Positions 1 to 64,000 of a DNA stretch of 64,000 nucleotides are shown one piece after another; position 1 is the stretch's first letter, and the number at the start of each line of letters is the position of its first letter. The stretch is taken from positions 1 to 64,000 of the IMG/VR virus record IMGVR_UViG_3300036772_000211; one strand, written 5' to 3'. The DNA is from a virus. A program made the position numbers and the translations under genes. The notes below the pieces were generated by a model, which did no database searches, was not told the origin of the DNA, and saw only the letters and a list, made by a program, of their open reading frames with translations.

Positions 1-2
1 TG

Positions 3-659
3 CAGAACCTGCATCTCGACGGCGGAAGCGTCGGTACGACCGGCGTCAAGGTACTGTCTGGCCAGAGTGGCGGCATGGACGGCGTCAGCTTCACGAACTT
101 CACTAGCTGGACAGCGTCCTTCAGCTGCATGGCGCCTGCCGAGACTGGCGTCATGGCAGGGATCAATACCAACACCGAGCACAACATCTACCGCAATATC
201 CACTTCCTGTTGTCCGCATTGAACAACGCTGCGGGCATCCTCTGGACGGGTGCTGGCGAGCCGGCGAACACCATCACGTGTGGCACCTCGAACGAACTCT
301 GGGAGCAGGTCAGCATGACCTTCACGCCAACCAGTGGGAAGTTGTCGTACGGCCTGTACTACCAAGTGTGCGCGGAGGTGGTCATTCGCAACCTCCGCTT
401 CCTCAATGCCGGCGCTACCCAGAACGGTGCGATCACCAGTGTCATCGACTACGACTACACCCTCGGCCAGAGTCTTTATCCCTCTGACAACCTGATCGAC
501 ACCGTCGACTTCCAGACGAACAACATCAGCATCATCAACTCGGGCCTGCCTGCCTCCTCGTCCAACAACAAGATCGTCAATATCTGCTCGCATGCTGGTC
601 GACCACCGAATCCCAACCTGATCGGCCTGGCCTGGGGTTACTCGAATGCCAGCCCGTAA
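3..659 (+). CDS. Tail spike / beta-helix-like virion protein, 5' end cut by window edge
   Basis: The reading frame is open from base 3 without a start codon, so the gene begins left of the window; 218 codons are visible. The protein is rich in Asn, Gly, Thr and Ser with short beta-strand-like repeats, and resembles the C-terminal half of parallel beta-helix spikes. It is followed after 9 bp by the next virion gene with a strong Shine-Dalgarno (aaggagg). Role in receptor binding or polysaccharide cleavage is inferred from composition and position beside other tail genes. No catalytic residues can be assigned. Confidence 0.6.
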   Translation, partial: QNLHLDGGSVGTTGVKVLSGQSGGMDGVSFTNFTSWTASFSCMAPAETGVMAGINTNTEHNIYRNIHFLLSALNNAAGILWTGAGEPANTITCGTSNELWEQVSMTFTPTSGKLSYGLYYQVCAEVVIRNLRFLNAGATQNGAITSVIDYDYTLGQSLYPSDNLIDTVDFQTNNISIINSGLPASSSNNKIVNICSHAGRPPNPNLIGLAWGYSNASP

Positions 660-668
660 GGAGGTCAC

Positions 669-1862
669 GTGTCCAATACCATCACGCTGAGCGAGCCGCA
701 GGTCAACACTGTCATGCAGTCGTGGACCGGCCTCCAGTTGGAGCGCGCCTCCATCCAGCCTGGTCCGTACAGCGTGCTGGTGCAGCTGCCGTACGTGGCC
801 AACCAGACGGTCTACACCTACACCGACACCGTCGGGGCGATCAGCAGCTGGTATCGCGTGGTGCGCTACGCGCCAGGACCGGTGCTCGGCCAGTACTCCG
901 CGCCGTGGACGATCACCGCGCCGCCATTCCCGCGGCGATCGCTGGCCAACTGCCGCCAGGTTCTGGCGAAACGGTTGCACAGTTACGAGCCCGTGCAGAC
1001 CACCTCGGCTGGCGCCTCGGACGGTTCGACGCTGGTCGGCGTGCAGATGGCCGGCGCGGGTGACAGCAACCGCTACCGCAGCTGGTGGGTGCTGGTTGCC
1101 GACCAGCTTGCCCCCTCCGCGCTGCTAGGTCAGGTACGCAAGGTGCCGGATTCAGCGCTCGGTACGACCGACGGCACGCTCAACTTCCCGATCGTGAAGT
1201 GGCCAGCCCAGATCCCAGCCGGACTCCAGCTGGAGTTCCACAAGATGCTGCCGCCCACCGCAAACCTGCATGGCGTAACCGGACTGACGGAGTGCCTGAA
1301 TGCGGCGCTGCGCGAGTGCTACGTGCCAGATCGCCTGCTGTTGGCTGGCTCCAGCACGACCGCTGTCTACGACCTGACTGGGTTCGGTTCCTGGCTGGAG
1401 ACGGACGCGATCAAGGAACTCTGGTATCCGCCCGCGGGCAACGCGATGGTGCGCTTCGAGTGGCCCGGCTTCAACGCCTGGCGGGCAGGTCAGAACCTGA
1501 ACCTCGACGCGATCGGGCTGCCGACGGGACAGAACATGGAGATTGGCGTCACACGCCAGGGCGAAACGCTGATCAAGACCAACGGCGTGTGGACCGACAA
1601 CTCGTCGGGCTTCGTCAACGATCTGGACGAGTCGCTGTTCCAGCCGGAGTTCCTGTCTGAGATCGCGATGGCGCATGCGTACGCAGCACTGGCCAGGACG
1701 TCCTCAGGCACCGATCACGCCGAGTTCACCGCGCTGGCTGACGACCAGCGGCGCGCGGCCAACTATCTCAAGCTGCGCTATCTGGAGCATCTGTCCGAAC
1801 GGCTGAGCCATCCGGTGAATGCGCTGGGCATCGGCGCCGACTGGCCGCTGCTGGTTCGCTGA
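669..1862 (+). CDS. Virion protein of unknown function (tail or head-tail region), 397 aa
   Basis: GTG start preceded by an AAGGAGG ribosome site 6-7 bp upstream. The first ~85 residues look like a small beta-sandwich (possibly fibronectin-III-like), the middle is beta-rich, and the last ~70 residues are helical. No family recognised. Its stop overlaps the next start by one base (TGATG), so the two are translationally coupled. Placement between a spike and a long beta-rich protein argues for a structural tail role. Confidence 0.55.
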   Translation: MSNTITLSEPQVNTVMQSWTGLQLERASIQPGPYSVLVQLPYVANQTVYTYTDTVGAISSWYRVVRYAPGPVLGQYSAPWTITAPPFPRRSLANCRQVLAKRLHSYEPVQTTSAGASDGSTLVGVQMAGAGDSNRYRSWWVLVADQLAPSALLGQVRKVPDSALGTTDGTLNFPIVKWPAQIPAGLQLEFHKMLPPTANLHGVTGLTECLNAALRECYVPDRLLLAGSSTTAVYDLTGFGSWLETDAIKELWYPPAGNAMVRFEWPGFNAWRAGQNLNLDAIGLPTGQNMEIGVTRQGETLIKTNGVWTDNSSGFVNDLDESLFQPEFLSEIAMAHAYAALARTSSGTDHAEFTALADDQRRAANYLKLRYLEHLSERLSHPVNALGIGADWPLLVR

Positions 1863-3922
1863 TGGCCCAGGCTCCGCGTCCAGCTGCCGCTCCGATGTCC
1901 TTCAAGGAGGTCATCACCCTCAACGGGCTGACGTACAGCGCCGCGCGCCAGGTGATGGACCCGAACACCACCGGCGTGGCGTACGTGCCAAAGACCGCCT
2001 CGGCCATTCAGGACCAGGCTGGTGCCCCACAGCTGGACCCGATCAACGTCATCACCTTCCACCACGGCTCGGGTGCCAGCCGCGACGTCGGGCTGCCGAT
2101 GGCTGCCTGGGGCGAAAATGTCTGGTGCTGTGATCCAGGCTTGATCCTGCCGGGTCCGCTGGTGACGCGCGTGAGCCTGCCGGTGGCCGGCACGGCGCCA
2201 GTCCCTGGCCAGGGATTCGCGGAGTACGGCGGCGACATCTTCTTCGTGGCTGGCCGCTACGTGTACCGCATCCCCGCGGGCAACGGCACGATCGTGCAGG
2301 ACTTCGACCTCGGTCTGAACTCCGCGGGTAACTGCTTCCAGCTGGGCTTCGGGCAGCTACTGCTCTCAGCTGGTCCCACGGGCATCGACCTGTCAGCCAA
2401 GACCGCGCCGGGTGCTGGCAACTGGACTCAGGCGCTCACGGGACCGAGCGCGATTCAGCCTGGCACGCTGAGCCATGTCTACTGGACAACCGGCGGGGTC
2501 ACGTCCGAACGCATCGTAGGTCAGTTCGGTCCCACCACGATCCGCTACACGAATGGTGGAGATCCGCGGAACAGCAACTCGTGGACACCTGGCCTCACGG
2601 CTAACGCCATTGACGTTGGGCCATACGCGATCAACAGATTCATAGCCACGCTCGATCATCTGTATATCGCTACCACCGGCGGTCTGCGCGACCTCGATTC
2701 CAGCGGCAACGCGCCGATGCTCACGCCCGAGATCGAGCTACAGCAGATGCCGACCAACGGCATCTCGGTGCTCGCCGCGGGCGGCCTCGTCTACATCAAC
2801 GGCGGGTACGAACTGTACCGCGTGCCTGTCACCGCGCAGCTGAGCTTCGCCGAGGTGCAGCTATGTACGCCAGGCAACCCGAGCATGCTGCCGAACGAGA
2901 CGCCGGTGCATGGCTACATCAGCGCCATGACGCGGCGCGGCCAGTGGGTGATCGCCTGCCAGTACGACGACACCAACAACATCAGCTGGATCAGCTGGGG
3001 CCGCGAGGCATTCGCCGGTTTCCTGACCAGCCCGATCCAGCCCGCGAGAGAAGCCGGGCCGATGGTCTGGAACATGTGTCCGATCGTGCTCCGCGGGCAG
3101 AAGGTCACGTCGCTCTGGGTAAGCGGCCTGGTGAGTGCCAATCCGCGGCTGTGGATCGCAGGCATCGACAACGCGAACAACGTCATCATCCAGTGGGCAC
3201 CGCTGGCGACGCAGACGCCGTATCAGGATCTACGCAACGGGCGCCCGTACCAGTTCAATCCTGGCACCGTGACCGCGGTCACGGTAACGCACCCAGCCTA
3301 CGACGCGGGTGACGACTCGATGCCGAAGGATCTGGAGGAGGCGGTCATCGAGGCCGAGAACCTGACCTCCGGCAATCAGGTGACGCTGAAGGTCGCGACC
3401 GATGCCGCGCCAGGCGTCTTCACCTCGATCGGCACGTGGGCGAAAGGCCCGCGCCAATCCATCCTGCCGTCGCTTACCGTGCTCGGCAACCGCATCATCC
3501 CGCAGCTGGTGATGCAGGGTGGCGTCTCGTCACCGGTAATCGTGCGCAAGCAGTCGTATCTGGTCAACCCGCGGCCAGAGATGGCGCAGGTACGCACCTA
3601 CTTCCTGAAGCTCGGGCGCTTCGAGCGGCACGCCTTCAACGATCCCGATGAAACGGACCCCCTGGTGCGCATGGCAGCGCTCGAAGCGCTACAGGTGGGT
3701 AGTCGCGCCACGCTGCTTGACGAAGCCCAGCAGAGCATGGTCGTCCTGCTCAAGCACATCGGCCAGGTTGTCGAGGCCGAGGACTCCGTCTACGGCGGGC
3801 GCGTGCTGGCTGCCACGATCGTGCTGCGTGTGGTTGCTGCGGCCCAGGAACCGCTATTCAGTCTCACCCCTGGTCGGTACGACTCCACGGCCACCTACGA
3901 CACCGTGTTCACCTACTCGTGA
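1862..3922 (+). CDS. Large beta-rich tail protein, 686 aa
   Basis: Starts at the ATG overlapping the previous stop. Residues ~60-480 contain repeated short beta strands with GG/NG turns, like the propeller-type tail proteins of short-tailed phages (compare T7 gp12 as a functional type, not as a homology claim). The last ~120 residues are helical. Likely part of the tail hub or nozzle; inferred from fold impression and neighbours only. Confidence 0.5.
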   Translation: MAQAPRPAAAPMSFKEVITLNGLTYSAARQVMDPNTTGVAYVPKTASAIQDQAGAPQLDPINVITFHHGSGASRDVGLPMAAWGENVWCCDPGLILPGPLVTRVSLPVAGTAPVPGQGFAEYGGDIFFVAGRYVYRIPAGNGTIVQDFDLGLNSAGNCFQLGFGQLLLSAGPTGIDLSAKTAPGAGNWTQALTGPSAIQPGTLSHVYWTTGGVTSERIVGQFGPTTIRYTNGGDPRNSNSWTPGLTANAIDVGPYAINRFIATLDHLYIATTGGLRDLDSSGNAPMLTPEIELQQMPTNGISVLAAGGLVYINGGYELYRVPVTAQLSFAEVQLCTPGNPSMLPNETPVHGYISAMTRRGQWVIACQYDDTNNISWISWGREAFAGFLTSPIQPAREAGPMVWNMCPIVLRGQKVTSLWVSGLVSANPRLWIAGIDNANNVIIQWAPLATQTPYQDLRNGRPYQFNPGTVTAVTVTHPAYDAGDDSMPKDLEEAVIEAENLTSGNQVTLKVATDAAPGVFTSIGTWAKGPRQSILPSLTVLGNRIIPQLVMQGGVSSPVIVRKQSYLVNPRPEMAQVRTYFLKLGRFERHAFNDPDETDPLVRMAALEALQVGSRATLLDEAQQSMVVLLKHIGQVVEAEDSVYGGRVLAATIVLRVVAAAQEPLFSLTPGRYDSTATYDTVFTYS

Positions 3923-3930
3923 GGTAGCTA

Positions 3931-5511
3931 ATGGTTTCTCTGTACACCGTCGGCCCGACCGTCAACAGCGGACTGATCGAGTCCGCCGACCTCAACCAGC
4001 TGGTCAACACTCTGAGCGGGGCTCAGAACACGCCGGTCTTCATTAAGAACACCGACCCCATCAGCTTCACCCTCCAGCTGCAGAACACCGACTCGGCGAG
4101 CAAGGCACTGCTGGTGACTGCCGCAGACGGTTCAACCGTGCTCGCGCGCGTGCAAGGCAGCGGCATGGTGGCCAGTCCCGACGGGACCGTTGCCGACACC
4201 ATCGTTACGATCAGCCACGCGCAGACGCTCACCAACAAGACGCTGAGCAACCCGATCATCAACACAGGTGGTCTGCAGGTCAATGGCGGCAACATCGGCA
4301 TCGGGGGTGCGGCGACAGGCAACAACGGGCTCCTTATTCCTGGCAGCTACAACATCAACGCTTCGGGTGGCGCCGGGGCTGGTCTGAGCGTCGACCCGAC
4401 GCTGGTCGCGCAGGCTACCAACGACAGCCTGTATGGCGTCTACGTCCAGCCAGCGTTCAATGACAATTCGCACACTGGCGTTCTCCATTACGGCCTGTAC
4501 GTCGGCAGCGGCCAGAGCTACTTCGCGAACAACGTCGGGCTCGGATTCAGTCCTGGCACCGTGCAACGGTTGTGGATTCGCGGTGCCACGGCAGACGCCG
4601 GTAGCGACGCGCTGCTGGCGCAGAACTCTGCTGGGACCAACCTGCTCGAAGTTCGCGACGACGGCTACCTGCTGTTCGCGAACGGGGCGCGCAACATCTC
4701 TCCAAACGGCACAGTCAACTCGTTTTACCTGACCACTACCGACGGCTCGAATGGCATCGTCCAGTCAAGCAACGGCAGCCTGTACGTGCGCTCCGCTGGC
4801 GGCGCTAACGGCGTCATCATGGACACCGGTACGGGTGGCCTGAACGTTAGCTCCGGTGGCCCCCTCAACTGCGCGGGCTATATCGCCGCTGGTCCCGCGA
4901 TCTCTGCTGGTGCTGGCGACCTGAACGCCAATCGCAACAACGGCACCGGCTACGTGTTCCTGGCCAACGCAAGCCACTACATCGGCTTCGACGGCACGAG
5001 CTACCAGATGCCCACGAGCGGCCTGAATGTTGGTGGAGGCATCACCGGCACCACCCTCGCCGCTGGAGCAAGCCTGATAGCGCAGGCTGGAGACATCAGC
5101 GCCAACCGCGGCAACGGTACCGGGGTCATCTACCTGGGCAACAATACTCACTATCTGTTCTTTGACGGCACCAACTACCAGTTGCCAGGTAGCAAGCTTC
5201 AAGTTACCGGCCTCAATGCACTGCTGTCGCAAACCAATGCGACCGACTTCAAGTTCGACTGCGGCAACGCTTTTATGAACAACATCCCCAACGGCACCCA
5301 GGTGGTGGCGATAGGTTTCAACGCTGCCTTCGCCGCGGCACCCACGTCCATCGTCTTCTCGATGAACAACATCAGCGGGGGGCGTGGCAGCTACAGCCAG
5401 GTTCACCTGGGCGCTGATGGCATCGGCACCAACGGCTTCAACCTCGTGATCGACAACACCAGCGGAGGCAGCCAGAGCTTCCTCGTTGGTTGGATGGCGT
5501 TCGGCCATTAG
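3931..5511 (+). CDS. Tail fibre protein with internal repeats, 526 aa
   Basis: The N-terminal part holds the fibre signature LTNKTLSNPIINTGGLQ (about residues 95-115), common in phage fibre shafts. The middle and end are Gly/Asn-rich. Two homologous blocks of about 42 residues, encoded near 4912-5037 and 5089-5214, share the pattern ANR-NGTG--LN--HY--FDGT-YQ, so the shaft has grown by internal duplication. The last ~100 residues differ and may be a receptor-binding head. Start ATG follows GAGGTAGCTA. Confidence 0.7.
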   Translation: MVSLYTVGPTVNSGLIESADLNQLVNTLSGAQNTPVFIKNTDPISFTLQLQNTDSASKALLVTAADGSTVLARVQGSGMVASPDGTVADTIVTISHAQTLTNKTLSNPIINTGGLQVNGGNIGIGGAATGNNGLLIPGSYNINASGGAGAGLSVDPTLVAQATNDSLYGVYVQPAFNDNSHTGVLHYGLYVGSGQSYFANNVGLGFSPGTVQRLWIRGATADAGSDALLAQNSAGTNLLEVRDDGYLLFANGARNISPNGTVNSFYLTTTDGSNGIVQSSNGSLYVRSAGGANGVIMDTGTGGLNVSSGGPLNCAGYIAAGPAISAGAGDLNANRNNGTGYVFLANASHYIGFDGTSYQMPTSGLNVGGGITGTTLAAGASLIAQAGDISANRGNGTGVIYLGNNTHYLFFDGTNYQLPGSKLQVTGLNALLSQTNATDFKFDCGNAFMNNIPNGTQVVAIGFNAAFAAAPTSIVFSMNNISGGRGSYSQVHLGADGIGTNGFNLVIDNTSGGSQSFLVGWMAFGH

Positions 5512-5520
5512 GAGGTCCAC

Positions 5521-5706
5521 ATGGAGATACAACCCGACGAACTGATCGTCCTGCTCGGCTGGAAGGAAGCCGAGATTCACGTGTTGCGCAAGAAGGTCGC
5601 CAAGCTCGAAGCGATGGTTGCCCAGCTGGCGCAGCAGGAGACGGACAAGCCAGCAGAGCCACCACCGGACCCGCTGTTGAGCATGGCAGCCAACGGAGTC
5701 CGCTGA
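5521..5706 (+). CDS. Small coiled-coil protein, 61 aa
   Basis: ATG follows AGGAGG with 5-6 bp spacing, directly after the fibre gene. Residues ~10-45 form a heptad helix (LLGWKEAEIHVLRKKVAKLE), followed by a Pro-rich tail. Could be a fibre-associated or chaperone-like protein. No family known to me. Confidence 0.5.
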   Translation: MEIQPDELIVLLGWKEAEIHVLRKKVAKLEAMVAQLAQQETDKPAEPPPDPLLSMAANGVR

Positions 5707-5707
5707 C

Positions 5708-6001
5708 GTGGCGGGCCTGGTGTTTCCCTACACCGATCCCAGGAGCGGCTTCCAGTACCCGTCGGCGTTTCTGGTGATTGACGATGCGCGCGTTCACTGG
5801 GCCGCACAGACTGCCATCCTGGGTATCTCGATCTACGGGTCGGAGGCTCTCTACAACCAGGGCAAAGATCCGATCTTCCGCGACACCGACCTGTACCTGA
5901 CCAGTGGCGAGCTTGCGAACGAAGAGCCGCGATTCCTGGGTGACCTGTACGGCATCCTGCAGGCTCGTCCCACCTTCGCTGGAGGCACCATTGTCACCTG
6001 A
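5708..6001 (+). CDS. Small virion-associated protein of unknown function, 97 aa
   Basis: GTG start one base after the preceding stop. Mixed alpha/beta composition, no membrane segment, no Cys motif. The sequence (FPYTDPRSGFQYPSAF near the N terminus) looks like the short tail-completion or fibre-associated proteins found next to fibre genes. Function not recognised. Confidence 0.45.
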   Translation: MAGLVFPYTDPRSGFQYPSAFLVIDDARVHWAAQTAILGISIYGSEALYNQGKDPIFRDTDLYLTSGELANEEPRFLGDLYGILQARPTFAGGTIVT

Positions 6002-6027
6002 GCGACGGCTCTGGTCGCAGTGAGTGG

Positions 6028-6330
6028 GTGGACACCCTTGGTAGTCCAGCCGCTCTGCTGCCGCTCCTGGCTGGGCCAAGCGGTGCGATCGCGGCGCTAC
6101 TGCTCTTTTGCGGGTATCTGCTGCGTGAACTCAGCCTGGCGCGCGCGGATGTCAAAAGTTACCAGGCCAAGTACGAAGCCATGCGTGAATCCAGGGATGA
6201 GTTCCGCTTCCTGACCGGCGACGCGGTGCGTGCGGGCAAACGTGCGATTCAGACAGCCGTGGCGAGCGAGTTCGTTCACGAGCAGCACGGTCGCGAAACG
6301 CACGAGGTCCGCGAAGAGGTTCACGAATGA
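6028..6330 (+). CDS. Membrane protein with cytoplasmic helix (lysis cassette candidate), 100 aa
   Basis: GTG start proposed. One hydrophobic segment at residues ~5-30 is followed by a long charged helix rich in Arg and Glu. This N-anchor/helical layout resembles spanin-like or holin-partner proteins. It overlaps the next gene by 4 bp and lies upstream of the muralytic enzyme, so a lysis role is likely but unproven. Confidence 0.45.
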   Translation: MDTLGSPAALLPLLAGPSGAIAALLLFCGYLLRELSLARADVKSYQAKYEAMRESRDEFRFLTGDAVRAGKRAIQTAVASEFVHEQHGRETHEVREEVHE

Positions 6331-6593
6331 ACTGGCCGCACTGGTTGCGCTGGCTGCGCTGGTTGCTGGGCAAGCCTCCCATGCCTGCTGTCAGGCTGGA
6401 CGAGCCAGACATCAACGAGGAAAAAGCGCAGATACGCAGAGATGTGGGGCAGATCAAGGAACTCAACGAGTACCTGCTGAACAAGGCTGTCGCCCGCGGG
6501 CGCCTGTCACCGGAAGCGGCAGCCGCAATCCGCGCATCTCAAACCTATGAACGCGAGGTAATGGATATTGGATCTGGTAGTAAGTCGAATTGA
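6327..6593 (+). CDS. Small Trp-rich protein with helical domain, 88 aa
   Basis: Starts at the ATGA overlap with the previous stop. The first 15 residues are Trp/Arg-rich (NWPHWLRWLRWLL), an amphipathic membrane-contact segment; the rest is a charged helix. Lies in the lysis region. No family recognised. Confidence 0.45.
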   Translation: MNWPHWLRWLRWLLGKPPMPAVRLDEPDINEEKAQIRRDVGQIKELNEYLLNKAVARGRLSPEAAAAIRASQTYEREVMDIGSGSKSN

Positions 6594-6930
6594 GGATCCG
6601 GCCATTCTGGTGTGGCTGGCTGTTGCGCTGATCGGATTCACGTCAAGCCTGGGAACCTTGCTGCTTATGCGCTTCGAGATTGCCCTGCACCCAATGGCAC
6701 TGGCCGTTCCAGCCGTCGCAGCCATGAAGAATCACAACATGGGTGCCGAGGCGGCGCGCATTGCGGCGCAGCTGATCGCTTTTGGCGTGGGCATAGGCTT
6801 CATTGTCGACTGGCTTTCGCCGGAAGTTGTCGCCTGGGCACTGGTGCTGATGAACTTCATCTTGTGCGCCAACTCGGTCAACGAGTTCGTGCTGTCTATC
6901 CGCCTGCTTGGCGGACTGGAGACTCATTGA
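6568..6930 (+). CDS. Polytopic membrane protein, putative holin, 120 aa
   Basis: TTG start overlapping the previous gene by 26 bp; a later start is possible. Three or four hydrophobic segments (about residues 12-35, 40-55, 62-80, 84-105). Its stop overlaps the start of the dual glycosidase gene (TGATG), the usual holin-endolysin coupling. Assigned as a holin by topology and context. Confidence 0.5.
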   Translation: MDLVVSRIEDPAILVWLAVALIGFTSSLGTLLLMRFEIALHPMALAVPAVAAMKNHNMGAEAARIAAQLIAFGVGIGFIVDWLSPEVVAWALVLMNFILCANSVNEFVLSIRLLGGLETH

Positions 6931-8198
6931 TGCCTGGCATAAATGTCGACGTTCTCAATCAGCCGCCCACGGTTGCCCTGCTGCAGCAGGCTGGCATCGA
7001 CGCGGTGCGCCTGGTGTCGCAACCGGACCCCAACGGACCCGGTGTCCATCCGCTGATCGAGCAGTACCTGGCAGACCTGAAAGCGGCCAATATCTTCGCC
7101 CTGGTGGTGATCACTGGCCAGTCCGCGGGCAAGCTGCCGGCCAACAACCAGGGCTGGTTCCAGTGCCGCAACGAACCTGACGGGCAGCCGCCGGCGTCCG
7201 AGCCGATGACCACCGACCAGTACGTTCAGGAGTTCAACACCTACAGCGAGACGTTCCCGCAGTTCAACTGGGTGGCAGCTGGGCTGTGCGGCTCGGACCC
7301 GCTCGGGTACTGGCAGACGATCGCGCCGCAGCTGGTCAACTGCACTGGCTTCGCGGTCCATCCGTACCTGAAGACACCCACCGACGCGACGGCTCTGGTC
7401 GACGCCATGCAAGCAGTGGACACCTCGAAGCTCGCGTTCGTGACGGAGTTCAACACCGATGCTGGCAGCCTGCTGGCGATGCTGGTCGGCCTCCACGGCG
7501 ACACCGCTGGACAGTACTGGTACGCCGCGGGCGACTGGATGAACAGTGGCTACGGCCTGCTCGATCACCCCGATAAGCTCACCGCGTGGACGCAGGCTCT
7601 GCAGCTGATCCAGAACCCTCCGCAGCCACAGCCGGAGCAATGGGTCGACTTGTCGAACTACCAGGGCGACCTGACGGCGAACATGATGGCAGACATGCGC
7701 AACAGCGGCGTCGTCGGTATAGTCAGTCAAGCAATCACGGGCCTCAACGGCATGAGTTACTGTCGCCAGCAATTGCAAGCTGCGCTCGAAGGCTCCTTCC
7801 GCATCGCCGGTTACGCGTGGTGCTTCCACGGCGTGAGCGTCTCGCAGCGGTTGCACATGTTCGATGGCTTCCAGCTGGAGTACCTGGCTCTTGACAACGA
7901 ACAGGCGGGCATCACGATCGCTGATGTCAACCGCGACTTCGGGCTGTGCGACCAGTACATGGGCAAACTCACTGAGGACTACACCGCACGCTGGTTCTTC
8001 CAACAGCAGGGCTGGCAGAACTTCACGGGTTGGTCCGGTCGGCCGCTCTGGTACGCGCTCTACGACAACGAGAAAGACCTGGCCGATTTCGCCCCATTCG
8101 GCGGCTGGACGCGACCGCGGATGCACCAGTTCTCTGCTAGCCAGGTGTTCGGAGGTGTCAAGTGCGACATCTCGATCCGCTACCCCACGATGCCGTGA
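6930..8198 (+). CDS. Two-domain endolysin: glycosidase-like barrel plus GH25-type lysozyme, 422 aa
   Basis: Residues ~1-225 look like a (beta/alpha)8 glycoside hydrolase, with RNEPD (Glu near 81) and FVTEFN (Glu near 172) placed like acid/base and nucleophile. Residues ~235-422 match the GH25 muramidase pattern: VDLSNYQGD near 238, a D-x-E pair in LALDNEQ near 322, and a late FSASQ...CDISI segment. The likely job is cell-wall hydrolysis at lysis, cutting the glycan with the GH25 domain; the N-terminal substrate is unknown. It is coupled to flanking membrane protein genes by 1-4 bp overlaps. The GH25 call is strong; the first domain is weaker. Confidence 0.75.
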   Translation: MPGINVDVLNQPPTVALLQQAGIDAVRLVSQPDPNGPGVHPLIEQYLADLKAANIFALVVITGQSAGKLPANNQGWFQCRNEPDGQPPASEPMTTDQYVQEFNTYSETFPQFNWVAAGLCGSDPLGYWQTIAPQLVNCTGFAVHPYLKTPTDATALVDAMQAVDTSKLAFVTEFNTDAGSLLAMLVGLHGDTAGQYWYAAGDWMNSGYGLLDHPDKLTAWTQALQLIQNPPQPQPEQWVDLSNYQGDLTANMMADMRNSGVVGIVSQAITGLNGMSYCRQQLQAALEGSFRIAGYAWCFHGVSVSQRLHMFDGFQLEYLALDNEQAGITIADVNRDFGLCDQYMGKLTEDYTARWFFQQQGWQNFTGWSGRPLWYALYDNEKDLADFAPFGGWTRPRMHQFSASQVFGGVKCDISIRYPTMP

Positions 8199-8395
8199 AC
8201 TGGTCGGCCATCGTCTGGCTCACGTGGCTGGGTTCGTTTGTCGTGCTTGAGGGAGCAGCAATCAGCGGCAGAGTGCCCTGGACGACGCTGAGCGTTTATA
8301 CGTGGATGCTCGAATCGACTGACGGCGTGGTGCGGTGGGTGCTGCTCATTGGCCTGGCAGCGCTACTGACGCACCTCGTGGCGAAGTGGCCCTAG
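8195..8395 (+). CDS. Holin-like small membrane protein, 66 aa
   Basis: The GTG start overlaps the endolysin stop (GTGA). Two hydrophobic segments (residues ~5-25 and 43-62) with a TTLS-x-W turn and a C-terminal THLVAKWP. This is the pattern of a widespread phage membrane protein placed beside endolysins. It ends the rightward lysis cluster; the next gene is on the other strand and its stop overlaps here. Confidence 0.6.
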   Translation: MNWSAIVWLTWLGSFVVLEGAAISGRVPWTTLSVYTWMLESTDGVVRWVLLIGLAALLTHLVAKWP

Positions 8396-8658
8396 CCAGG
8401 CGCTTCGAGCAGGTCGCGCGGCTCGCATTCAAGCGCGTCTGCGAGCTTGCGGACGGTAGATGGTAGGGCCTCGCCGCCGTTCTCCAGGCGAGTAACAGTG
8501 AACCGCTGGACGCCAGCACGCTTGCCAAGCTCTTCCTGCGACAGCGCGGCCAGGTGGCGCGCTCGCTTTAGGCCGGGCAGTTTGACCAATCTGACGTCAA
8601 TCGTACCGTCAGCGTCCCCCGGAAGCACAGTCACGTCTATATCGCGAGGTCGAGTCAT
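8392..8658 (-). CDS. XRE-type helix-turn-helix repressor beside the secretion-like cassette, 88 aa
   Basis: Residues ~30-80 form a lambda-type HTH (LSQEELGKRAGVQRFTVTRLENGG), with a short N-terminal arm. The chosen ATG at 8658 lies 6 bp after a TACAAT box, so the mRNA is probably leaderless. The gene is divergent from the VirB6-like gene at 8705, with a 46-bp gap holding a CAATGCATTG palindrome. It probably represses itself and the secretion-like operon. It is distinct from the CI-type gene near 31 kb. Confidence 0.7.
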   Translation of the reverse strand: MTRPRDIDVTVLPGDADGTIDVRLVKLPGLKRARHLAALSQEELGKRAGVQRFTVTRLENGGEALPSTVRKLADALECEPRDLLEAPG

Positions 8659-8704
8659 CAATGCATTGTATGTCCGTGGTGCGTTTGCTGTATGCTGGCT
8701 GTGC
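8658..8704. promoter_or_regulatory. Divergent promoter region with CAATGCATTG palindrome
   Basis: On the minus strand TACAAT (8670-8665) is followed by 6 bp and the ATG of the HTH gene. On the plus strand TGTATGCT (8689-8696) is an extended -10-like box 8 bp before the ATG at 8705. The perfect 10-bp palindrome CAATGCATTG (8658-8667) covers the leftward start site and is a likely operator. The -35 boxes are poor on both strands. Confidence 0.45.
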
Positions 8705-9706
8705 ATGATGAAGTGGCTCGCCTGGCCGGTGGGGGTGGTGGCTGCGCTGGTCGTGGTGACGGCATACGCGCAGGGCAACCCCATCGTGACCGCGCCACCG
8801 AGCAGCAGCAGCACCTCGACGCACATAGACGTGACTGTCCAGGCACCCCCAGAAGATCCGAAAGCAATCGCGGAGGCAGCGACGCAGTCGTCAGACGCGG
8901 TGATCGTGAATGTGCTCGCGCCGATTCCGGTGGGCTTCGTCAAGGGAGCTATCGGCAGCTTCCCGAACGTGTGGACGCAGACGCCGCCGAACCTTACTTA
9001 CGCCAACGGCGATCTGTCGCGGCTGGCGGGGGTAGTGCGGGATGGATCGCTGGCGCTGAGCGGCCTGGCGGTCTTCGCGCTCGGTATGAAGCTGGCGTTC
9101 ACGCGCACGGCGCCGACGGGGCGACTGCTCTTCGGCGTGGTGATGTGTCTGGGCAACCTTGTCTGGTGGAAGGTCGGCATTGACCTGAACAACGCGATCA
9201 ACCAGCAGATCAGCGCGCCGACGTTAGCCAGCCTGCTCAACCCCGGCATGACGCTCCCGAAGGTCGCGGATGGGACCATCCCCACGCCAGACATCGTCGC
9301 CAGCGCTGTGCTGGCCGCGGTCTTCGCGGTTGTCGGATTCCTGACGATGTTCAGTCTGCTTGCGCGGCTGGCGCTGATCGACATCCTGATCGTCGTCGGA
9401 CCGCTCGCGCTGATCTGTTTCGCATCAGAAGAGTCGGCCAGCTGGGGCACGATGTACGCGCGCACGGCAGTGGGGCTGACGTTCAGCCAGGTGCTGATCA
9501 CGGTCGCGTTCCTCGTGGCGAAAGTACTGGGCGTCCTGGGCACCTCCGGCGTGCTCGGGGCGATCGTGGGCATCGCGGTGCTGCTGACCATTCGCGGCCT
9601 GCCGAGCCTGATGGCATCCGGTCGTATGACGGCTGGGCCAAGCAACAGCGCGGCGTTCGGCGCCATCCTGGCGTTCGGTCGCCGCGCACTGGGGCTACTG
9701 ATCTGA
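8705..9706 (+). CDS. VirB6/TrbL-like polytopic membrane protein, 333 aa
   Basis: Signal-peptide-like N terminus (residues 1-24, ending AYA-QG), an extracytoplasmic stretch to ~95, then five or six transmembrane segments (about 108-126, 134-152, 195-238 as a double segment, 258-282, 286-306). VirB6/TrbL proteins form the inner-membrane channel of type IV secretion systems and have this build. ATG 8705 is chosen (8708 also possible). Its stop overlaps the next start (ATG at 9706). First gene of a seven-to-nine-gene cassette ending at 14624. Assignment rests on topology and neighbours. Confidence 0.55.
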   Translation: MMKWLAWPVGVVAALVVVTAYAQGNPIVTAPPSSSSTSTHIDVTVQAPPEDPKAIAEAATQSSDAVIVNVLAPIPVGFVKGAIGSFPNVWTQTPPNLTYANGDLSRLAGVVRDGSLALSGLAVFALGMKLAFTRTAPTGRLLFGVVMCLGNLVWWKVGIDLNNAINQQISAPTLASLLNPGMTLPKVADGTIPTPDIVASAVLAAVFAVVGFLTMFSLLARLALIDILIVVGPLALICFASEESASWGTMYARTAVGLTFSQVLITVAFLVAKVLGVLGTSGVLGAIVGIAVLLTIRGLPSLMASGRMTAGPSNSAAFGAILAFGRRALGLLI

Positions 9707-10314
9707 TGGGCTGGATTGCAGGCGCCGCGGGCGCGTTCTTTGGGATCTTCCTGATGTTCTGGGTCGGCTTCACCACCCAGCCGTGGTCGCCGTGGTGGAT
9801 CTCCGGCGGCAGCCAGGACCAGACGGTAGCCGGCGGCGGCGACATCAGCCTGCCAAGCTTCAGCGTCCCATCCGGTGGCGCTCTGCCGCCTATCTCGGAC
9901 GCGCCCGCTCCACCTGTCACAGCTGGTCATGTCAGCGACGTGCAGCGCTTCCAGCTGATCGAGGCAGCTGGAGCTTCGCCACAGGTCGCGATCGTCATGA
10001 CGGCGCTGAGCATCGCCGAGGATGGCTCGGGCGACCCGTCCATCGTCGGTCCCCCCAACCGTGACCATTCGGTCGACAACGGACTCTGGCAGGTCAACAG
10101 CGGGCACATCGGGCAGTGCGGCATCACCAGCCAGCAGTGGCTCTTCGACCCGATGAACAACGCGCGGGCTGCCATGTGCATCCTGGGGCCTGGGCTGAAC
10201 TACTGCGCCTGGTCGACGTTCGAGGCTAGCTGCGGTGCGGGTCATACGGGCGCGTACCGCGCGTTCATCGCGGGCGCGACGTTCATCGCGCAGGGGCAAA
10301 CATGGCAGCACTGA
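9706..10314 (+). CDS. Membrane-anchored lytic transglycosylase/lysozyme-like protein (VirB1-like), 202 aa
   Basis: N-terminal membrane anchor (residues ~4-22), a Gly/Pro-rich linker, then a lysozyme-like domain from ~85. The sequence ALSIAEDGSGDPSIVG supplies the expected catalytic Glu, and NGLWQVNSGHIG (about 125-137) is the goose-type/SLT signature. Three or more Cys may form disulfides outside the cell. In conjugation systems such an enzyme locally opens the wall for the channel. It is separate from the endolysin at 6930, supporting a role in channel assembly rather than lysis. Confidence 0.65.
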   Translation: MGWIAGAAGAFFGIFLMFWVGFTTQPWSPWWISGGSQDQTVAGGGDISLPSFSVPSGGALPPISDAPAPPVTAGHVSDVQRFQLIEAAGASPQVAIVMTALSIAEDGSGDPSIVGPPNRDHSVDNGLWQVNSGHIGQCGITSQQWLFDPMNNARAAMCILGPGLNYCAWSTFEASCGAGHTGAYRAFIAGATFIAQGQTWQH

Positions 10315-10571
10315 TCGCGCTTCTGATGGTGGCTCAGCAGCTGCTGAGCGTTCCTGGGTTCCTCACCGAGATCGTGCCAGGCGACCTCGATACGACAGTG
10401 CTGCAGGTCGACCAGACCAGCTACGAGATCGCGTTCGGACCAGGGTGCGAGGACTTCCAGCCCGGAATGGACGTGCTGGTGGAGGCAGGAAGCGGCGGCG
10501 TGGCCACGCTTTACGACGACAGCGGAAGCGGGCAGTGCAACGTGCTGATCGGAGCACCGGTCGGCGAATGA
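10302..10571 (+). CDS. Small exported protein of secretion-like cassette, 89 aa
   Basis: Starts at ATG 10302, overlapping the previous gene by 13 bp. Hydrophobic signal-like N terminus (residues 1-18) followed by a beta-rich acidic domain with two Cys (FGPGCEDF and GQCNV) that could pair outside the cell. No family recognised; context suggests a surface component of the channel. Confidence 0.5.
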   Translation: MAALIALLMVAQQLLSVPGFLTEIVPGDLDTTVLQVDQTSYEIAFGPGCEDFQPGMDVLVEAGSGGVATLYDDSGSGQCNVLIGAPVGE

Positions 10572-10672
10572 ACTGGAGGGTGCTCAGGGGTTGGGTGGTG
10601 GTGGTGGTCATCGTATCCATTGACGTGCTGGGGTGCGCATTCATCGCACAGCACATCATTTCGGGAGGTTAG
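10568..10672 (+). CDS. Single-span membrane peptide, 34 aa
   Basis: ATG overlaps the previous stop (ATGA). One transmembrane segment (GWVVVVVIVSIDVLGCAFIA). The following gene has a GGAGG site inside the end of this one. Too short for family recognition; supported by coupling and hydrophobicity. Confidence 0.45.
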   Translation: MNWRVLRGWVVVVVIVSIDVLGCAFIAQHIISGG

Positions 10673-10677
10673 CGTTC

Positions 10678-10887
10678 ATGTTCGGTCCTATCGTCAACAT
10701 CCTGAATCAGATCCTGACGTCGGCTCAGCCAATCATCGCGCCACTGATCGGCCTGGCGCTGCTGATGTACGGCGCCATCCTGGCGGCTGGCAACCACGCC
10801 AAGGCGCGCGAGGGCATCATCTGCGCCATCATCGGCGGTGCCATCATGCTCGGCTCACAGCAGATCGCTGCGGCGATCCATCCGTAG
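10678..10887 (+). CDS. VirB2/TrbC-like pilin candidate, 69 aa
   Basis: ATG 10678 sits 5-6 bp after GGGAGG. Two hydrophobic helices (residues ~18-35 and 44-64) are joined by a short basic loop (NHAKAREG), and the second carries IIGGAIMLG. This two-helix hairpin with a small polar loop is typical of VirB2/TrbC pilins. The gene lies just before VirB3-like and VirB4-like genes, the classic order. It is shorter than most pilins and lacks an obvious signal peptide. Confidence 0.5.
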   Translation: MFGPIVNILNQILTSAQPIIAPLIGLALLMYGAILAAGNHAKAREGIICAIIGGAIMLGSQQIAAAIHP

Positions 10888-10888
10888 T

Positions 10889-11479
10889 GTGCGAGACGAT
10901 GAGCAGCCAGCCGTCTACATCGTTCCGACCGAACTCGGCCGCTCGGATGCATTCAACGACCTGGCTTTCCTGGCAGTATCGTTTCTGGTCATCTGGTGGC
11001 TGTTCCAGCGTGGGCTGCCATTGTGGACAGGCGCCGTGGTGCTGCCCTTCGTGGCGATTGAGACGCTCACTTCTGAAGCTGCCGAGTCTGTCGCGTGGGT
11101 CGGCGATTTTGCGCAGGTACTGCGGATGGTCTTCGGCCACAGGCGGGCGCACGAATGGGCTTTAGCTTTCGGCCATCACGTGCAAAGCGTGACGTGGCGC
11201 CGGTGGAACCATCGTGCCAGGGCACGCTGGAGATCACTCCTACGTCGAACGCTCCGATGGGTTCGGCGGCAGAACGCGAGGACGCGGCGGATGCTTTCGC
11301 GCGCGTGCTCATGGGCCTCAGCTACCCGCTCCAGATTGTCAGCCAGGCTCGCGAGATCCAGAACCCGCCGGAGTGGCGCAAGCCACCCCGTCTCCGTCGA
11401 CGCTGGCTGGCTGTCTTACGCGGCAAAGATGCGGCGGAACGGGACTGGCGACTCCGAACACTCGAAGAGTCGCTCATAG
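10889..11479 (+). CDS. VirB3-like membrane protein candidate with long overlapping C-terminal frame
   Basis: GTG start one base after the pilin stop. Residues ~10-75 match the VirB3 layout: a short polar start (YIVPTELGRSDAFN), a hydrophobic segment (AFLAVSFLVIWWLF), then a second one. From ~95 on, the frame overlaps the VirB4-like gene by 325 bp and becomes Arg/Ser-rich, as shadow frames do. Either the tail is really translated or the functional product is the first third. VirB3 normally sits immediately before VirB4, as here. Confidence 0.4.
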   Translation: MRDDEQPAVYIVPTELGRSDAFNDLAFLAVSFLVIWWLFQRGLPLWTGAVVLPFVAIETLTSEAAESVAWVGDFAQVLRMVFGHRRAHEWALAFGHHVQSVTWRRWNHRARARWRSLLRRTLRWVRRQNARTRRMLSRACSWASATRSRLSARLARSRTRRSGASHPVSVDAGWLSYAAKMRRNGTGDSEHSKSRS

Positions 11480-12930
11480 GAGTAGGGCTGCATGCCAGAG
11501 TGGCTGATCCAGGCGACGTCAGTGGACATGCGAGGCGTGTTCATTCTTCTTTTGCTTTCGTGGACGGTGACCCTAACCCTTATCACGGTACGCTGGTGCT
11601 CCGACGATGGCCGCGAGAAGTCTCAGTCGGATGGCTCGGCAACGCTACCGCGGGGGAACTCCCCATCGACTGGGCGATGCATGTCCGCCCAGAGGACGCG
11701 AAGGCGGTAGCGCGCTACCTGAAGCGCCAGCAGTCCTGGCAGAGCGACCAGTACAGCCTCAAGCCTGACGCGCACAACGCGCTCGGGCGCCGCGACGCCC
11801 AGGAGACACAGCGCAAGCTGATCGCGGGCACTGATCGTCCGGTGAAGGTTGCTGTCGCGTTCACGGTGGCAGCCCCGTCCGAAGCAGAGTTGAAGGTGCG
11901 GATGGAAACAGCGCGGCACCAGATCGGCCTCACGCTGGGTGACGCTCGCGCGGCACGCTGGGAGATGGCCCGTGGCTACCAGGCGACGTCACCCGAAGGG
12001 GTCTGCGACCTGCTGGGCGCGTGGCGACGGCTGGACTGCACGTCGGTAGCTTCGGCGTGGCCATTCATGCCGGCCACGGTGTGGCACGAGCACGGCGCAC
12101 CGCTGGGCACCACCCACAAGGGTGCGATGGAAGTGCGGCTCGATCCATTCGATGAGTCGCTGGAGAGCTTCGGTGGTCTGATCCTGGCCAAGGTCGGCGC
12201 GGGCAAGAGCTACCTGCTCAAGCTGCTGACACTGCGGTTGCCAGATGTCGAGATGCTCATTGTCGAACAGCGCAACCCACCTGAATACCGCGGGATGCGA
12301 GCGACGACGATCAACCTGGCCGACCACGAGTACCACGAGCGAGCCGCGAAGCTGCGCGAGTTCGTAGAGAACATCTGGGAGACAGCCAAGCGCGACCCGC
12401 GCCCGCGACTGCTGGTGCTGGACGAGTTATGGAGCTTGCTGCTGGATGGCAACATGGCGCGCCTCGTAGAAGAGATCGCGCGCATCGGCAGGCACCACTA
12501 CCTGAGCATGTGGATTGCGACGCAGCAGGTACAGGAAATGCTGGGCAGCCAGGAGCGCCCGTGTCGTGAGGGCCGCGCGGTGCTCGACAATGCCGCCATC
12601 CGCATCTTCCTGAAGCAGCACGACCGCGACCTGGCGAGTATCGCCGATGCGGTTGGCCTGTCGAAGACCGCGCGGCGGTACGTTCGTTCGGCAGCCCGCG
12701 GGCAAGCGCTCCTGAGCGTGAATGACTTACTCGTCCCGGTTGACATTCAAGCAACAATGCGGGAGCATCAATTAATCTCAACCGACCCCCGTGAACGCCA
12801 TGCTGCTGCTACGAATCCCCTGGCTGATCCTGAAGGTGACCTTCCTGATTCTCTGGAAGGTGCTGGTGGTCCTTGGGTTCCTCGTGGTCGCACTGGTGAT
12901 CCTGTTGGACTCGGGGCGTCCGCAGGTTGA
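11155..12930 (+). CDS. VirB4/TraC-like secretion ATPase, 591 aa
   Basis: ATG 11155 is chosen. The N-terminal half has the VirB4 order (DAFARVLMGLSYPLQIV, then a long alpha/beta region). Walker A is AKVGAGKS near 344-351; Walker B is RLLVLDELWSLL near 417-428; the conserved RxGRHxxLSxWxATQQ block follows. VirB4 ATPases energise channel and pilus assembly in every type IV secretion system. It is shorter than the usual ~800 residues, mainly in the N-terminal half. The last ~45 residues are unusual and overlap a small membrane ORF in another frame. The stop overlaps the next start (TTGA). Confidence 0.85.
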   Translation: MGFSFRPSRAKRDVAPVEPSCQGTLEITPTSNAPMGSAAEREDAADAFARVLMGLSYPLQIVSQAREIQNPPEWRKPPRLRRRWLAVLRGKDAAERDWRLRTLEESLIGVGLHARVADPGDVSGHARRVHSSFAFVDGDPNPYHGTLVLRRWPREVSVGWLGNATAGELPIDWAMHVRPEDAKAVARYLKRQQSWQSDQYSLKPDAHNALGRRDAQETQRKLIAGTDRPVKVAVAFTVAAPSEAELKVRMETARHQIGLTLGDARAARWEMARGYQATSPEGVCDLLGAWRRLDCTSVASAWPFMPATVWHEHGAPLGTTHKGAMEVRLDPFDESLESFGGLILAKVGAGKSYLLKLLTLRLPDVEMLIVEQRNPPEYRGMRATTINLADHEYHERAAKLREFVENIWETAKRDPRPRLLVLDELWSLLLDGNMARLVEEIARIGRHHYLSMWIATQQVQEMLGSQERPCREGRAVLDNAAIRIFLKQHDRDLASIADAVGLSKTARRYVRSAARGQALLSVNDLLVPVDIQATMREHQLISTDPRERHAAATNPLADPEGDLPDSLEGAGGPWVPRGRTGDPVGLGASAG

Positions 12931-12940
12931 CCTACGTTGA
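12800..12940 (+). CDS. Overprinted single-span hydrophobic ORF, 46 aa
   Basis: An ATG-initiated frame lies across the end of the VirB4-like gene and the start of the VirD4-like gene. It encodes an almost continuous hydrophobic helix (WLILKVTFLILWKVLVVLGF) with a short polar tail. In the same bases the VirB4-like frame encodes a low-information Pro/Gly-rich tail, so selection may act on the hydrophobic frame. It could be a small membrane subunit, or chance. Confidence 0.35.
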   Translation: MLLLRIPWLILKVTFLILWKVLVVLGFLVVALVILLDSGRPQVDLR

Positions 12941-14624
12941 GCCGACACGCGCTCTGCTAGCTGGCGCGTGGGCTGAGCCTGCGACTCGACTCCCACTGGT
13001 TCTCCTGGCCATAGGAGTCTTCTTGTTGCTCTTCTGGCGACCTGGCCAGCAAGGCGCCCAGCAGCGCTCGAAGCTGCAGACAGAAGAGCGAGACGTCAGG
13101 CGTCCGACGAACACCGTGTGGTGGAAGCGCTGGTGGTGGAAGCTGCGCCCGCCTGTGGACACGATGGCTGTCGACGGTCTGGTGATCGAGCGCACCGGGC
13201 GCCGCTCGCACTGCCTGTGGCTGGGACCGACCGGCGCAGGCAAGAGCCAGAGCGTAGCCACGGTACGGGTGAATCACCAGCGGCCCATGCTCATCGTCAC
13301 GCCAGACCTGAGCGACCCCTTCATTCCGCTCGCGGACTTCCACTGGACAGCTGGCGGCAAGCGATCGGTGGACTTCCTGATCGGCACGCCCGAGCAGGTA
13401 GCCGAGCGGCTGACTGAGGTCTTCCGCAGCGGTGGCAATGGCGTGTGGAAGATGACCGCCAGGCGCGCGGTCACGGCCATCATCTACGTGCTCGATTCGA
13501 TGCGCGAGCCGCGGACGCTGCAGGCGATCGGCGAGATGCTGGCCGACGAGGTGAAGGATGACCGCGAGCTACGCACGGCGTGTGCTGGCTGGGTGGAGCG
13601 GTTCCTGTCGACGGCGCAGCAGTTCGGGGAGAGCATCGGCGCCGGTGGCGTGGACGTCGCCGAGCTTCTGCTGCAAGGCAAGACGGTGCTGCTGGACAAC
13701 GATGCCTTCGCTCACCCCGGCCTGGTGGGCGACGTGGTCGCGTTCGGGCTGGCTGAGGCCAAGCGCTGTGCTGACCGCGTGCCTGGCGGCTTCCGCCTGA
13801 TTTTCGAGGAGGCTGGCCAGCTTGGCGATCGCATCGACCTGGCCGATCCCTTCTTCCGCGCGGGTCGACGGCGGCGCATCGCTGTAGATGCCCTCACACA
13901 GGCAGAAAGCGACCTCAATGACGCGATTAGCCAGAATGCGGCCACAAGGGTGTATTTCAGCCAGGAGCTTCAGAACCTCCAGAAAGCGGCCGCAAATCGC
14001 CTGTCTATGGACTGGCACGATCTGGACCCCGCGGTGATGCAGGACTTCACAGCGTGGATCACCAGTGGCAAGATCCGCCGCCTTGTTCACTTCCCGAAGC
14101 CCAGGAATGCACGTCCACCTGTGACGGTGGGCATCTCCTACGAAGCTACGGATGGACGTTCACAGGTGGACGTGCGTCTGGTGGTGACCGAACAGAAGCG
14201 CTGGAAGGGCACAGGCGAAGCGGTTGACGTCGAATGGAACGGACCAAGAATGCTGCCGCCTCCGCAGGTACGGTTTCAGAAGCTCGTGGACGGGGCCTAT
14301 CGGGATGGGGCGTGCTTACGGTGGAAGGCTCATCTGCGGCATGACAAGGATGGCTATGGCGAGGTGTGGATCGACGGGGAAGGTCGGTACATGAAGGTGC
14401 ATCGTCTGGCCTACGAGCTTGCGTATGGAGCGATCCCGCGGAACCCTGACGGAACGACCATGACGGTTGACCATCTGAGCGGGGTGTGCCAGCACAAGGA
14501 TTGCTTCGAGCTAACGCACCTCGAACTGGTGACACGTGCAAAGAACAGCAGTAGACGGCAGGCCGCTGCGAAGGCTCGGCCGAAGGCTGGGGGGTCTGGG
14601 GGGAGACACGCCGGGATTGGCTGA
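12927..14624 (+). CDS. VirD4/TraG-like coupling ATPase fused to C-terminal HNH endonuclease, 565 aa
   Basis: TTG start coupled to the previous stop. A membrane segment (residues ~20-38) is followed by an ATPase: Walker A GPTGAGKS near 100-107, Walker B-like LIFEEAGQL near 290-298, and a late ATRVYFSQ block. This build matches coupling proteins that bring DNA or protein to the channel. From ~450 the protein switches to an HNH domain: MKVHRLAYELAYG, then TVDHL-x-GVCQHKDCFELTHLELVT, with the HNH His/Asn-type and Cys positions recognisable. The frame is continuous; a basic tail follows. An HNH fusion on a coupling ATPase is unusual. Confidence 0.75.
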   Translation: MTYVEPTRALLAGAWAEPATRLPLVLLAIGVFLLLFWRPGQQGAQQRSKLQTEERDVRRPTNTVWWKRWWWKLRPPVDTMAVDGLVIERTGRRSHCLWLGPTGAGKSQSVATVRVNHQRPMLIVTPDLSDPFIPLADFHWTAGGKRSVDFLIGTPEQVAERLTEVFRSGGNGVWKMTARRAVTAIIYVLDSMREPRTLQAIGEMLADEVKDDRELRTACAGWVERFLSTAQQFGESIGAGGVDVAELLLQGKTVLLDNDAFAHPGLVGDVVAFGLAEAKRCADRVPGGFRLIFEEAGQLGDRIDLADPFFRAGRRRRIAVDALTQAESDLNDAISQNAATRVYFSQELQNLQKAAANRLSMDWHDLDPAVMQDFTAWITSGKIRRLVHFPKPRNARPPVTVGISYEATDGRSQVDVRLVVTEQKRWKGTGEAVDVEWNGPRMLPPPQVRFQKLVDGAYRDGACLRWKAHLRHDKDGYGEVWIDGEGRYMKVHRLAYELAYGAIPRNPDGTTMTVDHLSGVCQHKDCFELTHLELVTRAKNSSRRQAAAKARPKAGGSGGRHAGIG

Positions 14625-14640
14625 GGCCAGCCGCCGCGGG

Positions 14641-17600
14641 CTAGTTGTCGTACGCCTCGGCCCAGTCGTAGTCGACGGTGCAGGTTCCTGCGCCAGGCTG
14701 GCTGGGGTTCATGGCCGGTCCCAGCCGACCGCCTGTCACTTGCCAGGGAGTGCCGGTGGTGGTGTCGTTCAGGGTGGTATCGAGCACGCCGGCGACGTAG
14801 ACGCGGTAAACGCTCTTCGCGCCGGAATTGTCCTGCAGCAAGTCGATCTGATACCACGTGCCGACCGCGAAGCTCTGGAAGGTGAGTGACGCCTGCAGGA
14901 ACGTGCCGTCTGCGGCAGACACGCCGATCGTCCAGGCGCCGTTGAAGTCGTAGATCTCAGTACCGTGGCCGCTACCGTCGACCAGCTGGATGATCTGACA
15001 GGCACCGCCGGTGACGTTCCACGCCGACAGGCGGAACACCGTTGAGAACCTGAAGATCTTACTGATGGGTGCCAGACCCGGGGTGTCGATTGCGGCTTGC
15101 GCCCCGCCCAGCGGCGGCACAGACATCTCCGCATAGACGTTGTCTGCGCTGGGGGTGGTGCCGGTCAGGATCGTTTGCGTGCTGCCGGTGTCGATCGTGA
15201 AATGGTTGCCCCACAAGGGGAACGTGACAGCCTCGCCAGCGAAGCCGTCTCCGAACATCGGGTGAGCGACGGTGATGACGAGTGTGGTGCTCACCCCCTG
15301 GAGCTTCGCGGTGATGGTCGCAGCACCGATCGCCAGACAGCTGTAGTTGCCAAGCTGGTCGACGGTGACCTTGGTTGCATCCGAGGTCGACCAGACCGCG
15401 TAGGCATTCAGCCCGAGACGGATGGTGTCGTCGGAGAACAGACCCTGGATCTGCAGCTGTCCCGTTTTGCCGGGGTACGGCCAGGAAACCGGAGCGATGG
15501 TCATGGACACCACCTCGCCAACCAGATCCTGTGGCACGAACTTGCTCATGTCCGTCGGCAACACGCCTGCCGCAGCTGCCGTGTGGCAGATGTACTGCTT
15601 CCCGAAGAAGTCCACCGAATCGCCAGGCGCGTACGTGTTCGTCAGACTGTAGACACCTCGCCAGTTGACGGTGTACGGGCCGGGGCTGATGCCGCCGAGG
15701 GTGGTGGCGTTTGGGTTGAAGGCGACGATCTGTTCCTTCAGTGCCGTTGGATCGCCGCCGGTCGCGGTCACGTTGATGGCCAGATCGCCGAGCGTGTTGG
15801 TGTCGACCGCGGTGGCGTGGAAGATGTACCAGCCGCCGCCGACCTCGCTGACGGTGCCCGCGGGCGCGGCGAAGCTGCCGCCGGCCTTGCTGATCTGCAG
15901 GGTAGGGCTGGCACCCGTCAGCGCACTGATGTGGTCGCTCGAAGACACCATCGCGAACTCAATGCTGGCGGCGACGGATTGCTGCCACTGTCCCATAAGC
16001 TGGATTGCCTTTCGTGGTCGAACAGCGCTGCCGGTGACGGACAGTGTGGCGCTTGCCTTGCCCTGGCCTGTAGCGTTGCCCGAGAGGGCTGGATTGACCA
16101 CGCCGCCCGTAGCCTGGAGGTTGAAGCTGAGCCGCTCGTTGTAGGTGGTGACGTTGATGAACTGGATCTGGGTGTAGTTCGCAGGCGGGTTGGCCTGCAT
16201 GTCGATGGGCTTGATGCCACGCAGCGGCGCGAGGTGGCTGGTGACGTAAGCGTTCTGGTCACTGACGCCAGCTGACACCTCGGCGATCTGCGTCGTCTGG
16301 CCTGAGTTATCGACTTGCTGGCGCGGGTTGAGGATGGCGTACTGGGTGGCGCCGCCGATGACGTAGGGCGGGTTCGGACCCGGGAACGCCTGGCTACCGA
16401 AGCTCGCGCCCAGGAGCAGCTGGTTATTGCCCACCTTGATGCTCACGTTCGGGCACGACTCGCCGAGCCAGTAGTTCGAGATCGTTGACGGGCCACTGAA
16501 GCTGGAGAAGTCGACGTTCACGGCGCCGCCGACGATGCGTCCACCGTCCAGGCTGAATGTGCCATTGCCACCCCCGGCGATCAGGTTGCTGGTGCGACTG
16601 CTGTTCTCGGCGTAGATGTTGGCGCAGGCGATCGTGCCGCCCGAGTAGCAGCGGTAGAACGGGCCGTTGCCATTGCCCGTGGTGCCGAAGATCACGTGGA
16701 CCGTGGACCCGTTTTCGCTGCTGATGCCGTACACGCCGGTGGTGCCGGGCCAGCCGTCCTGCTCATTGAGTGAGACGCTCGAATTGATGACGTCGACCCT
16801 GATCCCGCCCAGGTTGTTGGCCAGGATGCCGCCGACCTGGGCTGCCTGCGAGTTGGCGAAGCCGTCGATGTGGATGACGCCCCCGCCGCCGTTCGGTCCG
16901 CTGGTGCCGAAGCAGTCGGCGATGCTGGCGCCCTGGACCTGCATGTTGCGGAAGATCACCTGTGACGGCAGGTTCAGCATGAACACCGGCCCCGTGCCGC
17001 TGCCGCTCCAGACCAGATTCGTCGCGTACTGTGAGTCGCCCTCGAAGAAGAGCGGGAAGTTCGCGGGAACCTGAATGGTCTGACTGACACCGATCTGGCC
17101 GGCGCCGATGTGGATGACGTCGAATGGTTGGGCGCTGTTGATTGCTGACTGGATCGAGCCGCCACTGGACTGGTTATCCCAGATGGTGCGTGTGACGACC
17201 GGCGGCTCAGCTGGGCGCGCGGGGAAGCCTGGATCGCTCCAGGCGATGCTGAAGGTGTCACTGATGGAGTGCGTCCGGGTGAAGGCGCTCGCGAAGTAAG
17301 GCGAACCGTCGGCGTACGTGTTGTTGATACCAACCTGCTCGCCGCTGGAGTTATCTCCGCTGTACGGGCACTCGGCGATAATTGCCACGGCGCCGCCCGT
17401 GCCATGTGCGCCGACAAGGTTATCGACCATGATGATCGGACCGGCGTTGCTGAGTTGGATGATCTCCGCGGCTTTGCCGCCGATGTTGCAGCCCTGGACG
17501 GTGAAGCTGGCGATGAAGTTACCGATCGCCTGCGCCTCGACGTGACGCCAGGCGCCCGGCGCACTGTAATTCCAGCGGCTGGACATGTTGGCGCCCAGGT

Positions 17601-18447
17601 TGCCGAAGAAGATGTCGTGCTCGCTGCATTGGAACGCCGAGCGGGCCACGACGAAGTCGCCCGAGAAGCCGGCCTGGTAGGTGGTGTTGCAGACGCCGTG
17701 ATTGGGGCCGATGAACTGGCAGTCCCAGATCCAGTTATCCAGACTGTTGAAGTTGTAGGTCATGATGCCGACCACGTCGGGGTTGGTGTTCCCCGTGATC
17801 GGGTTCTTGCTGCCGTAGGGGTTCTGCGCGTAGTTGAAATAGCAGCGCATGATCGACGTCTCGGACGCGCCGAAGCCGTAGACGCCGAGCATCAGGCCCG
17901 CGGTTTCGGACTGGGGACCGCTCTGATTAGAGACGCCGAGCAGGTTGACGAAGCCGAGATCTTCGTAGCGGTTGCCGGTCGGAAAGTACTGATTGTCAGG
18001 TGTCGGCGCGCCGTCGATCGAGTGGTACGCATCCATGACCCCAACGTTGGCGATGCCGGCGCCGTCGAAGGTCAGCCGCGCCAGCCGCAACTGGGTGACC
18101 CCATTGTGGACGAGCATGATCGCGTCATTGGTCGCGCCGCTACTGTTGGGCGGCGGGCCAACCCACTGGATGACCGTGTCGTCTCTGGAGTGGCCGACGA
18201 TCATCGGGCCGATCAGCCCTTGCCCCACGGGTCGATACGCCGCGTCACCATAGCCGGTGCCCATACCCAGCGTGGCGTTCTGGTAGTAGCGGCCCGGGTT
18301 CACGTAGTACGCGCTGGGGAAGCCGGGTCGGGAGATGTTGGAGCACATCGCCTGCAGCGCCGCGGTGTCGGTCGCGCCGCTGGTGTCACCGCTGGGGCGG
18401 ACCTGGCCCCAGCTGGGAAACAGGTGCCCGTGGAACTCTTCCAGCAT
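14641..18447 (-). CDS. Large multidomain tail spike (beta-helix, Ig-like, lectin-like), 1268 aa
   Basis: Residues ~20-380 and ~400-720 are two beta-helix regions (repeated short strands, Asn/Gly turns). A beta-sandwich covers ~770-910, a short Trp-rich carbohydrate-binding-like module (WRGVYSLTNTYAPGDSVDFF) ~927-960, a bacterial Ig-like (Big_2) domain ~978-1062, and a concanavalin/LamG-like domain ~1070-1268. It probably binds or cuts surface glycans of the host. It is on the strand opposite other virion genes and convergent with the secretion-like cassette (16-bp gap). The ATG lies inside a perfect inverted repeat. Confidence 0.75.
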   Translation of the reverse strand: MLEEFHGHLFPSWGQVRPSGDTSGATDTAALQAMCSNISRPGFPSAYYVNPGRYYQNATLGMGTGYGDAAYRPVGQGLIGPMIVGHSRDDTVIQWVGPPPNSSGATNDAIMLVHNGVTQLRLARLTFDGAGIANVGVMDAYHSIDGAPTPDNQYFPTGNRYEDLGFVNLLGVSNQSGPQSETAGLMLGVYGFGASETSIMRCYFNYAQNPYGSKNPITGNTNPDVVGIMTYNFNSLDNWIWDCQFIGPNHGVCNTTYQAGFSGDFVVARSAFQCSEHDIFFGNLGANMSSRWNYSAPGAWRHVEAQAIGNFIASFTVQGCNIGGKAAEIIQLSNAGPIIMVDNLVGAHGTGGAVAIIAECPYSGDNSSGEQVGINNTYADGSPYFASAFTRTHSISDTFSIAWSDPGFPARPAEPPVVTRTIWDNQSSGGSIQSAINSAQPFDVIHIGAGQIGVSQTIQVPANFPLFFEGDSQYATNLVWSGSGTGPVFMLNLPSQVIFRNMQVQGASIADCFGTSGPNGGGGVIHIDGFANSQAAQVGGILANNLGGIRVDVINSSVSLNEQDGWPGTTGVYGISSENGSTVHVIFGTTGNGNGPFYRCYSGGTIACANIYAENSSRTSNLIAGGGNGTFSLDGGRIVGGAVNVDFSSFSGPSTISNYWLGESCPNVSIKVGNNQLLLGASFGSQAFPGPNPPYVIGGATQYAILNPRQQVDNSGQTTQIAEVSAGVSDQNAYVTSHLAPLRGIKPIDMQANPPANYTQIQFINVTTYNERLSFNLQATGGVVNPALSGNATGQGKASATLSVTGSAVRPRKAIQLMGQWQQSVAASIEFAMVSSSDHISALTGASPTLQISKAGGSFAAPAGTVSEVGGGWYIFHATAVDTNTLGDLAINVTATGGDPTALKEQIVAFNPNATTLGGISPGPYTVNWRGVYSLTNTYAPGDSVDFFGKQYICHTAAAAGVLPTDMSKFVPQDLVGEVVSMTIAPVSWPYPGKTGQLQIQGLFSDDTIRLGLNAYAVWSTSDATKVTVDQLGNYSCLAIGAATITAKLQGVSTTLVITVAHPMFGDGFAGEAVTFPLWGNHFTIDTGSTQTILTGTTPSADNVYAEMSVPPLGGAQAAIDTPGLAPISKIFRFSTVFRLSAWNVTGGACQIIQLVDGSGHGTEIYDFNGAWTIGVSAADGTFLQASLTFQSFAVGTWYQIDLLQDNSGAKSVYRVYVAGVLDTTLNDTTTGTPWQVTGGRLGPAMNPSQPGAGTCTVDYDWAEAYDN

Positions 18448-18475
18448 GCCTGACTGCTATTGTCAGGCATGCTGG
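18441..18475. repeat. Perfect 14-bp inverted repeat over the spike start codon
   Basis: CCAGCATGCCTGAC (18441-18454) and GTCAGGCATGCTGG (18462-18475) are exact inverted copies with a 7-base loop. The spike ATG (18447-18445) is within the left arm, so the hairpin would hide the start codon in mRNA. The arm also contains GTCAGGCATGC, which recurs at 57651-57661 and in variants near 38.3 and 40.5 kb, so an operator role is equally possible. Confidence 0.65.
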
Positions 18476-18511
18476 ACTGAGAGGGCTACCCCGAGCTAAT
18501 TCGCCTTATCG

Positions 18512-18682
18512 TTACCAAACTGCGGTGTGGGCCGCGTACGCATGATTCACTTCGCGCTCGTATTCGCCCTGCGCGTAGTGCTGCTGGCAGTAATCCTCGT
18601 CTAGCAGGCGGCGTTCGCATCGCTTTCCGTCCTGCCTGATTCCGTGGCACTGCTCAGTCTCGTCGTGTTGATCGTTTGGCAT
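18512..18682 (-). CDS. Small Cys/His zinc-binding protein, 56 aa
   Basis: ATG at 18682. Motif CHGIRQDGKRC (C-x9-C) followed by DYCQQH gives a Cys3-His cluster of the type seen in short phage zinc proteins. Last gene of the leftward early chain; 18 bp separate it from the upstream gene. Function unknown. Confidence 0.55.
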   Translation of the reverse strand: MPNDQHDETEQCHGIRQDGKRCERRLLDEDYCQQHYAQGEYEREVNHAYAAHTAVW

Positions 18683-18700
18683 ATCTAACTCGCTCTATCT

Positions 18701-18964
18701 CTACCCAAGGGCTTCCAGTGCCCGAACTAACGAATCGACCTGAGTCGTGTTGAGCAGCACTCGGCACACGTCAACGATTGGGGCACCATCATTTCGATGT
18801 GCTGACCCTCGAAGACAAGCAAGCACTGATTGAGACGATTCTGCTACCGCCCGCAGCCGCTCGATCTCAGCGCGAAGGTCGCGCTCACGCTTGTCAGCAT
18901 CGGCAACGTTCACTGCGTTTCTAACAGCCAGCATGTGCCAGTATTCCGCGTCACTCTCGGTCAT
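18701..18964 (-). CDS. Small helical protein, 87 aa
   Basis: ATG at 18964 chosen because it overlaps the upstream stop (ATGA). Mostly helical, with a coiled-coil-like stretch (KRERDLRAEIERLRAVAE, residues ~24-42). No family recognised; part of the overlapping early gene chain. Confidence 0.55.
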   Translation of the reverse strand: MTESDAEYWHMLAVRNAVNVADADKRERDLRAEIERLRAVAESSQSVLACLRGSAHRNDGAPIVDVCRVLLNTTQVDSLVRALEALG

Positions 18965-19116
18965 GGGCGCTTGCCGGGGTGGCCCAAATGCCAGGCATGA
19001 CAAAGCTCACAGAGGTACGCGCGCATGACGGCAGCCGAGCCTCGATGCCAGGCTAACGCTTTGCGCGCGGCCTGCTTGGACGTGTAACGAATCTTGTCCT
19101 GGCATGGTGTGTTCAC
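18961..19116 (-). CDS. Small zinc-ribbon-like protein, 51 aa
   Basis: GTG start overlaps the previous stop (GTGA). Basic N-terminal half (YTSKQAARKALAW), then a YLCELCHAWHLGH motif, a compact C-x2-C-x3-H-x3-H site typical of small phage proteins. The function of such proteins is unknown. Confidence 0.6.
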   Translation of the reverse strand: MNTPCQDKIRYTSKQAARKALAWHRGSAAVMRAYLCELCHAWHLGHPGKRP

Positions 19117-19358
19117 CGCTTGCTCCTTGTGTAGCGCCGCTTGGGCGCGATGTCGCTGTAGGTGATCGGGGTGTAAGCCGCGGCACCGCCAAGCTTCTCC
19201 TGCTCGGGGCAGCGCCGCCCGTGCTCCAGGCAGGACTGGCAGCCGTCGACGGGGCAGATGTGCTCGGAGTGCTGCTCGGGCTCCCAGTCGGGCTGGAGCC
19301 GCGAGGCAGGGAAGCTCTCGCGGCAGCCGCACGTATAGATCAGGACTAGCTCAGGCAC
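19113..19358 (-). CDS. Cys-rich small protein, 81 aa
   Basis: GTG start, 8-bp overlap with the upstream gene. Contains CGC, CPVDGCQSC and RRCPEQ, a likely two-metal or knuckle arrangement. Basic C terminus (KRRYTRSKR). Probably nucleic-acid- or protein-binding; not identified. Confidence 0.5.
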   Translation of the reverse strand: MPELVLIYTCGCRESFPASRLQPDWEPEQHSEHICPVDGCQSCLEHGRRCPEQEKLGGAAAYTPITYSDIAPKRRYTRSKR

Positions 19359-19632
19359 GCGCGTCGGGCCACTCCTGAACCTCTGACCAGTGGCCCAGGT
19401 TGCGCGCCACCCGCGCGGCCTGCAGGTTGAGCAGGACCGGCGGGTAGTTGCGGTACAGACCGCTGAGCAGAAGCTCTAGCGCCTTCACCAGGCGCACGCG
19501 CGCGGCCAGCTTGGGCGGCAGCGCATCGATCGCAGACTGCTCCTGCAGCACGCGGCTGGCAATCGCATCGAGCGCGCCGTGGAAGTCTGACTCGGGATCG
19601 GGGATCTCTGACTGCTTCGTGTTCTTACTCAT
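19351..19632 (-). CDS. Small helical protein of unknown function, 93 aa
   Basis: ATG at 19632. Predicted all-helical with an acidic N terminus and no Cys motif. Followed by overlapping genes downstream; a 36-bp gap lies upstream. No family recognised. Confidence 0.55.
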   Translation of the reverse strand: MSKNTKQSEIPDPESDFHGALDAIASRVLQEQSAIDALPPKLAARVRLVKALELLLSGLYRNYPPVLLNLQAARVARNLGHWSEVQEWPDARA

Positions 19633-19668
19633 GAATGACTAATAGCCTCGGAAGGGTGAAAGCGGAAA

Positions 19669-20010
19669 TCAATCGATGTCGCCCTGCGCGGTCAGCTGGT
19701 TACGCAGCAACACCGCACGAGCCTTCAGGTCGACGTCGGCGACGATGGCCTCGTAGTCGCGTGTCCAGTCACCCATGTCGAGCAGCTTGCGCGTAGCCTC
19801 GATGGCTACGTTCTGCCCGTGGATGTCGCGGATGACCGCCCAGCCGCTGGCGACGTGGGTGATCGTCCAGTGGCCGCGGGCTTCGTCCATCGCTGGCGTG
19901 ATGGCCAGCCCGCTGCGCATCCACGGCGTCTGCGCCATGTCGTAGCCGCGTACGCCACGCTTCTCCCAGGCGATGCGCACCAGTGGGCGTTTTCTCAGCG
20001 GGACACTCAT
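19669..20010 (-). CDS. Hypothetical early protein, 113 aa
   Basis: ATG overlaps the upstream stop (ATGA at 20010-20007). The middle (HWTITHVASGWAVIRDI) looks like a small beta sheet; the C-terminal half is helical. Resembles short phage proteins that describe no known enzyme. Function unknown. Confidence 0.55.
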   Translation of the reverse strand: MSVPLRKRPLVRIAWEKRGVRGYDMAQTPWMRSGLAITPAMDEARGHWTITHVASGWAVIRDIHGQNVAIEATRKLLDMGDWTRDYEAIVADVDLKARAVLLRNQLTAQGDID

Positions 20011-20309
20011 GACTCGTCCTCCGTCTCACCTGGCCACAGGTCGCCGCAGCTGAGTGCCTGGCAGCGGCACATCGGGCACTCTTCGATGTCGCAGCCAGGG
20101 TGGTGCAGCTGGTCGAGGCCAACACCACAGTCGTGGCACGTGCGGCCGCTGGCGATGATGCCCGGTCGCCAGGGGTCGCCTGGCACCGTACGGCCGAAGC
20201 GGTCCACGTCGAAGCGCTGCTCCTGGCCGTACGGGATGCGCTCGATACCCTCCCACGGCGTGCAGGCGTTCCGCGACAACATCTCCTGGCCGCAGTGCTC
20301 GCAGATCAC
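20007..20309 (-). CDS. Zinc-ribbon protein with three Cys clusters, 100 aa
   Basis: GTG start coupled to the upstream stop. Cys clusters: CEHCG at the N terminus, CHDCG near residue 58, and CDIEECPMCRC near 73. Likely binds two zinc ions. Such proteins are common in phage early regions; partner unknown. Confidence 0.6.
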   Translation of the reverse strand: MICEHCGQEMLSRNACTPWEGIERIPYGQEQRFDVDRFGRTVPGDPWRPGIIASGRTCHDCGVGLDQLHHPGCDIEECPMCRCQALSCGDLWPGETEDES

Positions 20310-20830
20310 GACTTCGCCTCGCGAACGCCGACCACCTTGCGGACCTTGGGGTCGGTCTTGGCACGGTGGATCGCCTCCTCCAGGGACACGGCGTACAGGG
20401 TGATCGTGGTCGTGGTGACTATCTCTACCTCGACGTCGTACGCGGGTAGCTGCGCGCCCACGCGCTCGGCGCTGACCACGGTGCTGTACTTGTCGACCGT
20501 GTACTTGACGCCTCCGTTAGCAGGCCGGTCCTGTGGCTTCAGTGCGTTCGGAACGGGGCCGCTGGCAGCGGCCACAGCGCGCGCCAGGTTGGGCTGGGCC
20601 GGGGGGACTGGTGTGCTCACGGGGGCCTCCTGGGGCTTCTCAGTGGCCTTTGCGCGGGGATGCAATGTGGCGATACCGCGGGACCGCATCCAGCCGTAGA
20701 GTGTGCCGATCGAAACGCCATACGCACGGCAGATCTCATCTGACCGAGTGCCGCACTGGTACAGCGAGATCGCCTCATCGACCTGAGCGGCGGTAACCTT
20801 GCGTAGCCCGTGCCCTGGCTTAGCTGTCAT
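20306..20830 (-). CDS. Helix-turn-helix DNA-binding protein, 174 aa
   Basis: ATG at 20830 overlaps the preceding stop (TGATG). Residues ~10-50 form a resolvase/transposase-type HTH (AISLYQCGTRSDEICRAYGVSIGTLYGWMRSRG). A Pro/Ala-rich linker follows, then a small domain (~110-174) with DVEVEIVTTTTITLYAVSLEEA. Probably an early regulator or DNA-structure protein. No catalytic recombinase residues seen. Confidence 0.6.
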   Translation of the reverse strand: MTAKPGHGLRKVTAAQVDEAISLYQCGTRSDEICRAYGVSIGTLYGWMRSRGIATLHPRAKATEKPQEAPVSTPVPPAQPNLARAVAAASGPVPNALKPQDRPANGGVKYTVDKYSTVVSAERVGAQLPAYDVEVEIVTTTTITLYAVSLEEAIHRAKTDPKVRKVVGVREAKS

Positions 20831-20997
20831 CACTTCTCCTCCTTCGGGTAGTCGGTAAAAAACCCGGCCTCGATGGCCTTGCGGTAGTTGTCCAGACGGA
20901 TGGTGTCGAGTCCTAGCTGTTCGGCGATCGCCCAGACGTTCAGTCGCCATACCCTGGGCGGGATGCCTTCGGTCCTGACTGGAAGTTCGAGTAACAT
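20830..20997 (-). CDS. Small protein, possible excisionase-type DNA-binding fold, 55 aa
   Basis: ATG at 20997 is preceded by AGGAG with 8-bp spacing, one of the clearer Shine-Dalgarno sites in the leftward region. The sequence WRLNVWAIAEQLGLDTIRLDNYRKAIEAG looks like a short winged or HTH-type helix pair. It begins the downstream chain after a hairpin at 21042-21072. Function uncertain. Confidence 0.5.
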   Translation of the reverse strand: MLLELPVRTEGIPPRVWRLNVWAIAEQLGLDTIRLDNYRKAIEAGFFTDYPKEEK

Positions 20998-21041
20998 TGG
21001 AATGACTCCTCTCGCACCACGGTGGGGTCGAATCGAATAGA

Positions 21042-21072
21042 GGGGCGGGGTTGATGCAGTTGGCCCCGCCCC
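21042..21072 (-). terminator. GC-rich hairpin downstream of the DUF932-like operon
   Basis: GGGGCGGGG (21042-21050) and CCCCGCCCC (21064-21072) are perfect inverted copies with a 13-base loop, 10 bp after the stop of the 37-codon gene. There is no strong U-run, so it may be a pause or attenuation point between the operon ending at 21082 and the chain starting at 20997. Confidence 0.5.
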
Positions 21073-21081
21073 TTCGGTTGT

Positions 21082-21195
21082 CTAGCGGCAGTTCTGCCCG
21101 AGCTTCTTGCCGCGTGGGCAACGGTGCTGCCCCTGTCGAATCAAGTGGCCACGAGCGCCGTGCTTCGGGCATGGCACCGATTCACGCTTGTTCAT
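21082..21195 (-). CDS. Tiny basic Cys-containing protein, 37 aa
   Basis: ATG overlaps the DUF932-like stop (TGATG). Basic, with CPKHG near residue 9 and two more Cys (HRCPRG, QNCR), a possible Cys3-His metal site. Below usual gene-finding limits; supported by coupling and the hairpin just after it. Confidence 0.5.
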   Translation of the reverse strand: MNKRESVPCPKHGARGHLIRQGQHRCPRGKKLGQNCR

Positions 21196-22289
21196 CAGTC
21201 CTGACCTTTGCCTGCGTAGCTCAGGAGGCCGCTCCAGCGTTTTTCCGCGTCCAGGCGCGCGTCCTGATGCCCTACCGACCGCGCGGCAGCCGTGCCGCCG
21301 TTGATCAGATCCCAGAGGTTGCTGGGGTTGCCGCTGCTGCCGGTGTCACCACCCTGCGCGGCCAGCTGCATCGCGACCTTCGACTCGAAGGTGCCGAAGC
21401 CTTTGCGCGCCAGCCACTTCTCGACGTCGCTGACGGTCTTGCCGACGTAGGTTTCCTTGGCCGACTTGATGGCCGTCACGATCGGCTCGGGGCTGCCCTC
21501 TGCAAGCGCCTTGAGCGCTGGCTGGGCCTCTTCGATGAAGCGGTCGGGCGCCAGGCTGGTATGGCGGATGCGAAGCTCTTCGATGTCGCGAGCGCCCCAG
21601 ATGATGCGGTTGCAACAGACGTAGCTGTAGATGAAGCTGTTCAGACCGAAGGTCCGATCGCCGACTTCGCTGTTCCACGTGTAGAACCCGCGGAAGTAGG
21701 TCTGCCCGTCGATGTCGATGGGGCGCGTCTCGTCTACCAGAAACGCGAACATGTCGTGGTCGCTGGCGTACAGCGTGGTGTTCGCCTTCGTGACGGTGAA
21801 CCCCTCGGTGCGGTTGAACTCGGACGGGACCGTCCAGATGTTCCCCGAGCGTTCGTTCATCTGACGCACGGCCGCGACGATCTGCGAGTCCCAGATCCGC
21901 CCGTAATTGGGGCCGGTGGTGGCGCGCATCACCTCGGGCGTGTACAGGAACTTGCGGTCTTCGACGTCACCGCGAAACTTCATGCCGAACTCCAGCAGGT
22001 CGGCTGCCATCGGCGCGGGAAGCTCGCGCAGGTAGCTGGCGGGGGTCTTCGTGCGAGCGGCCATCTGGCCGAAGCTGTAGTGGGTCAGCTTGAGCGGGTC
22101 AGCGCCCACGCCGCGAACGACGATCTCGTCGTCAACCACGCCAGCTTCCAGGCTGCGCGTGCTCATCACCGCGGAGGTCGACATCTCGCGGCTGTAGTTG
22201 GTGGCGTCCTGTAGCGCGTCCAGGGAGTCGAAGCGCTGGTCGTCTGGGCGGCTGGCCCACTGTGCAGAAGCGGCGTAAATGTTCGTCAT
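21195..22289 (-). CDS. DUF932-like protein, 364 aa
   Basis: ATG at 22289, with GAGG 11 bp upstream. The order of conserved blocks (LTHYSFGQMAARTKTPASYL, YGRIWDSQIVAAV, ASDHDMFAFLVDE, FIYSYVCCNRIIWG) matches DUF932 proteins found in phages and plasmids, some near DNA maintenance genes. Biochemical role unknown. It is the second gene of an operon driven by the leaderless promoter at 22626-22654. Confidence 0.7.
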   Translation of the reverse strand: MTNIYAASAQWASRPDDQRFDSLDALQDATNYSREMSTSAVMSTRSLEAGVVDDEIVVRGVGADPLKLTHYSFGQMAARTKTPASYLRELPAPMAADLLEFGMKFRGDVEDRKFLYTPEVMRATTGPNYGRIWDSQIVAAVRQMNERSGNIWTVPSEFNRTEGFTVTKANTTLYASDHDMFAFLVDETRPIDIDGQTYFRGFYTWNSEVGDRTFGLNSFIYSYVCCNRIIWGARDIEELRIRHTSLAPDRFIEEAQPALKALAEGSPEPIVTAIKSAKETYVGKTVSDVEKWLARKGFGTFESKVAMQLAAQGGDTGSSGNPSNLWDLINGGTAAARSVGHQDARLDAEKRWSGLLSYAGKGQD

Positions 22290-22330
22290 GTCAGGTAGTG
22301 CCTCTCGGTCTTGAATGAATGGGCGGCTGA

Positions 22331-22618
22331 TCAGTTGGAGTGGGAAGCTTCCCACTCCGCGAATCGGGAAGCGAAGCTAGCGACTGCATCACGCCAGCCT
22401 TGCTCGAACTCTGTGCCCGCGACCTCGGCGATGCGACCCTCGCCAGCTTCGATAGCCTGCCGACCGATCTCGCGTCGGTCGGCGATTACGTTGGCGAAAT
22501 TCCCCAGACAAGCCTTGCGGCCGAAGTCTGTCCTGAGCGATTCAAACAATTCCTGGTTGCTGATGGCGCGCGCCTGGCGGGCGCGGGCGAAACGGCGAGC
22601 GGTGCTGTTCTTGTTCAT
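22331..22618 (-). CDS. Hypothetical early protein, first gene of leaderless operon, 95 aa
   Basis: The ATG at 22618 is chosen because a sigma70-type -10 box ends 7 bp before it, so the transcript should start at or one base before the ATG. Longer upstream readings run through the promoter. The protein is basic at the N terminus (NKNSTARRFARARQARAIS) and helical; probably nucleic-acid-binding. Not recognised. Confidence 0.6.
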   Translation of the reverse strand: MNKNSTARRFARARQARAISNQELFESLRTDFGRKACLGNFANVIADRREIGRQAIEAGEGRIAEVAGTEFEQGWRDAVASFASRFAEWEASHSN

Positions 22619-22625
22619 CACGTCT

Positions 22626-22666
22626 AATGTACTCCATACGTGCATGACTGTCAATAGGGTGCATGC
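22626..22666 (-). promoter_or_regulatory. Leaderless promoter with GCATG(C) operator sites
   Basis: TTGACA (22654-22649), 17-bp spacer, TACATT (22631-22626), then 7 bp to the ATG. The spacer contains GTCATGCACG, and a GCATGC (22661-22666) lies exactly 6 bp upstream of the -35 box. The same layout occurs at 23.3 and 24.7 kb. There is no Shine-Dalgarno. Confidence 0.75.
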
Positions 22667-22674
22667 CTGCAATA

Positions 22675-22893
22675 CTAGGTGCCGGCACGCAGGCTGAGTG
22701 ATTCGACCCAGCACCCTCTCCCGCTAGCAACGATCACGTTCGCGGTGAAGTAGCCGTTCTGGTAGCCCCAGAGTCGCCAGTGGCCGGCATGACGGTCCCA
22801 CGTGTCGACGCGATAGCCTCGCTTGCCCGACGTATAGACCAAGCGAAAGAGGCGGGCTGGCGGGCCGTGGACGGCATAGAGTTCATTGCTCAT
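22675..22893 (-). CDS. Hypothetical early protein, 72 aa
   Basis: ATG overlaps the upstream stop (ATGA). Aromatic and Gly-rich, likely a small beta-sheet protein (RVDTWDRHAGHWRLWGYQNG). Last gene of the operon starting at 23251. Confidence 0.55.
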   Translation of the reverse strand: MSNELYAVHGPPARLFRLVYTSGKRGYRVDTWDRHAGHWRLWGYQNGYFTANVIVASGRGCWVESLSLRAGT

Positions 22894-23045
22894 CGTGGTG
22901 CCTCCTGGCGGATCTTGGCGCGGTCGCGGCTGGCAGCCAGCCGATCGAGGGTGAGCAGGAACGCGCGGCTCGTGGTTGGCGTGTGGCGAGCCTTCGAGCG
23001 GCGTTGCTCGCGCCGCTCGCTCTTGAACTGGGGTGCTCGGCTCAC
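22890..23045 (-). CDS. Small highly basic protein, 51 aa
   Basis: GTG start overlaps the upstream stop (GTGA). Very Arg/Lys-rich (RREQRRSKARHTPTTSR), probably DNA- or RNA-binding. Overlaps both neighbours by 4 bp. Confidence 0.5.
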   Translation of the reverse strand: MSRAPQFKSERREQRRSKARHTPTTSRAFLLTLDRLAASRDRAKIRQEAPR

Positions 23046-23251
23046 CGCATCACCTTGCGCAGCGAGGCTGGCAAACGGTACTGCTGACCGCACGCCATGC
23101 AGTCCACCACCTGGCCGATCTGCTCGGGCTTGAAGTTATGCATCGAGAGCAGCTGGCTGCCGTCCTCGGTGCCGTCGTAGCTCTCGCCGCAGGTCGGGCA
23201 GTTGGCGTACATGGCGGCGATCTCTGTTCTGGCGCTCGGGATGCTTGGCAT
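23042..23251 (-). CDS. Zinc-ribbon protein, first gene of leaderless operon, 69 aa
   Basis: ATG 23251 lies 6 bp after the -10 box, so it is read from a leaderless mRNA. CPTCG near residue 18 and CMACG near 51 form a four-Cys zinc ribbon. Role unknown; likely nucleic-acid or polymerase contact. Confidence 0.65.
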   Translation of the reverse strand: MPSIPSARTEIAAMYANCPTCGESYDGTEDGSQLLSMHNFKPEQIGQVVDCMACGQQYRLPASLRKVMR

Positions 23252-23257
23252 GTATCC

Positions 23258-23298
23258 AAGATATAGCATGCGCGCATGCTTGTCAATACCCTGCATGC
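23258..23298 (-). promoter_or_regulatory. Leaderless promoter with 16-bp palindromic operator
   Basis: TTGACA (23286-23281), 17-bp spacer, TATCTT (23263-23258), 6 bp to the ATG. The spacer holds the perfect palindrome AGCATGCGCGCATGCT. A further GCATGC (23293-23298) begins 6 bp upstream of the -35 box. A repressor bound here would cover RNA polymerase contacts on both sides of -35. Confidence 0.8.
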
Positions 23299-23303
23299 AC
23301 GAC

Positions 23304-23942
23304 TTACTCACCCGGCGCGATGCAGACAAGGAAGTACGAGTGCCGCTTCCTGGCATGAACCTGCTGCTTGATGCGGCCTGTCGACGGGTGGTCTGGCCTG
23401 ACGACGACGACCAGATCCTTGATGTACCAGCCGCCGCGCTGCAGATAGCCGATGAGTTCGGCGTGGGTGAGCCACTGCCGATGGTTGCTGACCTCGTCCT
23501 GGCATTTGAGGATCAGCACGCCGCTGGGCCTCAGCACGCGCTGTGCTTCGCGAATGCCACCCTCGTACAGCGCCAGCACTGCCGCGTGGTACTTGGGACC
23601 AGTGCCGTCTACGAACTGCTCGTCTGAGTAGCGTTCCCGAAAATCACCGTGGCTGATCGGCACTTGGTGTGCCTGGTTATGGAAGCCTGACATGTACGGC
23701 GGATCGAGCACGAGGCAGTCAACGCTGCCGCAGACGTACGGCAGCTGGCGGAAGTCGGTGCCGGTGCGGATGTCGGTGGCCAGGAGGTCGTACGTGCCTG
23801 GTGGCACCTGCTTCCAGAACGTGCCACGCCCATAGGTCACATCAGCCACGCGCGCGCCGCGCGGCACGTGCAGGTCGAGAATGCGCTTGAACACTGGCGC
23901 GTTGTGCGCCACGTACGCGGAGTACAGCGGCTCAGTGTTCAC
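23304..23942 (-). CDS. DNA methyltransferase (adenine-N6 or cytosine-N4 type), 212 aa
   Basis: The AdoMet site VADVTYGRGTFW (residues ~32-43) and catalytic DPPY (near 80) are clear, and a late ILKCQDEV strand fits the Rossmann fold. The target sequence cannot be read from the gene. No matching restriction enzyme is seen, so it is a solitary enzyme, likely for evading host restriction or marking DNA. It overlaps the upstream gene by 4 bp. Confidence 0.8.
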   Translation of the reverse strand: MNTEPLYSAYVAHNAPVFKRILDLHVPRGARVADVTYGRGTFWKQVPPGTYDLLATDIRTGTDFRQLPYVCGSVDCLVLDPPYMSGFHNQAHQVPISHGDFRERYSDEQFVDGTGPKYHAAVLALYEGGIREAQRVLRPSGVLILKCQDEVSNHRQWLTHAELIGYLQRGGWYIKDLVVVVRPDHPSTGRIKQQVHARKRHSYFLVCIAPGE

Positions 23943-24700
23943 TTCGTGAACCCCTTCCTCGCCAGCCAGGCGGCGATGTCGTAGTCGCGGCTGCCCTTGA
24001 ATACGACGCTCTCGGCGCCGTTGTCGTACGCGACCTCCGCGGCGTTGTCCTGGGCAACGGTGGGCATGACTGGCGCGTCTTGTCGGTCCTGACTGACTGG
24101 GGCTGCCATCAGGTCGGCAGCCGTGGTGCCCTCGGGGAAGCGGAGGATGCAGACGGGGCCGATGCCGCGCGCCACGCTGTCAGCTGCCTTGAGGCGGCGA
24201 CCGCACCAGGCGCAGATGCCGTACAGTGTGCTGAAGCGGAGCGCTTCGTCGCGGCTCATCTTGCGGCCTTCGCTCAGAGCGACCGACTTCAGCTGCGGCG
24301 CGTACTGGTAGTCGCCCTGGCTGCGGTTGTTCTTGAGGGTTTCGGGGTCGATCTCCTCTGTCAGGCGGTAGCCCGAGATGTGCTGCCAAGCCATCGCGTA
24401 GCTGCCGGTCTTCTCAGCATTGGTCTTGATCCGGACGATGTCGCTGCTCGGGAGGACGTACACGCCGCACTCGGCCAGCATGGTCTGGAAAGCCATCCAG
24501 GCGTCGTAGCTGGCGTCGTCGGCGTCGCGGCTGGCCGCCACCATCACTGGCTGGTAACCGCTGCGCTGCTCGAAGTGAGCCGTGGTCGGGCAGACGAGGT
24601 GGGTGGCTGGATTGCCCTTCGTCCACTCGACGTTCTCGCGAGGCTGGATGCGGATGCTGCAGTTCGGGCAGACGCTGGAGAACTTCGCTTCGATGACCAT
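23939..24700 (-). CDS. Zinc protein with DUF6011-like domain, 253 aa
   Basis: ATG 24700 follows the -10 box by 6 bp (leaderless). N-terminal CPNCS...C zinc site, a helical middle, then CAWCGRRLKAADSVARGIGP-x-C (near residues 165-188), the hallmark of DUF6011-type domains in phage proteins. A C-terminal Pro-rich stretch is followed by DYDIAAWLARKG. Function unknown; cotranscribed with the methyltransferase. Confidence 0.65.
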   Translation of the reverse strand: MVIEAKFSSVCPNCSIRIQPRENVEWTKGNPATHLVCPTTAHFEQRSGYQPVMVAASRDADDASYDAWMAFQTMLAECGVYVLPSSDIVRIKTNAEKTGSYAMAWQHISGYRLTEEIDPETLKNNRSQGDYQYAPQLKSVALSEGRKMSRDEALRFSTLYGICAWCGRRLKAADSVARGIGPVCILRFPEGTTAADLMAAPVSQDRQDAPVMPTVAQDNAAEVAYDNGAESVVFKGSRDYDIAAWLARKGFTK

Positions 24701-24706
24701 GTACGT

Positions 24707-24747
24707 AGTATGAGGCATGCATGCATGCTTGTCAATACATTGCATGC
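24707..24747 (-). promoter_or_regulatory. Leaderless promoter with GCATGCATGCATGC operator
   Basis: TTGACA (24735-24730), 17 bp, CATACT (24712-24707), 6 bp, ATG. The spacer carries GCATGCATGCATGC (24715-24728), and GCATGC (24742-24747) lies 6 bp beyond the -35 box, the same spacing as at 22.65 and 23.29 kb. Confidence 0.8.
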
Positions 24748-24757
24748 ACGGGTTTCT

Positions 24758-24988
24758 CTATGCCGGCGAGGTGAGTTCGAGCATCCAGATCGCGAGCGCG
24801 TGCTTGCGCCCGCAGGCGGCACGCCAACCGATGAACCCGCCGTCGGCGTTCACCCAGCCATAGACGCTGGCGCAGCGCTTATCGCAGCCGGGTTGCGCAC
24901 ACCAGTACGCGTGGTCCAGGCTGCGCGGGCGCTTCATGCGCAGTAGCTCTTCGCCCGTGGCGAGCTTGTAGGTGAACAGGCGGGCCAT
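24758..24988 (-). CDS. Cys-containing small protein, 76 aa
   Basis: ATG overlaps the upstream stop. WCAQPGCDKRC (near residue 29) with a later AACGRKH suggests one zinc site. Last gene of the chain that begins at 26411; stops just before the next promoter region. Confidence 0.55.
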   Translation of the reverse strand: MARLFTYKLATGEELLRMKRPRSLDHAYWCAQPGCDKRCASVYGWVNADGGFIGWRAACGRKHALAIWMLELTSPA

Positions 24989-25185
24989 CAGGCTGTCCTG
25001 AACCCGATGTCGCTGGCCTGCCAGCTGGCGCCCTGGTCGTGCGAGACGTACAGCACGCCCGACAGCCAGCCCGTCATGAACGGGTGGCCGACGTAGCTGC
25101 TGGCGTCCTGAATGCAGGTCACGAGGTGGCCCGTGCGCAGGCGCACCGTGGTCGGCGTCTCGAAGCTGCCTTGCGTCGGTTTCAT
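24988..25185 (-). CDS. Hypothetical early protein, 65 aa
   Basis: ATG overlaps the upstream stop (ATGA). Beta-rich small protein (VRLRTGHLVTCI; GVLYVSHDQGASW). No family recognised. Confidence 0.5.
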   Translation of the reverse strand: MKPTQGSFETPTTVRLRTGHLVTCIQDASSYVGHPFMTGWLSGVLYVSHDQGASWQASDIGFRTA

Positions 25186-25487
25186 GCGATCTCCTGAGCG
25201 TGCAGCCGACCGTCTTCAGTGATACGGCAGGCGTACTTGCCGAGCTTCGGCTCCCATTCGATCCAGCCCTTACGCTCGAAGCTGCGCAGGGTGGACGCAT
25301 CGCCGCTGCCACTGGCCCAGAACACGAACGACTCGTGTCCGATGCTGAAGTATTGGCCCCGGCCGTCGAGTGACGGCAGCCACGCTGCGCCCTCGAACGC
25401 AGCGCAGCGCTGCTCGATCAGCAGCAGGAATTGATCGGCGCGCGTGAGCGCCCGCCCGTCAGCGTCCCGCGGTACGTTGCCGTTCAT
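25182..25487 (-). CDS. Possible winged-helix protein, 101 aa
   Basis: ATG 25487 overlaps the upstream stop (ATGA). The C-terminal ~45 residues (TLRSFERKGWIEWEPKLGKYACRITEDGRLHA) read as a helix plus wing of winged-helix proteins, the TEDGR end being typical. Possibly an early transcriptional regulator; partners unknown. Confidence 0.5.
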   Translation of the reverse strand: MNGNVPRDADGRALTRADQFLLLIEQRCAAFEGAAWLPSLDGRGQYFSIGHESFVFWASGSGDASTLRSFERKGWIEWEPKLGKYACRITEDGRLHAQEIA

Positions 25488-25948
25488 CGCGTGTACTCCG
25501 CGACATTGCACTTGCCCTGGCACTCGTCGCCATTCAGGCAGCCGTCGTGATCATTGGCGCCGCAGTGCGGGCACTCGACGGGAATCTCAGACTCCATTAG
25601 TTGCTCCTCTCGTTTCGCCGCCCACCACTCGCGTTTCCGCTGGGCGATCTTTTCTCGGCGCTCTGCCGACTGTGGCCCCAGGACCAGGCCGCGGGGTCCA
25701 CGTAGCCGCCCCTTCTGGGCGGCGTCTCTGGCGTTGATTAGGCGCGTGCCCAGGAACAGGTGGTCAGGCTCGAAGCACGGCGGGTTGTCGCACGTATGGC
25801 AGATCTCCATGCCCGCGGGGATCTGACCATGGATCGTGGCCCATACGAACCGGTGGACGTACTGGAGCTTGCCGCCGCGACCCCCAATGCGGATCTGGCC
25901 ATAGCCGTTCTTCGAACGCGCTCGAAGCCACTCGCGACAAGGCTTCAC
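25484..25948 (-). CDS. HNH endonuclease fused to a C-terminal Cys cluster, 154 aa
   Basis: GTG start overlaps the upstream stop (GTGA). Residues ~25-75 carry an HNH_3-like core: YVHRFVWATIHGQI, then EICHTCDNPPCFEPDHLFLGT. After a basic helix, the last ~38 residues (VECPHCGANDHDGC...CQGKC) hold a separate Cys-rich module starting at an internal Met. The HNH part may be a homing-type insertion fused onto a pre-existing small zinc gene. Confidence 0.7.
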   Translation of the reverse strand: MKPCREWLRARSKNGYGQIRIGGRGGKLQYVHRFVWATIHGQIPAGMEICHTCDNPPCFEPDHLFLGTRLINARDAAQKGRLRGPRGLVLGPQSAERREKIAQRKREWWAAKREEQLMESEIPVECPHCGANDHDGCLNGDECQGKCNVAEYTR

Positions 25949-26139
25949 GGGCGCGGCCGGAGCAGCGCCATAGCCTCTTCGACTGCGAGGCGGGTTTCAG
26001 CTTTGATGCGGCTCGGGGCCGAAGTATCAAAGCTGTTGAGGTAGAGGTCCGCGGCCTCTACGGCTGCGGCCAGCACCTTGACCATGTCGGTGATCTCGCT
26101 GAGCTTCTCAGCGGCGATGCGGCTCTGCTCGTTGTCCAT
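25945..26139 (-). CDS. Small helical protein, 64 aa
   Basis: ATG at 26139. All-helical (EQSRIAAEKLSEITDMVKVL). Stop overlaps the HNH gene start. No family recognised. Confidence 0.5.
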   Translation of the reverse strand: MDNEQSRIAAEKLSEITDMVKVLAAAVEAADLYLNSFDTSAPSRIKAETRLAVEEAMALLRPRP

Positions 26140-26141
26140 GA

Positions 26142-26411
26142 CTAGTTCCTCCGGTCGTTCGGGAATGACTTGGCGGCTCGGCCGTTGAGCACCGCGAGCG
26201 CGTCGCGCGCTACCTGCAGCACCTCGGGGGCCTGGTCGATCTTCGGTAGCTCGAACGCCATCACCTCAAGGAAGGCCCAGCAGTAGCGCCCCTCGGCGCC
26301 GGCCTTGCAGGAGCAGGGGTGCTCCATGTCGATCGGCGCCAGCGTCACGGCGTCGAGGTGAATCACGTGCGTCACGCCACCGGAGCGGCTCGGGCGAGTG
26401 AAGGTTTTCAT
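26142..26411 (-). CDS. Small protein with SWIM-like Cys motif, first gene of leaderless operon, 89 aa
   Basis: ATG 26411 lies 7 bp after the -10 box. CSCKAGAEGRYCWAF (near residues 33-47) resembles the C-x-C...C core of SWIM zinc fingers but lacks the usual final His. May bind DNA or protein. Heads a chain of six overlapping genes ending at 24758. Confidence 0.55.
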   Translation of the reverse strand: MKTFTRPSRSGGVTHVIHLDAVTLAPIDMEHPCSCKAGAEGRYCWAFLEVMAFELPKIDQAPEVLQVARDALAVLNGRAAKSFPNDRRN

Positions 26412-26418
26412 TACCGTC

Positions 26419-26447
26419 ATTATGGGGCATGCATGAATGCATGTCAA
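26419..26447 (-). promoter_or_regulatory. Leaderless promoter with GCATGCATG operator
   Basis: TTGACA (26447-26442), 17 bp, CATAAT (26424-26419), 7 bp, ATG. The spacer contains GCATGCATG and ATGCAT. No upstream GCATGC is present here, unlike three of the other promoters. Confidence 0.75.
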
Positions 26448-26494
26448 TAGGCAATCTCAGCGCCAGCGTCTACGAGGCGATCGAGCCTCGGCCA

Positions 26495-26701
26495 TTACCG
26501 CTCATCCACCGGCAGCACGCGCACGTCTTCGCGCTCGCCGGCCGGTCGACGGCTGTACTCTTCGTCGGTCGCATGAACGATCACACGCGTCATGTGAGTG
26601 CGGCAGTACGGGCGGTACTCACCGAACGGAACCGCGACTAGATAACGTGCAGCTAGCCCGCACTCACTGGCACCGAGGATGTATCGGCAGGTCGTCATCA
26701 T
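26495..26701 (-). CDS. Small Cys/His protein, 68 aa
   Basis: ATG overlaps the upstream stop (TGATG). CRYILGASEC near the start and YCRTH near 36 form a Cys3-His zinc-type site, a common build for phage early proteins. Acidic C-terminal half. Confidence 0.55.
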   Translation of the reverse strand: MMTTCRYILGASECGLAARYLVAVPFGEYRPYCRTHMTRVIVHATDEEYSRRPAGEREDVRVLPVDER

Positions 26702-26859
26702 CAGTTGGCCTCCTGTTGCTCGCGCAGCGCCTTCTCCTCGGCGTAGCTGCGCCGTATCTCGACGTACCACCATTCGCGCTCCTCGGCGGTCAGAAAATCC
26801 CAGTTCGGCGGGACGCGCCCGGTGCGCGCCCACGCCTCGATCCATTCCTTCAGGTCCAT
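26701..26859 (-). CDS. Short Trp-rich helical protein, 52 aa
   Basis: ATG at 26859 shares a base with the upstream stop; its own stop overlaps the next start. The sequence starts MDLKEWIEAWARTGRVPPNW and ends with a charged helix. Function unknown. Confidence 0.55.
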   Translation of the reverse strand: MDLKEWIEAWARTGRVPPNWDFLTAEEREWWYVEIRRSYAEEKALREQQEAN

Positions 26860-27425
26860 CAGTTGGCCTCCTCGTGGATGGGATCGGTTTTCTCATTGCC
26901 GCAGCTGCCACACATGCTGACGATCTCTGGCCGACCGAACAGACGGTTCTGGCCATTCACCCAATCGATGTCCCGCTGCGGCGCCCTGGTGAACGTGTGC
27001 GGGTGGTAGGGGCGGCAGGTTGAGCAGTAGTCGCTGGTCTTGCTGGCGCGGCCGTCGCACGGTCGACCGTTCCAGTCGCTGCCGGCGCAGTGCTTGATCG
27101 ACGCCTGCTTGGCGGCTTCCTTGGCTGCCTTCGCGGCCTGGCGCTCCGACTCCTTGAGAGCGGTGGTCTGGTAGCCAGCGACGCGCTCGGCGCACTTGGC
27201 CAGTCGGCGAGCCTCGAAGGCTGGGTTGCAGGTTGGGCACTGTGTCTCGGCCTGGTCAGCGTGGTAGCCGTCGAGGTGCTCGTTCTCGTAGCCAGCGCTA
27301 TCGAAGCAACCGCTGCACAGGCGACCCGTCTGGCTGTCCTGGCGATCGGCCCAGCTGCGAACTCCGCAGAACTCGCAGACCTTGGTGCCGCGGTTGTCGA
27401 GTCCGAATCGGGTGGGGTTCTGCAT
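26859..27425 (-). CDS. Multi-Cys zinc protein, first gene of leaderless operon, 188 aa
   Basis: ATG 27425 is 6 bp after the -10 box. At least four Cys pairs: CEFCG, CSGC, CPTCN, CSTC near residue 142 and MCGSCG near 175. A Lys/Ala-rich helix lies in the middle. Probably binds several zinc ions and nucleic acid or protein. No specific family recognised. Confidence 0.6.
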   Translation of the reverse strand: MQNPTRFGLDNRGTKVCEFCGVRSWADRQDSQTGRLCSGCFDSAGYENEHLDGYHADQAETQCPTCNPAFEARRLAKCAERVAGYQTTALKESERQAAKAAKEAAKQASIKHCAGSDWNGRPCDGRASKTSDYCSTCRPYHPHTFTRAPQRDIDWVNGQNRLFGRPEIVSMCGSCGNEKTDPIHEEAN

Positions 27426-27431
27426 ACACGT

Positions 27432-27460
27432 AGTATCGCTCATGCATGCATGCATGTCAA
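27432..27460 (-). promoter_or_regulatory. Leaderless promoter with 16-bp CATG repeat operator
   Basis: TTGACA (27460-27455), 17 bp, GATACT (27437-27432), 6 bp, ATG. The spacer is almost entirely CATGCATGCATGCATG (27441-27456), a perfect palindrome reaching into the -35 box. Confidence 0.8.
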
Positions 27461-27480
27461 TAGGTTTCTAGAATGAGATC

Positions 27481-27536
27481 GGCAGGCCGGCAGCCGTGAG
27501 AACGCCAATCCGCGCGTGCTAGCCGCCGGCCCTGCC
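27481..27536 (-). repeat. Inverted repeat after the 28.6-27.5 kb operon, possible terminator
   Basis: GGCAGGCCGGC (27481-27491) pairs with GCCGGCCCTGCC (27525-27536), leaving one unpaired base and a 33-base loop. It lies immediately after the stop at 27538 on the minus strand. No U-run. It fills the only gap between this operon and the promoter at 27460. Confidence 0.4.
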
Positions 27537-27537
27537 G

Positions 27538-27732
27538 TCATGGCCGCGACTTGACGACGCGACCCGTGAACGACACCAGCACGGTGTAATCGTTGTCGCC
27601 CTTCTGGACGCTGTGCTGGCAGCCCTGCAGTAGGTTCAGCGCCAGGCGGTACGCCTCATACGGCGACAGCTTCAAGTCGATCAGGTCGCCGTGGTCGGCG
27701 TGGTTCGAGTCGAAGATCACGGTGTGAGACAT
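27538..27732 (-). CDS. Hypothetical early protein, 64 aa
   Basis: ATG overlaps the upstream stop (shared base at 27732). Alternating strand-helix-strand (TVIFDSNHADHGDLIDLKLS, then a helix, then YTVLVSF). Its pattern resembles the neighbour at 28222, suggesting related small folds. Confidence 0.5.
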   Translation of the reverse strand: MSHTVIFDSNHADHGDLIDLKLSPYEAYRLALNLLQGCQHSVQKGDNDYTVLVSFTGRVVKSRP

Positions 27733-28028
27733 CAGCTGGCCACCTCCGCGGGCGTGACCATGTCCTCCAGCAGCTTGACGCGGTCAGCTGGCAGGTTGCG
27801 AGCGGTCACGATGGCCACGGGCTTCCTGTCGGAGTACCAGCCCCCCATCCCGTTGATGTTCACCTCGGTGCCGTCTGGGAAGGCGAGCACGTAGTGTGGC
27901 GTGCGGTCGGCGCGGAACCGGCCGCGGAAGCCGGACTTCGCGCGAGCGAGCGCCTGGTCGGCGGAAGCTGGGTTGTCACGGTCGTTGGAGAAACCCCAGG
28001 ACTGGTCGGTGATGGCGAGGTAGATCAC
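27732..28028 (-). CDS. Hypothetical early protein, 98 aa
   Basis: ATG overlaps the upstream stop (ATGA). Mixed alpha/beta small protein with WGFSNDRDNP near the start and YVLAFPDGTEVNINGMGGW in the middle. No family recognised. Confidence 0.55.
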   Translation of the reverse strand: MIYLAITDQSWGFSNDRDNPASADQALARAKSGFRGRFRADRTPHYVLAFPDGTEVNINGMGGWYSDRKPVAIVTARNLPADRVKLLEDMVTPAEVAS

Positions 28029-28225
28029 GAGTGCTCCTCTGGTCCGATGCGGACCCCTTCAAGGCTGAACCAGCCGATCAGTTCGTTCAGCGTGTCCATA
28101 CGCACTTCGAGTGTTCGGGCGTAGCGGGCAGTCGCGGTGTGCTCGTATTCCCGCTGGAGCCGATCGCGGCGAGAGACAAGCTCTTCGATGACGCCCGCCT
28201 TACCGGCGATGATGGTGACGCTCAC
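28025..28225 (-). CDS. Small helical protein, 66 aa
   Basis: GTG start overlaps the upstream stop (GTGA). Mostly one long helix pair (VIEELVSRRDRLQREYEH; RTLEVRMDTLNELIGWF). Possibly dimerising by coiled coil. Confidence 0.5.
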   Translation of the reverse strand: MSVTIIAGKAGVIEELVSRRDRLQREYEHTATARYARTLEVRMDTLNELIGWFSLEGVRIGPEEHS

Positions 28226-28416
28226 GACTTCACTCCGTTGGCAGCCAGGTTGCCGACCAGGCGCGCGGCCTGGTCGCGGGTCATGCGGACCTGAAACACC
28301 GACTCTTTGTCCGCGAAGCTGATCTCTAGCTCGTCGGCGCTGATCGTTCGGGCGCCGATCGCGATGTTGCTCTGCGCGGTGTTGAGCCAGACGGTCTGGC
28401 TGGTCGGCAGGCTCAT
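28222..28416 (-). CDS. Hypothetical early protein, 64 aa
   Basis: ATG overlaps the upstream stop by one base. Beta-hairpin then helix (ELEISFADKESVFQVRMTRDQAARLV). The build resembles its neighbours at 28416 and 27538, so these may be diverged copies. Confidence 0.5.
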   Translation of the reverse strand: MSLPTSQTVWLNTAQSNIAIGARTISADELEISFADKESVFQVRMTRDQAARLVGNLAANGVKS

Positions 28417-28646
28417 CAGTTGGCCTCCGGCTCCGGGGTGTTGACGAGAACTTCCTGCAGCTGACGGATGATCTCGGGCAGCTGGTCACGGGTGAAGGTC
28501 AGGCGCACGAGCGCTGGCGAGTGCGAGTCCTGGGTCGGCGTCTCGCGGAACCCGTACGAGCGGATCGTGGTCTGACCGCTGACTGGCTGGTAGTTGACGA
28601 CGGCGCCCGTCGAGAAGAACTTGTAGCGGGTGGGGGTCTGCTGCAT
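28416..28646 (-). CDS. Hypothetical early protein, first gene of leaderless operon, 76 aa
   Basis: ATG 28646 is 6 bp after the -10 box GATAAT. Beta-rich front half and a helical end (LVRLTFTRDQLPEIIRQLQEVL), like the 28222 product. Divergent from the RHH gene at 28704 with a shared control region. Confidence 0.55.
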   Translation of the reverse strand: MQQTPTRYKFFSTGAVVNYQPVSGQTTIRSYGFRETPTQDSHSPALVRLTFTRDQLPEIIRQLQEVLVNTPEPEAN

Positions 28647-28706
28647 GCATGCATTATCGCTCATGTTTGACTATGCTGTCAAGAGCGTATATGGTGGTCA
28701 TGCATG
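28643..28706. promoter_or_regulatory. Divergent promoter pair with GCATGC sites at both start points
   Basis: Leftward: TTGACA (28682-28677), 18 bp, GATAAT (28658-28653), 6 bp, ATG 28646. Rightward: TTGACT (28667-28672), 17 bp, TATGGT (28690-28695), 8 bp, ATG 28704. The promoters overlap face to face. GCATGCATGCAT (28643-28654) and CATGCATG (28699-28706) lie over the two start sites, so one repressor could silence both. Confidence 0.75.
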
Positions 28707-28904
28707 AACAACATACGAGCTTCCTATGCGCCCGAGCGCATGATTCAGGTGAGAAACCTCGACCCACAAGTCAAGCGCGAGATGCGGTTGGAATGTGCTT
28801 ACCGTGACCTGACGCTTGGTGAGCTAATCAACGAGATCTGGCGAGAGCACATCGACGCGAATGGGTCGCTATGGGCGCGGGAAGATGTGGCAGCAGCTAG
28901 CTAG
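28704..28904 (+). CDS. Ribbon-helix-helix regulator, 66 aa
   Basis: A short strand (RMIQVRNLD) is followed by two helices (VKREMRLECAYRDLT and LGELINEIWREHI), the MetJ/Arc RHH build. Likely a dimeric DNA-binding regulator that controls its own divergent promoter. Its second half is clearly related to the C terminus of the next gene's product. Nearly leaderless start. Confidence 0.65.
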   Translation: MNNIRASYAPERMIQVRNLDPQVKREMRLECAYRDLTLGELINEIWREHIDANGSLWAREDVAAAS

Positions 28905-29262
28905 ACAGCTGCTCTATGAACGCGACCGCGGTCTATGCTGCTTCTGCGACCTGCCCGTCCCATTCGAGACGATGCATATAGACCACAGGCAACCGCGCGC
29001 GCTCGGCGGCGGTAGCGATGCGGGCAACCTTCGCGTCGCGCATCGTGGCTGCAACATTGCTGCCGGCAACGAGGTGGCTATGAAGCGACGCGCTATGGGT
29101 ATGCCGCCCGTCACCGTCACGCTGTCTATCTATCGGTTGCACGCGTCACTGATTCACGCGATGCGAGTCGAATGCGCCGCGCGCGACATCCCCATATCGC
29201 AGCTGATCGCCGACATGTGGCACACCTACCAGTCGAGCGGGGCGTCCGCGGTCAGGTCATAG
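28861..29262 (+). CDS. HNH endonuclease fused to an RHH DNA-binding domain, 133 aa
   Basis: ATG 28861 overlaps the RHH gene; ATG 28885 is another option. Residues ~25-72 hold a zinc-type HNH: CCFCDLP, then IDHRQPRALGG, then NLRVAHRGCN. From ~82 a second domain (VTVTLSIYRLHASLIHAMRVECAARDIPISQLIADMW) repeats the upstream RHH pattern, sharing MR-ECA-RD, LI and W positions. So a duplicated RHH unit is attached to a nuclease, giving sequence-specific targeting. Ends before the integrase terminator. Confidence 0.7.
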   Translation: MGRYGRGKMWQQLARQLLYERDRGLCCFCDLPVPFETMHIDHRQPRALGGGSDAGNLRVAHRGCNIAAGNEVAMKRRAMGMPPVTVTLSIYRLHASLIHAMRVECAARDIPISQLIADMWHTYQSSGASAVRS

Positions 29263-29267
29263 AAAAA

Positions 29268-29297
29268 CCCGCCTGACGCGGGGAGCCGCCAGGCGGG
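29268..29297 (-). terminator. Rho-independent terminator of the integrase gene
   Basis: Read on the minus strand: CCCGCCTG (29297-29290), a 14-base loop, CAGGCGGG (29275-29268), then TTTTT (29267-29263). A classic GC stem with U-run. It may also stop rightward transcription weakly. Confidence 0.8.
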
Positions 29298-29408
29298 TAT
29301 GTTAGAAACTGGTTAGAAACGTGTTTTCGAGTTGATAACGTGACGCCGTTACACCTGAACAAGATTGCGGCTGTAACAGTGTTCGTTTGACGGTTCCGGA
29401 GTTAGCGC
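29298..29408. other. Candidate phage attachment site (attP) region
   Basis: Non-coding stretch between the terminator and the 3' end of the integrase gene, locally less GC-rich. It has two direct copies of GTTAGAAAC (29301-29309 and 29312-29320, 11-bp period) and related GTAAC elements (GTGACGCCGTTAC and CTGTAACAG). These would suit integrase binding sites. Position next to int is typical; no host junction is available, so the core is unknown. Confidence 0.4.
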
Positions 29409-30656
29409 TTACTTTGTCAGGCGCCGGCTCCCACGCGGGCTGGCAAAGCGCGTGGCTGGGGCTGTCTGCTGTTCCACGGGAGGCACCCCGGCCATGTCGT
29501 CACCAGCCCACGTAGGGCCCGCGTAACCAGTCAACGGAGCCCGCCGGCGAGCGGCTATGGGGCTCGATTGCAGTTGGGTTACGACAGGGTGTGGGCCGAG
29601 TACCGATTCGGCCAGGGATGCACGCCCGCGGCGCGCGTCGATCGTCGTCTGCGCCAGGTGGACGTAATCCGCCAGGACGCCGGTGCTGATGTGGCCCACG
29701 ATGCGCCGCAGGCCCATCTCGTCGCCTGGATGCACCGTCAGATACCACGTACAGAAGGTATGCCTGAAACGGTGGGGATAGGCGTCCTCGACGTCTGAGG
29801 CGGCGGCGATGCGCTTGATGACGTCGTTGCCGCCCTCGGCGGTCAGCTGGTGGCCGTCGCGCGCCAGGAAGACATAGCCGAGCGGGTTGCTCCAGCGCTG
29901 CTCCTGAATCGACAGGTGACGCGCGAGCGCGCGCACGACGCGCCCGCCGTCGCGCCTTGGACGACCGTTGTCGTCGTAGGACTGGATAGAGATGGTTCGC
30001 TCCCGGCGACCCTTGCCCATAACCGTAACCGCGCGTTCCGTCAGGTTGAGCTTCTCAAGTTTGAGGCTGCACGCTTCTCCGATCCGTACTCCAGTGTCCA
30101 GCAGCAGTAGGAACAGCGCCTCGTCGCGCGCCGGATTGCGAGTCCGGAAGCAGGCCCCCCACATGGCGGCTAGCTCTTGGTCGCTGAACGGTGTACGGGT
30201 GAACTTTGTTATGCGCGGTCGCTTGAGCTTGCGCAGCGGGTTGACCTCAACATACTCGTTCTCTTCGAGCAGGTTGCCCAGCCGCTTGAGCACGTCCGCG
30301 GCGGCGCGCACGGCAACCTCGCCGCCACGCGTGCGCCGCGGGTGCTCCAGGGTGCGATACCAGACGAGGAACTCCCGGACCCGATCTGGCCGCAGTTCAT
30401 TGAGTGCCGGCGTGATGCCGCGGCCTCTCAAGAACTCAAGGAAGCGCACCTCGTAGTCGAGGTACTGCTTGTGCGTATGCTCTGATGCGCCGTTGGCGCC
30501 GAGCACCAGCTGGTGAAACGAAACAGCGTCGCGGAGATCCTGCACAGACCCCCTCCACGCGGGCACAGATTCGGGTGCCTGTCGCCGACTCCCCGTGGTC
30601 CGGGGACTGCTGCCCTGCCCGCGAGAAGTCGTGTTACGGCGCATCAAGCGTGCCAC
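29409..30656 (-). CDS. int: Tyrosine recombinase (phage integrase), 415 aa
   Basis: All catalytic residues are visible in the 415-residue reading: Arg191 (GVRIGEA), Lys215 (MGKGRRER), His295 and Arg298 (HRFRHT), His322 (VGHIS) and Tyr331 (LADYVHL). The N-terminal SAM-like core-binding domain spans ~40-140; a Pro/Arg-rich C-terminal tail of ~70 residues is extra. GTG 30656 or ATG 30644 may be the start. Upstream, GTGACA-17 bp-TCAGAT lies 6 bp before an 8-codon ORF (30686-30660), possibly a leader. It catalyses integration and, with an excision factor, excision. Confidence 0.95.
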   Translation of the reverse strand: MARLMRRNTTSRGQGSSPRTTGSRRQAPESVPAWRGSVQDLRDAVSFHQLVLGANGASEHTHKQYLDYEVRFLEFLRGRGITPALNELRPDRVREFLVWYRTLEHPRRTRGGEVAVRAAADVLKRLGNLLEENEYVEVNPLRKLKRPRITKFTRTPFSDQELAAMWGACFRTRNPARDEALFLLLLDTGVRIGEACSLKLEKLNLTERAVTVMGKGRRERTISIQSYDDNGRPRRDGGRVVRALARHLSIQEQRWSNPLGYVFLARDGHQLTAEGGNDVIKRIAAASDVEDAYPHRFRHTFCTWYLTVHPGDEMGLRRIVGHISTGVLADYVHLAQTTIDARRGRASLAESVLGPHPVVTQLQSSPIAARRRAPLTGYAGPTWAGDDMAGVPPVEQQTAPATRFASPRGSRRLTK

Positions 30657-30741
30657 CGTTCATGTCCGTACATGCGTCTGCTTCATGGATCTATCTGAGG
30701 GATGGCCAGGACCGATGTCACAAACGCGGTACGACGCCCGA

Positions 30742-31302
30742 TTAGACTGACGCTAGTGCTTCATCACGTATGTCGAGATGACGGGGCTTTATTGGGCGCT
30801 GACGGCGTCTGTATCCCTTGATGGAGCCTGTCGGCGGCACTGTATCGGCCGATTCTTCTACGACTCTATCGGGCGATACGTCGTTGGGCTGCTGGCGCAG
30901 CATCTCGGCGGTATTGCGGGCATTCTCGGTCGCCAGGTTGAAGTTGGCCTGGATGATGGCTGGCCAGAAGGCTTCGGGTGCGCCGCGCACGGCTGCCATG
31001 AACTCCGCAGTACGCGCGGCGATGTCGACCTCGATGTCGCTCTTCGCGTCCAACTGCGCCTTGCCAGGACGGTAGCCGCACAGGATCAGCAGGTCGTCGT
31101 ACGGCACGTCCAGCACCGGCGCGTACTTCTCAAGGTTCTCGGGGCTGGGGCGCACGCGGCGCCTGGGGTCAGCGGCCAGGTGCTTGCTAACCAGAGACTG
31201 GGCGATCTCGGTCGCCTCAGCCAGGCGAGCTTGTGACCAGCCGCGGCGTTCGAGCCACGCGAGCACAAACTCTCGGAAATCTTCCATGCGAATCAGGGCC
31301 AT
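30742..31302 (-). CDS. CI-type lysogeny repressor candidate, 186 aa
   Basis: HTH at residues ~15-55 (GWSQARLAEATEIAQSLVSKHLA), then a helical domain of ~110 residues. There is no LexA-like self-cleavage Ser/Lys site, so induction would need another trigger. ATG 31302 is chosen; 31287 is possible. Divergent from the Cro-like gene. Its promoter spacer has the same TGCATGACT element as the early operon promoters, which suggests it binds them all. Confidence 0.7.
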   Translation of the reverse strand: MALIRMEDFREFVLAWLERRGWSQARLAEATEIAQSLVSKHLAADPRRRVRPSPENLEKYAPVLDVPYDDLLILCGYRPGKAQLDAKSDIEVDIAARTAEFMAAVRGAPEAFWPAIIQANFNLATENARNTAEMLRQQPNDVSPDRVVEESADTVPPTGSIKGYRRRQRPIKPRHLDIRDEALASV

Positions 31303-31419
31303 CCTTATACGTGGGAGTTGACAGCACTCTAACGCGTGCATGACTACGCGTCAATCGAATGCACACTCTGTTGACAATCGAGCATTGCAGTCAGTCACGC
31401 CAGACGCTAAGATTCTGTC
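31303..31419. promoter_or_regulatory. CI/Cro-type divergent control region
   Basis: Leftward: TTGACG (31354-31349), 17 bp, TAGAGT (31331-31326), start near 31319, giving a ~17-base leader for the repressor. Its spacer contains GTCATGCACG, as in the 22.6-kb promoter. Rightward: TTGCAG (31385-31390), 17 bp, TAAGAT (31408-31413), 6 bp, ATG 31420, so the Cro-like mRNA is leaderless. A further TTGACA is at 31371-31376 with no good -10. Confidence 0.65.
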
Positions 31420-31665
31420 ATGCAAAACAAGGCTGTGGGGGCCAGGATCTCAGAGCGACTGGAACTTTTCGAGCGCGATCAGCGCTGGCTGGCGCGACGC
31501 GTTGGAAAGAGTCCGTCGCTGATCTCTCGATGGATGGATGGCAGCCGACAGATGACGCCGCAGGAGCTACGCGAGGTAGCCATCGCGCTGCACATGGAGC
31601 CGACCGCTCTGTTCGACGCGCTGTTCGATTCTGCCGACAAGGCTGAGCAGGAGAAGGTGGCGTGA
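31420..31665 (+). CDS. Cro-like HTH regulator, 81 aa
   Basis: Residues ~12-60 are a compact HTH (DQRWLARRVGKSPSLISRWMDGSRQMT), with an acidic tail. It starts the rightward early operon and overlaps the next start (GTGA). Small size and divergence from the repressor fit a Cro-type switch protein. Confidence 0.7.
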   Translation: MQNKAVGARISERLELFERDQRWLARRVGKSPSLISRWMDGSRQMTPQELREVAIALHMEPTALFDALFDSADKAEQEKVA

Positions 31666-32120
31666 AGGTCTACCTGGCCGCGCGCTACTCGCGGCACCCC
31701 GAGATGCAGGTTTACGCGGCAGAGATTGAGAGCTTCGGCCACTCGATCACCAGCCGCTGGATCTGGGGCAGTCATCAGGTGATGCTCAACGGTGAACCGC
31801 TCGGGCCTGAACGCGAAGCGATGTTCGAGTCTGACCACGAAGCGATGGAGCAGCAGCGGCGCGAGTTCGCCGGCCACGACTGGGACGACCTGATGGCCGC
31901 GGACGTGGTGATCTCGTTCACCGAGCGACCGCGCACATCGAGCACCTCGCGCGGCGGCAGGCATGTTGAGTTCGGTGCGGCACTGGCAGCTGGCAAGCGC
32001 TGCATCGTCGTCGGCTGGCGCGAGAACGTCTTCCATTGTCTGCCTGGCGTCGAGTTCTACATGACCTGGGGCGAGGCGTTCGAGGCTGTTGTCGTCGGCG
32101 GAAAGGAGCGGGTGGCGTGA
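31662..32120 (+). CDS. Nucleoside 2-deoxyribosyltransferase-like protein, 152 aa
   Basis: KVYLAARYSRHPEM at the start, DDLMAADVVISFTE near 78, and GGRHVEFGAALAAGKRCIVVG near 100 follow the order of the NDT family (substrate loop, acidic pocket, catalytic Glu in HVEFG). These enzymes move bases between deoxyribosides or hydrolyse nucleotides. In a phage it could serve salvage, base modification or counter-defence. First gene after the switch protein, so expressed very early. Confidence 0.65.
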   Translation: MKVYLAARYSRHPEMQVYAAEIESFGHSITSRWIWGSHQVMLNGEPLGPEREAMFESDHEAMEQQRREFAGHDWDDLMAADVVISFTERPRTSSTSRGGRHVEFGAALAAGKRCIVVGWRENVFHCLPGVEFYMTWGEAFEAVVVGGKERVA

Positions 32121-32377
32121 TCACCTCGAAGCCCTGGTACGCGAGCCTGACGCTATGGGTCAACCTGCTGTCAATCATTGCCGTGGGCCTGGTCACCGCT
32201 GGTCCGCTGGCCGACCTGCTGCAACTGACACCTCAGCAGGTCGCAGCTGGCGCGGTGCTCCTGGCCGTGGTCAACGGAGCCATCCGCGTCCTGCGCACCA
32301 ACCAGCCGATCAGTGGCACGCCGGCACAGGCAGCGCTGGAGCATGCGGCGGTCATGCGTCGGCTGACCGAGGACTGA
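32117..32377 (+). CDS. Small two-span membrane protein, 86 aa
   Basis: GTG start overlaps the previous stop. Residues ~13-32 and 42-58 are hydrophobic; the frame KPWYASLTLWVN at the start and NGAIRVLRTNQPIS after the second span match a widespread phage membrane family, sometimes called holin-like. Location in the early operon argues against a lysis role; perhaps superinfection exclusion. Confidence 0.55.
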   Translation: MITSKPWYASLTLWVNLLSIIAVGLVTAGPLADLLQLTPQQVAAGAVLLAVVNGAIRVLRTNQPISGTPAQAALEHAAVMRRLTED

Positions 32378-32380
32378 GCG

Positions 32381-32665
32381 GTGAAGCGCTTCTGTCCGAT
32401 CCACGAGTACGAGCGTTATGAGTGCGGTCCTGAGTGCCGCGCTCGGCGCAAACAGTTCAAGGCGATCTGCCACAGCTTCAACGTCCTCTGGCACGATCGC
32501 ATGCGCCGCGGCGTCAAGTACGTCTCGCTGGCGCGCGTGCTGCGTTGCCCCGTCTGCCGCCACCTGTTCGCACCCCAACGGGGCAATCAGCTGTTCTGCT
32601 CGATCGAATGCCGTCGGCGCCAGGAGCACTGGCGTCGTTACGCCAGGCTCAAGGCCGCGGCATGA
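32381..32665 (+). CDS. Zinc-binding protein with two Cys clusters, 94 aa
   Basis: GTG start. First cluster CPIHEYERYECGPEC, second CPVCRHLF...FCSIEC (near 54-80), the latter like small treble-clef proteins. Very basic. Overlaps the VRR-NUC gene by 4 bp; may bind nucleic acid with it. Confidence 0.55.
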   Translation: MKRFCPIHEYERYECGPECRARRKQFKAICHSFNVLWHDRMRRGVKYVSLARVLRCPVCRHLFAPQRGNQLFCSIECRRRQEHWRRYARLKAAA

Positions 32666-33093
32666 CCAGCGCGGCCATCGTCACCTCGGCGCTGACCCAC
32701 AACCAGTGGGTGAACCAGATTGTCGAGTGGGCGCACCTGGGCGGCTGGCGCGTCTACGTGATGCACGACTCACGCAGCCAGCACTGGGCCACAGACACCG
32801 GCTTCGCGGACGTCTTCTGCGTCGATGAGCGTGGCCTCGGCCGCGGCGCAGTCTGCTTCGAGTGCAAGACGGGTAGCGGTCGCGAGCGCAGGGATCAGGC
32901 TGCCTGGAGATCCGCCATGCTCGATGCAGGCATCCGCAGCCTGGTGGTCTATCCCGTCGATGACAGGGTGGTGCAGCAGATCCTGTTGGACGGCATCCCC
33001 TTACACGACATAGTCATGCGCGGTATACTCAGAGACGCACGCCTGCCTGACAGGCGCCAACCACGAAGAAGCCCCAGACGCGTGAACGCCTGA
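32662..33093 (+). CDS. VRR-NUC family nuclease, 143 aa
   Basis: ATG 32662. Residues ~20-95 follow the VRR-NUC pattern: TDTGFADVFCV (metal-binding Asp), then CFECKTGSGRERRDQAAW (E-x-K and Gln) and a late LVVYPVDD strand. These PD-(D/E)XK-type enzymes cut branched or flap DNA during replication and repair. The final ~25 residues are Arg-rich and overlap a promoter-like element and hairpin. Confidence 0.75.
   Translation: MTSAAIVTSALTHNQWVNQIVEWAHLGGWRVYVMHDSRSQHWATDTGFADVFCVDERGLGRGAVCFECKTGSGRERRDQAAWRSAMLDAGIRSLVVYPVDDRVVQQILLDGIPLHDIVMRGILRDARLPDRRQPRRSPRRVNA
33000..33029 (+). promoter_or_regulatory. Promoter-like element inside the VRR-NUC gene
   Basis: CTTACA (33000-33005), 18 bp, TATACT (33024-33029). 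The spacer has GTCATGCGCGG, close to the operator core of the early operons. It would start transcription near 33036, ahead of the 49-codon gene, SSB-like and replication genes. The -35 box is modest. Confidence 0.4.
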
Positions 33094-33099
33094 GGCTTC
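33068..33099 (+). repeat. Hairpin at the end of the VRR-NUC gene
   Basis: GAAGCC (33068-33073) pairs with GGCTTC (33094-33099), continuing as CAG/CTG and CG/CG with two mismatches. No U-run follows. It may pause or attenuate transcription before the replication genes. Confidence 0.35.
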
Positions 33100-33129
33100 G
33101 GACACCACAAGGAAGGTTGAGTTCCACGG

Positions 33130-33279
33130 ATGTCGCTCTTCGATTGTAACCAAGCCAGCGCTCGCGCAGCGATCAAGAACTGGCTTCATCACCATTTTCA
33201 CAGCAGTGTGAAGATCGGCCCGTTCTACGTGAGCACGTGGGACTGGGAAGAGCAGCACCGGATCTGCTGCCACCCCTGA
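33130..33279 (+). CDS. Small protein, 49 aa
   Basis: ATG 33130, AAGGAAGG about 14 bp upstream. Mixed sequence with several aromatic residues (FYVSTWDWEEQHRICC). The following ~85 bp to the SSB-like gene have no clear feature. Function unknown. Confidence 0.4.
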   Translation: MSLFDCNQASARAAIKNWLHHHFHSSVKIGPFYVSTWDWEEQHRICCHP

Positions 33280-33366
33280 CGAAAGGATGGTTTCCGCGTT
33301 TCTGTCTATCCGCACGTCTAGTGCGCCTCGCGTCAGCGCTGGAATCGACGCCGCAAACGCCCCCTC

Positions 33367-33987
33367 ATGAATATGTTCGCCACCCCTAAGAGCGTTTCCT
33401 ACGTGGCTTCCGCGGAGCCAATCGACCCCAATGCCAAGTACCTCGTCGTTCTCATGGAGATCAAGGACGAGGGTGTCAGCCAGTTCGCTGACCAGGCGGA
33501 CGCTGACCCGCCGCACAACCTGGGCTGGACGTTCCGCCTCCACAACATGGACAAGACGCCCGTCCTGAATATCGATGGTGACGTGTACGAGCACCACGAC
33601 TTCACCTCGAACCGCACCGGCAAAGGTGGTGCGCGCACAGCCAAGGCGCGCGAGTGGATCGAAGCCCTGCTCGGTCGCGCCGTCGATGACGGCGAGATCA
33701 ACGACTCGCTGCCTGGCCAGCTGATCCACAAGGCCGCGGTGATCCTCTTCGAGACGAAGGAAGTCACGGGTCGCAACGGTGAGACGTATGAGCGGCTGCG
33801 CATCATGCGCATGTCGCCCATGAAAGACGGCGGGCAACCGATGCCGCAGGCCGCGGCCATCTCTCCCCGTCAAGGAGCCGCGCCACTGCCGGTCGCGGCG
33901 CCATCACTCGACGCCGTCCTGGCGGGAAGACCTCAAGGAGCACCGGCAGCGCGCACGCCAGACCCCGACAACGAGCTTCCCTTCTAG
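33367..33987 (+). CDS. SSB-like single-strand DNA-binding protein, 206 aa
   Basis: A beta-rich front domain (residues ~20-140) is followed by a flexible Pro/Ala tail ending DPDNELPF, an acidic tip with terminal Pro-Phe as in bacterial SSBs, which use it to recruit replication proteins. The core is not recognisably the standard OB fold. It lies 25 bp before the primase-helicase gene, which supports a replication role. Confidence 0.6.
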   Translation: MNMFATPKSVSYVASAEPIDPNAKYLVVLMEIKDEGVSQFADQADADPPHNLGWTFRLHNMDKTPVLNIDGDVYEHHDFTSNRTGKGGARTAKAREWIEALLGRAVDDGEINDSLPGQLIHKAAVILFETKEVTGRNGETYERLRIMRMSPMKDGGQPMPQAAAISPRQGAAPLPVAAPSLDAVLAGRPQGAPAARTPDPDNELPF

Positions 33988-34012
33988 GCCCAGGTAACCC
34001 GAGTCCACCCGG

Positions 34013-35932
34013 GTGACGTTCACAGCCCCCGCCGAACTCGCCACGCGACCCCAGTGGGTCGCGTGGCGGATCGAGGATCGCATCGACGCGAAGGGGGAAG
34101 TCAAACCTACCAAGGTGCCGTACAACGCGCGCACAGGCAAGCGGGCAGCTAGCACTGACCCGTCAACCTGGGCGGCGTTCGAGGTGGCTGTGGCGTTCGC
34201 AGAGCACGAGCGCATGGGTGGCATCGGCTTCGTGGTCACCAACGATGACCCGTACGTCGGCGTCGACCTTGATCACTGCCGCGATGATGACACGGGTGCG
34301 ATCGAAGAGTGGGCTGCCGTGATTGCGATGCAACTCGACAGCTACACAGAGATCAGCCCGTCGGGCACTGGACTGCGGATCTTCGTCCGCGGCGAGCTAC
34401 CACCGTTCGGCAAGCGCAAAGGCCACGTCGAGATGTACCAGCACGCGCGCTTCCTGACGGTGACCGGCAACCATCTCGAAGGCAGCCCCGAAGCCATCGA
34501 AGATCGGTGCAGTGAACTGCTCGAACTGCACCACAGCGTCTTCGGAGCGCCGCCGGAGGCGCGCCAGAACGGTCATGTGGCGGCGCGCCTCCCTCTCGCG
34601 CTCGCTGACGCCGACGTGCTCAAGAAGGCTCGCGGCGCGACCAATGGCGAGAAGTTCTGGGCACTGTGGAACGGTGACTGGTCAGGCAGCTACGACTCGC
34701 AGTCCGAAGCTGACCTGGCACTGGTGAGTTACCTGGCGTTCTATACGGGTCCAGACGAAGCGCGCCTGGATCAGCTGTTCCGCGCGAGCGGCCTGGTGCG
34801 TGACAAGTGGGACCGACCTGACTACCGCGGAAGCACGATCAGCAAAGCGCTGGACGGTCGCACGGAGTTCTATGGTAACGGCAGCCTCGCGCTAGCGCCC
34901 AGGCTCAGCGTCAACGGTCTGGTGCATGCCAGCGCTGGTGAGGTTGACCCAGAGACGGGCGAGGTGGTCAAGCCGCGCCTGATTATCTCGCTAGCTGAGA
35001 TGGTGAAGGGCGCACCCGAGTCAGACCGCCAGCTTGTCGAAGGCATGCTGTGGGCCGGCCTGCTGCACTGGCTGTACTCAGGACCAGGCTCAGGCAAGAC
35101 CATGCTCGCGCTCGCGATGGGCATGCACATCGCGGCTGGCAAGCCGTTCCTGGGCCGTGCCGTGGAACAGGGCACGGTGCTGCTGGTCGAAGAGGATTCG
35201 CCGCGCACCGTTATGCGCGACTACGTTGAGCTTCTGGCGGCAATCTATGACATCGACCTCGACGGGCTGCCGTTCTATATGAACGACATTCGCGGGCTGA
35301 AGATGTCAGACGAAGACGGCTGTAACGCGGTCAAAGAGCTTGTGGCCGCATGCCCGCAGCAACCGCTGCTGCTGATCCTCGACGCCTGCGAGCGCCTGGT
35401 GCCGAGCGCTGACTTCAACAGCCGAGAGCTAGCACCGCTCAAAGATTTCCGCGTGTGGGCCGAAGAGCAAGCCGTCGCAATGCTGATGATCGACCACACG
35501 CGAAAGCCAGGCAATGGCGACAAGATAGACGACATCGACCTGCTCTATGGTGGCCGCTCAAAGTCCGCGCTCGCGGACATCATGATGTGCATAAAGGGCA
35601 GCATCAAAGCTGAGGCTAAGCTGACCTTCCCCAAGCGTCGCGGCGAGGATATCCCAGCTATCGATCTGAACTTCGATGCTGCTGGCGGATTCATCTTCAA
35701 GCAGGAAGCTGCGCCGCTCAGCGACAACGAACGGCTGATAATCAAAGCCATCAACAATGCACCTGGGACGCGGCTAACCAAAGCCGACATCATGAAGGAT
35801 TCTGGCCTACCAGAAGGCATCGCGAACCGCGCGCTGCAAGCCCTTGTGAAGGCTGGTCGTATCGACCGTCAGGGAGCCTCAGTGGCGACCACGTACGGCC
35901 TGCGGACTGGCACAGGAGGGTTCTTCAGTTGA
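34013..35932 (+). CDS. Primase-polymerase/helicase replication protein, 639 aa
   Basis: GTG start. Residues ~1-180 resemble NrS-1-type primase-polymerases: GIGFVVTNDDPYVGVDLDHC (D-x-D), ISPSGTGLRIFV, and HARFLTVTGNHLEG. A helical bridge (~200-290) follows. Residues ~330-560 are a RepA-like AAA ATPase: Walker A GPGSGKTM near 357, Walker B LLLILDACE near 453, and a late DHTRKPG and GGRSKSALAD. The C terminus (~575-630) is a winged helix. It should open DNA and make primers at the adjacent iteron array. Confidence 0.85.
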   Translation: MTFTAPAELATRPQWVAWRIEDRIDAKGEVKPTKVPYNARTGKRAASTDPSTWAAFEVAVAFAEHERMGGIGFVVTNDDPYVGVDLDHCRDDDTGAIEEWAAVIAMQLDSYTEISPSGTGLRIFVRGELPPFGKRKGHVEMYQHARFLTVTGNHLEGSPEAIEDRCSELLELHHSVFGAPPEARQNGHVAARLPLALADADVLKKARGATNGEKFWALWNGDWSGSYDSQSEADLALVSYLAFYTGPDEARLDQLFRASGLVRDKWDRPDYRGSTISKALDGRTEFYGNGSLALAPRLSVNGLVHASAGEVDPETGEVVKPRLIISLAEMVKGAPESDRQLVEGMLWAGLLHWLYSGPGSGKTMLALAMGMHIAAGKPFLGRAVEQGTVLLVEEDSPRTVMRDYVELLAAIYDIDLDGLPFYMNDIRGLKMSDEDGCNAVKELVAACPQQPLLLILDACERLVPSADFNSRELAPLKDFRVWAEEQAVAMLMIDHTRKPGNGDKIDDIDLLYGGRSKSALADIMMCIKGSIKAEAKLTFPKRRGEDIPAIDLNFDAAGGFIFKQEAAPLSDNERLIIKAINNAPGTRLTKADIMKDSGLPEGIANRALQALVKAGRIDRQGASVATTYGLRTGTGGFFS

Positions 35933-35940
35933 GCGGGAAA

Positions 35941-36104
35941 AGCGTGCTACGGGGCGTGACACGCTTTAGCACGCTCAATCTCAAAAGCGTGCCAAAAGCG
36001 TGCTACGACTACAAGATCAATACAGGATCGAGCGTGCTACGTAGCGTGCCAAAAGCGTGCCAAGCGTGCTACGCCCGAGTTCAAAAGCGTGCTACGGAGC
36101 GTGT
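35941..36104 (+). repeat. ori: Iteron array, probable replication origin
   Basis: Eight exact AGCGTGC units start at 35941, 35986, 35997, 36031, 36043, 36054, 36063 and 36086; weaker ones are GGCGTGA (35953) and AGCGTGT (36098), and one inverted copy covers 35975-35964. Most continue as TACG or CAAA. Start-to-start distances are 12, 33, 11, 34, 12, 11, 9, 23 and 12 bp, i.e. close to whole helical turns. The array lies just after the initiator-like gene. It would load the replication protein on one DNA face. Confidence 0.75.
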
Positions 36105-36142
36105 CGCCTCGCGCGCGTACGCGAGCGCGTGCATGACGCGCG

Positions 36143-36212
36143 CCCCCTTCGGGGGAGAGATGGTTTGTGTGGTCGGGGCGGCTCCCGCTAACGCTCCCGC
36201 CGCCCTCCGACC
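36143..36212 (+). repeat. Two hairpins downstream of the iterons
   Basis: CCCC (36144-36147)-TTCG-GGGG (36152-36155), an UUCG-type hairpin, and GGTCGGGGCGGC (36171-36182) against GCCGCCCTCCGACC (36199-36212), a longer imperfect stem. They fill the gap before the gene at 36230. They may be origin structure, primer sites or terminators. Confidence 0.45.
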
Positions 36213-36229
36213 AGTGTGTGGAGGATCGA

Positions 36230-36502
36230 ATGGCTAAATTCGTTCATGTGTCGGCGCTTGACGCTGACACTCGGCAATGGCGGCACGTGTTCGTCAACGC
36301 CGAGCAGATTCAGTACATCCGAGACATGCCGATGGGCGCACCATCGATGACTCAGATCGTGATGGCGAACGGCATTGTGCTCAGCGTGGATGGCAGCGCT
36401 GACTGCCTCGCTGAGTACCTGGCGGGGGATTCTGTTCACCCGCTCGAAGACTGGATCTACACCAACCATCGGCGGATCGACATGGATGGGTCCGCAACCT
36501 GA
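36230..36502 (+). CDS. Hypothetical early protein, 90 aa
   Basis: ATG 36230 with GAGG 5-6 bp upstream; longer readings would cross the hairpins. Small alpha/beta protein (FVNAEQIQYIRD; VMANGIVLSVDGSAD). Its end meets the next ATG. Probably in the replication operon. Confidence 0.55.
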   Translation: MAKFVHVSALDADTRQWRHVFVNAEQIQYIRDMPMGAPSMTQIVMANGIVLSVDGSADCLAEYLAGDSVHPLEDWIYTNHRRIDMDGSAT

Positions 36503-37236
36503 TGGAAAAGCACCCGCCTGCCTACCTGAGCAGTAGCCGTCTCGGCTGCTACGACTGGTGCCCTGCCGAGTTTCGCAAGCGGTACGTGGAAAACCACGAT
36601 GAGCCACCTACCGCGGAGCGCATCTTCGGCGTGTCGGTGCATGCGGGATTCGAGGCCCATTTCAAGGGTGAGGATGGCGACGTTGCGTTCCTGCGAGCGT
36701 GGCGCGAAGGCGTCAAAGAGCTACAGGCAGCCGACGTGCTCTTCGGCCCTGGTCTGGAGCTACGCGGCCTGGAAATGCTGGATCAGATCCGCGACCTGGG
36801 CATCGCTGGTGAGCCTGAGCGCTTCGTATCGGTAGTGTATCCGGGCTTCAAGATCCCGTTCATCGGCTACGCAGATCTGTGGGCCGATGGGCACATTTAC
36901 GACTTCAAAACCACGGGCTACCCCTGGACGCAGGCCAAGGCGGACGCCCAGATATTTCAGCCGGCAATCTACTCGCAGGCATACCTCGATGAGCACGGCA
37001 CGCTGCCGCGGTTCACGTTCATCGTGCTGCCGAGGATTGCAGGACAGATTCAGATGTTGAATGGCACGCGCGACATCGAGCAGATCGAGGCAGTGTTCGC
37101 TCGCGCGCATCAGATCCACGAGTGCATCGAGAATCATCAGTTCGATTGCCAGTGCGGAAAGCACGGGCTGGATGACGACATGGTGATCAATCTGCAGATC
37201 GCCAAGACGTTCGAGCGGAGGAAGTTCATCGTATGA
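36502..37236 (+). CDS. PD-(D/E)XK nuclease, Cas4/RecB-like, 244 aa
   Basis: YLSSSRLGCYDWCPAEFRKRYV at the start is the entry helix of this family. The active site is GYADLWADGHIYDFKTTG (near residues 113-130: Asp, then D-F-K), followed by QPAIYSQAY (QxxxY). Likely a 5'-3' or recombination exonuclease. Cys residues near the start and end (CYDWC; DCQCGKHG) may hold a metal cluster as in Cas4/AddB, though the exact set is uncertain. Confidence 0.75.
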   Translation: MEKHPPAYLSSSRLGCYDWCPAEFRKRYVENHDEPPTAERIFGVSVHAGFEAHFKGEDGDVAFLRAWREGVKELQAADVLFGPGLELRGLEMLDQIRDLGIAGEPERFVSVVYPGFKIPFIGYADLWADGHIYDFKTTGYPWTQAKADAQIFQPAIYSQAYLDEHGTLPRFTFIVLPRIAGQIQMLNGTRDIEQIEAVFARAHQIHECIENHQFDCQCGKHGLDDDMVINLQIAKTFERRKFIV

Positions 37237-37418
37237 CCACCGATGTGATGATCGAGATTCAGGTGACGGACCCAGGAGGTGAGCGCTGGACACTGACGCA
37301 GCACCACGGGTTCGAGGAGCCTGTTGATGAGTGCGACGTCGAAGAGTGGAAGCGGTACGTGATCCGTTCAGGATGCCCGCGGGGCGAGATCGTTCGAGAG
37401 ATGAGGCATGAGGCATGA
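37233..37418 (+). CDS. Small hypothetical protein, 61 aa
   Basis: ATG overlaps the previous stop (ATGA). Starts as a beta strand (MIEIQVTDPGGERWTLTQHH), ends helical and acidic. Part of a chain of four overlapping genes. No family recognised. Confidence 0.5.
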   Translation: MTTDVMIEIQVTDPGGERWTLTQHHGFEEPVDECDVEEWKRYVIRSGCPRGEIVREMRHEA

Positions 37419-37651
37419 AACCTGACGAAGCCGCGCGCAAATGGCTGGCCAACGTGTGGCCAGAGCACGAGCAGAACTACTTGCGTGACATTGATGTCGA
37501 TGAGCAGCTGCAGGACGCGTTGGATCACTGCCTGGTGCAAGCGTTCCACGCCGGTGTGGAGTGGCAGCGAAAGAACGGCTCGATTAGGGCTCGCGTCGAA
37601 GGCGACATGCTGGTGAATATCGACCCTGTGACGTTCGAGGTGCAGCCATGA
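37415..37651 (+). CDS. Small hypothetical protein, 78 aa
   Basis: ATG overlaps the previous stop. Acidic, helical first half (DEQLQDALDHCLVQAFHAGVEWQRK) with a strand-rich end. The helix pattern resembles small phage proteins near position 40.3 kb. Confidence 0.5.
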   Translation: MKPDEAARKWLANVWPEHEQNYLRDIDVDEQLQDALDHCLVQAFHAGVEWQRKNGSIRARVEGDMLVNIDPVTFEVQP

Positions 37652-37854
37652 GTCACTGGTGCGATTTCTGCCAGGACAGCTTCGAGATCGACCACTTCGA
37701 GGATGGCTGCCACAAGGTTGGGTCAGCGTTTGGACCTGAAGGTCTGACCATGTGGAAGCTCAGAGAGCTACACCGCCTGGCTACTGAGATTAGCGAGCCG
37801 CCAAACTGGCGAGACGAAGTGCTGGTCATCTTGAACACGAGGGAGCCACGATGA
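37648..37854 (+). CDS. Small Cys/His protein, 68 aa
   Basis: ATG overlaps the previous stop. WCDFCQDSFEIDHFEDGCHKVG near the start gives a C-x2-C, then H and C/H pattern, a likely zinc site. Function unknown. Confidence 0.5.
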   Translation: MSHWCDFCQDSFEIDHFEDGCHKVGSAFGPEGLTMWKLRELHRLATEISEPPNWRDEVLVILNTREPR

Positions 37855-38300
37855 CGTTGATGATCGGTACAACTGAACTCGCGAAGGCGTGCTACGCAGT
37901 GTGGCGGGCGTACGAGCAGCTGCATGGTCACGAGATGGCTCGCGTGCGCAGCTACTACGCGATGATCGAGATGCACCGCACGCTGGTGTGGGACCACCTG
38001 AGCAATCGCGAGCAGCAGCAGTGGCGCCAGGTGGCAATGGCTGCGGGACAGAAGCTCACCGGGGCATTCGGCGATCGCGAGGTATGCGCGGCGTGTGATG
38101 GCAGCGGTGCCGAGACTGTGCAGCACGAGTGTGAGCGGTGTCATGGGGCGGGTCACATGTTGGGCGACGGCTGGGAAGTGATCACAGTCGCACCCAGCGA
38201 CGATCCGTCCGGCGCGCAGGATGTCGCGAACATGCGAGCCGCGCTGGGCGGCGAGTGTGACACAAGCCCGGACACGTGCGACACGGGCGAGCTAGACTAG
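37851..38300 (+). CDS. Protein with DnaJ-like zinc motif, 149 aa
   Basis: ATG overlaps the previous stop. Helical first ~75 residues, then CAACDGSG and CERCHGAG (near 82-103), the CxxCxGxG pair of the DnaJ-type zinc centre, here only one centre. No J-domain. Could bind DNA or unfolded protein. Last gene of this overlapping chain. Confidence 0.6.
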   Translation: MTLMIGTTELAKACYAVWRAYEQLHGHEMARVRSYYAMIEMHRTLVWDHLSNREQQQWRQVAMAAGQKLTGAFGDREVCAACDGSGAETVQHECERCHGAGHMLGDGWEVITVAPSDDPSGAQDVANMRAALGGECDTSPDTCDTGELD

Positions 38301-38313
38301 TCAGGCAAGCACG
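38293..38313 (+). promoter_or_regulatory. TAGACT plus GTCAGGCAAGCACG element before the 38.3-kb gene
   Basis: TAGACT (38293-38298) looks like a -10 box; GTCAGGCAAGC starts at 38300. The same pair, in the same order, occurs near 40.49 and 57.62 kb. The ATG at 38319 is 5 bp beyond it. It starts a new overlapping gene chain. Confidence 0.45.
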
Positions 38314-38318
38314 ACAAC

Positions 38319-38855
38319 ATGGAGCAGGCACACATGGTTCGAGCAGAATTCGTGATACGCACGATCAATTTCAAGCCAGGCAAGGATGCCGACGGTAACG
38401 AGGTGACGGTGGCCGAGGTCAAGCTGGTGACCGATGACCTGACCGCGGCAACGCGGCTGGGTTGGGCGTTACGCAAGCTGGCCAACGTGAGCTTCGAGTT
38501 CTTGCAGCCGACGCTGCCGATGCAAGACGAGCAGCTGGGGCTGCCGAACAAGAACATCGACGTCACACTGCCGGCGCGCGAAGCCGATCTCAGGGCAGAC
38601 ATGACCGAGATCATTGGCGACGGCGTGTACTCGCGCGAGAGCGATCAGCCGTCAGACCCGGCTGTCACTGAGCAGCTGGCTGAGATGGGCACGTGGACTG
38701 GTGGTGAGCAGCGCACTGGTCTGTGTGCGCACGGGCGCTACTACGACCGAGCCTGTCCCGAGTGCGATCGCAGGCCCACCGAGTGGAAGCCGACCACGCG
38801 CGAGGAAGTCCTGGCTGACCTCGACAAGCGATCCGAAGCGCTGGACTCGCGATGA
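38319..38855 (+). CDS. Hypothetical protein with C-terminal Cys/His motif, 178 aa
   Basis: ATG 38319 (38334 possible). The first ~100 residues are a beta-rich domain beginning VRAEFVIRTINFKPG. After an acidic linker, LCAHGRYYDRACPECDRRP forms a zinc-type motif. Ends in a charged helix. First of a chain of overlapping genes up to 40462. Unknown function. Confidence 0.5.
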   Translation: MEQAHMVRAEFVIRTINFKPGKDADGNEVTVAEVKLVTDDLTAATRLGWALRKLANVSFEFLQPTLPMQDEQLGLPNKNIDVTLPAREADLRADMTEIIGDGVYSRESDQPSDPAVTEQLAEMGTWTGGEQRTGLCAHGRYYDRACPECDRRPTEWKPTTREEVLADLDKRSEALDSR

Positions 38856-38977
38856 GGTGCCTGTGGTGCGGCACGTGGGTCTTTGACAGTCAGGACCATG
38901 AACGGCCGCTGAAGACAGGGACGATCCGTCTGCTCATCGACCACCTGGCCGACGTTCACCGCGTGGTGAGGGTATGA
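38852..38977 (+). CDS. Single zinc-finger-like peptide, 41 aa
   Basis: ATG overlaps the previous stop (ATGA). CLWCGTWVFDSQDH...LIDHLADVH has the C-x2-C...H...H spacing of one zinc finger. Too short for standard gene calling; coupling on both sides supports it. Confidence 0.5.
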   Translation: MRCLWCGTWVFDSQDHERPLKTGTIRLLIDHLADVHRVVRV

Positions 38978-39192
38978 AGCGCTCACAGGTAAAACGGAAG
39001 CGCTCGCAAGCGCAGCGCGAAGCGTTCGCGCTGCTGGCCGGCATCCCACTTGAGCAGCTGAACAAGCCGAAGACGAAGCGCGTCATCACCGTCTGGGAAA
39101 CGTGCCGCGTCTGCGCTGACCAGATGTACGGAGGCCCGCGCTGTTTCGAGCACAACCCCACGCCGGAGCAGCGTGAACGAGGTGCGGCATGA
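38974..39192 (+). CDS. Small basic protein with Cys pair, 72 aa
   Basis: ATG overlaps the previous stop. Lys/Arg-rich N terminus (KRSQVKRKRSQAQREAF), then CRVCADQMYGGPRCFEH, a C-x2-C...C-x2-H site. Likely DNA- or RNA-binding. Confidence 0.5.
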   Translation: MKRSQVKRKRSQAQREAFALLAGIPLEQLNKPKTKRVITVWETCRVCADQMYGGPRCFEHNPTPEQRERGAA

Positions 39193-39362
39193 AGACCTAC
39201 GTGGTACGCGTCGGTGACAAGTCAGCGCTGACGAACGCCGAGGACGAGGTGACCGCGGTCAAGCTCGCGCGTGCTCGCGGCCTGGTCGGCAGCCGGTACG
39301 AAGTGATCGACCACGACTGCAACGTCTGGATGGTCGACGTCAGCGAGGTGGGCAATGGCTGA
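39189..39362 (+). CDS. Small alpha/beta protein, 57 aa
   Basis: ATG overlaps the previous stop. KTYVVRVGDKSALTNAEDEVTAVKLARARG followed by YEVIDHDCNVWMVDV: strand-helix-strand. No family recognised. Confidence 0.5.
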   Translation: MKTYVVRVGDKSALTNAEDEVTAVKLARARGLVGSRYEVIDHDCNVWMVDVSEVGNG

Positions 39363-39711
39363 TCAGTGGCAGGAGCGAGCACGCCAGGCACAGGACGAGT
39401 TCGCGATGAAGATGCCGGGCAGCGAGTTCAACCAGATCATGGGCGGCGGTATGACGAGCACGTCTGGGTCACTGACTTACCCAATGCCGCCGCCGAAGCA
39501 GCTGGACGAGCGCATGGCTCACATCGTCGGCGACCTGATCACTGCACGCCAGGTGCTCGATCGCGTGCTCGGCACCAGCAAAGGTGAGCCAGCCAACGAG
39601 CCAGAAGGCATCGAGCGAGGGCTGGTATTCGCGGTCGACCAGGCTGGCCACCTGGCTCAGACCATCAACAAGCTCGCCCAGGAACTCGAAGCCAGGATTG
39701 GCAGACTGTGA
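39355..39711 (+). CDS. Small helical protein, possibly related to phage Acb-type or structural helpers, unassigned, 118 aa
   Basis: ATG 39355 overlaps the previous gene by 8 bp. Helices at ~1-30 and ~50-118, with a Gly/Ser/Pro-rich link (GGGMTSTSGSLTYPMPPP). The name is only a reminder that small helical early phage proteins can be counter-defence factors; nothing here shows that. Its stop is followed at once by the next ATG. Confidence 0.4.
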   Translation: MADQWQERARQAQDEFAMKMPGSEFNQIMGGGMTSTSGSLTYPMPPPKQLDERMAHIVGDLITARQVLDRVLGTSKGEPANEPEGIERGLVFAVDQAGHLAQTINKLAQELEARIGRL

Positions 39712-39836
39712 TGCCCGATCACACCGAGACAGTGCTGCGCAACATCGCCATCGGCACGGTTGTCTGGATGGCGCTCGCCTGCGTTGTGGCCGCGGCGTTC
39801 AGCTGGTGGGTGAAGGTGAGACGCTGGCGTGAGTGA
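39711..39836 (+). CDS. Single-span membrane peptide, 41 aa
   Basis: ATG shares a base with the previous stop. One hydrophobic helix (IAIGTVVWMALACVVAAAF) and a basic end (WVKVRRWRE), so the C terminus should face the cytoplasm. Unknown role. Confidence 0.5.
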   Translation: MPDHTETVLRNIAIGTVVWMALACVVAAAFSWWVKVRRWRE

Positions 39837-40125
39837 ACCAGGCGAGAAGGCATTTCTGGATCTGTTGCTGAGCAACCTGCCAGGCGACGTCAAGCACGCG
39901 ATGATGATCCTCGTTGATGACGACGGCAACATCGAGACTGCGGAAGCCAACCTCGGGCCGGAGAACATGATGCTGGTGTGCTTCAGCCTGGCGTGCTCCA
40001 TCGCACAGGATCTGAAGTCCAGCGGCAAGTATCCCGCGGACTATCCGACCGAACACCGCAACGGCAAGACCAAGCCGTTGCTCTACCTGCCGCCAGACCT
40101 GCAGAGAAAGCTGGATCAGCTGTGA
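39829..40125 (+). CDS. Hypothetical protein, 98 aa
   Basis: GTG start overlaps the previous gene by 8 bp. Front half acidic and helical with MMILVDDDGNIETAEANL, a strand and turn. Resembles small phage proteins of unknown role. Its stop overlaps the next GTG. Confidence 0.5.
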   Translation: MSEPGEKAFLDLLLSNLPGDVKHAMMILVDDDGNIETAEANLGPENMMLVCFSLACSIAQDLKSSGKYPADYPTEHRNGKTKPLLYLPPDLQRKLDQL

Positions 40126-40238
40126 CCCTCAAGCTCGTGCCGACCGTCAGGCGGCGACTGTCCAGATTGCGACGCCTCGGCGAGCACTCGTACTACGTCA
40201 ACCTGTGGACGCACACCGTCTACGTCTGGTGGCCATGA
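40122..40238 (+). CDS. Short basic peptide, 38 aa
   Basis: GTG start overlaps the previous stop (GTGA). Arg-rich helix (TVRRRLSRLRRLGEH) then an aromatic strand (YYVNLWTHTVYVWWP). Supported only by coupling. Confidence 0.4.
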   Translation: MTLKLVPTVRRRLSRLRRLGEHSYYVNLWTHTVYVWWP

Positions 40239-40462
40239 TGGACCCGAAAGACCCTCAGCGCCTGTTCAGTAACCGCACGCTGTGGCTCGATGCCGAGTCG
40301 ATGGAAGTCGCGCGCGATCGTTTTTGGAAGGCGTGGCTGTCGCGTACAGAGCATGCGCCTGAAGGCTGGCATCACGAGGTCTGGAACATCGCCTGGGCAG
40401 CTGGCATCAGCGCCTATCTGTACATGGCCGAAGGGAATTTAGGCCCTGATCCACAGCAGTGA
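40235..40462 (+). CDS. Small helical protein, 75 aa
   Basis: ATG 40235 (or 40238) overlaps the previous stop. Helical with several Trp (RFWKAWLSR; WNIAWAAGISAYLYMAEG). The helix pattern recalls the 37.4-kb gene. Last gene before the packaging genes. Confidence 0.45.
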   Translation: MMDPKDPQRLFSNRTLWLDAESMEVARDRFWKAWLSRTEHAPEGWHHEVWNIAWAAGISAYLYMAEGNLGPDPQQ

Positions 40463-40470
40463 CTGGCGCA

Positions 40471-40510
40471 GTCAGTCAAGCACGCGTAGACTTTGAGCGC
40501 GTGCCTGACC
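40471..40510 (+). repeat. Inverted repeat and TAGACT element before terminase
   Basis: TCAAGCACGCG (40476-40486) and CGCGTGCCTGA (40498-40508) pair with one mismatch around TAGACTTTGAG (TAGACT at 40487-40492). The right arm read backwards gives GTCAGGCACGC. The terminase start (GTG 40521) follows. It may stop the early transcript, start the late one, or bind a late activator. Confidence 0.55.
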
Positions 40511-40520
40511 CACGCTGACC

Positions 40521-40991
40521 GTGCCACGTGAACGCAAGCCTGCTCGCCACTACGATCCAGAGACGATCGCGACCGCGATCAGGCGCTACATGGCCGGCGA
40601 TTCCGCGGTGTCGATCGCTCGCGATCTGGGCGTCACACGCTTCGTCGTCCACGGGTGGATCAACCGTCACGACCCGGCGCACGCGCCGGTCCCGCGGCAG
40701 ATGTACCAGCGCAATGCCGAAGAGCTAGCGCAGCTGGTCTATGACACGGTCACCGAAACCCTCAACGCAATTAGAGCTAGAGCCATCGCGACTCGCTCGG
40801 TGGAGTGGATCACGGCACAATCGGCCAACGACCTTGCCCAGCTGGATGCTGCTCAGTGGGACAGAGTCATCCGCATGGTTCAGGCCCTCCGACCTCGCCC
40901 GGCAAGTGACGAAGAAGCCGGTGATGCCGCGGACGCCTCAGACGACGAACCTGCGGTTCATCGAAACGGAACCGTGGACACCACCGACTGA
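40521..40991 (+). CDS. terS: Terminase small subunit, 156 aa
   Basis: GTG start. HTH near residues 18-50 (AIRRYMAGDSAVSIARDLGVTRFVVHGWINR), a helical oligomerisation part (~60-120), and an acidic tail. It recognises phage DNA for packaging. It overlaps the large subunit frame by 68 bp. Call rests on HTH, size and position. Confidence 0.7.
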   Translation: MPRERKPARHYDPETIATAIRRYMAGDSAVSIARDLGVTRFVVHGWINRHDPAHAPVPRQMYQRNAEELAQLVYDTVTETLNAIRARAIATRSVEWITAQSANDLAQLDAAQWDRVIRMVQALRPRPASDEEAGDAADASDDEPAVHRNGTVDTTD

Positions 40992-42597
40992 CGCGCACCC
41001 AGGCTGCAGCCTGTTCGAGTTCATCAAGCAAGCCTGGCGCATCCTCGAACCAGCCGAGCCGTTTGTCGACAACTGGCACCTCCACGAGTTCGTAGAGCAC
41101 GCCGAAGCCGTCAGCACTAGCAAGCTGGCCGAGTCCAGCCTGCTGATCAACACGCCACCAGGCACGTCGAAATCGCTGTTCTGGGCCGTGTTCTGGCCAG
41201 CCTGGGAATGGACCTGGGCGCCATGGACGAGATGGCTGACGATGTCCTACGACGAGGGCCTGGCGCTGCGCGACGCGGTCAGGTGCCGTCGGCTGATGCA
41301 GACGCAGTGGTATCGCCAGGTGGCCATGAGCGAGCCGTGGGAGTTCGTCGGCGACCAGAACGTCAAGGGTAACTACGTCAACGATCGCACGGGCTGGCGC
41401 ATCGCCACCTCGATCAAGGGCGCCGTCACCGGCAACCACGCGCACCGCGTCATGGTCGATGACCCGCACAACGTCAAGAAAGCTGAGTCGGACGCCGAGC
41501 GCGAGAACACGCTGAGCATCTGGCGTGAAGCTATCCCGAGCCGCGTGCTGCCAACTGGCACCCGCGTGATGATCGGCCAGCGCACCCACGAGCTTGACGC
41601 GACCGCGGACTGGCTCGATCGCGAGAAGAGCGACATCCATCACATCGAACTCAAGATGGAGCACGAGGTGCCGAAAGGGGGTGGTCAACCTGAGCGAGCA
41701 TCCAGTGAACTGCGTCTGTCAGATGTGCACGATGATTCGCCCGCAGTCTCTGTGGCCGGCTGGTGCTCGCTGACCAGCCGGCCACATGACCCCAGAGCGA
41801 AAGAGGGCGACCTGCTGGTGCCCGACCGCTACCCGCGGTCAGTGCTTGAGAGGCGCAAGATCGAGCTAGGCCCGTACGCGTACTCGGCGCAGTACCAGCA
41901 GGCACCTACGCCGCGCGCCGGCATGGTTGTCGACCCCAGCTGGATCGTCCAGTCGCCCGAGCAAATGGACCTGAGCCACTTCGATCTGGTGATGGTCTGG
42001 GATCTCAACTACTCCAGCCGCGACGCCAGCGACTGGACGGTAGGCATGATGGCCGCGGTCGAACGCGTGCCCGACCTGCCGAAGATCCACATCGTCGGCA
42101 TCTACCGCGACCACCTGTCGTCAGAGATGCACGACAAGGTCATCGCCGATCAGATCGTGCTCTACAAGCCGCTGATGGTCGGCATCGAGAAGCGCGCCTT
42201 CGAGAAACAAGGCGCGACCCAGGATCTGATGCGCCAGGTGATGCTGCGCCTCGATCGAGCGCGCGTCACGACGAGCCTTGAACCTGTCGACGCCGACGAG
42301 GACAAGGTCGCCAGGGCCATGATCATCCCTGGCCGCGCCAAGGCTGGCCTGATCACCGCGGACAAGCGCGCAGCCTGGTGGAGCGCGTTCAGCCGCGAGC
42401 TATCGAGCTTCCCGAAAGGCGCCAACGATGATCAGGTCGACTGCCTGGCGCATCTGGTGCGCCTGGTCGTGGAGAAGCTCTCGCGTGTGCGTAGCCAGCG
42501 GGCGCTGCTCGGCAAGAGCGCGCACATGCAGATCGTTGCCTCAGTGCCGCCGCCCAAGCGTGAGGGCTGGCAGACGATGGTGGATTCAGTCAGGTGA
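40924..42597 (+). CDS. terL: Terminase large subunit, 557 aa
   Basis: ATG 40924 chosen (GTG 40921 possible). ATPase: Walker A LINTPPGTSKSL near residues 76-87 and Walker B HRVMVDDPHN near 175-184, coupling motif soon after. Nuclease: DLVMVWDLNYSSRDASDWT near 353-371, GIEKRAF near 420, and NDDQVD near 500, giving the RNase H-like acidic set. It pumps and cuts phage DNA into the head. Overlap with terS is in another frame. Confidence 0.9.
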   Translation: MPRTPQTTNLRFIETEPWTPPTDAHPGCSLFEFIKQAWRILEPAEPFVDNWHLHEFVEHAEAVSTSKLAESSLLINTPPGTSKSLFWAVFWPAWEWTWAPWTRWLTMSYDEGLALRDAVRCRRLMQTQWYRQVAMSEPWEFVGDQNVKGNYVNDRTGWRIATSIKGAVTGNHAHRVMVDDPHNVKKAESDAERENTLSIWREAIPSRVLPTGTRVMIGQRTHELDATADWLDREKSDIHHIELKMEHEVPKGGGQPERASSELRLSDVHDDSPAVSVAGWCSLTSRPHDPRAKEGDLLVPDRYPRSVLERRKIELGPYAYSAQYQQAPTPRAGMVVDPSWIVQSPEQMDLSHFDLVMVWDLNYSSRDASDWTVGMMAAVERVPDLPKIHIVGIYRDHLSSEMHDKVIADQIVLYKPLMVGIEKRAFEKQGATQDLMRQVMLRLDRARVTTSLEPVDADEDKVARAMIIPGRAKAGLITADKRAAWWSAFSRELSSFPKGANDDQVDCLAHLVRLVVEKLSRVRSQRALLGKSAHMQIVASVPPPKREGWQTMVDSVR

Positions 42598-42848
42598 GTG
42601 CGATCGAGTTCGAGGTGTTGTACTGCGACGGGCAGCGCGAGGTGGAAATCCAGGGCGACTGGCCTCAGCAGACGTCGATCAGTATCGGACTGCTAGAGGT
42701 ATCTGATCCAGGCATCCTGCGTCGCGAAGACGACAAGATCACCATCGACGTCGACAACGCTGCGGCCACGTATCGCATCATCGGCGAAGACCAGTCGCTG
42801 CCATGCGTGCAGTGCGAACTGATCCAGGGCGCGGTGCATGGCAGCTGA
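42594..42848 (+). CDS. Small beta-rich protein between terminase and portal, 84 aa
   Basis: GTG start overlaps the terminase stop (GTGA) and its end overlaps the portal by 11 bp. Strand-rich and acidic (EFEVLYCDGQREVEIQGDW; DDKITIDVDNAAATYRI). Unknown; may help head assembly. Confidence 0.5.
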   Translation: MSAIEFEVLYCDGQREVEIQGDWPQQTSISIGLLEVSDPGILRREDDKITIDVDNAAATYRIIGEDQSLPCVQCELIQGAVHGS

Positions 42849-45018
42849 TCCACGCCAGGACACGACTGCCAACGGTCAGCGCTTCAACCTGGCCGATTAC
42901 TGGTCGCAGCACTATGAGCGCTTCAGAGATTCGCGTGAACGCGTGCGGTTGTGCGCGCTGCTGCGTCGCGGTGAGGACCAGCCGGCTGTGCCGAGCGACA
43001 TGGACTCGGCAGACGCGTTCCGCATCCAGACGCCGATGGCGCCGAAGCTCGTGCAGGACGTCATGCAGAACTTCACCGCGAAGCTGCCAGACATCAAGCG
43101 CAACAGTGGGCCCGGGCCGATGGCCGAGCGCACCGCGGAGAAGATCGAGCACTTCCTGGGCCAGTCGGGCAAAGCCGGCGCGCTTGGCGAGCTACGCAGC
43201 GGCGGCGAGGAAATCTGGGAGAGCCTGGTTGCGCACAGCGCTGAGGGCGAGTACGGCATGCTGGTCGTCCCGCGCGCAGCGCACTGGTCGGGCTTGCTCG
43301 ATTTCACCGAGCCCGATCCTGACAACCCCGAGGGGCCAGGCAAGGTCCAGCCGTTCTTCCAGCGTGACGCCAGCGGCAACTCGCCCGAAGACATTCTGTA
43401 CGCCAACCCGCACGAACCCGAGTTCGACTTCCAGATAGACGATCGGAAGAGTGCCGACGCGTACTATGCTTATGCTCGCGACGCCAAAGCGCGCCGTCTG
43501 CCGATCGTGGCTGTGGTTCTGGCCCCTGACGTGTGCCTGCCGATCGGGCTGGACCCAGCCACGGGACGCGTGGATGCGCTGCTGGTGCGTACCGTCCGCA
43601 GCGCTCGCTCGCTGAACCGCGACGGCTTCCACTGGGTGATGCTGGGTGCCGGCGACGCGCCGACCGACCAGAGCCGCAGCTGGATGGAGACGTCAGTGCT
43701 CCGCGGCCTCGATCAGCGCCTGTTGCTGTACGAACTCTGGGTGCCTGGTGGCGTCTACTACCAGATCGGCAGCGTGCCGCCGAAAGGCCAGGAACCTGTC
43801 GGCTACCCGACCAGCTTCGCGGTCTACAAGCGCGACGGCAGCATCATCGACAGGCACGAGGCGTTCGTCAACCTCGAAGCCGAGTACGGCATCACTGACG
43901 TGCCAGGCGGCTACTTCTACGGTTGCCACTGGGCCGCTGAACTCGATCCCGACAAGAAGGGCTACCCGCTGCTCTGGACGTACCGCTCGATCATCAAGGG
44001 CCTGAACCAGACGGTCAGCGCCGACGTGGCGCACATGTACAACGTGGCCTACGGCGGCTGGCTCATTGACCCGACCGGCATCGACCCGAAGTTCTGGACG
44101 GAGAACGGCAGGCCGATGTCGGTCAGGATCAAGCGTGGCGAGGTCACGTATGTTGCAGGCAAGCCTGTCCCTGCGGTTCATCCTGGCGTGAACAAGGACA
44201 CCAGCGCGTTTATCACCTTCGCGCTCAGCCAGCTGGGATCGACCTCGCCCCCAGGCCCAGGCTCGCAAGCTGGGGCCGGTCCTGTCGCGATGGGCGTGGC
44301 GCAGGTCAACAGCGAGTACGCTCAGGCGCAGATCCTGGCCGGCGCGGTCAGGGGCTACAAGCGCTGCGCCGAGATCGTGCTGGAGATCACCGCGGCACTC
44401 AGCGAACGACTCGGCGAGCCGATCCCCGTCTACACGCGCATCGACCGCGATGGCAAGCGCCACGACCTGCTCGAACTGTCCAGCAAGGACATCAACAGCG
44501 ACTACGGCGTCGACGTCGTGTTCCCGACCAAGAAGGGCAGCAACGTCCCGCTGGCGCAGGCTGGCTACCAGTGGATGCAGGGTCAGAATCCGGCGATCAG
44601 CCACTACACCTGGCTCAGCGATATGTGGGGCGAAGAGTTCCCCGAGGAGGAGATCGACAAGATCAACGTCGAGAAGGCGCTCAATTCACCTGAAGGCCAG
44701 AAGCTGGTCTGGGACATCGCATCGAAGATCAGCGGCGATCGCGAGATGGCCAAGATCGCCAAGCTGCAGCAGGCAGGTCAGATGACGCTCGGCGGCACGC
44801 CCACCGCGCTGCTGCCGCCCAGACCACCCGTCTCAGGAGGCGTGGGACCAGCCGGGACGCCAGCCCCGGGAACCGCGGGCGTCCAGGCCGGCAACCCGGC
44901 CATCTCCAGCCTGGGTGGCCAGATGAACGCGACGATGGGCAACGGAATCCAGAGCGACATCATGCAGCAGACCGGCCAGGGCGCCGCGCTCGCGCCGAAC
45001 GGCGCCATAGGAGGGTAG
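42838..45018 (+). CDS. Portal protein, 726 aa
   Basis: Starts within the previous gene's end. Helical front (~10-90), central beta/alpha region with RDAKARRLPIVAVVLAPDV and YRSIIKGLNQTVSADVAHMYNVAYGG (the helix entering the channel), helical wing, then a Pro/Gly-rich C-terminal tail from ~640. Length is close to that of P22- and N4-type portals. It forms the DNA gate of the head. Directly after terminase, as usual. Confidence 0.8.
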   Translation: MAADPRQDTTANGQRFNLADYWSQHYERFRDSRERVRLCALLRRGEDQPAVPSDMDSADAFRIQTPMAPKLVQDVMQNFTAKLPDIKRNSGPGPMAERTAEKIEHFLGQSGKAGALGELRSGGEEIWESLVAHSAEGEYGMLVVPRAAHWSGLLDFTEPDPDNPEGPGKVQPFFQRDASGNSPEDILYANPHEPEFDFQIDDRKSADAYYAYARDAKARRLPIVAVVLAPDVCLPIGLDPATGRVDALLVRTVRSARSLNRDGFHWVMLGAGDAPTDQSRSWMETSVLRGLDQRLLLYELWVPGGVYYQIGSVPPKGQEPVGYPTSFAVYKRDGSIIDRHEAFVNLEAEYGITDVPGGYFYGCHWAAELDPDKKGYPLLWTYRSIIKGLNQTVSADVAHMYNVAYGGWLIDPTGIDPKFWTENGRPMSVRIKRGEVTYVAGKPVPAVHPGVNKDTSAFITFALSQLGSTSPPGPGSQAGAGPVAMGVAQVNSEYAQAQILAGAVRGYKRCAEIVLEITAALSERLGEPIPVYTRIDRDGKRHDLLELSSKDINSDYGVDVVFPTKKGSNVPLAQAGYQWMQGQNPAISHYTWLSDMWGEEFPEEEIDKINVEKALNSPEGQKLVWDIASKISGDREMAKIAKLQQAGQMTLGGTPTALLPPRPPVSGGVGPAGTPAPGTAGVQAGNPAISSLGGQMNATMGNGIQSDIMQQTGQGAALAPNGAIGG

Positions 45019-45019
45019 A

Positions 45020-45511
45020 TTGCCAACCGAACTCGACAACATTCTCGCCCCGCCGTTCGAGGCGAACCCGATGGACGTGCGCGTCTGGAATGACGATGGC
45101 AACGGCGGCGGTCAGCGCCAGATGGGCAACATCGTCGGCACGCTGCTGGCCAGCGGTGTGCGCACGACCAACACCAACGGCCTCGCGATGGTCAACCCCA
45201 ACCATCGCGGCCTGGTCCTGTACGCCAACGTCACCGCGTTCAGCGGCACCACGCCGACACTGCAGTTCCGCATCAACTCGATCGACCCGATCACGGGCAC
45301 CCCGCAAATCCTCTGGCTGCCGGTAGCTGTTGCAGCCGCGGCTGGCGAGTTCGTCTGGATCATGTACCCCGGCTACACCACGGCCCTGACCGGCGCGGTG
45401 AACACAGTCGTGGCTAGTGGCGTGCTTACCCGCACTTGGAGCGTCGACTTCGTTATTGGCGGCACAACGCCGAGTACCACCTTCAGCCTGGGTTACAGCC
45501 TGCTTCTCTGA
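45020..45511 (+). CDS. Small virion protein, 163 aa
   Basis: TTG start with GGAGG upstream, one base after the portal stop. Beta-rich, Thr/Gly/Asn-rich (HRGLVLYANVTAFSGTTPTL), ending in a strand (FSLGYSLLL). Looks like a decoration or jelly-roll head protein. No family assigned. Confidence 0.5.
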   Translation: MPTELDNILAPPFEANPMDVRVWNDDGNGGGQRQMGNIVGTLLASGVRTTNTNGLAMVNPNHRGLVLYANVTAFSGTTPTLQFRINSIDPITGTPQILWLPVAVAAAAGEFVWIMYPGYTTALTGAVNTVVASGVLTRTWSVDFVIGGTTPSTTFSLGYSLLL

Positions 45512-45522
45512 GGAGGTTCATT

Positions 45523-45759
45523 ATGGTCGTAGTCAAAAGCATCGACGTCGTTTCACACCCCGTCTTCGCTATCTGCCAGCTGGACACGGGCAAGACCTGC
45601 AAATTCCCGAAGGTCAAGCCGACGGGCGCCAGCGACGCCAGCGATGCCGCGTGGCAGACGCGCTTCCAGACCGAACTCGTCAACGCCATCGGCGCGGTCA
45701 TGATCAGCGGTAGCGGCAGCAACAAGAACGCCACTCATCACCTCGCCGGCCTGGCGTGA
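45523..45759 (+). CDS. Small hypothetical virion-region protein, 78 aa
   Basis: ATG 45523 with strong AGGAGG (45511-45516). Beta front (VKSIDVVSHPVFAICQLD) and helical back. Overlaps the next GTG. Unknown function. Confidence 0.55.
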   Translation: MVVVKSIDVVSHPVFAICQLDTGKTCKFPKVKPTGASDASDAAWQTRFQTELVNAIGAVMISGSGSNKNATHHLAGLA

Positions 45760-46121
45760 GCCACGAGGAACAGGTTCTCCAAGAGCTTCGGCTGATCCGT
45801 CAGTCGATGCACCGTCCGCCGATGCGGCACGGTTGGCTGAAGCTGTTCGTCCACGACCTCGAATACAACCCGCAGACCCAGTACAAGGTGCATCTCTATG
45901 CCGCGTACTTCTGGGTCATCAACGCCATTGCGGTGACGATTGCGCTGTTCGCGTTCCCCGATCAGTGGAACATGATCGCCGTCTTCTACGTCGCGCTCGT
46001 GTCGCTGTACGCCAACTTCGCGACGGACTACGGCGCGATGAGCGCAACGCTGGCCGCGATGGGACAGATGCCGCTGCCCGAGATTCCAGTCGAGGCCCAC
46101 GTCAATGAGCCCTCTCAGTAA
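45756..46121 (+). CDS. Membrane protein, two spans, 121 aa
   Basis: GTG start overlaps the previous stop. Two hydrophobic helices (about 48-68 and 72-90: AAYFWVINAIAVTIALFAF and MIAVFYVALVSLYANF). Located inside the head gene cluster, so it may act at infection rather than lysis. Unknown. Confidence 0.5.
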   Translation: MSHEEQVLQELRLIRQSMHRPPMRHGWLKLFVHDLEYNPQTQYKVHLYAAYFWVINAIAVTIALFAFPDQWNMIAVFYVALVSLYANFATDYGAMSATLAAMGQMPLPEIPVEAHVNEPSQ

Positions 46122-46278
46122 GAAGGGGGCCAAGATCCTCGACGCCATGACCAAGGAGTACGGCGACGAGAAGAAAGCCAAGTCAGTCATGTACGGCAGC
46201 ATCAGCGAGGGACGCATTACAGGGGCTGACCCCACATTCGAGAAGCGCATGAAGGCGCGCAAGTCTAAGAAAGGCTGA
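46105..46278 (+). CDS. Small basic protein, 57 aa
   Basis: ATG 46105 overlaps the previous gene by 17 bp. Lys-rich, helical (KKGAKILDAMTKEYGDEKKAKSVMY; ending RMKARKSKKG). This is the common phage head-region 'K-rich KSVFYAS'-type small protein. Role unknown. Confidence 0.5.
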   Translation: MSPLSKKGAKILDAMTKEYGDEKKAKSVMYGSISEGRITGADPTFEKRMKARKSKKG

Positions 46279-46281
46279 GCG

Positions 46282-46758
46282 ATGGCAAATCTCACAGCGG
46301 CCAGTCGGAACAAGTTGAAGTCCAGCCAGTTCGCTCTGCCAGGGAAGGGCGAAGGCGAAGGCGGCAAAGGATCGGGTAGCTATCCGATTCCAGACGAGGA
46401 GCACGCCAGAGCGGCTCTGAGTCTGGCGCATAACGCTGGCCCCGCGGGCGAAGCCAAGATCCGCGCTAAGGTCGCGGCGAAGTTTCCAGGCATCAAGGTG
46501 AGCGGCGCCAAGCACAAGCCGACGCACGGCTCGGGCAAGCTGACCGCGATGGGCTCCAAGACGCTCGGCGCGCTGCAGGATAAGCACGGCGCTGACGAAG
46601 GCAAGAAGCGCTTCCACGCCGCGATGGACAGCGGCAAGCTCGATAAGGGACGCATGATGAGCGCGGCCGAGGACGAGGCCGAAGACAAGAAAGCCGGCAT
46701 CAAGGAAGGCTCGGCCAAGGACAAGGCCCTCGACAAAAAGCGCGGGGTGAAGGACTAG
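46282..46758 (+). CDS. Lys/Ala-rich protein with head-gene motif, 158 aa
   Basis: ATG 46282. SSQFALPGKGEGEGGKGSGS, then YPIPDEEHARAALSLAHNAG and KIRAKVAAKFPGI form a motif I know from phage head-region proteins. The rest is charged and helical. May bind DNA inside the head. No enzymatic features. Confidence 0.55.
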   Translation: MANLTAASRNKLKSSQFALPGKGEGEGGKGSGSYPIPDEEHARAALSLAHNAGPAGEAKIRAKVAAKFPGIKVSGAKHKPTHGSGKLTAMGSKTLGALQDKHGADEGKKRFHAAMDSGKLDKGRMMSAAEDEAEDKKAGIKEGSAKDKALDKKRGVKD

Positions 46759-46761
46759 CGC

Positions 46762-47475
46762 ATGCTTCCCCCGCAGCCTGCTCAGCTGGGGCCGGCGAAT
46801 CCACCCGTTCCTGCAGTTGCCGCCAGCCCTGGCGCTGCGGGAGCTATGCCACCTCCCCCCGGTGCGGGTGGTGCGCCGGCCCCGCCTCCCGCGGCACCGA
46901 TGCAGCCTGGTCCGAACACATCAGCGACGATCCCGACGGGTATTCCGCAACCACCTGTGCAGCCGCCGGTGCCCGCCGGCCCACTGCCCCCGATTCAGCG
47001 CACCATGCCGCCGCAGGAAGGTGTGACCGCGGAGAACGCCCAGAACCCGTTCGAGCGCGTGGCCGCGCTGGTCGTGGATCAGGCCCAGAACCTGGCGCAG
47101 CGGCTGTCGGCCAACCTGAGTGAAGCTCCCGCGAACTCGCGCGAGCTTTCGCCTGACGAAATCAAAGCCATGTGGTACTACTCGCCGACTGGCCAGACGC
47201 CGACGCAGGCTGACGCCACGTTCTGGCAGGTCCACGATCAGGTTCTGGCGCAGACCGGAGATCCCAACCAGGCCGAGACGCAGGCGATGAAAGCCTCGTA
47301 CCCGTACCGTCCGACCCTGGCCCTGGTCGGCGCTGCCAATGCCGAGAAGCAGGTCCAGATGGCTGAGTACCTGCGCAAGAGCATCGACGGCGACCAGGCG
47401 CCCGATTCGGCACAAACGGGCTTCGACGCCGCGATGCATAGCACCGCGGTCAGGAACGCGAACGGGAGTGTCTGA
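46762..47475 (+). CDS. Pro-rich virion protein, 237 aa
   Basis: ATG 46762. First ~80 residues are Pro/Ala/Gly-rich and disordered; the rest is helical (FERVAALVVDQAQNLAQRL; PNQAETQAMKAS). Stop overlaps the next ATG. Likely an internal or linker head protein. Confidence 0.5.
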   Translation: MLPPQPAQLGPANPPVPAVAASPGAAGAMPPPPGAGGAPAPPPAAPMQPGPNTSATIPTGIPQPPVQPPVPAGPLPPIQRTMPPQEGVTAENAQNPFERVAALVVDQAQNLAQRLSANLSEAPANSRELSPDEIKAMWYYSPTGQTPTQADATFWQVHDQVLAQTGDPNQAETQAMKASYPYRPTLALVGAANAEKQVQMAEYLRKSIDGDQAPDSAQTGFDAAMHSTAVRNANGSV

Positions 47476-49481
47476 TGCCTGATCCGACAGTAAGCGGTCC
47501 GCCACCAGCTGTCAGCGGTCCGTCGGCGCCGCCAGGCACGGGCAACCAGCCTGATCCGATGGGTGGTTGGACCCCGCCGACGCTGGACACCTCGGGCACG
47601 CCGGATGGCTCGCAGCTGGATGCGGACTACGCCGCCGCGACGCAGGGGTTGGCAGATGCGAAGCAGGCAGTTCAGGACGCCGTCGGACGCTACCAGCAGC
47701 TGTATCAGGACTTCAACCAGGCGAAGACCGATGCTCAAGATCCGTCGAACACCAACGCAGCGCAAGAACTTCAGGCTGCCTATCAAGCCTTCGATACCGC
47801 ACAGCGCGATCTAGGGACCGCAAACACCGCGTACGCCAATGCGAGCGCGCGTGTCGCGTCTGCAGCTGAATCCGCAGCCGCACGACCAGCCAACAATCCG
47901 GCGCTGAAGGCGTACTACCAGGCACATGCCAACCAGGCGAACGCATCTGGCGCGCTCGCCACCAATCAGTCGCTGGCATTGCAGGCGACAACGCCGGAGC
48001 AGGTCAAGAACCTGGCGGCGAATACCACCAAGACGCTGCAGGACGCCCAGGATGCGGGCCTCATTACTCCGGCGCAAGTCGAGCAGATCAAGGCAAACAC
48101 CAGCCAGATCACCAGCCAGACTGCGACAGCTGATGCCATCCGTCCGTACGTCGTCCAGCAGCAGAAAGCTGCGGCGACGACGGCAACGGCGCAGGCGAAC
48201 CTCGCGCCAGAGGCCGCGCAGGCTGCGGTCGACAAGGCTCAGGCCGAGGTCGACCAGACAAAGACGCAGACGCAGCAGCTGGCGCAGACCCTGGCTAACA
48301 CGCCGACGACGTCGGAAGCGCACGACGCGATTCAGCTGCAGCTGCAGCAGGCGACGACTGACCTCGCGACCAAGCAGCAAGCGCTCGAACAGGCGCGGCA
48401 ACTCATGCCTATCGCGGTCGCGGGCGCGCAGGCCAACGTCGGCCAGACTCTGGCGACCACCCAGGCGACCCAGGCAGGCGCTGTGGCCACCCTTGCCGGT
48501 GTCGCGCAGAAGACGCTCGGTCCGCTGTACGGCGTGGGCGATCAGATCACCAAGCTGCGCGGCATGATCGCCAACGGTCAGATCCAGCCCGAGGACGCCA
48601 GCACCGCGCTCAACACCTACCTGAACAGTCAGCTGCAGGGTGCGACGCCGTTCCAGCAGGCTCAGGAAGCCAACACCTACAACCTGTCCAACCGCACGCT
48701 CGACGTCAACCAGGCCAATACGCGGCTGCAGGCTGGCGCCTCGTACGCGGGCAACACAATGGGTATGTTCGGCCAGCTGGCCGCCGGCGCGGGACCAGGG
48801 CATGGTGCCGCGATGGCAGCTGGCCTGCAGGCGGCGCTCAACATGGGGCGCCAGTACTTCGCTCAGCTGGGTGGTTTGACCAACACGCCCGCGGCGCCCA
48901 ATGCGATGTCGCAGGCTCCGACGGTGCACATCAACATCGGTAGTGGCCAGCCGACGAGCGCTGACACAACGCAATCCCAGCCGCAGCAACCCGTGCCGGC
49001 GATCAACACGACGCAGCCAGCTGGCGGCGCAGCTGTGCCAGGTACAGGTGGTATCGCTGGTGCGAATGCCAATCTGGGCGGCGCGCCGTCGGGTGGCATG
49101 TCGGGCGACTCCCTCGACTGGCAGGCTGCGACGGCAGCCATGCAGAACGCGGGCAATACGAGCGGTCTGCCGAACCCGATGACAATGGGCAACAACATGA
49201 CATTGGGTGGTGTGAACCCGGGCCTGCAGATGCCAGCGTTCGCCTCCGGCGGCGTGGTCACCAAGCCGACGGTTGCCCTGATTGGCGAGGCCGGCCCAGA
49301 AGCCGTCGTGCCGCTTGGCCATACGGGTGACGCCATTGCGTCGCACCCGTCGGTTCTGGCCGCGCTGGCCGCGCACCCGGGAGCTACGCCGAACAGCCCG
49401 TGGGGCCAGCACGTCAGCCGCTGGCGCAACGAGATCGCTTCGGGCAAGGTGTCGGTGGCTGCGGCGAGAGGAAGGCCATAG
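47475..49481 (+). CDS. Long Gln/Ala-rich coiled-coil internal or tape-measure-like protein, 668 aa
   Basis: Residues ~40-330 are Gln/Ala/Thr-rich heptads, which predict long coiled coils. The C terminus carries MPAFASGGVVTKPTVALIGEAGPEAVVPL (near 585-615; the ASGGVV...GEAGPEAV pattern is a hallmark of tape-measure C termini). In a short-tailed phage this would be an ejected internal protein. Pro/Gly-rich stretch ~470-570. Confidence 0.6.
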   Translation: MPDPTVSGPPPAVSGPSAPPGTGNQPDPMGGWTPPTLDTSGTPDGSQLDADYAAATQGLADAKQAVQDAVGRYQQLYQDFNQAKTDAQDPSNTNAAQELQAAYQAFDTAQRDLGTANTAYANASARVASAAESAAARPANNPALKAYYQAHANQANASGALATNQSLALQATTPEQVKNLAANTTKTLQDAQDAGLITPAQVEQIKANTSQITSQTATADAIRPYVVQQQKAAATTATAQANLAPEAAQAAVDKAQAEVDQTKTQTQQLAQTLANTPTTSEAHDAIQLQLQQATTDLATKQQALEQARQLMPIAVAGAQANVGQTLATTQATQAGAVATLAGVAQKTLGPLYGVGDQITKLRGMIANGQIQPEDASTALNTYLNSQLQGATPFQQAQEANTYNLSNRTLDVNQANTRLQAGASYAGNTMGMFGQLAAGAGPGHGAAMAAGLQAALNMGRQYFAQLGGLTNTPAAPNAMSQAPTVHINIGSGQPTSADTTQSQPQQPVPAINTTQPAGGAAVPGTGGIAGANANLGGAPSGGMSGDSLDWQAATAAMQNAGNTSGLPNPMTMGNNMTLGGVNPGLQMPAFASGGVVTKPTVALIGEAGPEAVVPLGHTGDAIASHPSVLAALAAHPGATPNSPWGQHVSRWRNEIASGKVSVAAARGRP

Positions 49482-49484
49482 CTC

Positions 49485-50966
49485 ATGCCGACATACTCGC
49501 TGCCAAACACCCAGACTGGCGGCAGCCAGAGCGTTGATGCAAGCTCGCTGGCTGCCGCGGAGTCTCAGGCGCAGTCAGGCGGCACGTGGTCGCCAGCCGC
49601 TGGCACGTATGGCGCGAAATCGTCACCGGGAGGCGACACTAGCGGCGGCAGCCAGGGTGGCAACCAGGGCGGCGGTAATGCCGCCGACACAGCTGCGCTC
49701 ACGGCCGCATTCAACGCTGCTGGGACGATGTCCCAGAAGCAGCTTGATCAGCAGAAAGCCGAGTTCGACGCCCAGCTTGCCTTCCAGCAGCAGCAGATGC
49801 AGCAGGAGGGCATCCCGCAGGTCGTTATCAACCAGCAGCTGGCCGTGCTCCAGCAGCAAGAGTTCGCGTTCCAGTCCAATCAGGCCGTTCAGCAGCAAGC
49901 GCTGGCTCAGGCTCAGGTCACGGGTCAGTACAGCCAGCCGTTCCAGCCGTCGACGCCCGATCAGTTCGCTCAGCAATCGAATAGCGTCCAGCAGCAGTAC
50001 ATCAACGCGCACGGCAAGGACAATCCGCAGCTTTCGGCTGCGGCTAACGCTGCGAATGCCTGGGCCGCGGATGCTTCGCAGGCGGGCCTCGCGGCGTACA
50101 ACGCGAACGGCGGCGGCACGCCACAGCAGACGTTGGCAGCCCAGCTTCAGGCGGCGAACATCGCCGCGCAGAACGCGGGCCTGACGGGCATCTTTCAAGG
50201 TTCCCCAACGCTGGCAGCGCAGCAGCAAGCCTTCGGGCAAGGCGTTACTGCCGCGGGGCTCACGGGCAGCTACCAGGGGCAGCAGACCCAGCAAGCTCAA
50301 CTGCAAGCCTTCAACGAGGCATTGCAGCAGCAACAGCTGGGCCTGGGCGCGCTGCAGACCGCGGCCACGCTCACCGGTCCCTCGAATTTCGTCCAGGCGG
50401 CGAACTACGCCCGCGGCATCCAGAACACTCAGGTGCCGCAGTTCCTGAACAACCTGCTCAGCGGCCAGAACGGCACGATCGCCACGGGTGGATCGGGGCT
50501 GAGCACGCCGCTGTCGATCGGCACATTGGCGAGCAACCTCGGCGCGACGCCGGGCAACCCGAATGGTGTCTCTGGCATGAATGGCGGCACTGGCAATGGC
50601 ACCGCGGCGACGAATGCGACTGGCGCATCACCACAGTATTCGAACATGTACTGGAATCCCAACGCGCCAGGTGCTGTTCCGCCTGGCACCCAGGCTCCCG
50701 TCCAGCAGATGGCGCTTCTTGGAAGCCCGACCTCGGCACCATCTGGCGCTACAAGTCAGCCAGACATGAATCAGACGCTCAGTCAGGCGTCGAAGGTGGC
50801 GCAGGCGGGCGGCTCAGCGCTCGGTCCGCAAGCCTGGGAGTCGCTGTCGCCAGACGAGCAGAGCATGTTCGGCTCGATGGTGGGAGGCGTGGGCGGCAGC
50901 ATGCCGACGTTCTTGCAGCAGTACAAGCAGAGCCGCATTGGGCAGGGAGCAGCGCAAGCAGCATGA
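49485..50966 (+). CDS. Gln-rich virion protein, 493 aa
   Basis: ATG 49485, 4 bp after the previous stop. About a fifth of residues are Gln (AQQQ and QQQ runs) in residues ~75-300; the end is Gly/Asn/Pro-rich. Looks like an internal virion protein that can form a channel or fibrous layer. Overlaps the next ATG by 4 bp. Confidence 0.55.
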   Translation: MPTYSLPNTQTGGSQSVDASSLAAAESQAQSGGTWSPAAGTYGAKSSPGGDTSGGSQGGNQGGGNAADTAALTAAFNAAGTMSQKQLDQQKAEFDAQLAFQQQQMQQEGIPQVVINQQLAVLQQQEFAFQSNQAVQQQALAQAQVTGQYSQPFQPSTPDQFAQQSNSVQQQYINAHGKDNPQLSAAANAANAWAADASQAGLAAYNANGGGTPQQTLAAQLQAANIAAQNAGLTGIFQGSPTLAAQQQAFGQGVTAAGLTGSYQGQQTQQAQLQAFNEALQQQQLGLGALQTAATLTGPSNFVQAANYARGIQNTQVPQFLNNLLSGQNGTIATGGSGLSTPLSIGTLASNLGATPGNPNGVSGMNGGTGNGTAATNATGASPQYSNMYWNPNAPGAVPPGTQAPVQQMALLGSPTSAPSGATSQPDMNQTLSQASKVAQAGGSALGPQAWESLSPDEQSMFGSMVGGVGGSMPTFLQQYKQSRIGQGAAQAA

Positions 50967-51184
50967 GCAACCTCACGGTGTGGAACGGTCGCGTTGCGGA
51001 GCTTCGCGAACTCAGGACGGCGATCGAGGACAACTGCACGTGTGCTAAGCAGGCCGACGCGAAGCCCGGCAATACGTGCTCGGCGCACTCGCTCATGACC
51101 GACCAGCGTGTGATGGATCACCTGGCGTTTGCAGCGCGCTACCGCTGGAAATGGCAGCTGCAGGAAGACACGCGCCAGGACTGA
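50963..51184 (+). CDS. Small Cys-containing protein, 73 aa
   Basis: ATG overlaps the previous stop. Helical with NCTCAKQADAKPGNTCSAH, a possible metal or disulfide site. 4 bp before the giant virion protein. Unknown function. Confidence 0.5.
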   Translation: MSNLTVWNGRVAELRELRTAIEDNCTCAKQADAKPGNTCSAHSLMTDQRVMDHLAFAARYRWKWQLQEDTRQD

Positions 51185-51187
51185 GGC

Positions 51188-54100
51188 GTGCCGCCGGTCT
51201 TCATCTCCAACGACGATTACCAGCAGTTCCAGGGCGATACCTGGGCGCAGCAGGCGCAGGGACAGGTCGCCGATCAGTGGGCGCAGCAGGCTAACGGCAA
51301 CGCGCCGAGCATGGTCGCAGACGCTGCAGACCGAGCCCAGCAGTCGGCGCAGGCCCAGCAGGCTGTCCAACAGGGACAGGACCAACAGGCCGGCCTCGAC
51401 AGTGCCGCGCAGCAAGGTGCGCAGGCGGGTATCCAGCAGGCTGCGACGGAGGCGCAGAACAACCAGAACGCTCAGGACTGGACGAACAAGGCGTACTCGG
51501 ATACAGCGACCAAAGTCACGGGTGTTGCGCCGCTGCCTTCGGCCGCGCCCGCCCCGGCTGCGGCTCCGTCCGACACCTCGGCGCCAGCACCAGCCGCTGT
51601 CGCACCTGACGTCACGGCGTCCGCCGCGCCGAGCGCGCCCGCCGGCCTCCCAAGCGGCGCTGCGGGCAACTTCGTGGCTTATGCGTGGCAGGCGGCACAG
51701 AAGGCTGGCATTGACCCGAACATCTTCGTGCGTCAGATCCAGCAGGAGTCGGGCTTCAATCCGACCGCCAAGAGCGGGGCTGGTGCGCAAGGTATCGCCC
51801 AGATCATGCCGGCTACGGCGAAGGGTTGGGGTGTCGATCCCAGCGACCCGCTTGCAAGCCTGGACGCCGCTGCGACGCACATGGCTGGCTACCTTCAGTC
51901 TTACGGCGGCGACTGGGCGAAAGCGCTCGCAGCGTACAACGCTGGTCCTGGCAACGTCGATAAGTTTGGCGGGGTGCCGCCCTTTGCGGAGACGCAGAAG
52001 TACGTCTCAAGCATCCTGGGCAGCGCTGGGCCGAGCGCGCAGGATTTGCTGAACAAGGCCGGCACGGCAGCACAGGGCGCAGGCACCGTGGCGAGCAGCG
52101 CCATCCAGGCGCCCGTGCAGAGCGCCCAGGACATCCTCGCGAAGGCGAACCCGTTCATCGGCAACAACTACGTGTGGGGCGGCAAGAGTCCGCAGCAGGG
52201 CTTCGACTGCTCAGGTCTGGCCGGCTACTTGACCACAGGCCAGCCTGAGTCGACCACCTCGCTGTACGGCAAGAGCACTGGTGTCGGCGCCGACCAGGCG
52301 CAGCCGGGCGACCTCGTGTTCTGGAACATGAACTCCAGCGACCCGCACGAGCAGCACGTCGCCGTCTACCTGGGCAATGGCCAGATCGTGCAGTCAGGCG
52401 GCGACCAGACGAAGGTCAACATCGGCAGCGTCAACCAGTCGATCGGCTCGGCGCCCGAGTTCCGACGCGTGAGCACGACTGCCGGCCAGGGACAGCCGGC
52501 ACAGGCTAACGCGCCAGCTGGTGCTCCACCACCCAACGCGCCGCCAGGCCAGCCGGGCCAGCCGGCCCAGCCAGCTGCGACCAACCTGAGCGACTACATC
52601 ACCCAGTACCAGGCAGCCAACAACGGAGCGATGCCCGACGATCAGGCTGTTGGCAACTTCGTGATGGGCCAGATGCAGCCTGCTGCCGGTGGCGCGCCAC
52701 CACCACCCCCGCCGCCAGGTGGTCCGAACAACAACGGCAACAACCAGAATCAGCAACAGCCGAGTCCGCTGGATACGTTTCTCACCGGACTCGGCGGCGC
52801 CGGTAGTGCGCTCGGTGGCGTGCTCAGCAACGCTGGGCAGACCGCGCAGGGTGCGCTCGGCGATCTCGGGCAAGGTGCGCAGGCAGCTGGCACTGGTGTG
52901 GTCAATGCCGCGCAGTCACCGCAGGTTCAGGGCGCGCTCGGCACTGCGGGTGACCTGGCCTCCGGCGGCATTACTCGGGCGTTCAATAACCAGCTGCAGG
53001 ATCTGGGGCAGAACGTGATCGCCCCGCCCATCAACGCCGTGGCCGACGCACTGAATCCCGCGGTCACGCCCACGCCCCCGCTCGCTCAGGGCGCGCAGGC
53101 GTTGTCGCAGCAGGATGTGCCGTTCTTGAGTGGCGCCGCGGGTGTTGCCGCGCCGTTCCTCGCTCAGCCAGGTGCGCTCGATGCGCTCATGAACCCGAAC
53201 GTGCCAGACAGCCAGAGGATGCTGGCTGTCGGCGGCGTGGCAAGCCCGCTCGCGTTGGAGCAGGGTGGCGGCGAAGCGCTGGCGAACGCGGCCGGCCGCA
53301 CCATGCAGGGCGCAAGCCTCGGCCAGCGATTGTTGGGCATTGGCCAGGACGCAGCCGACGCGACGGGCGGGGCGACAATGCCGATTGGACGCACACCGAT
53401 CGGTCAGGGTGGTCTGGGGACGCCGAACTACAACTTTGCTGAAGGGTCGCCTGAGCAGCAGATCACTCAGGTGCTGCGCAATGCAGCGTCGACCGACGAG
53501 ACAGGCCGCGCCAGGCTTACATCAGAGCAGATGTCGCAGCTACCTGGCATGCCTACTCCTGACGCGCCGTTGACTGCGCAGGGCAACACGCAGTGGAACT
53601 CTGGGCAGCCGCCGGCACTGGACGATTGGCGTTCGGCCATCGACGCGGGCATCCAGCACTCGCAGTGGTATTCGCAGTTCGCGAAGGGCATCGCCAATAC
53701 GGTTGGACGCGCGAACATTCCCGAGTTTTCATCGCTGTTCGGCATCACGTCGCCTCAGGCCAAGGTTGACGTCAACCTGTCTCAGACGCTGGCTCTCATG
53801 CGGATGGCGCGCGAGTTCGAGGCGAACGGCACCCCGTTTACCGAGCAGACCATTCAGGATTGGGTGCATGCCACGGATTCGAACGGCGTGCAGACCAACG
53901 GCATCCTGAAGAACGACGGCACGCCAGGCGGCTGGCAATCGTGGACGGGTCAGAAGGCAAAGCAGGTCGCCCAGCTTTATAGCGAGGGGAGCGTCGAGGT
54001 GCCGTCCAACGCGAAGACCCCGAGCTACGCGGGCAACATCATCTCGGCGCTAAACAATCAGTTCGATCCGAACTCCACGATTGACACGTGGATGTTTCAG

Positions 54101-57100
54101 CTTGGCGGCTATCAGAACAACAGCAAGGCTGCGAGTGAAGACCTGGCCTACCGTGCGATGCGTACGGTCAACGGGCATCTAGCCGGCGAGCTAGGGATCA
54201 CTCCGAATCAGGCGCAGGCAGCAGCGTGGTTCGGGATGAAGGCAGTCAAGGACTTTGCCGATACGGCGGGTGCTCCGCAAGCCCTGAAGTCAGCGATCGC
54301 TGACTACGGCAAGCCAGGCAGTACGACGACGCTCGGGGATCTCGTCGCGATGGGCAAGAACGAGGGTGGCCAGTTTGGCGACTACGGGAACCTGTTTGAC
54401 AGTCCGTCGGGCACCTGGCAGGACACGATCAACACCCCAAAGATCGCGCACCAACTCGGGATGCTTCCCGACAACATCACCGATACGACACCTCCGGGCG
54501 CGGCCAGTGCTGGTCAGCTAACGTATCCCGGCCAGACGACCAAGGCGATCCCGTCGTCGTTTCCAGTCACGCCAGAGGACACGGCAGCCAGGCGAACGCT
54601 CGCGGAGGGTCAAGCGCCCGTGGTCACCTTGCCAGGCATGTCGGACAACATCGCTCAGCAGCTTGGCTACGATCCGCAGACGAGCCAGTTCTCAGCGCTC
54701 GGCAACATGCCCCACATTGTGGACGCAAGCGGTGACACGACCAAGGTGCTCATTCCAGGCGGTAACGTCGACGCGGCGCTGTACGCGGGCGCGACCGTCA
54801 ATAAGGCCGCTGGCACCGACGCGATGGACGTTCACATGTTCACGCCGCAGGGCCAGGACACCATTGGTTACCACGTGGTCAACAGCGACGGCAGCAACCT
54901 CGACGGGCCACAGGCTGAGGCAGTCAGGAACGCACTCGACGCGCATGACTTGCAATACTCTGCCTCGCCAGATGGTACAATCGTACGTGTACACGCTCCT
55001 ACGAGCGGGGCCGATGAGGCTTTCCAGAGCCAGATGGCGCAGGCATTGGACAAGATGCCTAACCTTCAGGTTGAGGAACTCAAGGGTGTAGCTCAGAGCG
55101 TCGGGGCAGGTGACTATGACCAGATCATTCAAAGATATGCTTCGCGGTACGGCGCCCCCGAACAGCCCGGCGTACAAGCTGGGAACGTCGATCTCGGTGG
55201 GACCGAAGCTGGGGCCGGAGCAGCAGGGGGCGCTCAAACAGCTGGATACGGCGGAGCACTCGGAGGGGGCGGGCCAGGGGGCCAAGCCCCAGGGGCTAAC
55301 GCCGCCACCTCGCCTCAACAAGTAATCGGTGGCGCCCAGGCGGGCGCTGTCAATCCGCGGTTCGCGACCTCGCTTGGCGGCGCCGCCGCGGGGGGCCTGG
55401 CAGGCTACAACTCGGATCCGAACGCTGACGAGCAGACGAAGATCGAGCGCGCGGCAGCTGGCGCGCTCGCGGGCGCAGGACTTGGCTACGCGGCGGGTAG
55501 CATTGCCTCGGGGGGCGTCGACCCGTGGGCCGTCATCCAGGCTGAGCGCGTCGGTTCGATGGCGGGTGGCGTCTCGTCGCTTGCGCACATCGCGCTCAAC
55601 ACGCCGATCCAGGCGATGTGGAAGGTCGCGGGCGACGCGATCCTGTCGGTCAAGAGTCCTGAGACGATCCCGATGGAGTTCTTCGGCGCGTATAAAGGAT
55701 TGGCCGAGTGGCTGCCGACCGTCATCCCGCAGCTGACCGCGCCAGGGAAGCTGGCGACGCAGATCGGTGGCGTCGAGGGGCAGGCTGTCGAGACAGGGCT
55801 GATGGGGCTGGTCAAGACCCACGGCGTGCTGCAGGACTTCGCCAGTTCGGTCGGCACGAACATGGAGCTATGGCGCCTGGCAGGCGAACAGGCCGCTCAG
55901 AACAGCGTGCGCTTTTCGCCTCAATGGTGGAACGACGTCAACAAGATCGCCGCAGCGCCGCCAGGCCAGATGACTCAGCAAGCGCAACAGGTCGGCCAGC
56001 AATTCGCGCTCCGCGGTCCGCTGGGGCAGACAGGTTCGGCGATTCAGGACTTCCTGCAAGCCTCGCGGCTGGGGCGCTTGCTCAACCCGTTCTTCGGCAT
56101 CGGCGCGCACGTTGTCTCGGGTGGCATCGAGCGCTCGCCGCTTGGCGCTCTGGGCACCGCAGCTGACGTCGCGCGCGCTCCATTCGGTTTCGGACCGTAT
56201 GCAGCTACCGTTCCCGCTGGCCAGAGTCTGCTGCCAGGGGCGTCCCGCGTCAACTGGGGTGGTACGGACGCCGTAACTGCGCTCGGACCTCGTCTCAGGA
56301 ACAATATCCTGGGCCTGGGGGCCGCGGTCTGGGCGTTCAACCAGGCTGCGCAGGGCAATATCACAGGAAATGGGCCGTCAGACCCCGCAATCCGCGCGGA
56401 ATTGACGAAAACGGGCTGGGCGCCGAACTCGGTGCGCATCGGAGGCCGCTATTTCAGCCTCAATACGCTCGGCGTGGCTGGCTGGGGGCTCGCGCAGGGC
56501 GCGAATGTGTACGAAGCGACGCATACGGGCGACCAGGGCGGCTACATGAAGCCAGATGCGACCCTGCAGGACCAGTTAGGCGACGTTGCGGGCCGCATGT
56601 CGGCCTATGTTGAGAACGAAACCTTCTTGAAAGGCATCGGCGACCTCGCGGCTGCCATGCAGAACAAGGCGACAGGCTCTGGCGACGTCGCGTACGAGCT
56701 TGGCAGCATGGGATCGTCGCTCATCCCGCAAGGATCGCTGATTGGCAACGCTGCGAGCGCAATGGACCCCTTCCAGCGCAAGATTCAGACGGGTGACATC
56801 GGCCAGCAGATCGAAAATCGCATTCCAGGGCTTCGAGAGACGCTAAATCCGAAGCTGGGCGACACCGGCCAGCCGTTATCCAACCCGCAGGCGGGTTTGG
56901 GGGTGGTTTTGCCGCGAAGCAGCGTCATTCAGGACGATCCGGTGGCCAATATGCTGCTGAACGTCGGAATGAGCCCGCCGGTGGCCCCGAAGACCATTCG
57001 CGCGGGCAATGAGCAGGTTCAGATCACCCCGGACGAGCAATACCAGTACCAGACCCTCCGCGGGGCCATGTTGCAGCAGATGATGGGTCCGTTGACCTCG

Positions 57101-57412
57101 AATGCGAAATTCCTGCAGGCTCAACCCCAGGCGCGCAAGCAAGTGCTCACGAAGATGCTGTCGCAGGCCGATTCCGTGGCTCAGCGGCAGCTTCTGGGGC
57201 AGATTGCGCAGGGTGGCGCTCTGGCGGGCCGTCTAACGCCTCAGGCGAAGAATGTGGCACCGCAGAGCTTCGGCCCGCCCATGTCGATCCAGCAGTACCA
57301 GCCGCAGGGCGCTTCAGCGCCGCAGCAGAACCTGCCCGTCGAATCGGACATGGCTACTCTGTCTCCTGAGCTTCAGATGCAGCTGCAGGATCAGATGGGT
57401 GGCGGCGGGTAA
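51188..57412 (+). CDS. Giant virion protein with lytic transglycosylase and NlpC/P60 domains, 2074 aa
   Basis: GTG start. Gln/Ala-rich N terminus (~1-150). SLT-type transglycosylase at ~160-275: QESGFNPTAKSGAGAQGIAQIMP (catalytic Glu) and ALAAYNAGPGNV. NlpC/P60 peptidase at ~315-420: GFDCSGLAGYL (Cys near 341) and EQHVAVYLGNG (His near 390). Pro-rich link ~500. Later, SSLFGITSPQAKVDVNL (~840-860) resembles a domain of unknown function in other phage proteins. Hydrophobic helices occur near 1710. It should bore through the wall during infection, cutting both glycan and peptide. Confidence 0.8.
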   Translation: MPPVFISNDDYQQFQGDTWAQQAQGQVADQWAQQANGNAPSMVADAADRAQQSAQAQQAVQQGQDQQAGLDSAAQQGAQAGIQQAATEAQNNQNAQDWTNKAYSDTATKVTGVAPLPSAAPAPAAAPSDTSAPAPAAVAPDVTASAAPSAPAGLPSGAAGNFVAYAWQAAQKAGIDPNIFVRQIQQESGFNPTAKSGAGAQGIAQIMPATAKGWGVDPSDPLASLDAAATHMAGYLQSYGGDWAKALAAYNAGPGNVDKFGGVPPFAETQKYVSSILGSAGPSAQDLLNKAGTAAQGAGTVASSAIQAPVQSAQDILAKANPFIGNNYVWGGKSPQQGFDCSGLAGYLTTGQPESTTSLYGKSTGVGADQAQPGDLVFWNMNSSDPHEQHVAVYLGNGQIVQSGGDQTKVNIGSVNQSIGSAPEFRRVSTTAGQGQPAQANAPAGAPPPNAPPGQPGQPAQPAATNLSDYITQYQAANNGAMPDDQAVGNFVMGQMQPAAGGAPPPPPPPGGPNNNGNNQNQQQPSPLDTFLTGLGGAGSALGGVLSNAGQTAQGALGDLGQGAQAAGTGVVNAAQSPQVQGALGTAGDLASGGITRAFNNQLQDLGQNVIAPPINAVADALNPAVTPTPPLAQGAQALSQQDVPFLSGAAGVAAPFLAQPGALDALMNPNVPDSQRMLAVGGVASPLALEQGGGEALANAAGRTMQGASLGQRLLGIGQDAADATGGATMPIGRTPIGQGGLGTPNYNFAEGSPEQQITQVLRNAASTDETGRARLTSEQMSQLPGMPTPDAPLTAQGNTQWNSGQPPALDDWRSAIDAGIQHSQWYSQFAKGIANTVGRANIPEFSSLFGITSPQAKVDVNLSQTLALMRMAREFEANGTPFTEQTIQDWVHATDSNGVQTNGILKNDGTPGGWQSWTGQKAKQVAQLYSEGSVEVPSNAKTPSYAGNIISALNNQFDPNSTIDTWMFQLGGYQNNSKAASEDLAYRAMRTVNGHLAGELGITPNQAQAAAWFGMKAVKDFADTAGAPQALKSAIADYGKPGSTTTLGDLVAMGKNEGGQFGDYGNLFDSPSGTWQDTINTPKIAHQLGMLPDNITDTTPPGAASAGQLTYPGQTTKAIPSSFPVTPEDTAARRTLAEGQAPVVTLPGMSDNIAQQLGYDPQTSQFSALGNMPHIVDASGDTTKVLIPGGNVDAALYAGATVNKAAGTDAMDVHMFTPQGQDTIGYHVVNSDGSNLDGPQAEAVRNALDAHDLQYSASPDGTIVRVHAPTSGADEAFQSQMAQALDKMPNLQVEELKGVAQSVGAGDYDQIIQRYASRYGAPEQPGVQAGNVDLGGTEAGAGAAGGAQTAGYGGALGGGGPGGQAPGANAATSPQQVIGGAQAGAVNPRFATSLGGAAAGGLAGYNSDPNADEQTKIERAAAGALAGAGLGYAAGSIASGGVDPWAVIQAERVGSMAGGVSSLAHIALNTPIQAMWKVAGDAILSVKSPETIPMEFFGAYKGLAEWLPTVIPQLTAPGKLATQIGGVEGQAVETGLMGLVKTHGVLQDFASSVGTNMELWRLAGEQAAQNSVRFSPQWWNDVNKIAAAPPGQMTQQAQQVGQQFALRGPLGQTGSAIQDFLQASRLGRLLNPFFGIGAHVVSGGIERSPLGALGTAADVARAPFGFGPYAATVPAGQSLLPGASRVNWGGTDAVTALGPRLRNNILGLGAAVWAFNQAAQGNITGNGPSDPAIRAELTKTGWAPNSVRIGGRYFSLNTLGVAGWGLAQGANVYEATHTGDQGGYMKPDATLQDQLGDVAGRMSAYVENETFLKGIGDLAAAMQNKATGSGDVAYELGSMGSSLIPQGSLIGNAASAMDPFQRKIQTGDIGQQIENRIPGLRETLNPKLGDTGQPLSNPQAGLGVVLPRSSVIQDDPVANMLLNVGMSPPVAPKTIRAGNEQVQITPDEQYQYQTLRGAMLQQMMGPLTSNAKFLQAQPQARKQVLTKMLSQADSVAQRQLLGQIAQGGALAGRLTPQAKNVAPQSFGPPMSIQQYQPQGASAPQQNLPVESDMATLSPELQMQLQDQMGGGG

Positions 57413-57572
57413 TCCAGATCGCGCATCCCAGGATAACCACGTAGGTTCCGATCACGATGAGTACCCAGTTGGGGTACTCGCGGCTGAAGGCTCCGACGCT
57501 CACCACGGTAAGAAGTACGGCGACCGCTGTCCACGCTCCGCGCCACGCTCGCTCGCGTTGTAGGTCAGTCAC
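57354..57572 (-). CDS. Antisense two-span membrane protein, moron candidate, 72 aa
   Basis: GTG 57572. Two hydrophobic spans (about residues 12-30 and 36-54) with a short loop (SREYPN) and a polar tail. It is the only gene on this strand in the late cluster and overlaps the giant protein's end by 59 bp. It has its own leaderless promoter (TTGAGA-17-TAAAAC-6 bp-GTG) without GCATGC operators, so it may be made in the lysogen. Superinfection exclusion is a reasonable guess. Confidence 0.6.
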   Translation of the reverse strand: MTDLQRERAWRGAWTAVAVLLTVVSVGAFSREYPNWVLIVIGTYVVILGCAIWITRRHPSDPAAASEAQETE

Positions 57573-57578
57573 GAGGCC

Positions 57579-57607
57579 GTTTTACCGCTGTACCTTTGCT
57601 TTCTCAA
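57579..57607 (-). promoter_or_regulatory. Leaderless promoter of the antisense membrane gene
   Basis: TTGAGA (57607-57602), 17 bp, TAAAAC (57584-57579), then GGCCTC and GTG. Same geometry as the early promoters but with no GCATGC element. Confidence 0.65.
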
Positions 57608-57617
57608 GCTGAGGCCG

Positions 57618-57667
57618 TAGACTTCTGTGCAAGCCTGCACTGACTAATCGGTCAGGCATGCTATAGA
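57618..57667 (+). promoter_or_regulatory. Scaffold-coat upstream element
   Basis: TAGACT (57618-57623) is preceded by TTGCTT (57596-57601, 16-bp spacing). Next are TGCACTGAC and GTCAGGCATGC (57651-57661), nearly inverted copies around TAATCG. TATAGA (57662-57667) lies 4 bp before the ATG and could be a second -10 box. The GTCAGGCATGC copy matches 18462-18472 exactly. Confidence 0.5.
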
Positions 57668-57671
57668 GGCA

Positions 57672-58682
57672 ATGACCACTCAGGACCAAACGACGTTCGA
57701 CGCGGCGGATCTGGCACCCATCAGCACGTCCAGTTCAGTCGAGCAGCTTGATGAAGCGATGGACGTGGCGCGCATGGCCGCTAACGCCCAGCGCGACCTC
57801 GAAGCTGCCGGCGAGAACCCACTGGACCCATCTGACGAGGAAGAGGAAAACCCCGAGTCTGGCGAGCAGGGCGAGGAGTCGACCACAGGCAGTCCCGCCG
57901 AAGAGGCGCAGGAGTCTGAGGACGCCACTACCGACGAAGAGGAAGCCGAGGAAGAGCCTGAAGAGGCACCTCCCGCGGCACCAACCCCTCAGCAGCAACC
58001 CCAGCCAACGTACAGTCGACGGGACGCTGCTCGGTTCAAGTCCGAGCTAGATACTGCTCGAACAGAACTCCAGACCCTCAGAGGCCAGGTCAACGCGCAT
58101 CGGTCATCCGATAGCTCGATCATCCAGCAGATCGCCCAGCAGGCAGGCTCCGAAACGGACTACCAGCAGCTGGTCGACAAGGTGGTCAGTGGCCAGGCGA
58201 CAGCGGATGAGCAGCAGCGCGCCAACATCATGAAGCAGTGGCGCACGATTGCTGGTCCGATCTTCCGCACAGCACAGGAACAGGTGTTCAACCAGTGGGC
58301 GGGTGCCTACCAGGCAGCCTCCCAGTATGACGGCGTCACGCCCGAAGCGGCGCAAGCCATCATGAACGCCAGTGACCCCGCTAGAGCGTTGGAGACGATC
58401 CACGCCGCGGGCGCTGTGGCTGGTGCCGAGAAGGCGCGCCAGGAGTTCAAGGACGAGCAGAAGAAGGTCCAGGCCGAAAATCAGCGTCTCAAGGCCGAGC
58501 TATCCAGCGTGAAGTCCAAACAGGTCGCGGGCAAGCCGCAGCCGGCAACGCCAGACGGGTCAAGCCCCGCGGCGATGCCCAAGCTGCCGCCGATGTTCCT
58601 TGAGGACGGAGCGCTGAATCCCGACTTCGAGAAGTTGGCGAGTTCAGGGAAGCTGCTAGGAGTTGAGAAGTTGACTGGCTAG
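57672..58682 (+). CDS. Capsid scaffolding protein, 336 aa
   Basis: Residues ~20-115 are very acidic and disordered; ~120-290 are helical and Gln/Ala-rich; the last ~70 are basic then Pro-rich, with a final helix. Acidic-helical build, size and place directly before the coat gene are those of scaffolding proteins. It would guide coat assembly and then leave. There is no protease domain. Confidence 0.7.
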   Translation: MTTQDQTTFDAADLAPISTSSSVEQLDEAMDVARMAANAQRDLEAAGENPLDPSDEEEENPESGEQGEESTTGSPAEEAQESEDATTDEEEAEEEPEEAPPAAPTPQQQPQPTYSRRDAARFKSELDTARTELQTLRGQVNAHRSSDSSIIQQIAQQAGSETDYQQLVDKVVSGQATADEQQRANIMKQWRTIAGPIFRTAQEQVFNQWAGAYQAASQYDGVTPEAAQAIMNASDPARALETIHAAGAVAGAEKARQEFKDEQKKVQAENQRLKAELSSVKSKQVAGKPQPATPDGSSPAAMPKLPPMFLEDGALNPDFEKLASSGKLLGVEKLTG

Positions 58683-58697
58683 TCGCCCGAAGCGACT
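58681..58697 (+). repeat. Short hairpin between scaffold and coat genes
   Basis: AGTCGC (58681-58686) and GCGACT (58692-58697) with a 5-base loop, overlapping the scaffold stop. May tune the ratio of scaffold to coat. Small, so it could be chance. Confidence 0.35.
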
Positions 58698-58711
58698 GAA
58701 GGAACTCTCGC

Positions 58712-59689
58712 TTGGCAGTAACAACATACTCGGCCCTCACGAATGAGCAGCGCTCGTTCTACGTGGCTCGCCTGATCAAACGTCTTTTGCCGTTCATTCC
58801 GCTCCAGAAAGACGGTGAAAAAACCACCGTCGGCAGGAACACTGGTACTGGTGTCCAGTGGCGTAAATGGGGCGCACTCGCCCTGGCGACCTCGGCTCTT
58901 ACTGAAGGTACGCCACCGACTGAAATGTCGCTGACGATCACCGCGGTGACTGCGACGCTCGCGCAGTACGGCGCGTTCGTCAAGATCTCGGACCTGCTGA
59001 TCGTGGCGGGTATCGATCCAGCAATGGAACAGGTCAACGACCTTGAGTCCGAGCAGGCTGGTCGCTCGGTTCACACGCTGATCGTCAACGCGCTCGCCTC
59101 GGGCACGACCGTTCAGTACGCCAGCACGGCGACCACGCGCGGCACGGTTGCCGCGGGCATGAACTTTTTCATGATTGAGGTCAGGAAAGCTGTCCGCACG
59201 CTGAAGAAGAACAACGTGATGCGCTTCCCTGATGGCTACTACCACGGCACACTGACGCCTTCGCAGTGGTACGACCTGCGCGCTGACTCTAGCGCCGCCA
59301 CGGGTATGACCTGGGCGCAGGCGAATACCTACGTCAACACCGAGAACTTCCAGAAGGGCATGCTGGGAGCGGTTGAAGGAGTGACGTTCTACGAGACGTC
59401 GACTGATAACCCCGTGTTCGTGGGAGCTGGTCAAGGCCCCATCGACGTGCACGCAGCGTTTATCTACGGCCCTGGCGGCTACGGGACGGTCGACCTGACA
59501 ACCCAGACGGTTGCCGACATCGACCCGACTACCAACCGTGGCATCGACGTCATGGTGGTCCCGGCGAATACGCCTTCAAAAATTGATCCTCTTCAGCAGT
59601 ACGGCATCAGTGGCTGGAAGGTCGCGTACGTCGTTCAGGTCTTGGATGCGTTGCGCATGCTGCGCGTCGAGACGGCGGTTTCGGGCTAG
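58712..59689 (+). CDS. Major capsid protein, N4-gp56 family, 325 aa
   Basis: TTG start with GAAGGA upstream. The pattern GVQWRKWGALALATSALTEGTPPTEMSLTI, then TATLAQYGAFVKISDLLIVAGIDPAM (residues ~45-110) follows the N4-gp56-type coat family (HK97 fold). MMEV-type helix and WKVAYVVQVLDALRMLRVETAV close it. It forms the shell. Size is a little under the usual ~400. Preceded by the scaffold. Confidence 0.8.
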   Translation: MAVTTYSALTNEQRSFYVARLIKRLLPFIPLQKDGEKTTVGRNTGTGVQWRKWGALALATSALTEGTPPTEMSLTITAVTATLAQYGAFVKISDLLIVAGIDPAMEQVNDLESEQAGRSVHTLIVNALASGTTVQYASTATTRGTVAAGMNFFMIEVRKAVRTLKKNNVMRFPDGYYHGTLTPSQWYDLRADSSAATGMTWAQANTYVNTENFQKGMLGAVEGVTFYETSTDNPVFVGAGQGPIDVHAAFIYGPGGYGTVDLTTQTVADIDPTTNRGIDVMVVPANTPSKIDPLQQYGISGWKVAYVVQVLDALRMLRVETAVSG

Positions 59690-59696
59690 GTAGCGA

Positions 59697-59999
59697 ATGA
59701 GGGATATAACGCTAGGAACTCCCGACCCGGACAGCGGTACAGCCGTGATGGCGAAAACCTTGACTCTGCCAGACGACTTCCCACTGGACGGGTCAAGGGC
59801 GATCATCGTCGGCGCTGCTGCGTTAGCCACGATAAATACGACATACGGGCCAACCGCGGTCCACTTGAACGGCGAGGACTCCGTCGTGTGGGTGGACATC
59901 CACGACTGGTCTGTGCTGCCGTCCAAGCCGGCGCTGACTCACGCCCAGCTTGCTGCGCTGGGGTTCGCCGCCGTGACGTACGGCGGGTTCTACACCTAG
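59697..59999 (+). CDS. Small virion protein after the coat gene, 100 aa
   Basis: ATG 59697, 7 bp after the coat stop. Beta-rich (TLTLPDDFPLDGSRAIIVG; VHLNGEDSVVWVDIHDW) then helical end with ALTHAQLAALGF. Perhaps a head decoration or head-completion protein. No family recognised. Confidence 0.5.
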   Translation: MRDITLGTPDPDSGTAVMAKTLTLPDDFPLDGSRAIIVGAAALATINTTYGPTAVHLNGEDSVVWVDIHDWSVLPSKPALTHAQLAALGFAAVTYGGFYT

Positions 60000-60012
60000 T
60001 AAGGAGGAATCT

Positions 60013-60774
60013 ATGCCGAACCCCAATCACGTCGTCAGCAATACCGACAAGCCCTTCGTGCGCCAGCCGCGCTACGAAGAGCAGGCTGTGGGTTCAGCTG
60101 GCGACGAGCAGCACAAGGCCGAAGAGCGCTCGATTCTCGAACCGCACGACAACCTTGGCCGTCAGGCAGACAAGCTTGACGGCGAGGCGGGACGTCGAGG
60201 CGAGGATGCTGGCCTGGTGACGCGTGCCGAACTCGATCAGATCCTGCTCCAGCATCAACAGCAGATGCAGGGGATCATGGCGCTCTTCGAGATGTTCCAG
60301 CAGAACGATCCGCGGCGCGGCACCCCACCGACAGAAGACTTCATGGAATCCGAGCGGAAGGTCTACGAGCACACCATCAAGGAACTGACCGAAGCTCCCC
60401 GAGAAGCCGTCTACATCGTGCCGCTGGGGTACGAGGCCCAGGCGATCGAGCAGAACGGCAACAAGCCGCTGTACCGCGTCATCTGCATCAACGGCGTGCA
60501 GTTTCCAGTCGAGGTCGGCAAGGTTTGCGAGGTGCCGTACCAGATTGCCGAGATCATCCGCCACGCCAAGGATGGCGGCCTGGGCACATGGCGGCAGCAA
60601 GAGCCAGGTCCACCAATCCTGCGTCACTCGACGCAATCGGCCCAGGATCTGGAGCAGATTCCACGCCCACCCAAGGTTCCTGGGGCCGACGAAATGGGAC
60701 GCTCCGGCCTCGTCGGCCTGGATGTCTTCCGCCCATTCACCACCGAGCGGGCAGCGCCGCTCGATTCGAGGTAA
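60013..60774 (+). CDS. Hypothetical virion-region protein, 253 aa
   Basis: ATG with strong AAGGAGG. Disordered polar first ~65 residues, a helical stretch (LDQILLQHQQQMQGIMALFEMFQ), then a small beta domain (VYIVPLGYEAQAI; YRVICINGVQFPVEVG). Like small structural proteins following coat genes. Unknown. Confidence 0.5.
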   Translation: MPNPNHVVSNTDKPFVRQPRYEEQAVGSAGDEQHKAEERSILEPHDNLGRQADKLDGEAGRRGEDAGLVTRAELDQILLQHQQQMQGIMALFEMFQQNDPRRGTPPTEDFMESERKVYEHTIKELTEAPREAVYIVPLGYEAQAIEQNGNKPLYRVICINGVQFPVEVGKVCEVPYQIAEIIRHAKDGGLGTWRQQEPGPPILRHSTQSAQDLEQIPRPPKVPGADEMGRSGLVGLDVFRPFTTERAAPLDSR

Positions 60775-60778
60775 GCAC

Positions 60779-61414
60779 ATGGCCACAGACCCCACTTTCA
60801 TCCCCAGCATGAGCGCTCCACCGGTCCCTCCTATGCCTGGGCCAACCCCGCCGCCGCCAGAACCGGCTCCGGCGCCGCCTGCGCCTGCTCCTGACCCAGA
60901 GCCAGTACCCAAAGCGGATGCCTACCTGCCGGACGGCACACCGATTGGCACTCAGAACCTGATCACGGCGATGGTCAAGGGCGCGGATGGCGTTGAGCGA
61001 GAGGTGACCGCCGCGGCGACTGATCCCAACGCGCCGAAGCCTGTACCGACAGGACTCGCGGCGGCTCCCAACGTCGGCGCCGAAATGGGTGCTGCCGCGG
61101 TTACGCGCGTGCTCATGCCCGAGTCTGAGAAGCCCGCTCTGTCACTGCCCGATCTCATTGGTCGCTGGTTTGACAGCATGATTCACAAGCGCTTCGGCGT
61201 AGACATTGGGCGCGGCCCACAGGATCTCGGCCTCGTTGGTCAGGGTCACGTGGTGGAGGGCCACCAGCTGCTCATGGACGCCGAGACTGGCGAGGTCGTG
61301 CGTGCGATGCCTGGCTCGAAGATCAACGAGGACAAGCTGTACGTGAACACGCGCAACCTGCCTGAGTGGCTCGTGAACAACCCCGACCTGGCAAAGGGAG
61401 AGCACTCCGCATGA
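60779..61414 (+). CDS. Hypothetical virion-region protein with Pro-rich start, 211 aa
   Basis: ATG 60779, 5 bp after the previous stop. Residues ~12-45 are Pro/Ala/Glu-rich. The rest is mixed, with IGRWFDSMIHKRFGVDIG near 138. Stop overlaps the next ATG. Unknown function. Confidence 0.5.
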   Translation: MATDPTFIPSMSAPPVPPMPGPTPPPPEPAPAPPAPAPDPEPVPKADAYLPDGTPIGTQNLITAMVKGADGVEREVTAAATDPNAPKPVPTGLAAAPNVGAEMGAAAVTRVLMPESEKPALSLPDLIGRWFDSMIHKRFGVDIGRGPQDLGLVGQGHVVEGHQLLMDAETGEVVRAMPGSKINEDKLYVNTRNLPEWLVNNPDLAKGEHSA

Positions 61415-61893
61415 TGCAGAGCGGTGGACAGGCAGCTGGCCAGCTGAGCGTCGGTGCGCCCGGTTCGCCGCCAGCTGCACCACTCCCGACAATCGACCAG
61501 CCAACCACGGGCGATCGCTTCCAGGCAGTCATCAACTGCCACGCCTGCAATCTCCATCAGATCGAGGTGGCGATCGAGGCCAACCAGCACACGACCGACC
61601 CGCATCCAGCCCAGCCTGGGCGCACAGTCGCGCGCCACCCAGTCATTCTTGCCTGCTTCGACTACGCAAGTCTGGATGACCAGGGGCGACCCGCGGAGGG
61701 CCAGCCAGCCGAACTCAACATGACGGTGATCCGCCAGATCTTCTCGACGCGCTATGCGCACGTTTCAGCTGATCCGCCACCCGCGGACGGCTCGCACATC
61801 AGCGTTGAAGGCATGCACGTCATCGCCGAGCTTGACCAGGCTGGCAACGCCACGGGTCGGGTGAGGTTCGGCAACCCAGACGAGGTCAAGTGA
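61411..61893 (+). CDS. Hypothetical virion-region protein, 160 aa
   Basis: ATG 61411 (ATGA overlap; 61414 possible). Disordered first ~45, then CHACNLHQIEVAIEANQ and ILACFDYASLDDQG, a beta/alpha domain. Possibly a head-tail or minor tail protein. The CHAC motif may bind metal. Confidence 0.45.
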   Translation: MMQSGGQAAGQLSVGAPGSPPAAPLPTIDQPTTGDRFQAVINCHACNLHQIEVAIEANQHTTDPHPAQPGRTVARHPVILACFDYASLDDQGRPAEGQPAELNMTVIRQIFSTRYAHVSADPPPADGSHISVEGMHVIAELDQAGNATGRVRFGNPDEVK

Positions 61894-62372
61894 TGCTGCA
61901 GTTACTTCTTATCTTCGCGGTGTGGCTGGGGCTGATGACGCTTGCGACCAGTGGCCGCGGTACGACCACTGATTCGAGCATCCTGCAGTTCGTACTCGGC
62001 AAAGCGGCTTACACCGCGCCAGCTGGGTGCTACGCGGCGTTGTTCTCAGCCACGCCGACCGCTGACAACGGGACGTTCACCGAACTCACCGGCTCGAACT
62101 ACGCGCGTGCCACGATCGACGCAGCCAATGCGGCCGCGGCCTGGTCAGCGACTACGACGGACAGCACCGGCGTGTGGAAGACCAACGCTAACGTGATCAA
62201 CTTCCCGACCGCATCCGCGGGCTGGCTGGCTGCCACGGGCTTCGGCATCTACGACGCGGTCACCGGTACCACGAACCTGCTGTACTGGGGCACGTTCGCG
62301 TCAGCATCCACCGTCGGTAGCGGCGCGACAGCAAGCTTTGCCGCTTCAGCGCTCAAAGTAACGGAGGCGTAA
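61890..62372 (+). CDS. Tail fibre/receptor-binding-like protein, 160 aa (or 145 from inner start)
   Basis: ATG 61890 overlaps the previous stop, but ATG 61935 gives a more family-like start. Residues from ~30 (QFVLGKAAYTAPAGCYAALFSATP, YARATIDAAN, INFPTASAGWLAATGFGIYDA) follow a tail-protein family I have seen after fibres. It has Trp and Gly at the expected turns. The 15 hydrophobic residues at the front may be an artefact of an early start. Confidence 0.6.
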   Translation: MMLQLLLIFAVWLGLMTLATSGRGTTTDSSILQFVLGKAAYTAPAGCYAALFSATPTADNGTFTELTGSNYARATIDAANAAAAWSATTTDSTGVWKTNANVINFPTASAGWLAATGFGIYDAVTGTTNLLYWGTFASASTVGSGATASFAASALKVTEA

Positions 62373-62382
62373 GCCTCGGGGC

Positions 62383-64000
62383 GTGTCAGTCAGCCCCGTC
62401 ACCAACGGGTCGGGCTACGTCGACCAGGCGTCCGGCGGTAGCCTGACCCTCAGCCGTCCGAGCGGCATCGCTGACGGCGACCTGATGGTCGCGATCGTTG
62501 AGCGCGACGACGGTGCCGTCAACGTCATCCTGAGCCCGCCGTCAGGCTGGACGGTCGCCGATACCTTTGACAGCGGCAACGGGACGGTCGGCTCCAATCT
62601 GGTCTACAAGATTGCCAGCAGCGAGCCGACTAGCTGGACCTTCAGCGTAAACAACGGTTCGATCTACGGCGTTGCACTGATGAGCTACAGGAATGTGGCG
62701 TCGTCACAGCCCGACGTCACCCTGCAGCGCGGCTCTGGCACAGCCAACACCGAGGAAGCGCCCGCGACGGCAAGTACGCCAAGCTCCGGTTGCTACGAGG
62801 TGGTGCTCTACACCGACTGGTCGAGCAATCCATCGTTTACCACTCCAACTGGCTTCACCCAGCGCGTGCTCGATCAGGGGAATGCCGCGCTCGGTATCTA
62901 CGACAACGGACCGCTGACGCCGACAGGGGCGCTGGCAGCGGTCGACATGTTCGAGAACAACGCTGCCAACTGGGTTGCCTATCACTTCATCGTCAGTCCG
63001 TCGACCACGGGCGTCGCTCTGAGCGGCAGTGTCACCATTCAGGCATCCCAGACCGCCGCGCCGAGCCTGGGCCTCTCGATCACGCTGACTGGCCTGCCGG
63101 TCACCACGGCTGCACCTTCGCTGGCCATTGCTGCAGCGGCACCCGCCCAGGCAGTCGCGACAGCAGCGCTCACCCTGAAGCTGGCCGGAACAGCGGCACC
63201 ACAACCAACGACAGCTGCCGCGCCAATTCTGTCCCTGGCCGGTGTGGTGACAGCTGGTCCTGTCGTCAGCGGCGTGCTCCCTGGAAACGGCGTAGCTCTG
63301 ACTGGCGCAGCTGTTACATCTGCCGCGGCCTCCGCTGCGCCTGTCCTGGGCCTGCAGGTTGGCATACGCATCGCCACGTCGCAGTCGGCGACGGTTCACC
63401 TGGCACTGGTCGCCAGTACCGCGCCGCGGCCAGTTCTCAGCGTTGGCATCACGCTTACACAGCCTCCCCTGGTCCTGACTGCCGGCGGCTCCGCGCTAGC
63501 TAGCCCAACGCTTCGCCTGGCGCCATCTGTAACTGCAGGCGCCAGGGTAACTGGGGTGGTGAGTATCGGGACGGGCGTTTTCGTCTCGCTCGCCGGCTCG
63601 ATCAGCGTTGGCGCTGTCGTCACCAGCTACTCGCTGCCACGCGGGATTTACGGCACGCACCCTCCAGCTGCTACCTACGGCACCCACTTTCCGGCGGGCG
63701 TCTACGGCCGCACGACAGGTGGCCCGGTCATTGGTCTGGCTGGCGTCACCGGTGGTGCTGCGAGTTCGACGCTCGCCACCGTCTCCGTCGTAAGCCTCGG
63801 CGGCGCCGTGGCGGCCGGCGCGCTCGCCGCGGGCGCTCCGGTGCTCGGCATGGCTGGCAATGTCGGAGCGCAGGCGCTCTTCACTGGCGCGCCGCGCCTG
63901 AGCCTGCCTGCCGCTGCGACAGCACAAGCCCTGGCTACAGGGGCGGCTGCAGTTCAGGCGTACCACCTGACTGGCTCGGCCGGTGGACAGGCTGCAGCGA
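62383..64000 (+). CDS. Long tail-like protein, 3' end beyond window, at least 539 aa
   Basis: GTG 62383, 10 bp after the previous stop; open to the window's right edge. The first ~210 residues form a jelly-roll-like domain (LTLSRPSGIADGDLMVAIVE, SGWTVADTFDS, WTFSVNNGSIYGVALMSYRN) known from phage tail proteins. From ~210 on, Ala/Thr/Pro-rich hydrophobic repeats run on, with GIYGTHPPAATYGTHFPAGV near 420. The right end may lead, in a circular map, to the left-edge spike. Confidence 0.65.
   Translation, partial: MSVSPVTNGSGYVDQASGGSLTLSRPSGIADGDLMVAIVERDDGAVNVILSPPSGWTVADTFDSGNGTVGSNLVYKIASSEPTSWTFSVNNGSIYGVALMSYRNVASSQPDVTLQRGSGTANTEEAPATASTPSSGCYEVVLYTDWSSNPSFTTPTGFTQRVLDQGNAALGIYDNGPLTPTGALAAVDMFENNAANWVAYHFIVSPSTTGVALSGSVTIQASQTAAPSLGLSITLTGLPVTTAAPSLAIAAAAPAQAVATAALTLKLAGTAAPQPTTAAAPILSLAGVVTAGPVVSGVLPGNGVALTGAAVTSAAASAAPVLGLQVGIRIATSQSATVHLALVASTAPRPVLSVGITLTQPPLVLTAGGSALASPTLRLAPSVTAGARVTGVVSIGTGVFVSLAGSISVGAVVTSYSLPRGIYGTHPPAATYGTHFPAGVYGRTTGGPVIGLAGVTGGAASSTLATVSVVSLGGAVAAGALAAGAPVLGMAGNVGAQALFTGAPRLSLPAAATAQALATGAAAVQAYHLTGSAGGQAAA

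Follow-up and report, generated by a model that had tools for sequence, protein, structure and literature searches.

The stretch of viral DNA analyzed here (64,000 nucleotides, part of a 64,960-base IMG/VR virus record, and hereafter ‘the window’) carries a dense cluster of the heptamer AGCGTGC directly past the stop codon of a gene for a 639-residue primase-helicase. A preliminary description of the window had proposed that this cluster is an iteron origin of replication. The locus raises two questions: whether the repeats are such an origin, and which protein reads them.

A dense array of short direct repeats follows the primase-helicase gene

The gene, the array and the elements immediately past it are as follows.

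34013–35932 (+): 639-aa primase-helicase gene, GTG start (Pfam and PHROG matches)
35937–36104 (+): iteron array, unit AAAAGCGTGCTACG, core AGCGTGC; nine exact cores plus weaker copies
35969–35975 (−): inverted AGCGTGC unit, an exact match of the 7-mer
36004–36030: AT-rich gap between two clusters of units (27 bp, GC 0.41)
36143–36155: short hairpin, C5-TTC-G5, just past the array (sequence and fold)
36170–36213: strong hairpin, lacking a T-run, between the array and the next gene (z −3.5, 0 of 200 shuffles)

The stop codon of the gene ends at 35932 and the first unit, AAAAGCGTGC, occupies 35937–35947, placing the beginning of the array about 5–9 bp past the stop and confirming that it directly follows the replication gene, as originally described. 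Nine exact copies of AGCGTGC lie within 152 bp (35941–36092): eight direct copies, starting at 35941, 35986, 35997, 36031, 36043, 36054, 36063 and 36086 (+), and one inverted copy. Copies with one mismatch are found at 36098 (+, AGCGTGT) and 35959 (−), and a weaker direct unit, GGCGTGA, at 35953. The earlier tally of eight exact and two weaker units holds for the direct strand (the weaker ones being those at 35953 and 36098), and the inverted unit, which had also been recognized, brings the exact total to nine.

Across the whole window AGCGTGC occurs 27 times, against a chance mean of 26, so that what is unusual is the clustering and not the total. The array is the densest cluster of any 7-mer in the window (nine copies; the unrelated 7-mer that ranks next, in a GCATGCA run, has six), and it exceeds all 1259 control windows of equal size (maximum of six for any k-mer). 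When the 64 kb were shuffled 60 times at the dinucleotide level, no 7-mer formed a cluster of more than four copies. In its dense, mostly direct short repeats, non-coding and far above chance, the array resembles iteron origins in general. Separate clusters of GCATGCA and ATGCATG, with six copies per 160 bp each, are present in the left arm of the window at about 24714 and 27440.

An overlapping 102-aa frame with a TTG start (35929–36237) stays open through the array, as would be expected if the units were a coding repeat or chance low-complexity sequence. The positions of the direct units modulo 3 (1, 1, 0, 1, 1, 0, 0 and 2) place them in all three frames, which indicates a repeat at the level of DNA rather than of protein; one unit is inverted, the 102-aa frame has no family match, and none of the 60 shuffles produced a comparable cluster. 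We consider a coding or chance origin of the repeats exceedingly improbable.

A search of IMG/VR with the pattern AGCGTRCTACG..AGCGTRC returned 52 stretches and identified no other viral contig sharing the AGCGTGC array. All of the stretches were rejected: one (L022) is an unrelated tandem repeat, another (L039) is rich in GCGTGC and includes two full cores, and the remainder contain two or three units.

Spacing of the units and features flanking the array

The gaps between successive exact direct copies are 45, 11, 34, 12, 11, 9 and 23 bp, and the previously listed spacings (12, 33, 11, 34, 12, 11, 9, 23 and 12 bp) are correct when the units at 35953 and 36098 are counted. The accompanying claim of helical phasing fared less well: a period of 10.5 bp is not supported (Rayleigh R = 0.31, P = 0.58), and a scan from 10 to 12 bp peaks close to 11.3 bp (R = 0.92; P about 0.003 when units are placed at random without overlap). 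The units recur at nearly regular intervals that drift relative to B-form DNA, and ‘helically phased’ is therefore true only in a loose sense.

The AT-rich gap is uncommon for its surroundings, with equally low GC content in 49 of the 6000 27-mers of the region from 33 to 39 kb. The two hairpins past the array are present as first reported. Neither contains a T-run and neither was scored as a terminator; a reading of them as terminators was rejected, the two terminator-like sites that were found being located elsewhere and at chance number. The array region has no match to an Rfam family. It also contains no DnaA box, which, like the lack of a TTTA-type hairpin (below) and of a GC-skew reversal, we count against our preferred reading. 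The region at 33.3–37.3 kb yielded no promoter-like site of the sigma-70 type, and cumulative GC skew, which had been suggested as a check, climbs through 36 kb with no reversal; the former is weak evidence, as is the latter in a phage.

Domain organization of the 639-aa protein and its gene neighborhood

The domains of the protein and the genes on either side are listed below.

33367–33987 (+): upstream gene, possible SSB (C-terminus DNELPF)
34022–34882 (+): primase half, aa 4–290 (phrog_1829 and phrog_13901, DNA primase; tblastn matches to phage and haloarchaeal plasmid proteins)
34997–35512 (+): RepA-like AAA_25 helicase domain, aa 329–500 (PF13481, 1.5e-20, above cut-off)
35705–35875 (+): putative C-terminal winged helix, aa about 565–621 (concordant sub-threshold Pfam matches)
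36502–37236 (+): PD-(D/E)XK nuclease, 3′ of the array (PF12705, 2.9e-10; phrog_69, exonuclease)

Pfam matches of the full protein comprise NrS1-1_pol-like_HBD (8e-21) and AAA_25 (1.5e-20), with no match to D5, DUF927 or DUF5906, and its PHROG matches are to DNA primases (up to 8.9e-86). The primase half, judged by its relatives, is of the archaeo-eukaryotic type (AEP); among the matches listed it is nearer to haloarchaeal plasmid proteins (up to 48.5% identity) than to phage records (about 43%). The C-terminal region gave three matches at the same place, all under the curated cut-offs (MarR_2, 0.0045; HTH_24, 0.0064; TrmB, 0.0079), and a match to the helicase family phrog_12156 (2e-4). These concordant matches suggest that the protein probably ends in a DNA-binding winged helix; an AF2 model of it (pLDDT 41.5) was too poor to confirm the fold. 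Close relatives of the protein were not found. The one viral match (L002, 32%) has a different C-terminal half, a search of genome contigs returned no relatives, and a search with the C-terminal half as the query returned none either.

The nuclease past the array belongs to the same replication and recombination module as the primase-helicase. The product of the gene upstream has no Pfam or PHROG match; its DNELPF terminus resembles an SSB tail, and we take it to be a possible SSB. Among nine proteins scanned at 33.4–45 kb, no RepC-like initiator was recognized by Pfam or PHROGs. Elsewhere in the window, a 2074-aa protein (51188–57412) with transglycosylase SLT and NlpC/P60 domains is probably a cell-wall enzyme of the tail tip or tape measure, and a 1268-aa protein (14641–18447, −) has a weak match to a bacterial Ig-like domain (Big_2).

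Unrelated repeat arrays occupy the same position in other phages

A relative of the window phage, identified by its terminase (L058, a 63 kb contig, 54% identity), encodes an AAA_25 protein (3.1e-15) that aligns only marginally with the window protein, and an array of a different unit, CCGGGTT, begins at the stop codon of its gene. A search for relatives of that helicase returned only L058 itself. Of 20 AAA_25 helicase genes whose 3′ ends we inspected by hand, ten have arrays. The units at these ten loci are as follows.

Window: AGCGTGC
L058: CCGGGTT
L123: GGTACA
L124: GGTTCA
L117: GTGACGAT
L122: GGGGACATG
L129: GCGTGACAA
L116, L118 and L119 (CRP-406 type): GGCTGGAAA or GGTTGGAAA (L118 and L119 weak, not above in-locus controls)

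Phages with unrelated units directly past an AAA_25 helicase gene include CRP-406 (GGCTGGAAA), MT836902 (GTGACGAT), CGphi29, 1N2-2, XX1924 and RHph_X2_25. The other ten of the 20 loci had no array (L112, L113, L114, L115, L120, L121, L125, L126, L127 and L128), and none was seen at L055 or L002, both of which have a different C-half. One of the ten, Rhodococcus phage Jflix2 (L127), has GTAACGGCGTTACTAACGGCGTTAG about 430 bp past the helicase stop, inside the next gene, which is annotated as a RepA-like replication initiator; this may be a split form of the arrangement, in which the iterons lie within the gene for the initiator.

We then surveyed three extended families, related to Alteromonas XX1924 (A), from Clostridia (C) and related to Rhizobium X2_25 (R), by comparing the 350 bp after each helicase stop with every other window of the same size from the same locus. 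Four family A and two family C loci were left out, their stop not being found or being followed by less than 150 bp. The region past the stop exceeded all in-locus controls at 23 of 30 loci in R, 45 of 79 in A and 13 of 79 in C, proportions that are not prevalences because the families were seeded from loci already carrying an array. Arrays in family R reach 17 copies.

A less selected sample was drawn by taking the best AAA_25 match from each of 119 Bacillota genomes, from which 30 loci were taken; the counts leave out L322, which lacked a usable frame, and L348, whose frame was of 40 aa. Arrays above all controls were present past three of the ten analyzable high-scoring genes (L326, L327 and L328), with none past the other seven, and past one of the 18 lower-scoring genes, which from their length and tail look like chromosomal RadA or DnaB. 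The array at L327 consists of ten copies of AGGGAAA and that at L328 of six copies of GGCCCAA together with a hairpin. An array past an AAA_25 helicase gene is, then, a common but not universal arrangement.

This recurrence bears on whether the repeats might instead be phage repressor operators or a parS-like site for segregation. Short units clustered in both orientations are seen in such sites too. The same position just past AAA_25 helicase genes nevertheless recurs in unrelated phages, and the proteins scanned beside the window array include no repressor or ParB match; we regard this explanation as very unlikely.

Array units co-vary with the C-terminal domain of the helicase in two families

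In families R and A the array unit shifts together with the C-terminal domain of the helicase. Partial Mantel correlations between array k-mer distance and C-terminal distance, with the rest of the protein removed, were 0.671 in A (n = 59) and 0.715 in R (n = 21), values reached in 0 of 2000 permutations in either family, a procedure that does not fully remove shared ancestry. The reverse partial correlations (array against the rest of the protein, C-terminus removed) were −0.189 and −0.269, respectively. Before these sets were dereplicated, ten family A loci whose C-terminal types lack arrays had been removed, as had R loci with n < 4. Where the nearest neighbor by C-terminus and by the rest of the protein disagreed, the array agreed with the C-terminus in 11 of the 13 family R cases (one against, one tie). 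In A it did so in only 19 of 37 (13 against, five ties), which we count against the preferred reading.

Within family A, five classes of unit, assigned by eye at 52 loci (43 after dereplication), map one-to-one on helix residues 626–628 across the 43 dereplicated loci.

KQY or RQY: GGTAAC
KVY: GGGAAC/CGGAAC
DKK: GGACC
END: GGGGGC
RNM: GGGTCA

Residues 605–645 (40 of 668 columns) hold 14 of the 20 most informative columns, and arrays are missing from the ten family A loci whose C-termini belong to two other types.

The closest comparison is provided by L146 and L149, whose proteins are identical at 651 of 672 residues (96.9%), with just three substitutions in the C-terminal domain (Q627V, S633A and P634T). 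From L146 to L149 nearly every unit changes from GGTAAC to GGGAAC/CGGAAC, the two arrays aligning site by site with a repeated T-to-G substitution. Identity at the DNA level is 68% in the array segment, 92–97% in the gene and 93% just beyond the array. Of the 55 pairs in family A whose proteins are at least 90% identical, ten diverge this strongly in the array segment, including one pair in which neither locus has an array; none of the 13 family R pairs at 80% does.

A model of the L146 C-terminus has a winged-helix-like fold, with good confidence over the last hundred residues, and places Q627 in the predicted recognition helix (helix 83–89 of the modelled piece). Foldseek returned nothing for it at E <= 0.001, the top rows being mostly winged-helix regulators. 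Families A and R have related C-terminal regions (hhalign 92.7%, E 4.3e-07). For the window protein, hhalign aligns an A-N-R...LV..G helix with the F-x-R recognition helix of family R (21 columns; E 0.0044, with a probability of only 7.9%). In family R, N occupies the corresponding position in L129 and L293, whose unit is AAGCGTGACAA (the window unit being AAAAGCGTGCTACG), and in L313, which has a CGTACG-rich array. The fit between helix and unit in the window and in these N-bearing members is suggestive and could be coincidence.

These observations weigh on the alternative that the array is an origin bound by some other protein, either one of the host or a distinct initiator of the phage. A division of that kind is described for RSF1010, in which RepC acts on the iterons and RepA serves only as helicase (PMC4234260), and some AAA_25 helicases lack an adjacent array. 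A third-party binder would not explain why the array tracks the helicase C-terminus in two families with the rest of the protein held constant, nor the natural three-residue switch between L146 and L149, and no recognized initiator gene lies directly beside the window array. We consider this alternative unlikely and favor recognition by the helicase itself.

DnaA boxes and hairpins accompany the arrays of some families

The DnaA box TTATCCACA is present in 33 of 79 family A array regions (24 with two or more) but in only 16 of 1255 control windows and none of the ten family A loci that lack an array. DnaA boxes are absent from the arrays of the window, L058, M and R and, as TTATCCACA, from those of C, making them a feature of family A only. 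At L146, L149 and L138, perfect TTATCCACA boxes flank the array, two just past the helicase stop and one about 198 bp on.

A hairpin with a pyrimidine-rich 5′ arm and a TTTA-type loop was found at 47 of 79 family A loci against 1 of 1233 controls, with all 47 among the 69 array-type loci, and at 18 of 30 family R loci against 5 of 555 controls. The stems, perfectly paired, take 22 distinct sequences in A and nine in R, indicating that pairing is kept while sequence changes. Hairpins with TTTA or TATA loops lie in or beside the arrays (for example at +244 past the stop in L290 and +117 in L146), and are perhaps priming sites. Their pyrimidine-arm form is absent from family C (0 of 79), as are TTTA-type hairpins from M; near the arrays of the window and L058 there are none with a TTTA or TATA loop, and the window has the C5-TTC-G5 hairpin instead.

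The array might also be bound by the C-terminal domain of the helicase and yet serve in regulation or silencing, for instance through control of the downstream genes or handcuffing of replication, with replication starting elsewhere. All of the evidence above concerns recognition rather than initiation, and the array sits between two operon-like genes, so that a bound protein could block read-through transcription. Its location is nevertheless the 3′ end of a gene, in a region with no promoter-like site of the sigma-70 type (weak evidence, as noted), and the excess of DnaA boxes and hairpins over controls in family A suits origins better. The precedents from SaPI and SCCmec likewise point to origins (PMC7581432). 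We therefore treat a purely regulatory array as a minor possibility, and an origin as the better account.

Comparison with known replication systems

The closest parallels are those two systems. The C-terminal domain of SaPI Rep reads ori repeats directly downstream of the rep gene, and SCCmec Cch2 binds direct repeats just past its own gene (both described in PMC7581432); a layout with the array 3′ of the helicase gene is thus already known for SaPI and SCC helicases. The window array is likewise directly 3′ of a helicase gene. Those helicases belong to the D5/Primase_Cterm or DUF927 type, whereas the window motor is AAA_25/RepA-like, with a primase fused at its N-terminus. The likeness may extend to reading by the C-terminus, for which other AAA_25 families show strong co-variation; the window protein itself has a putative winged helix.

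The alpha protein of phage P4 binds its origin (ori/crr), and its helicase belongs to a different superfamily from that of the window. It combines an initiating helicase and a primase in one protein (PMC7145576), and the window protein would join the same two activities.

As described in PMC4234260 and PMC4538821, oriV of the IncQ plasmid RSF1010 combines iterons, the RepA helicase and ssi hairpins that are used by a primase. The window shares with it a RepA-type helicase (PF13481, above), an AEP primase, iterons and nearby hairpins. It differs in that RSF1010 iterons are read by a separate RepC, whereas the window reader is apparently part of the same polypeptide as the helicase, whose gene has the array at its 3′ end.

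ORF904 of pRN1 combines an AEP, a helicase and a winged helix and has a required element 3′ of its gene (PMC4234260). In the account given there the helicase is of SF3 type and the element is a 100-nt stem-loop with no iterons, unlike the AAA_25 motor of the window and its short hairpins beside an iteron array. PrimPol-PV1/PrimQH replicases unite an AEP, a RepA- or DnaB-type helicase and a winged helix in one protein, and origin recognition by a winged helix has been suggested for PolpTN2 (PMC5862659); the word ‘iteron’ does not occur in that article, and the portions of it considered here do not describe 3′ arrays or a correspondence between unit and helix. In the open-access literature considered, which takes in few subscription papers and so may miss an earlier description, we found no account of arrays 3′ of RepA-like phage helicases or of a unit-to-helix correspondence.

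The label ‘lambda-type’, used in the preliminary description, does not apply. According to PMC6022878 the lambda origin lies inside gene O; the window array lies after a gene, not within it, and that gene encodes a helicase.

A proposed self-recognizing helicase-initiator

We conclude that the array is likely the replication origin of this phage, or the initiator-binding part of it, and that it is read by the 639-aa protein encoded immediately upstream. This conclusion derives from relatives, in which unrelated units occupy the same spot, unit and C-terminus co-vary and, in one family, DnaA boxes and hairpins accompany the array. The original proposal of an iteron origin read by the primase-helicase thus stands as the best-supported reading, shorn of its helical phasing, its expected skew and its comparison with lambda.

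We propose the following course of events in the window phage. The C-terminal winged helix of the primase-helicase would bind the AGCGTGC units, gathering several RepA-like helicase domains at the array, and would load them in the AT-rich gap or close to it. Priming by the fused primase would follow, perhaps at the neighboring hairpins, such that a single polypeptide would act as initiator, helicase and primase. The layout is best read as a self-recognizing helicase-initiator with an iteron origin just 3′ of its gene, like SaPI Rep and ori and built on a RepA-type helicase.

More broadly, and tentatively, since we hold it somewhat less probable than its converse, RepA-like phage helicases may constitute a broad class of self-recognizing initiators, in which a C-terminal winged helix reads a 3′ iteron array and a few helix residues form an evolvable specificity code, array and helix switching together; the window would fit that code. 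If so, sequence would suffice to find phage origins, by looking immediately 3′ of the AAA_25 helicase gene, and these phages would offer a natural series of initiator and origin pairs from which the recognition code could be read and tested.
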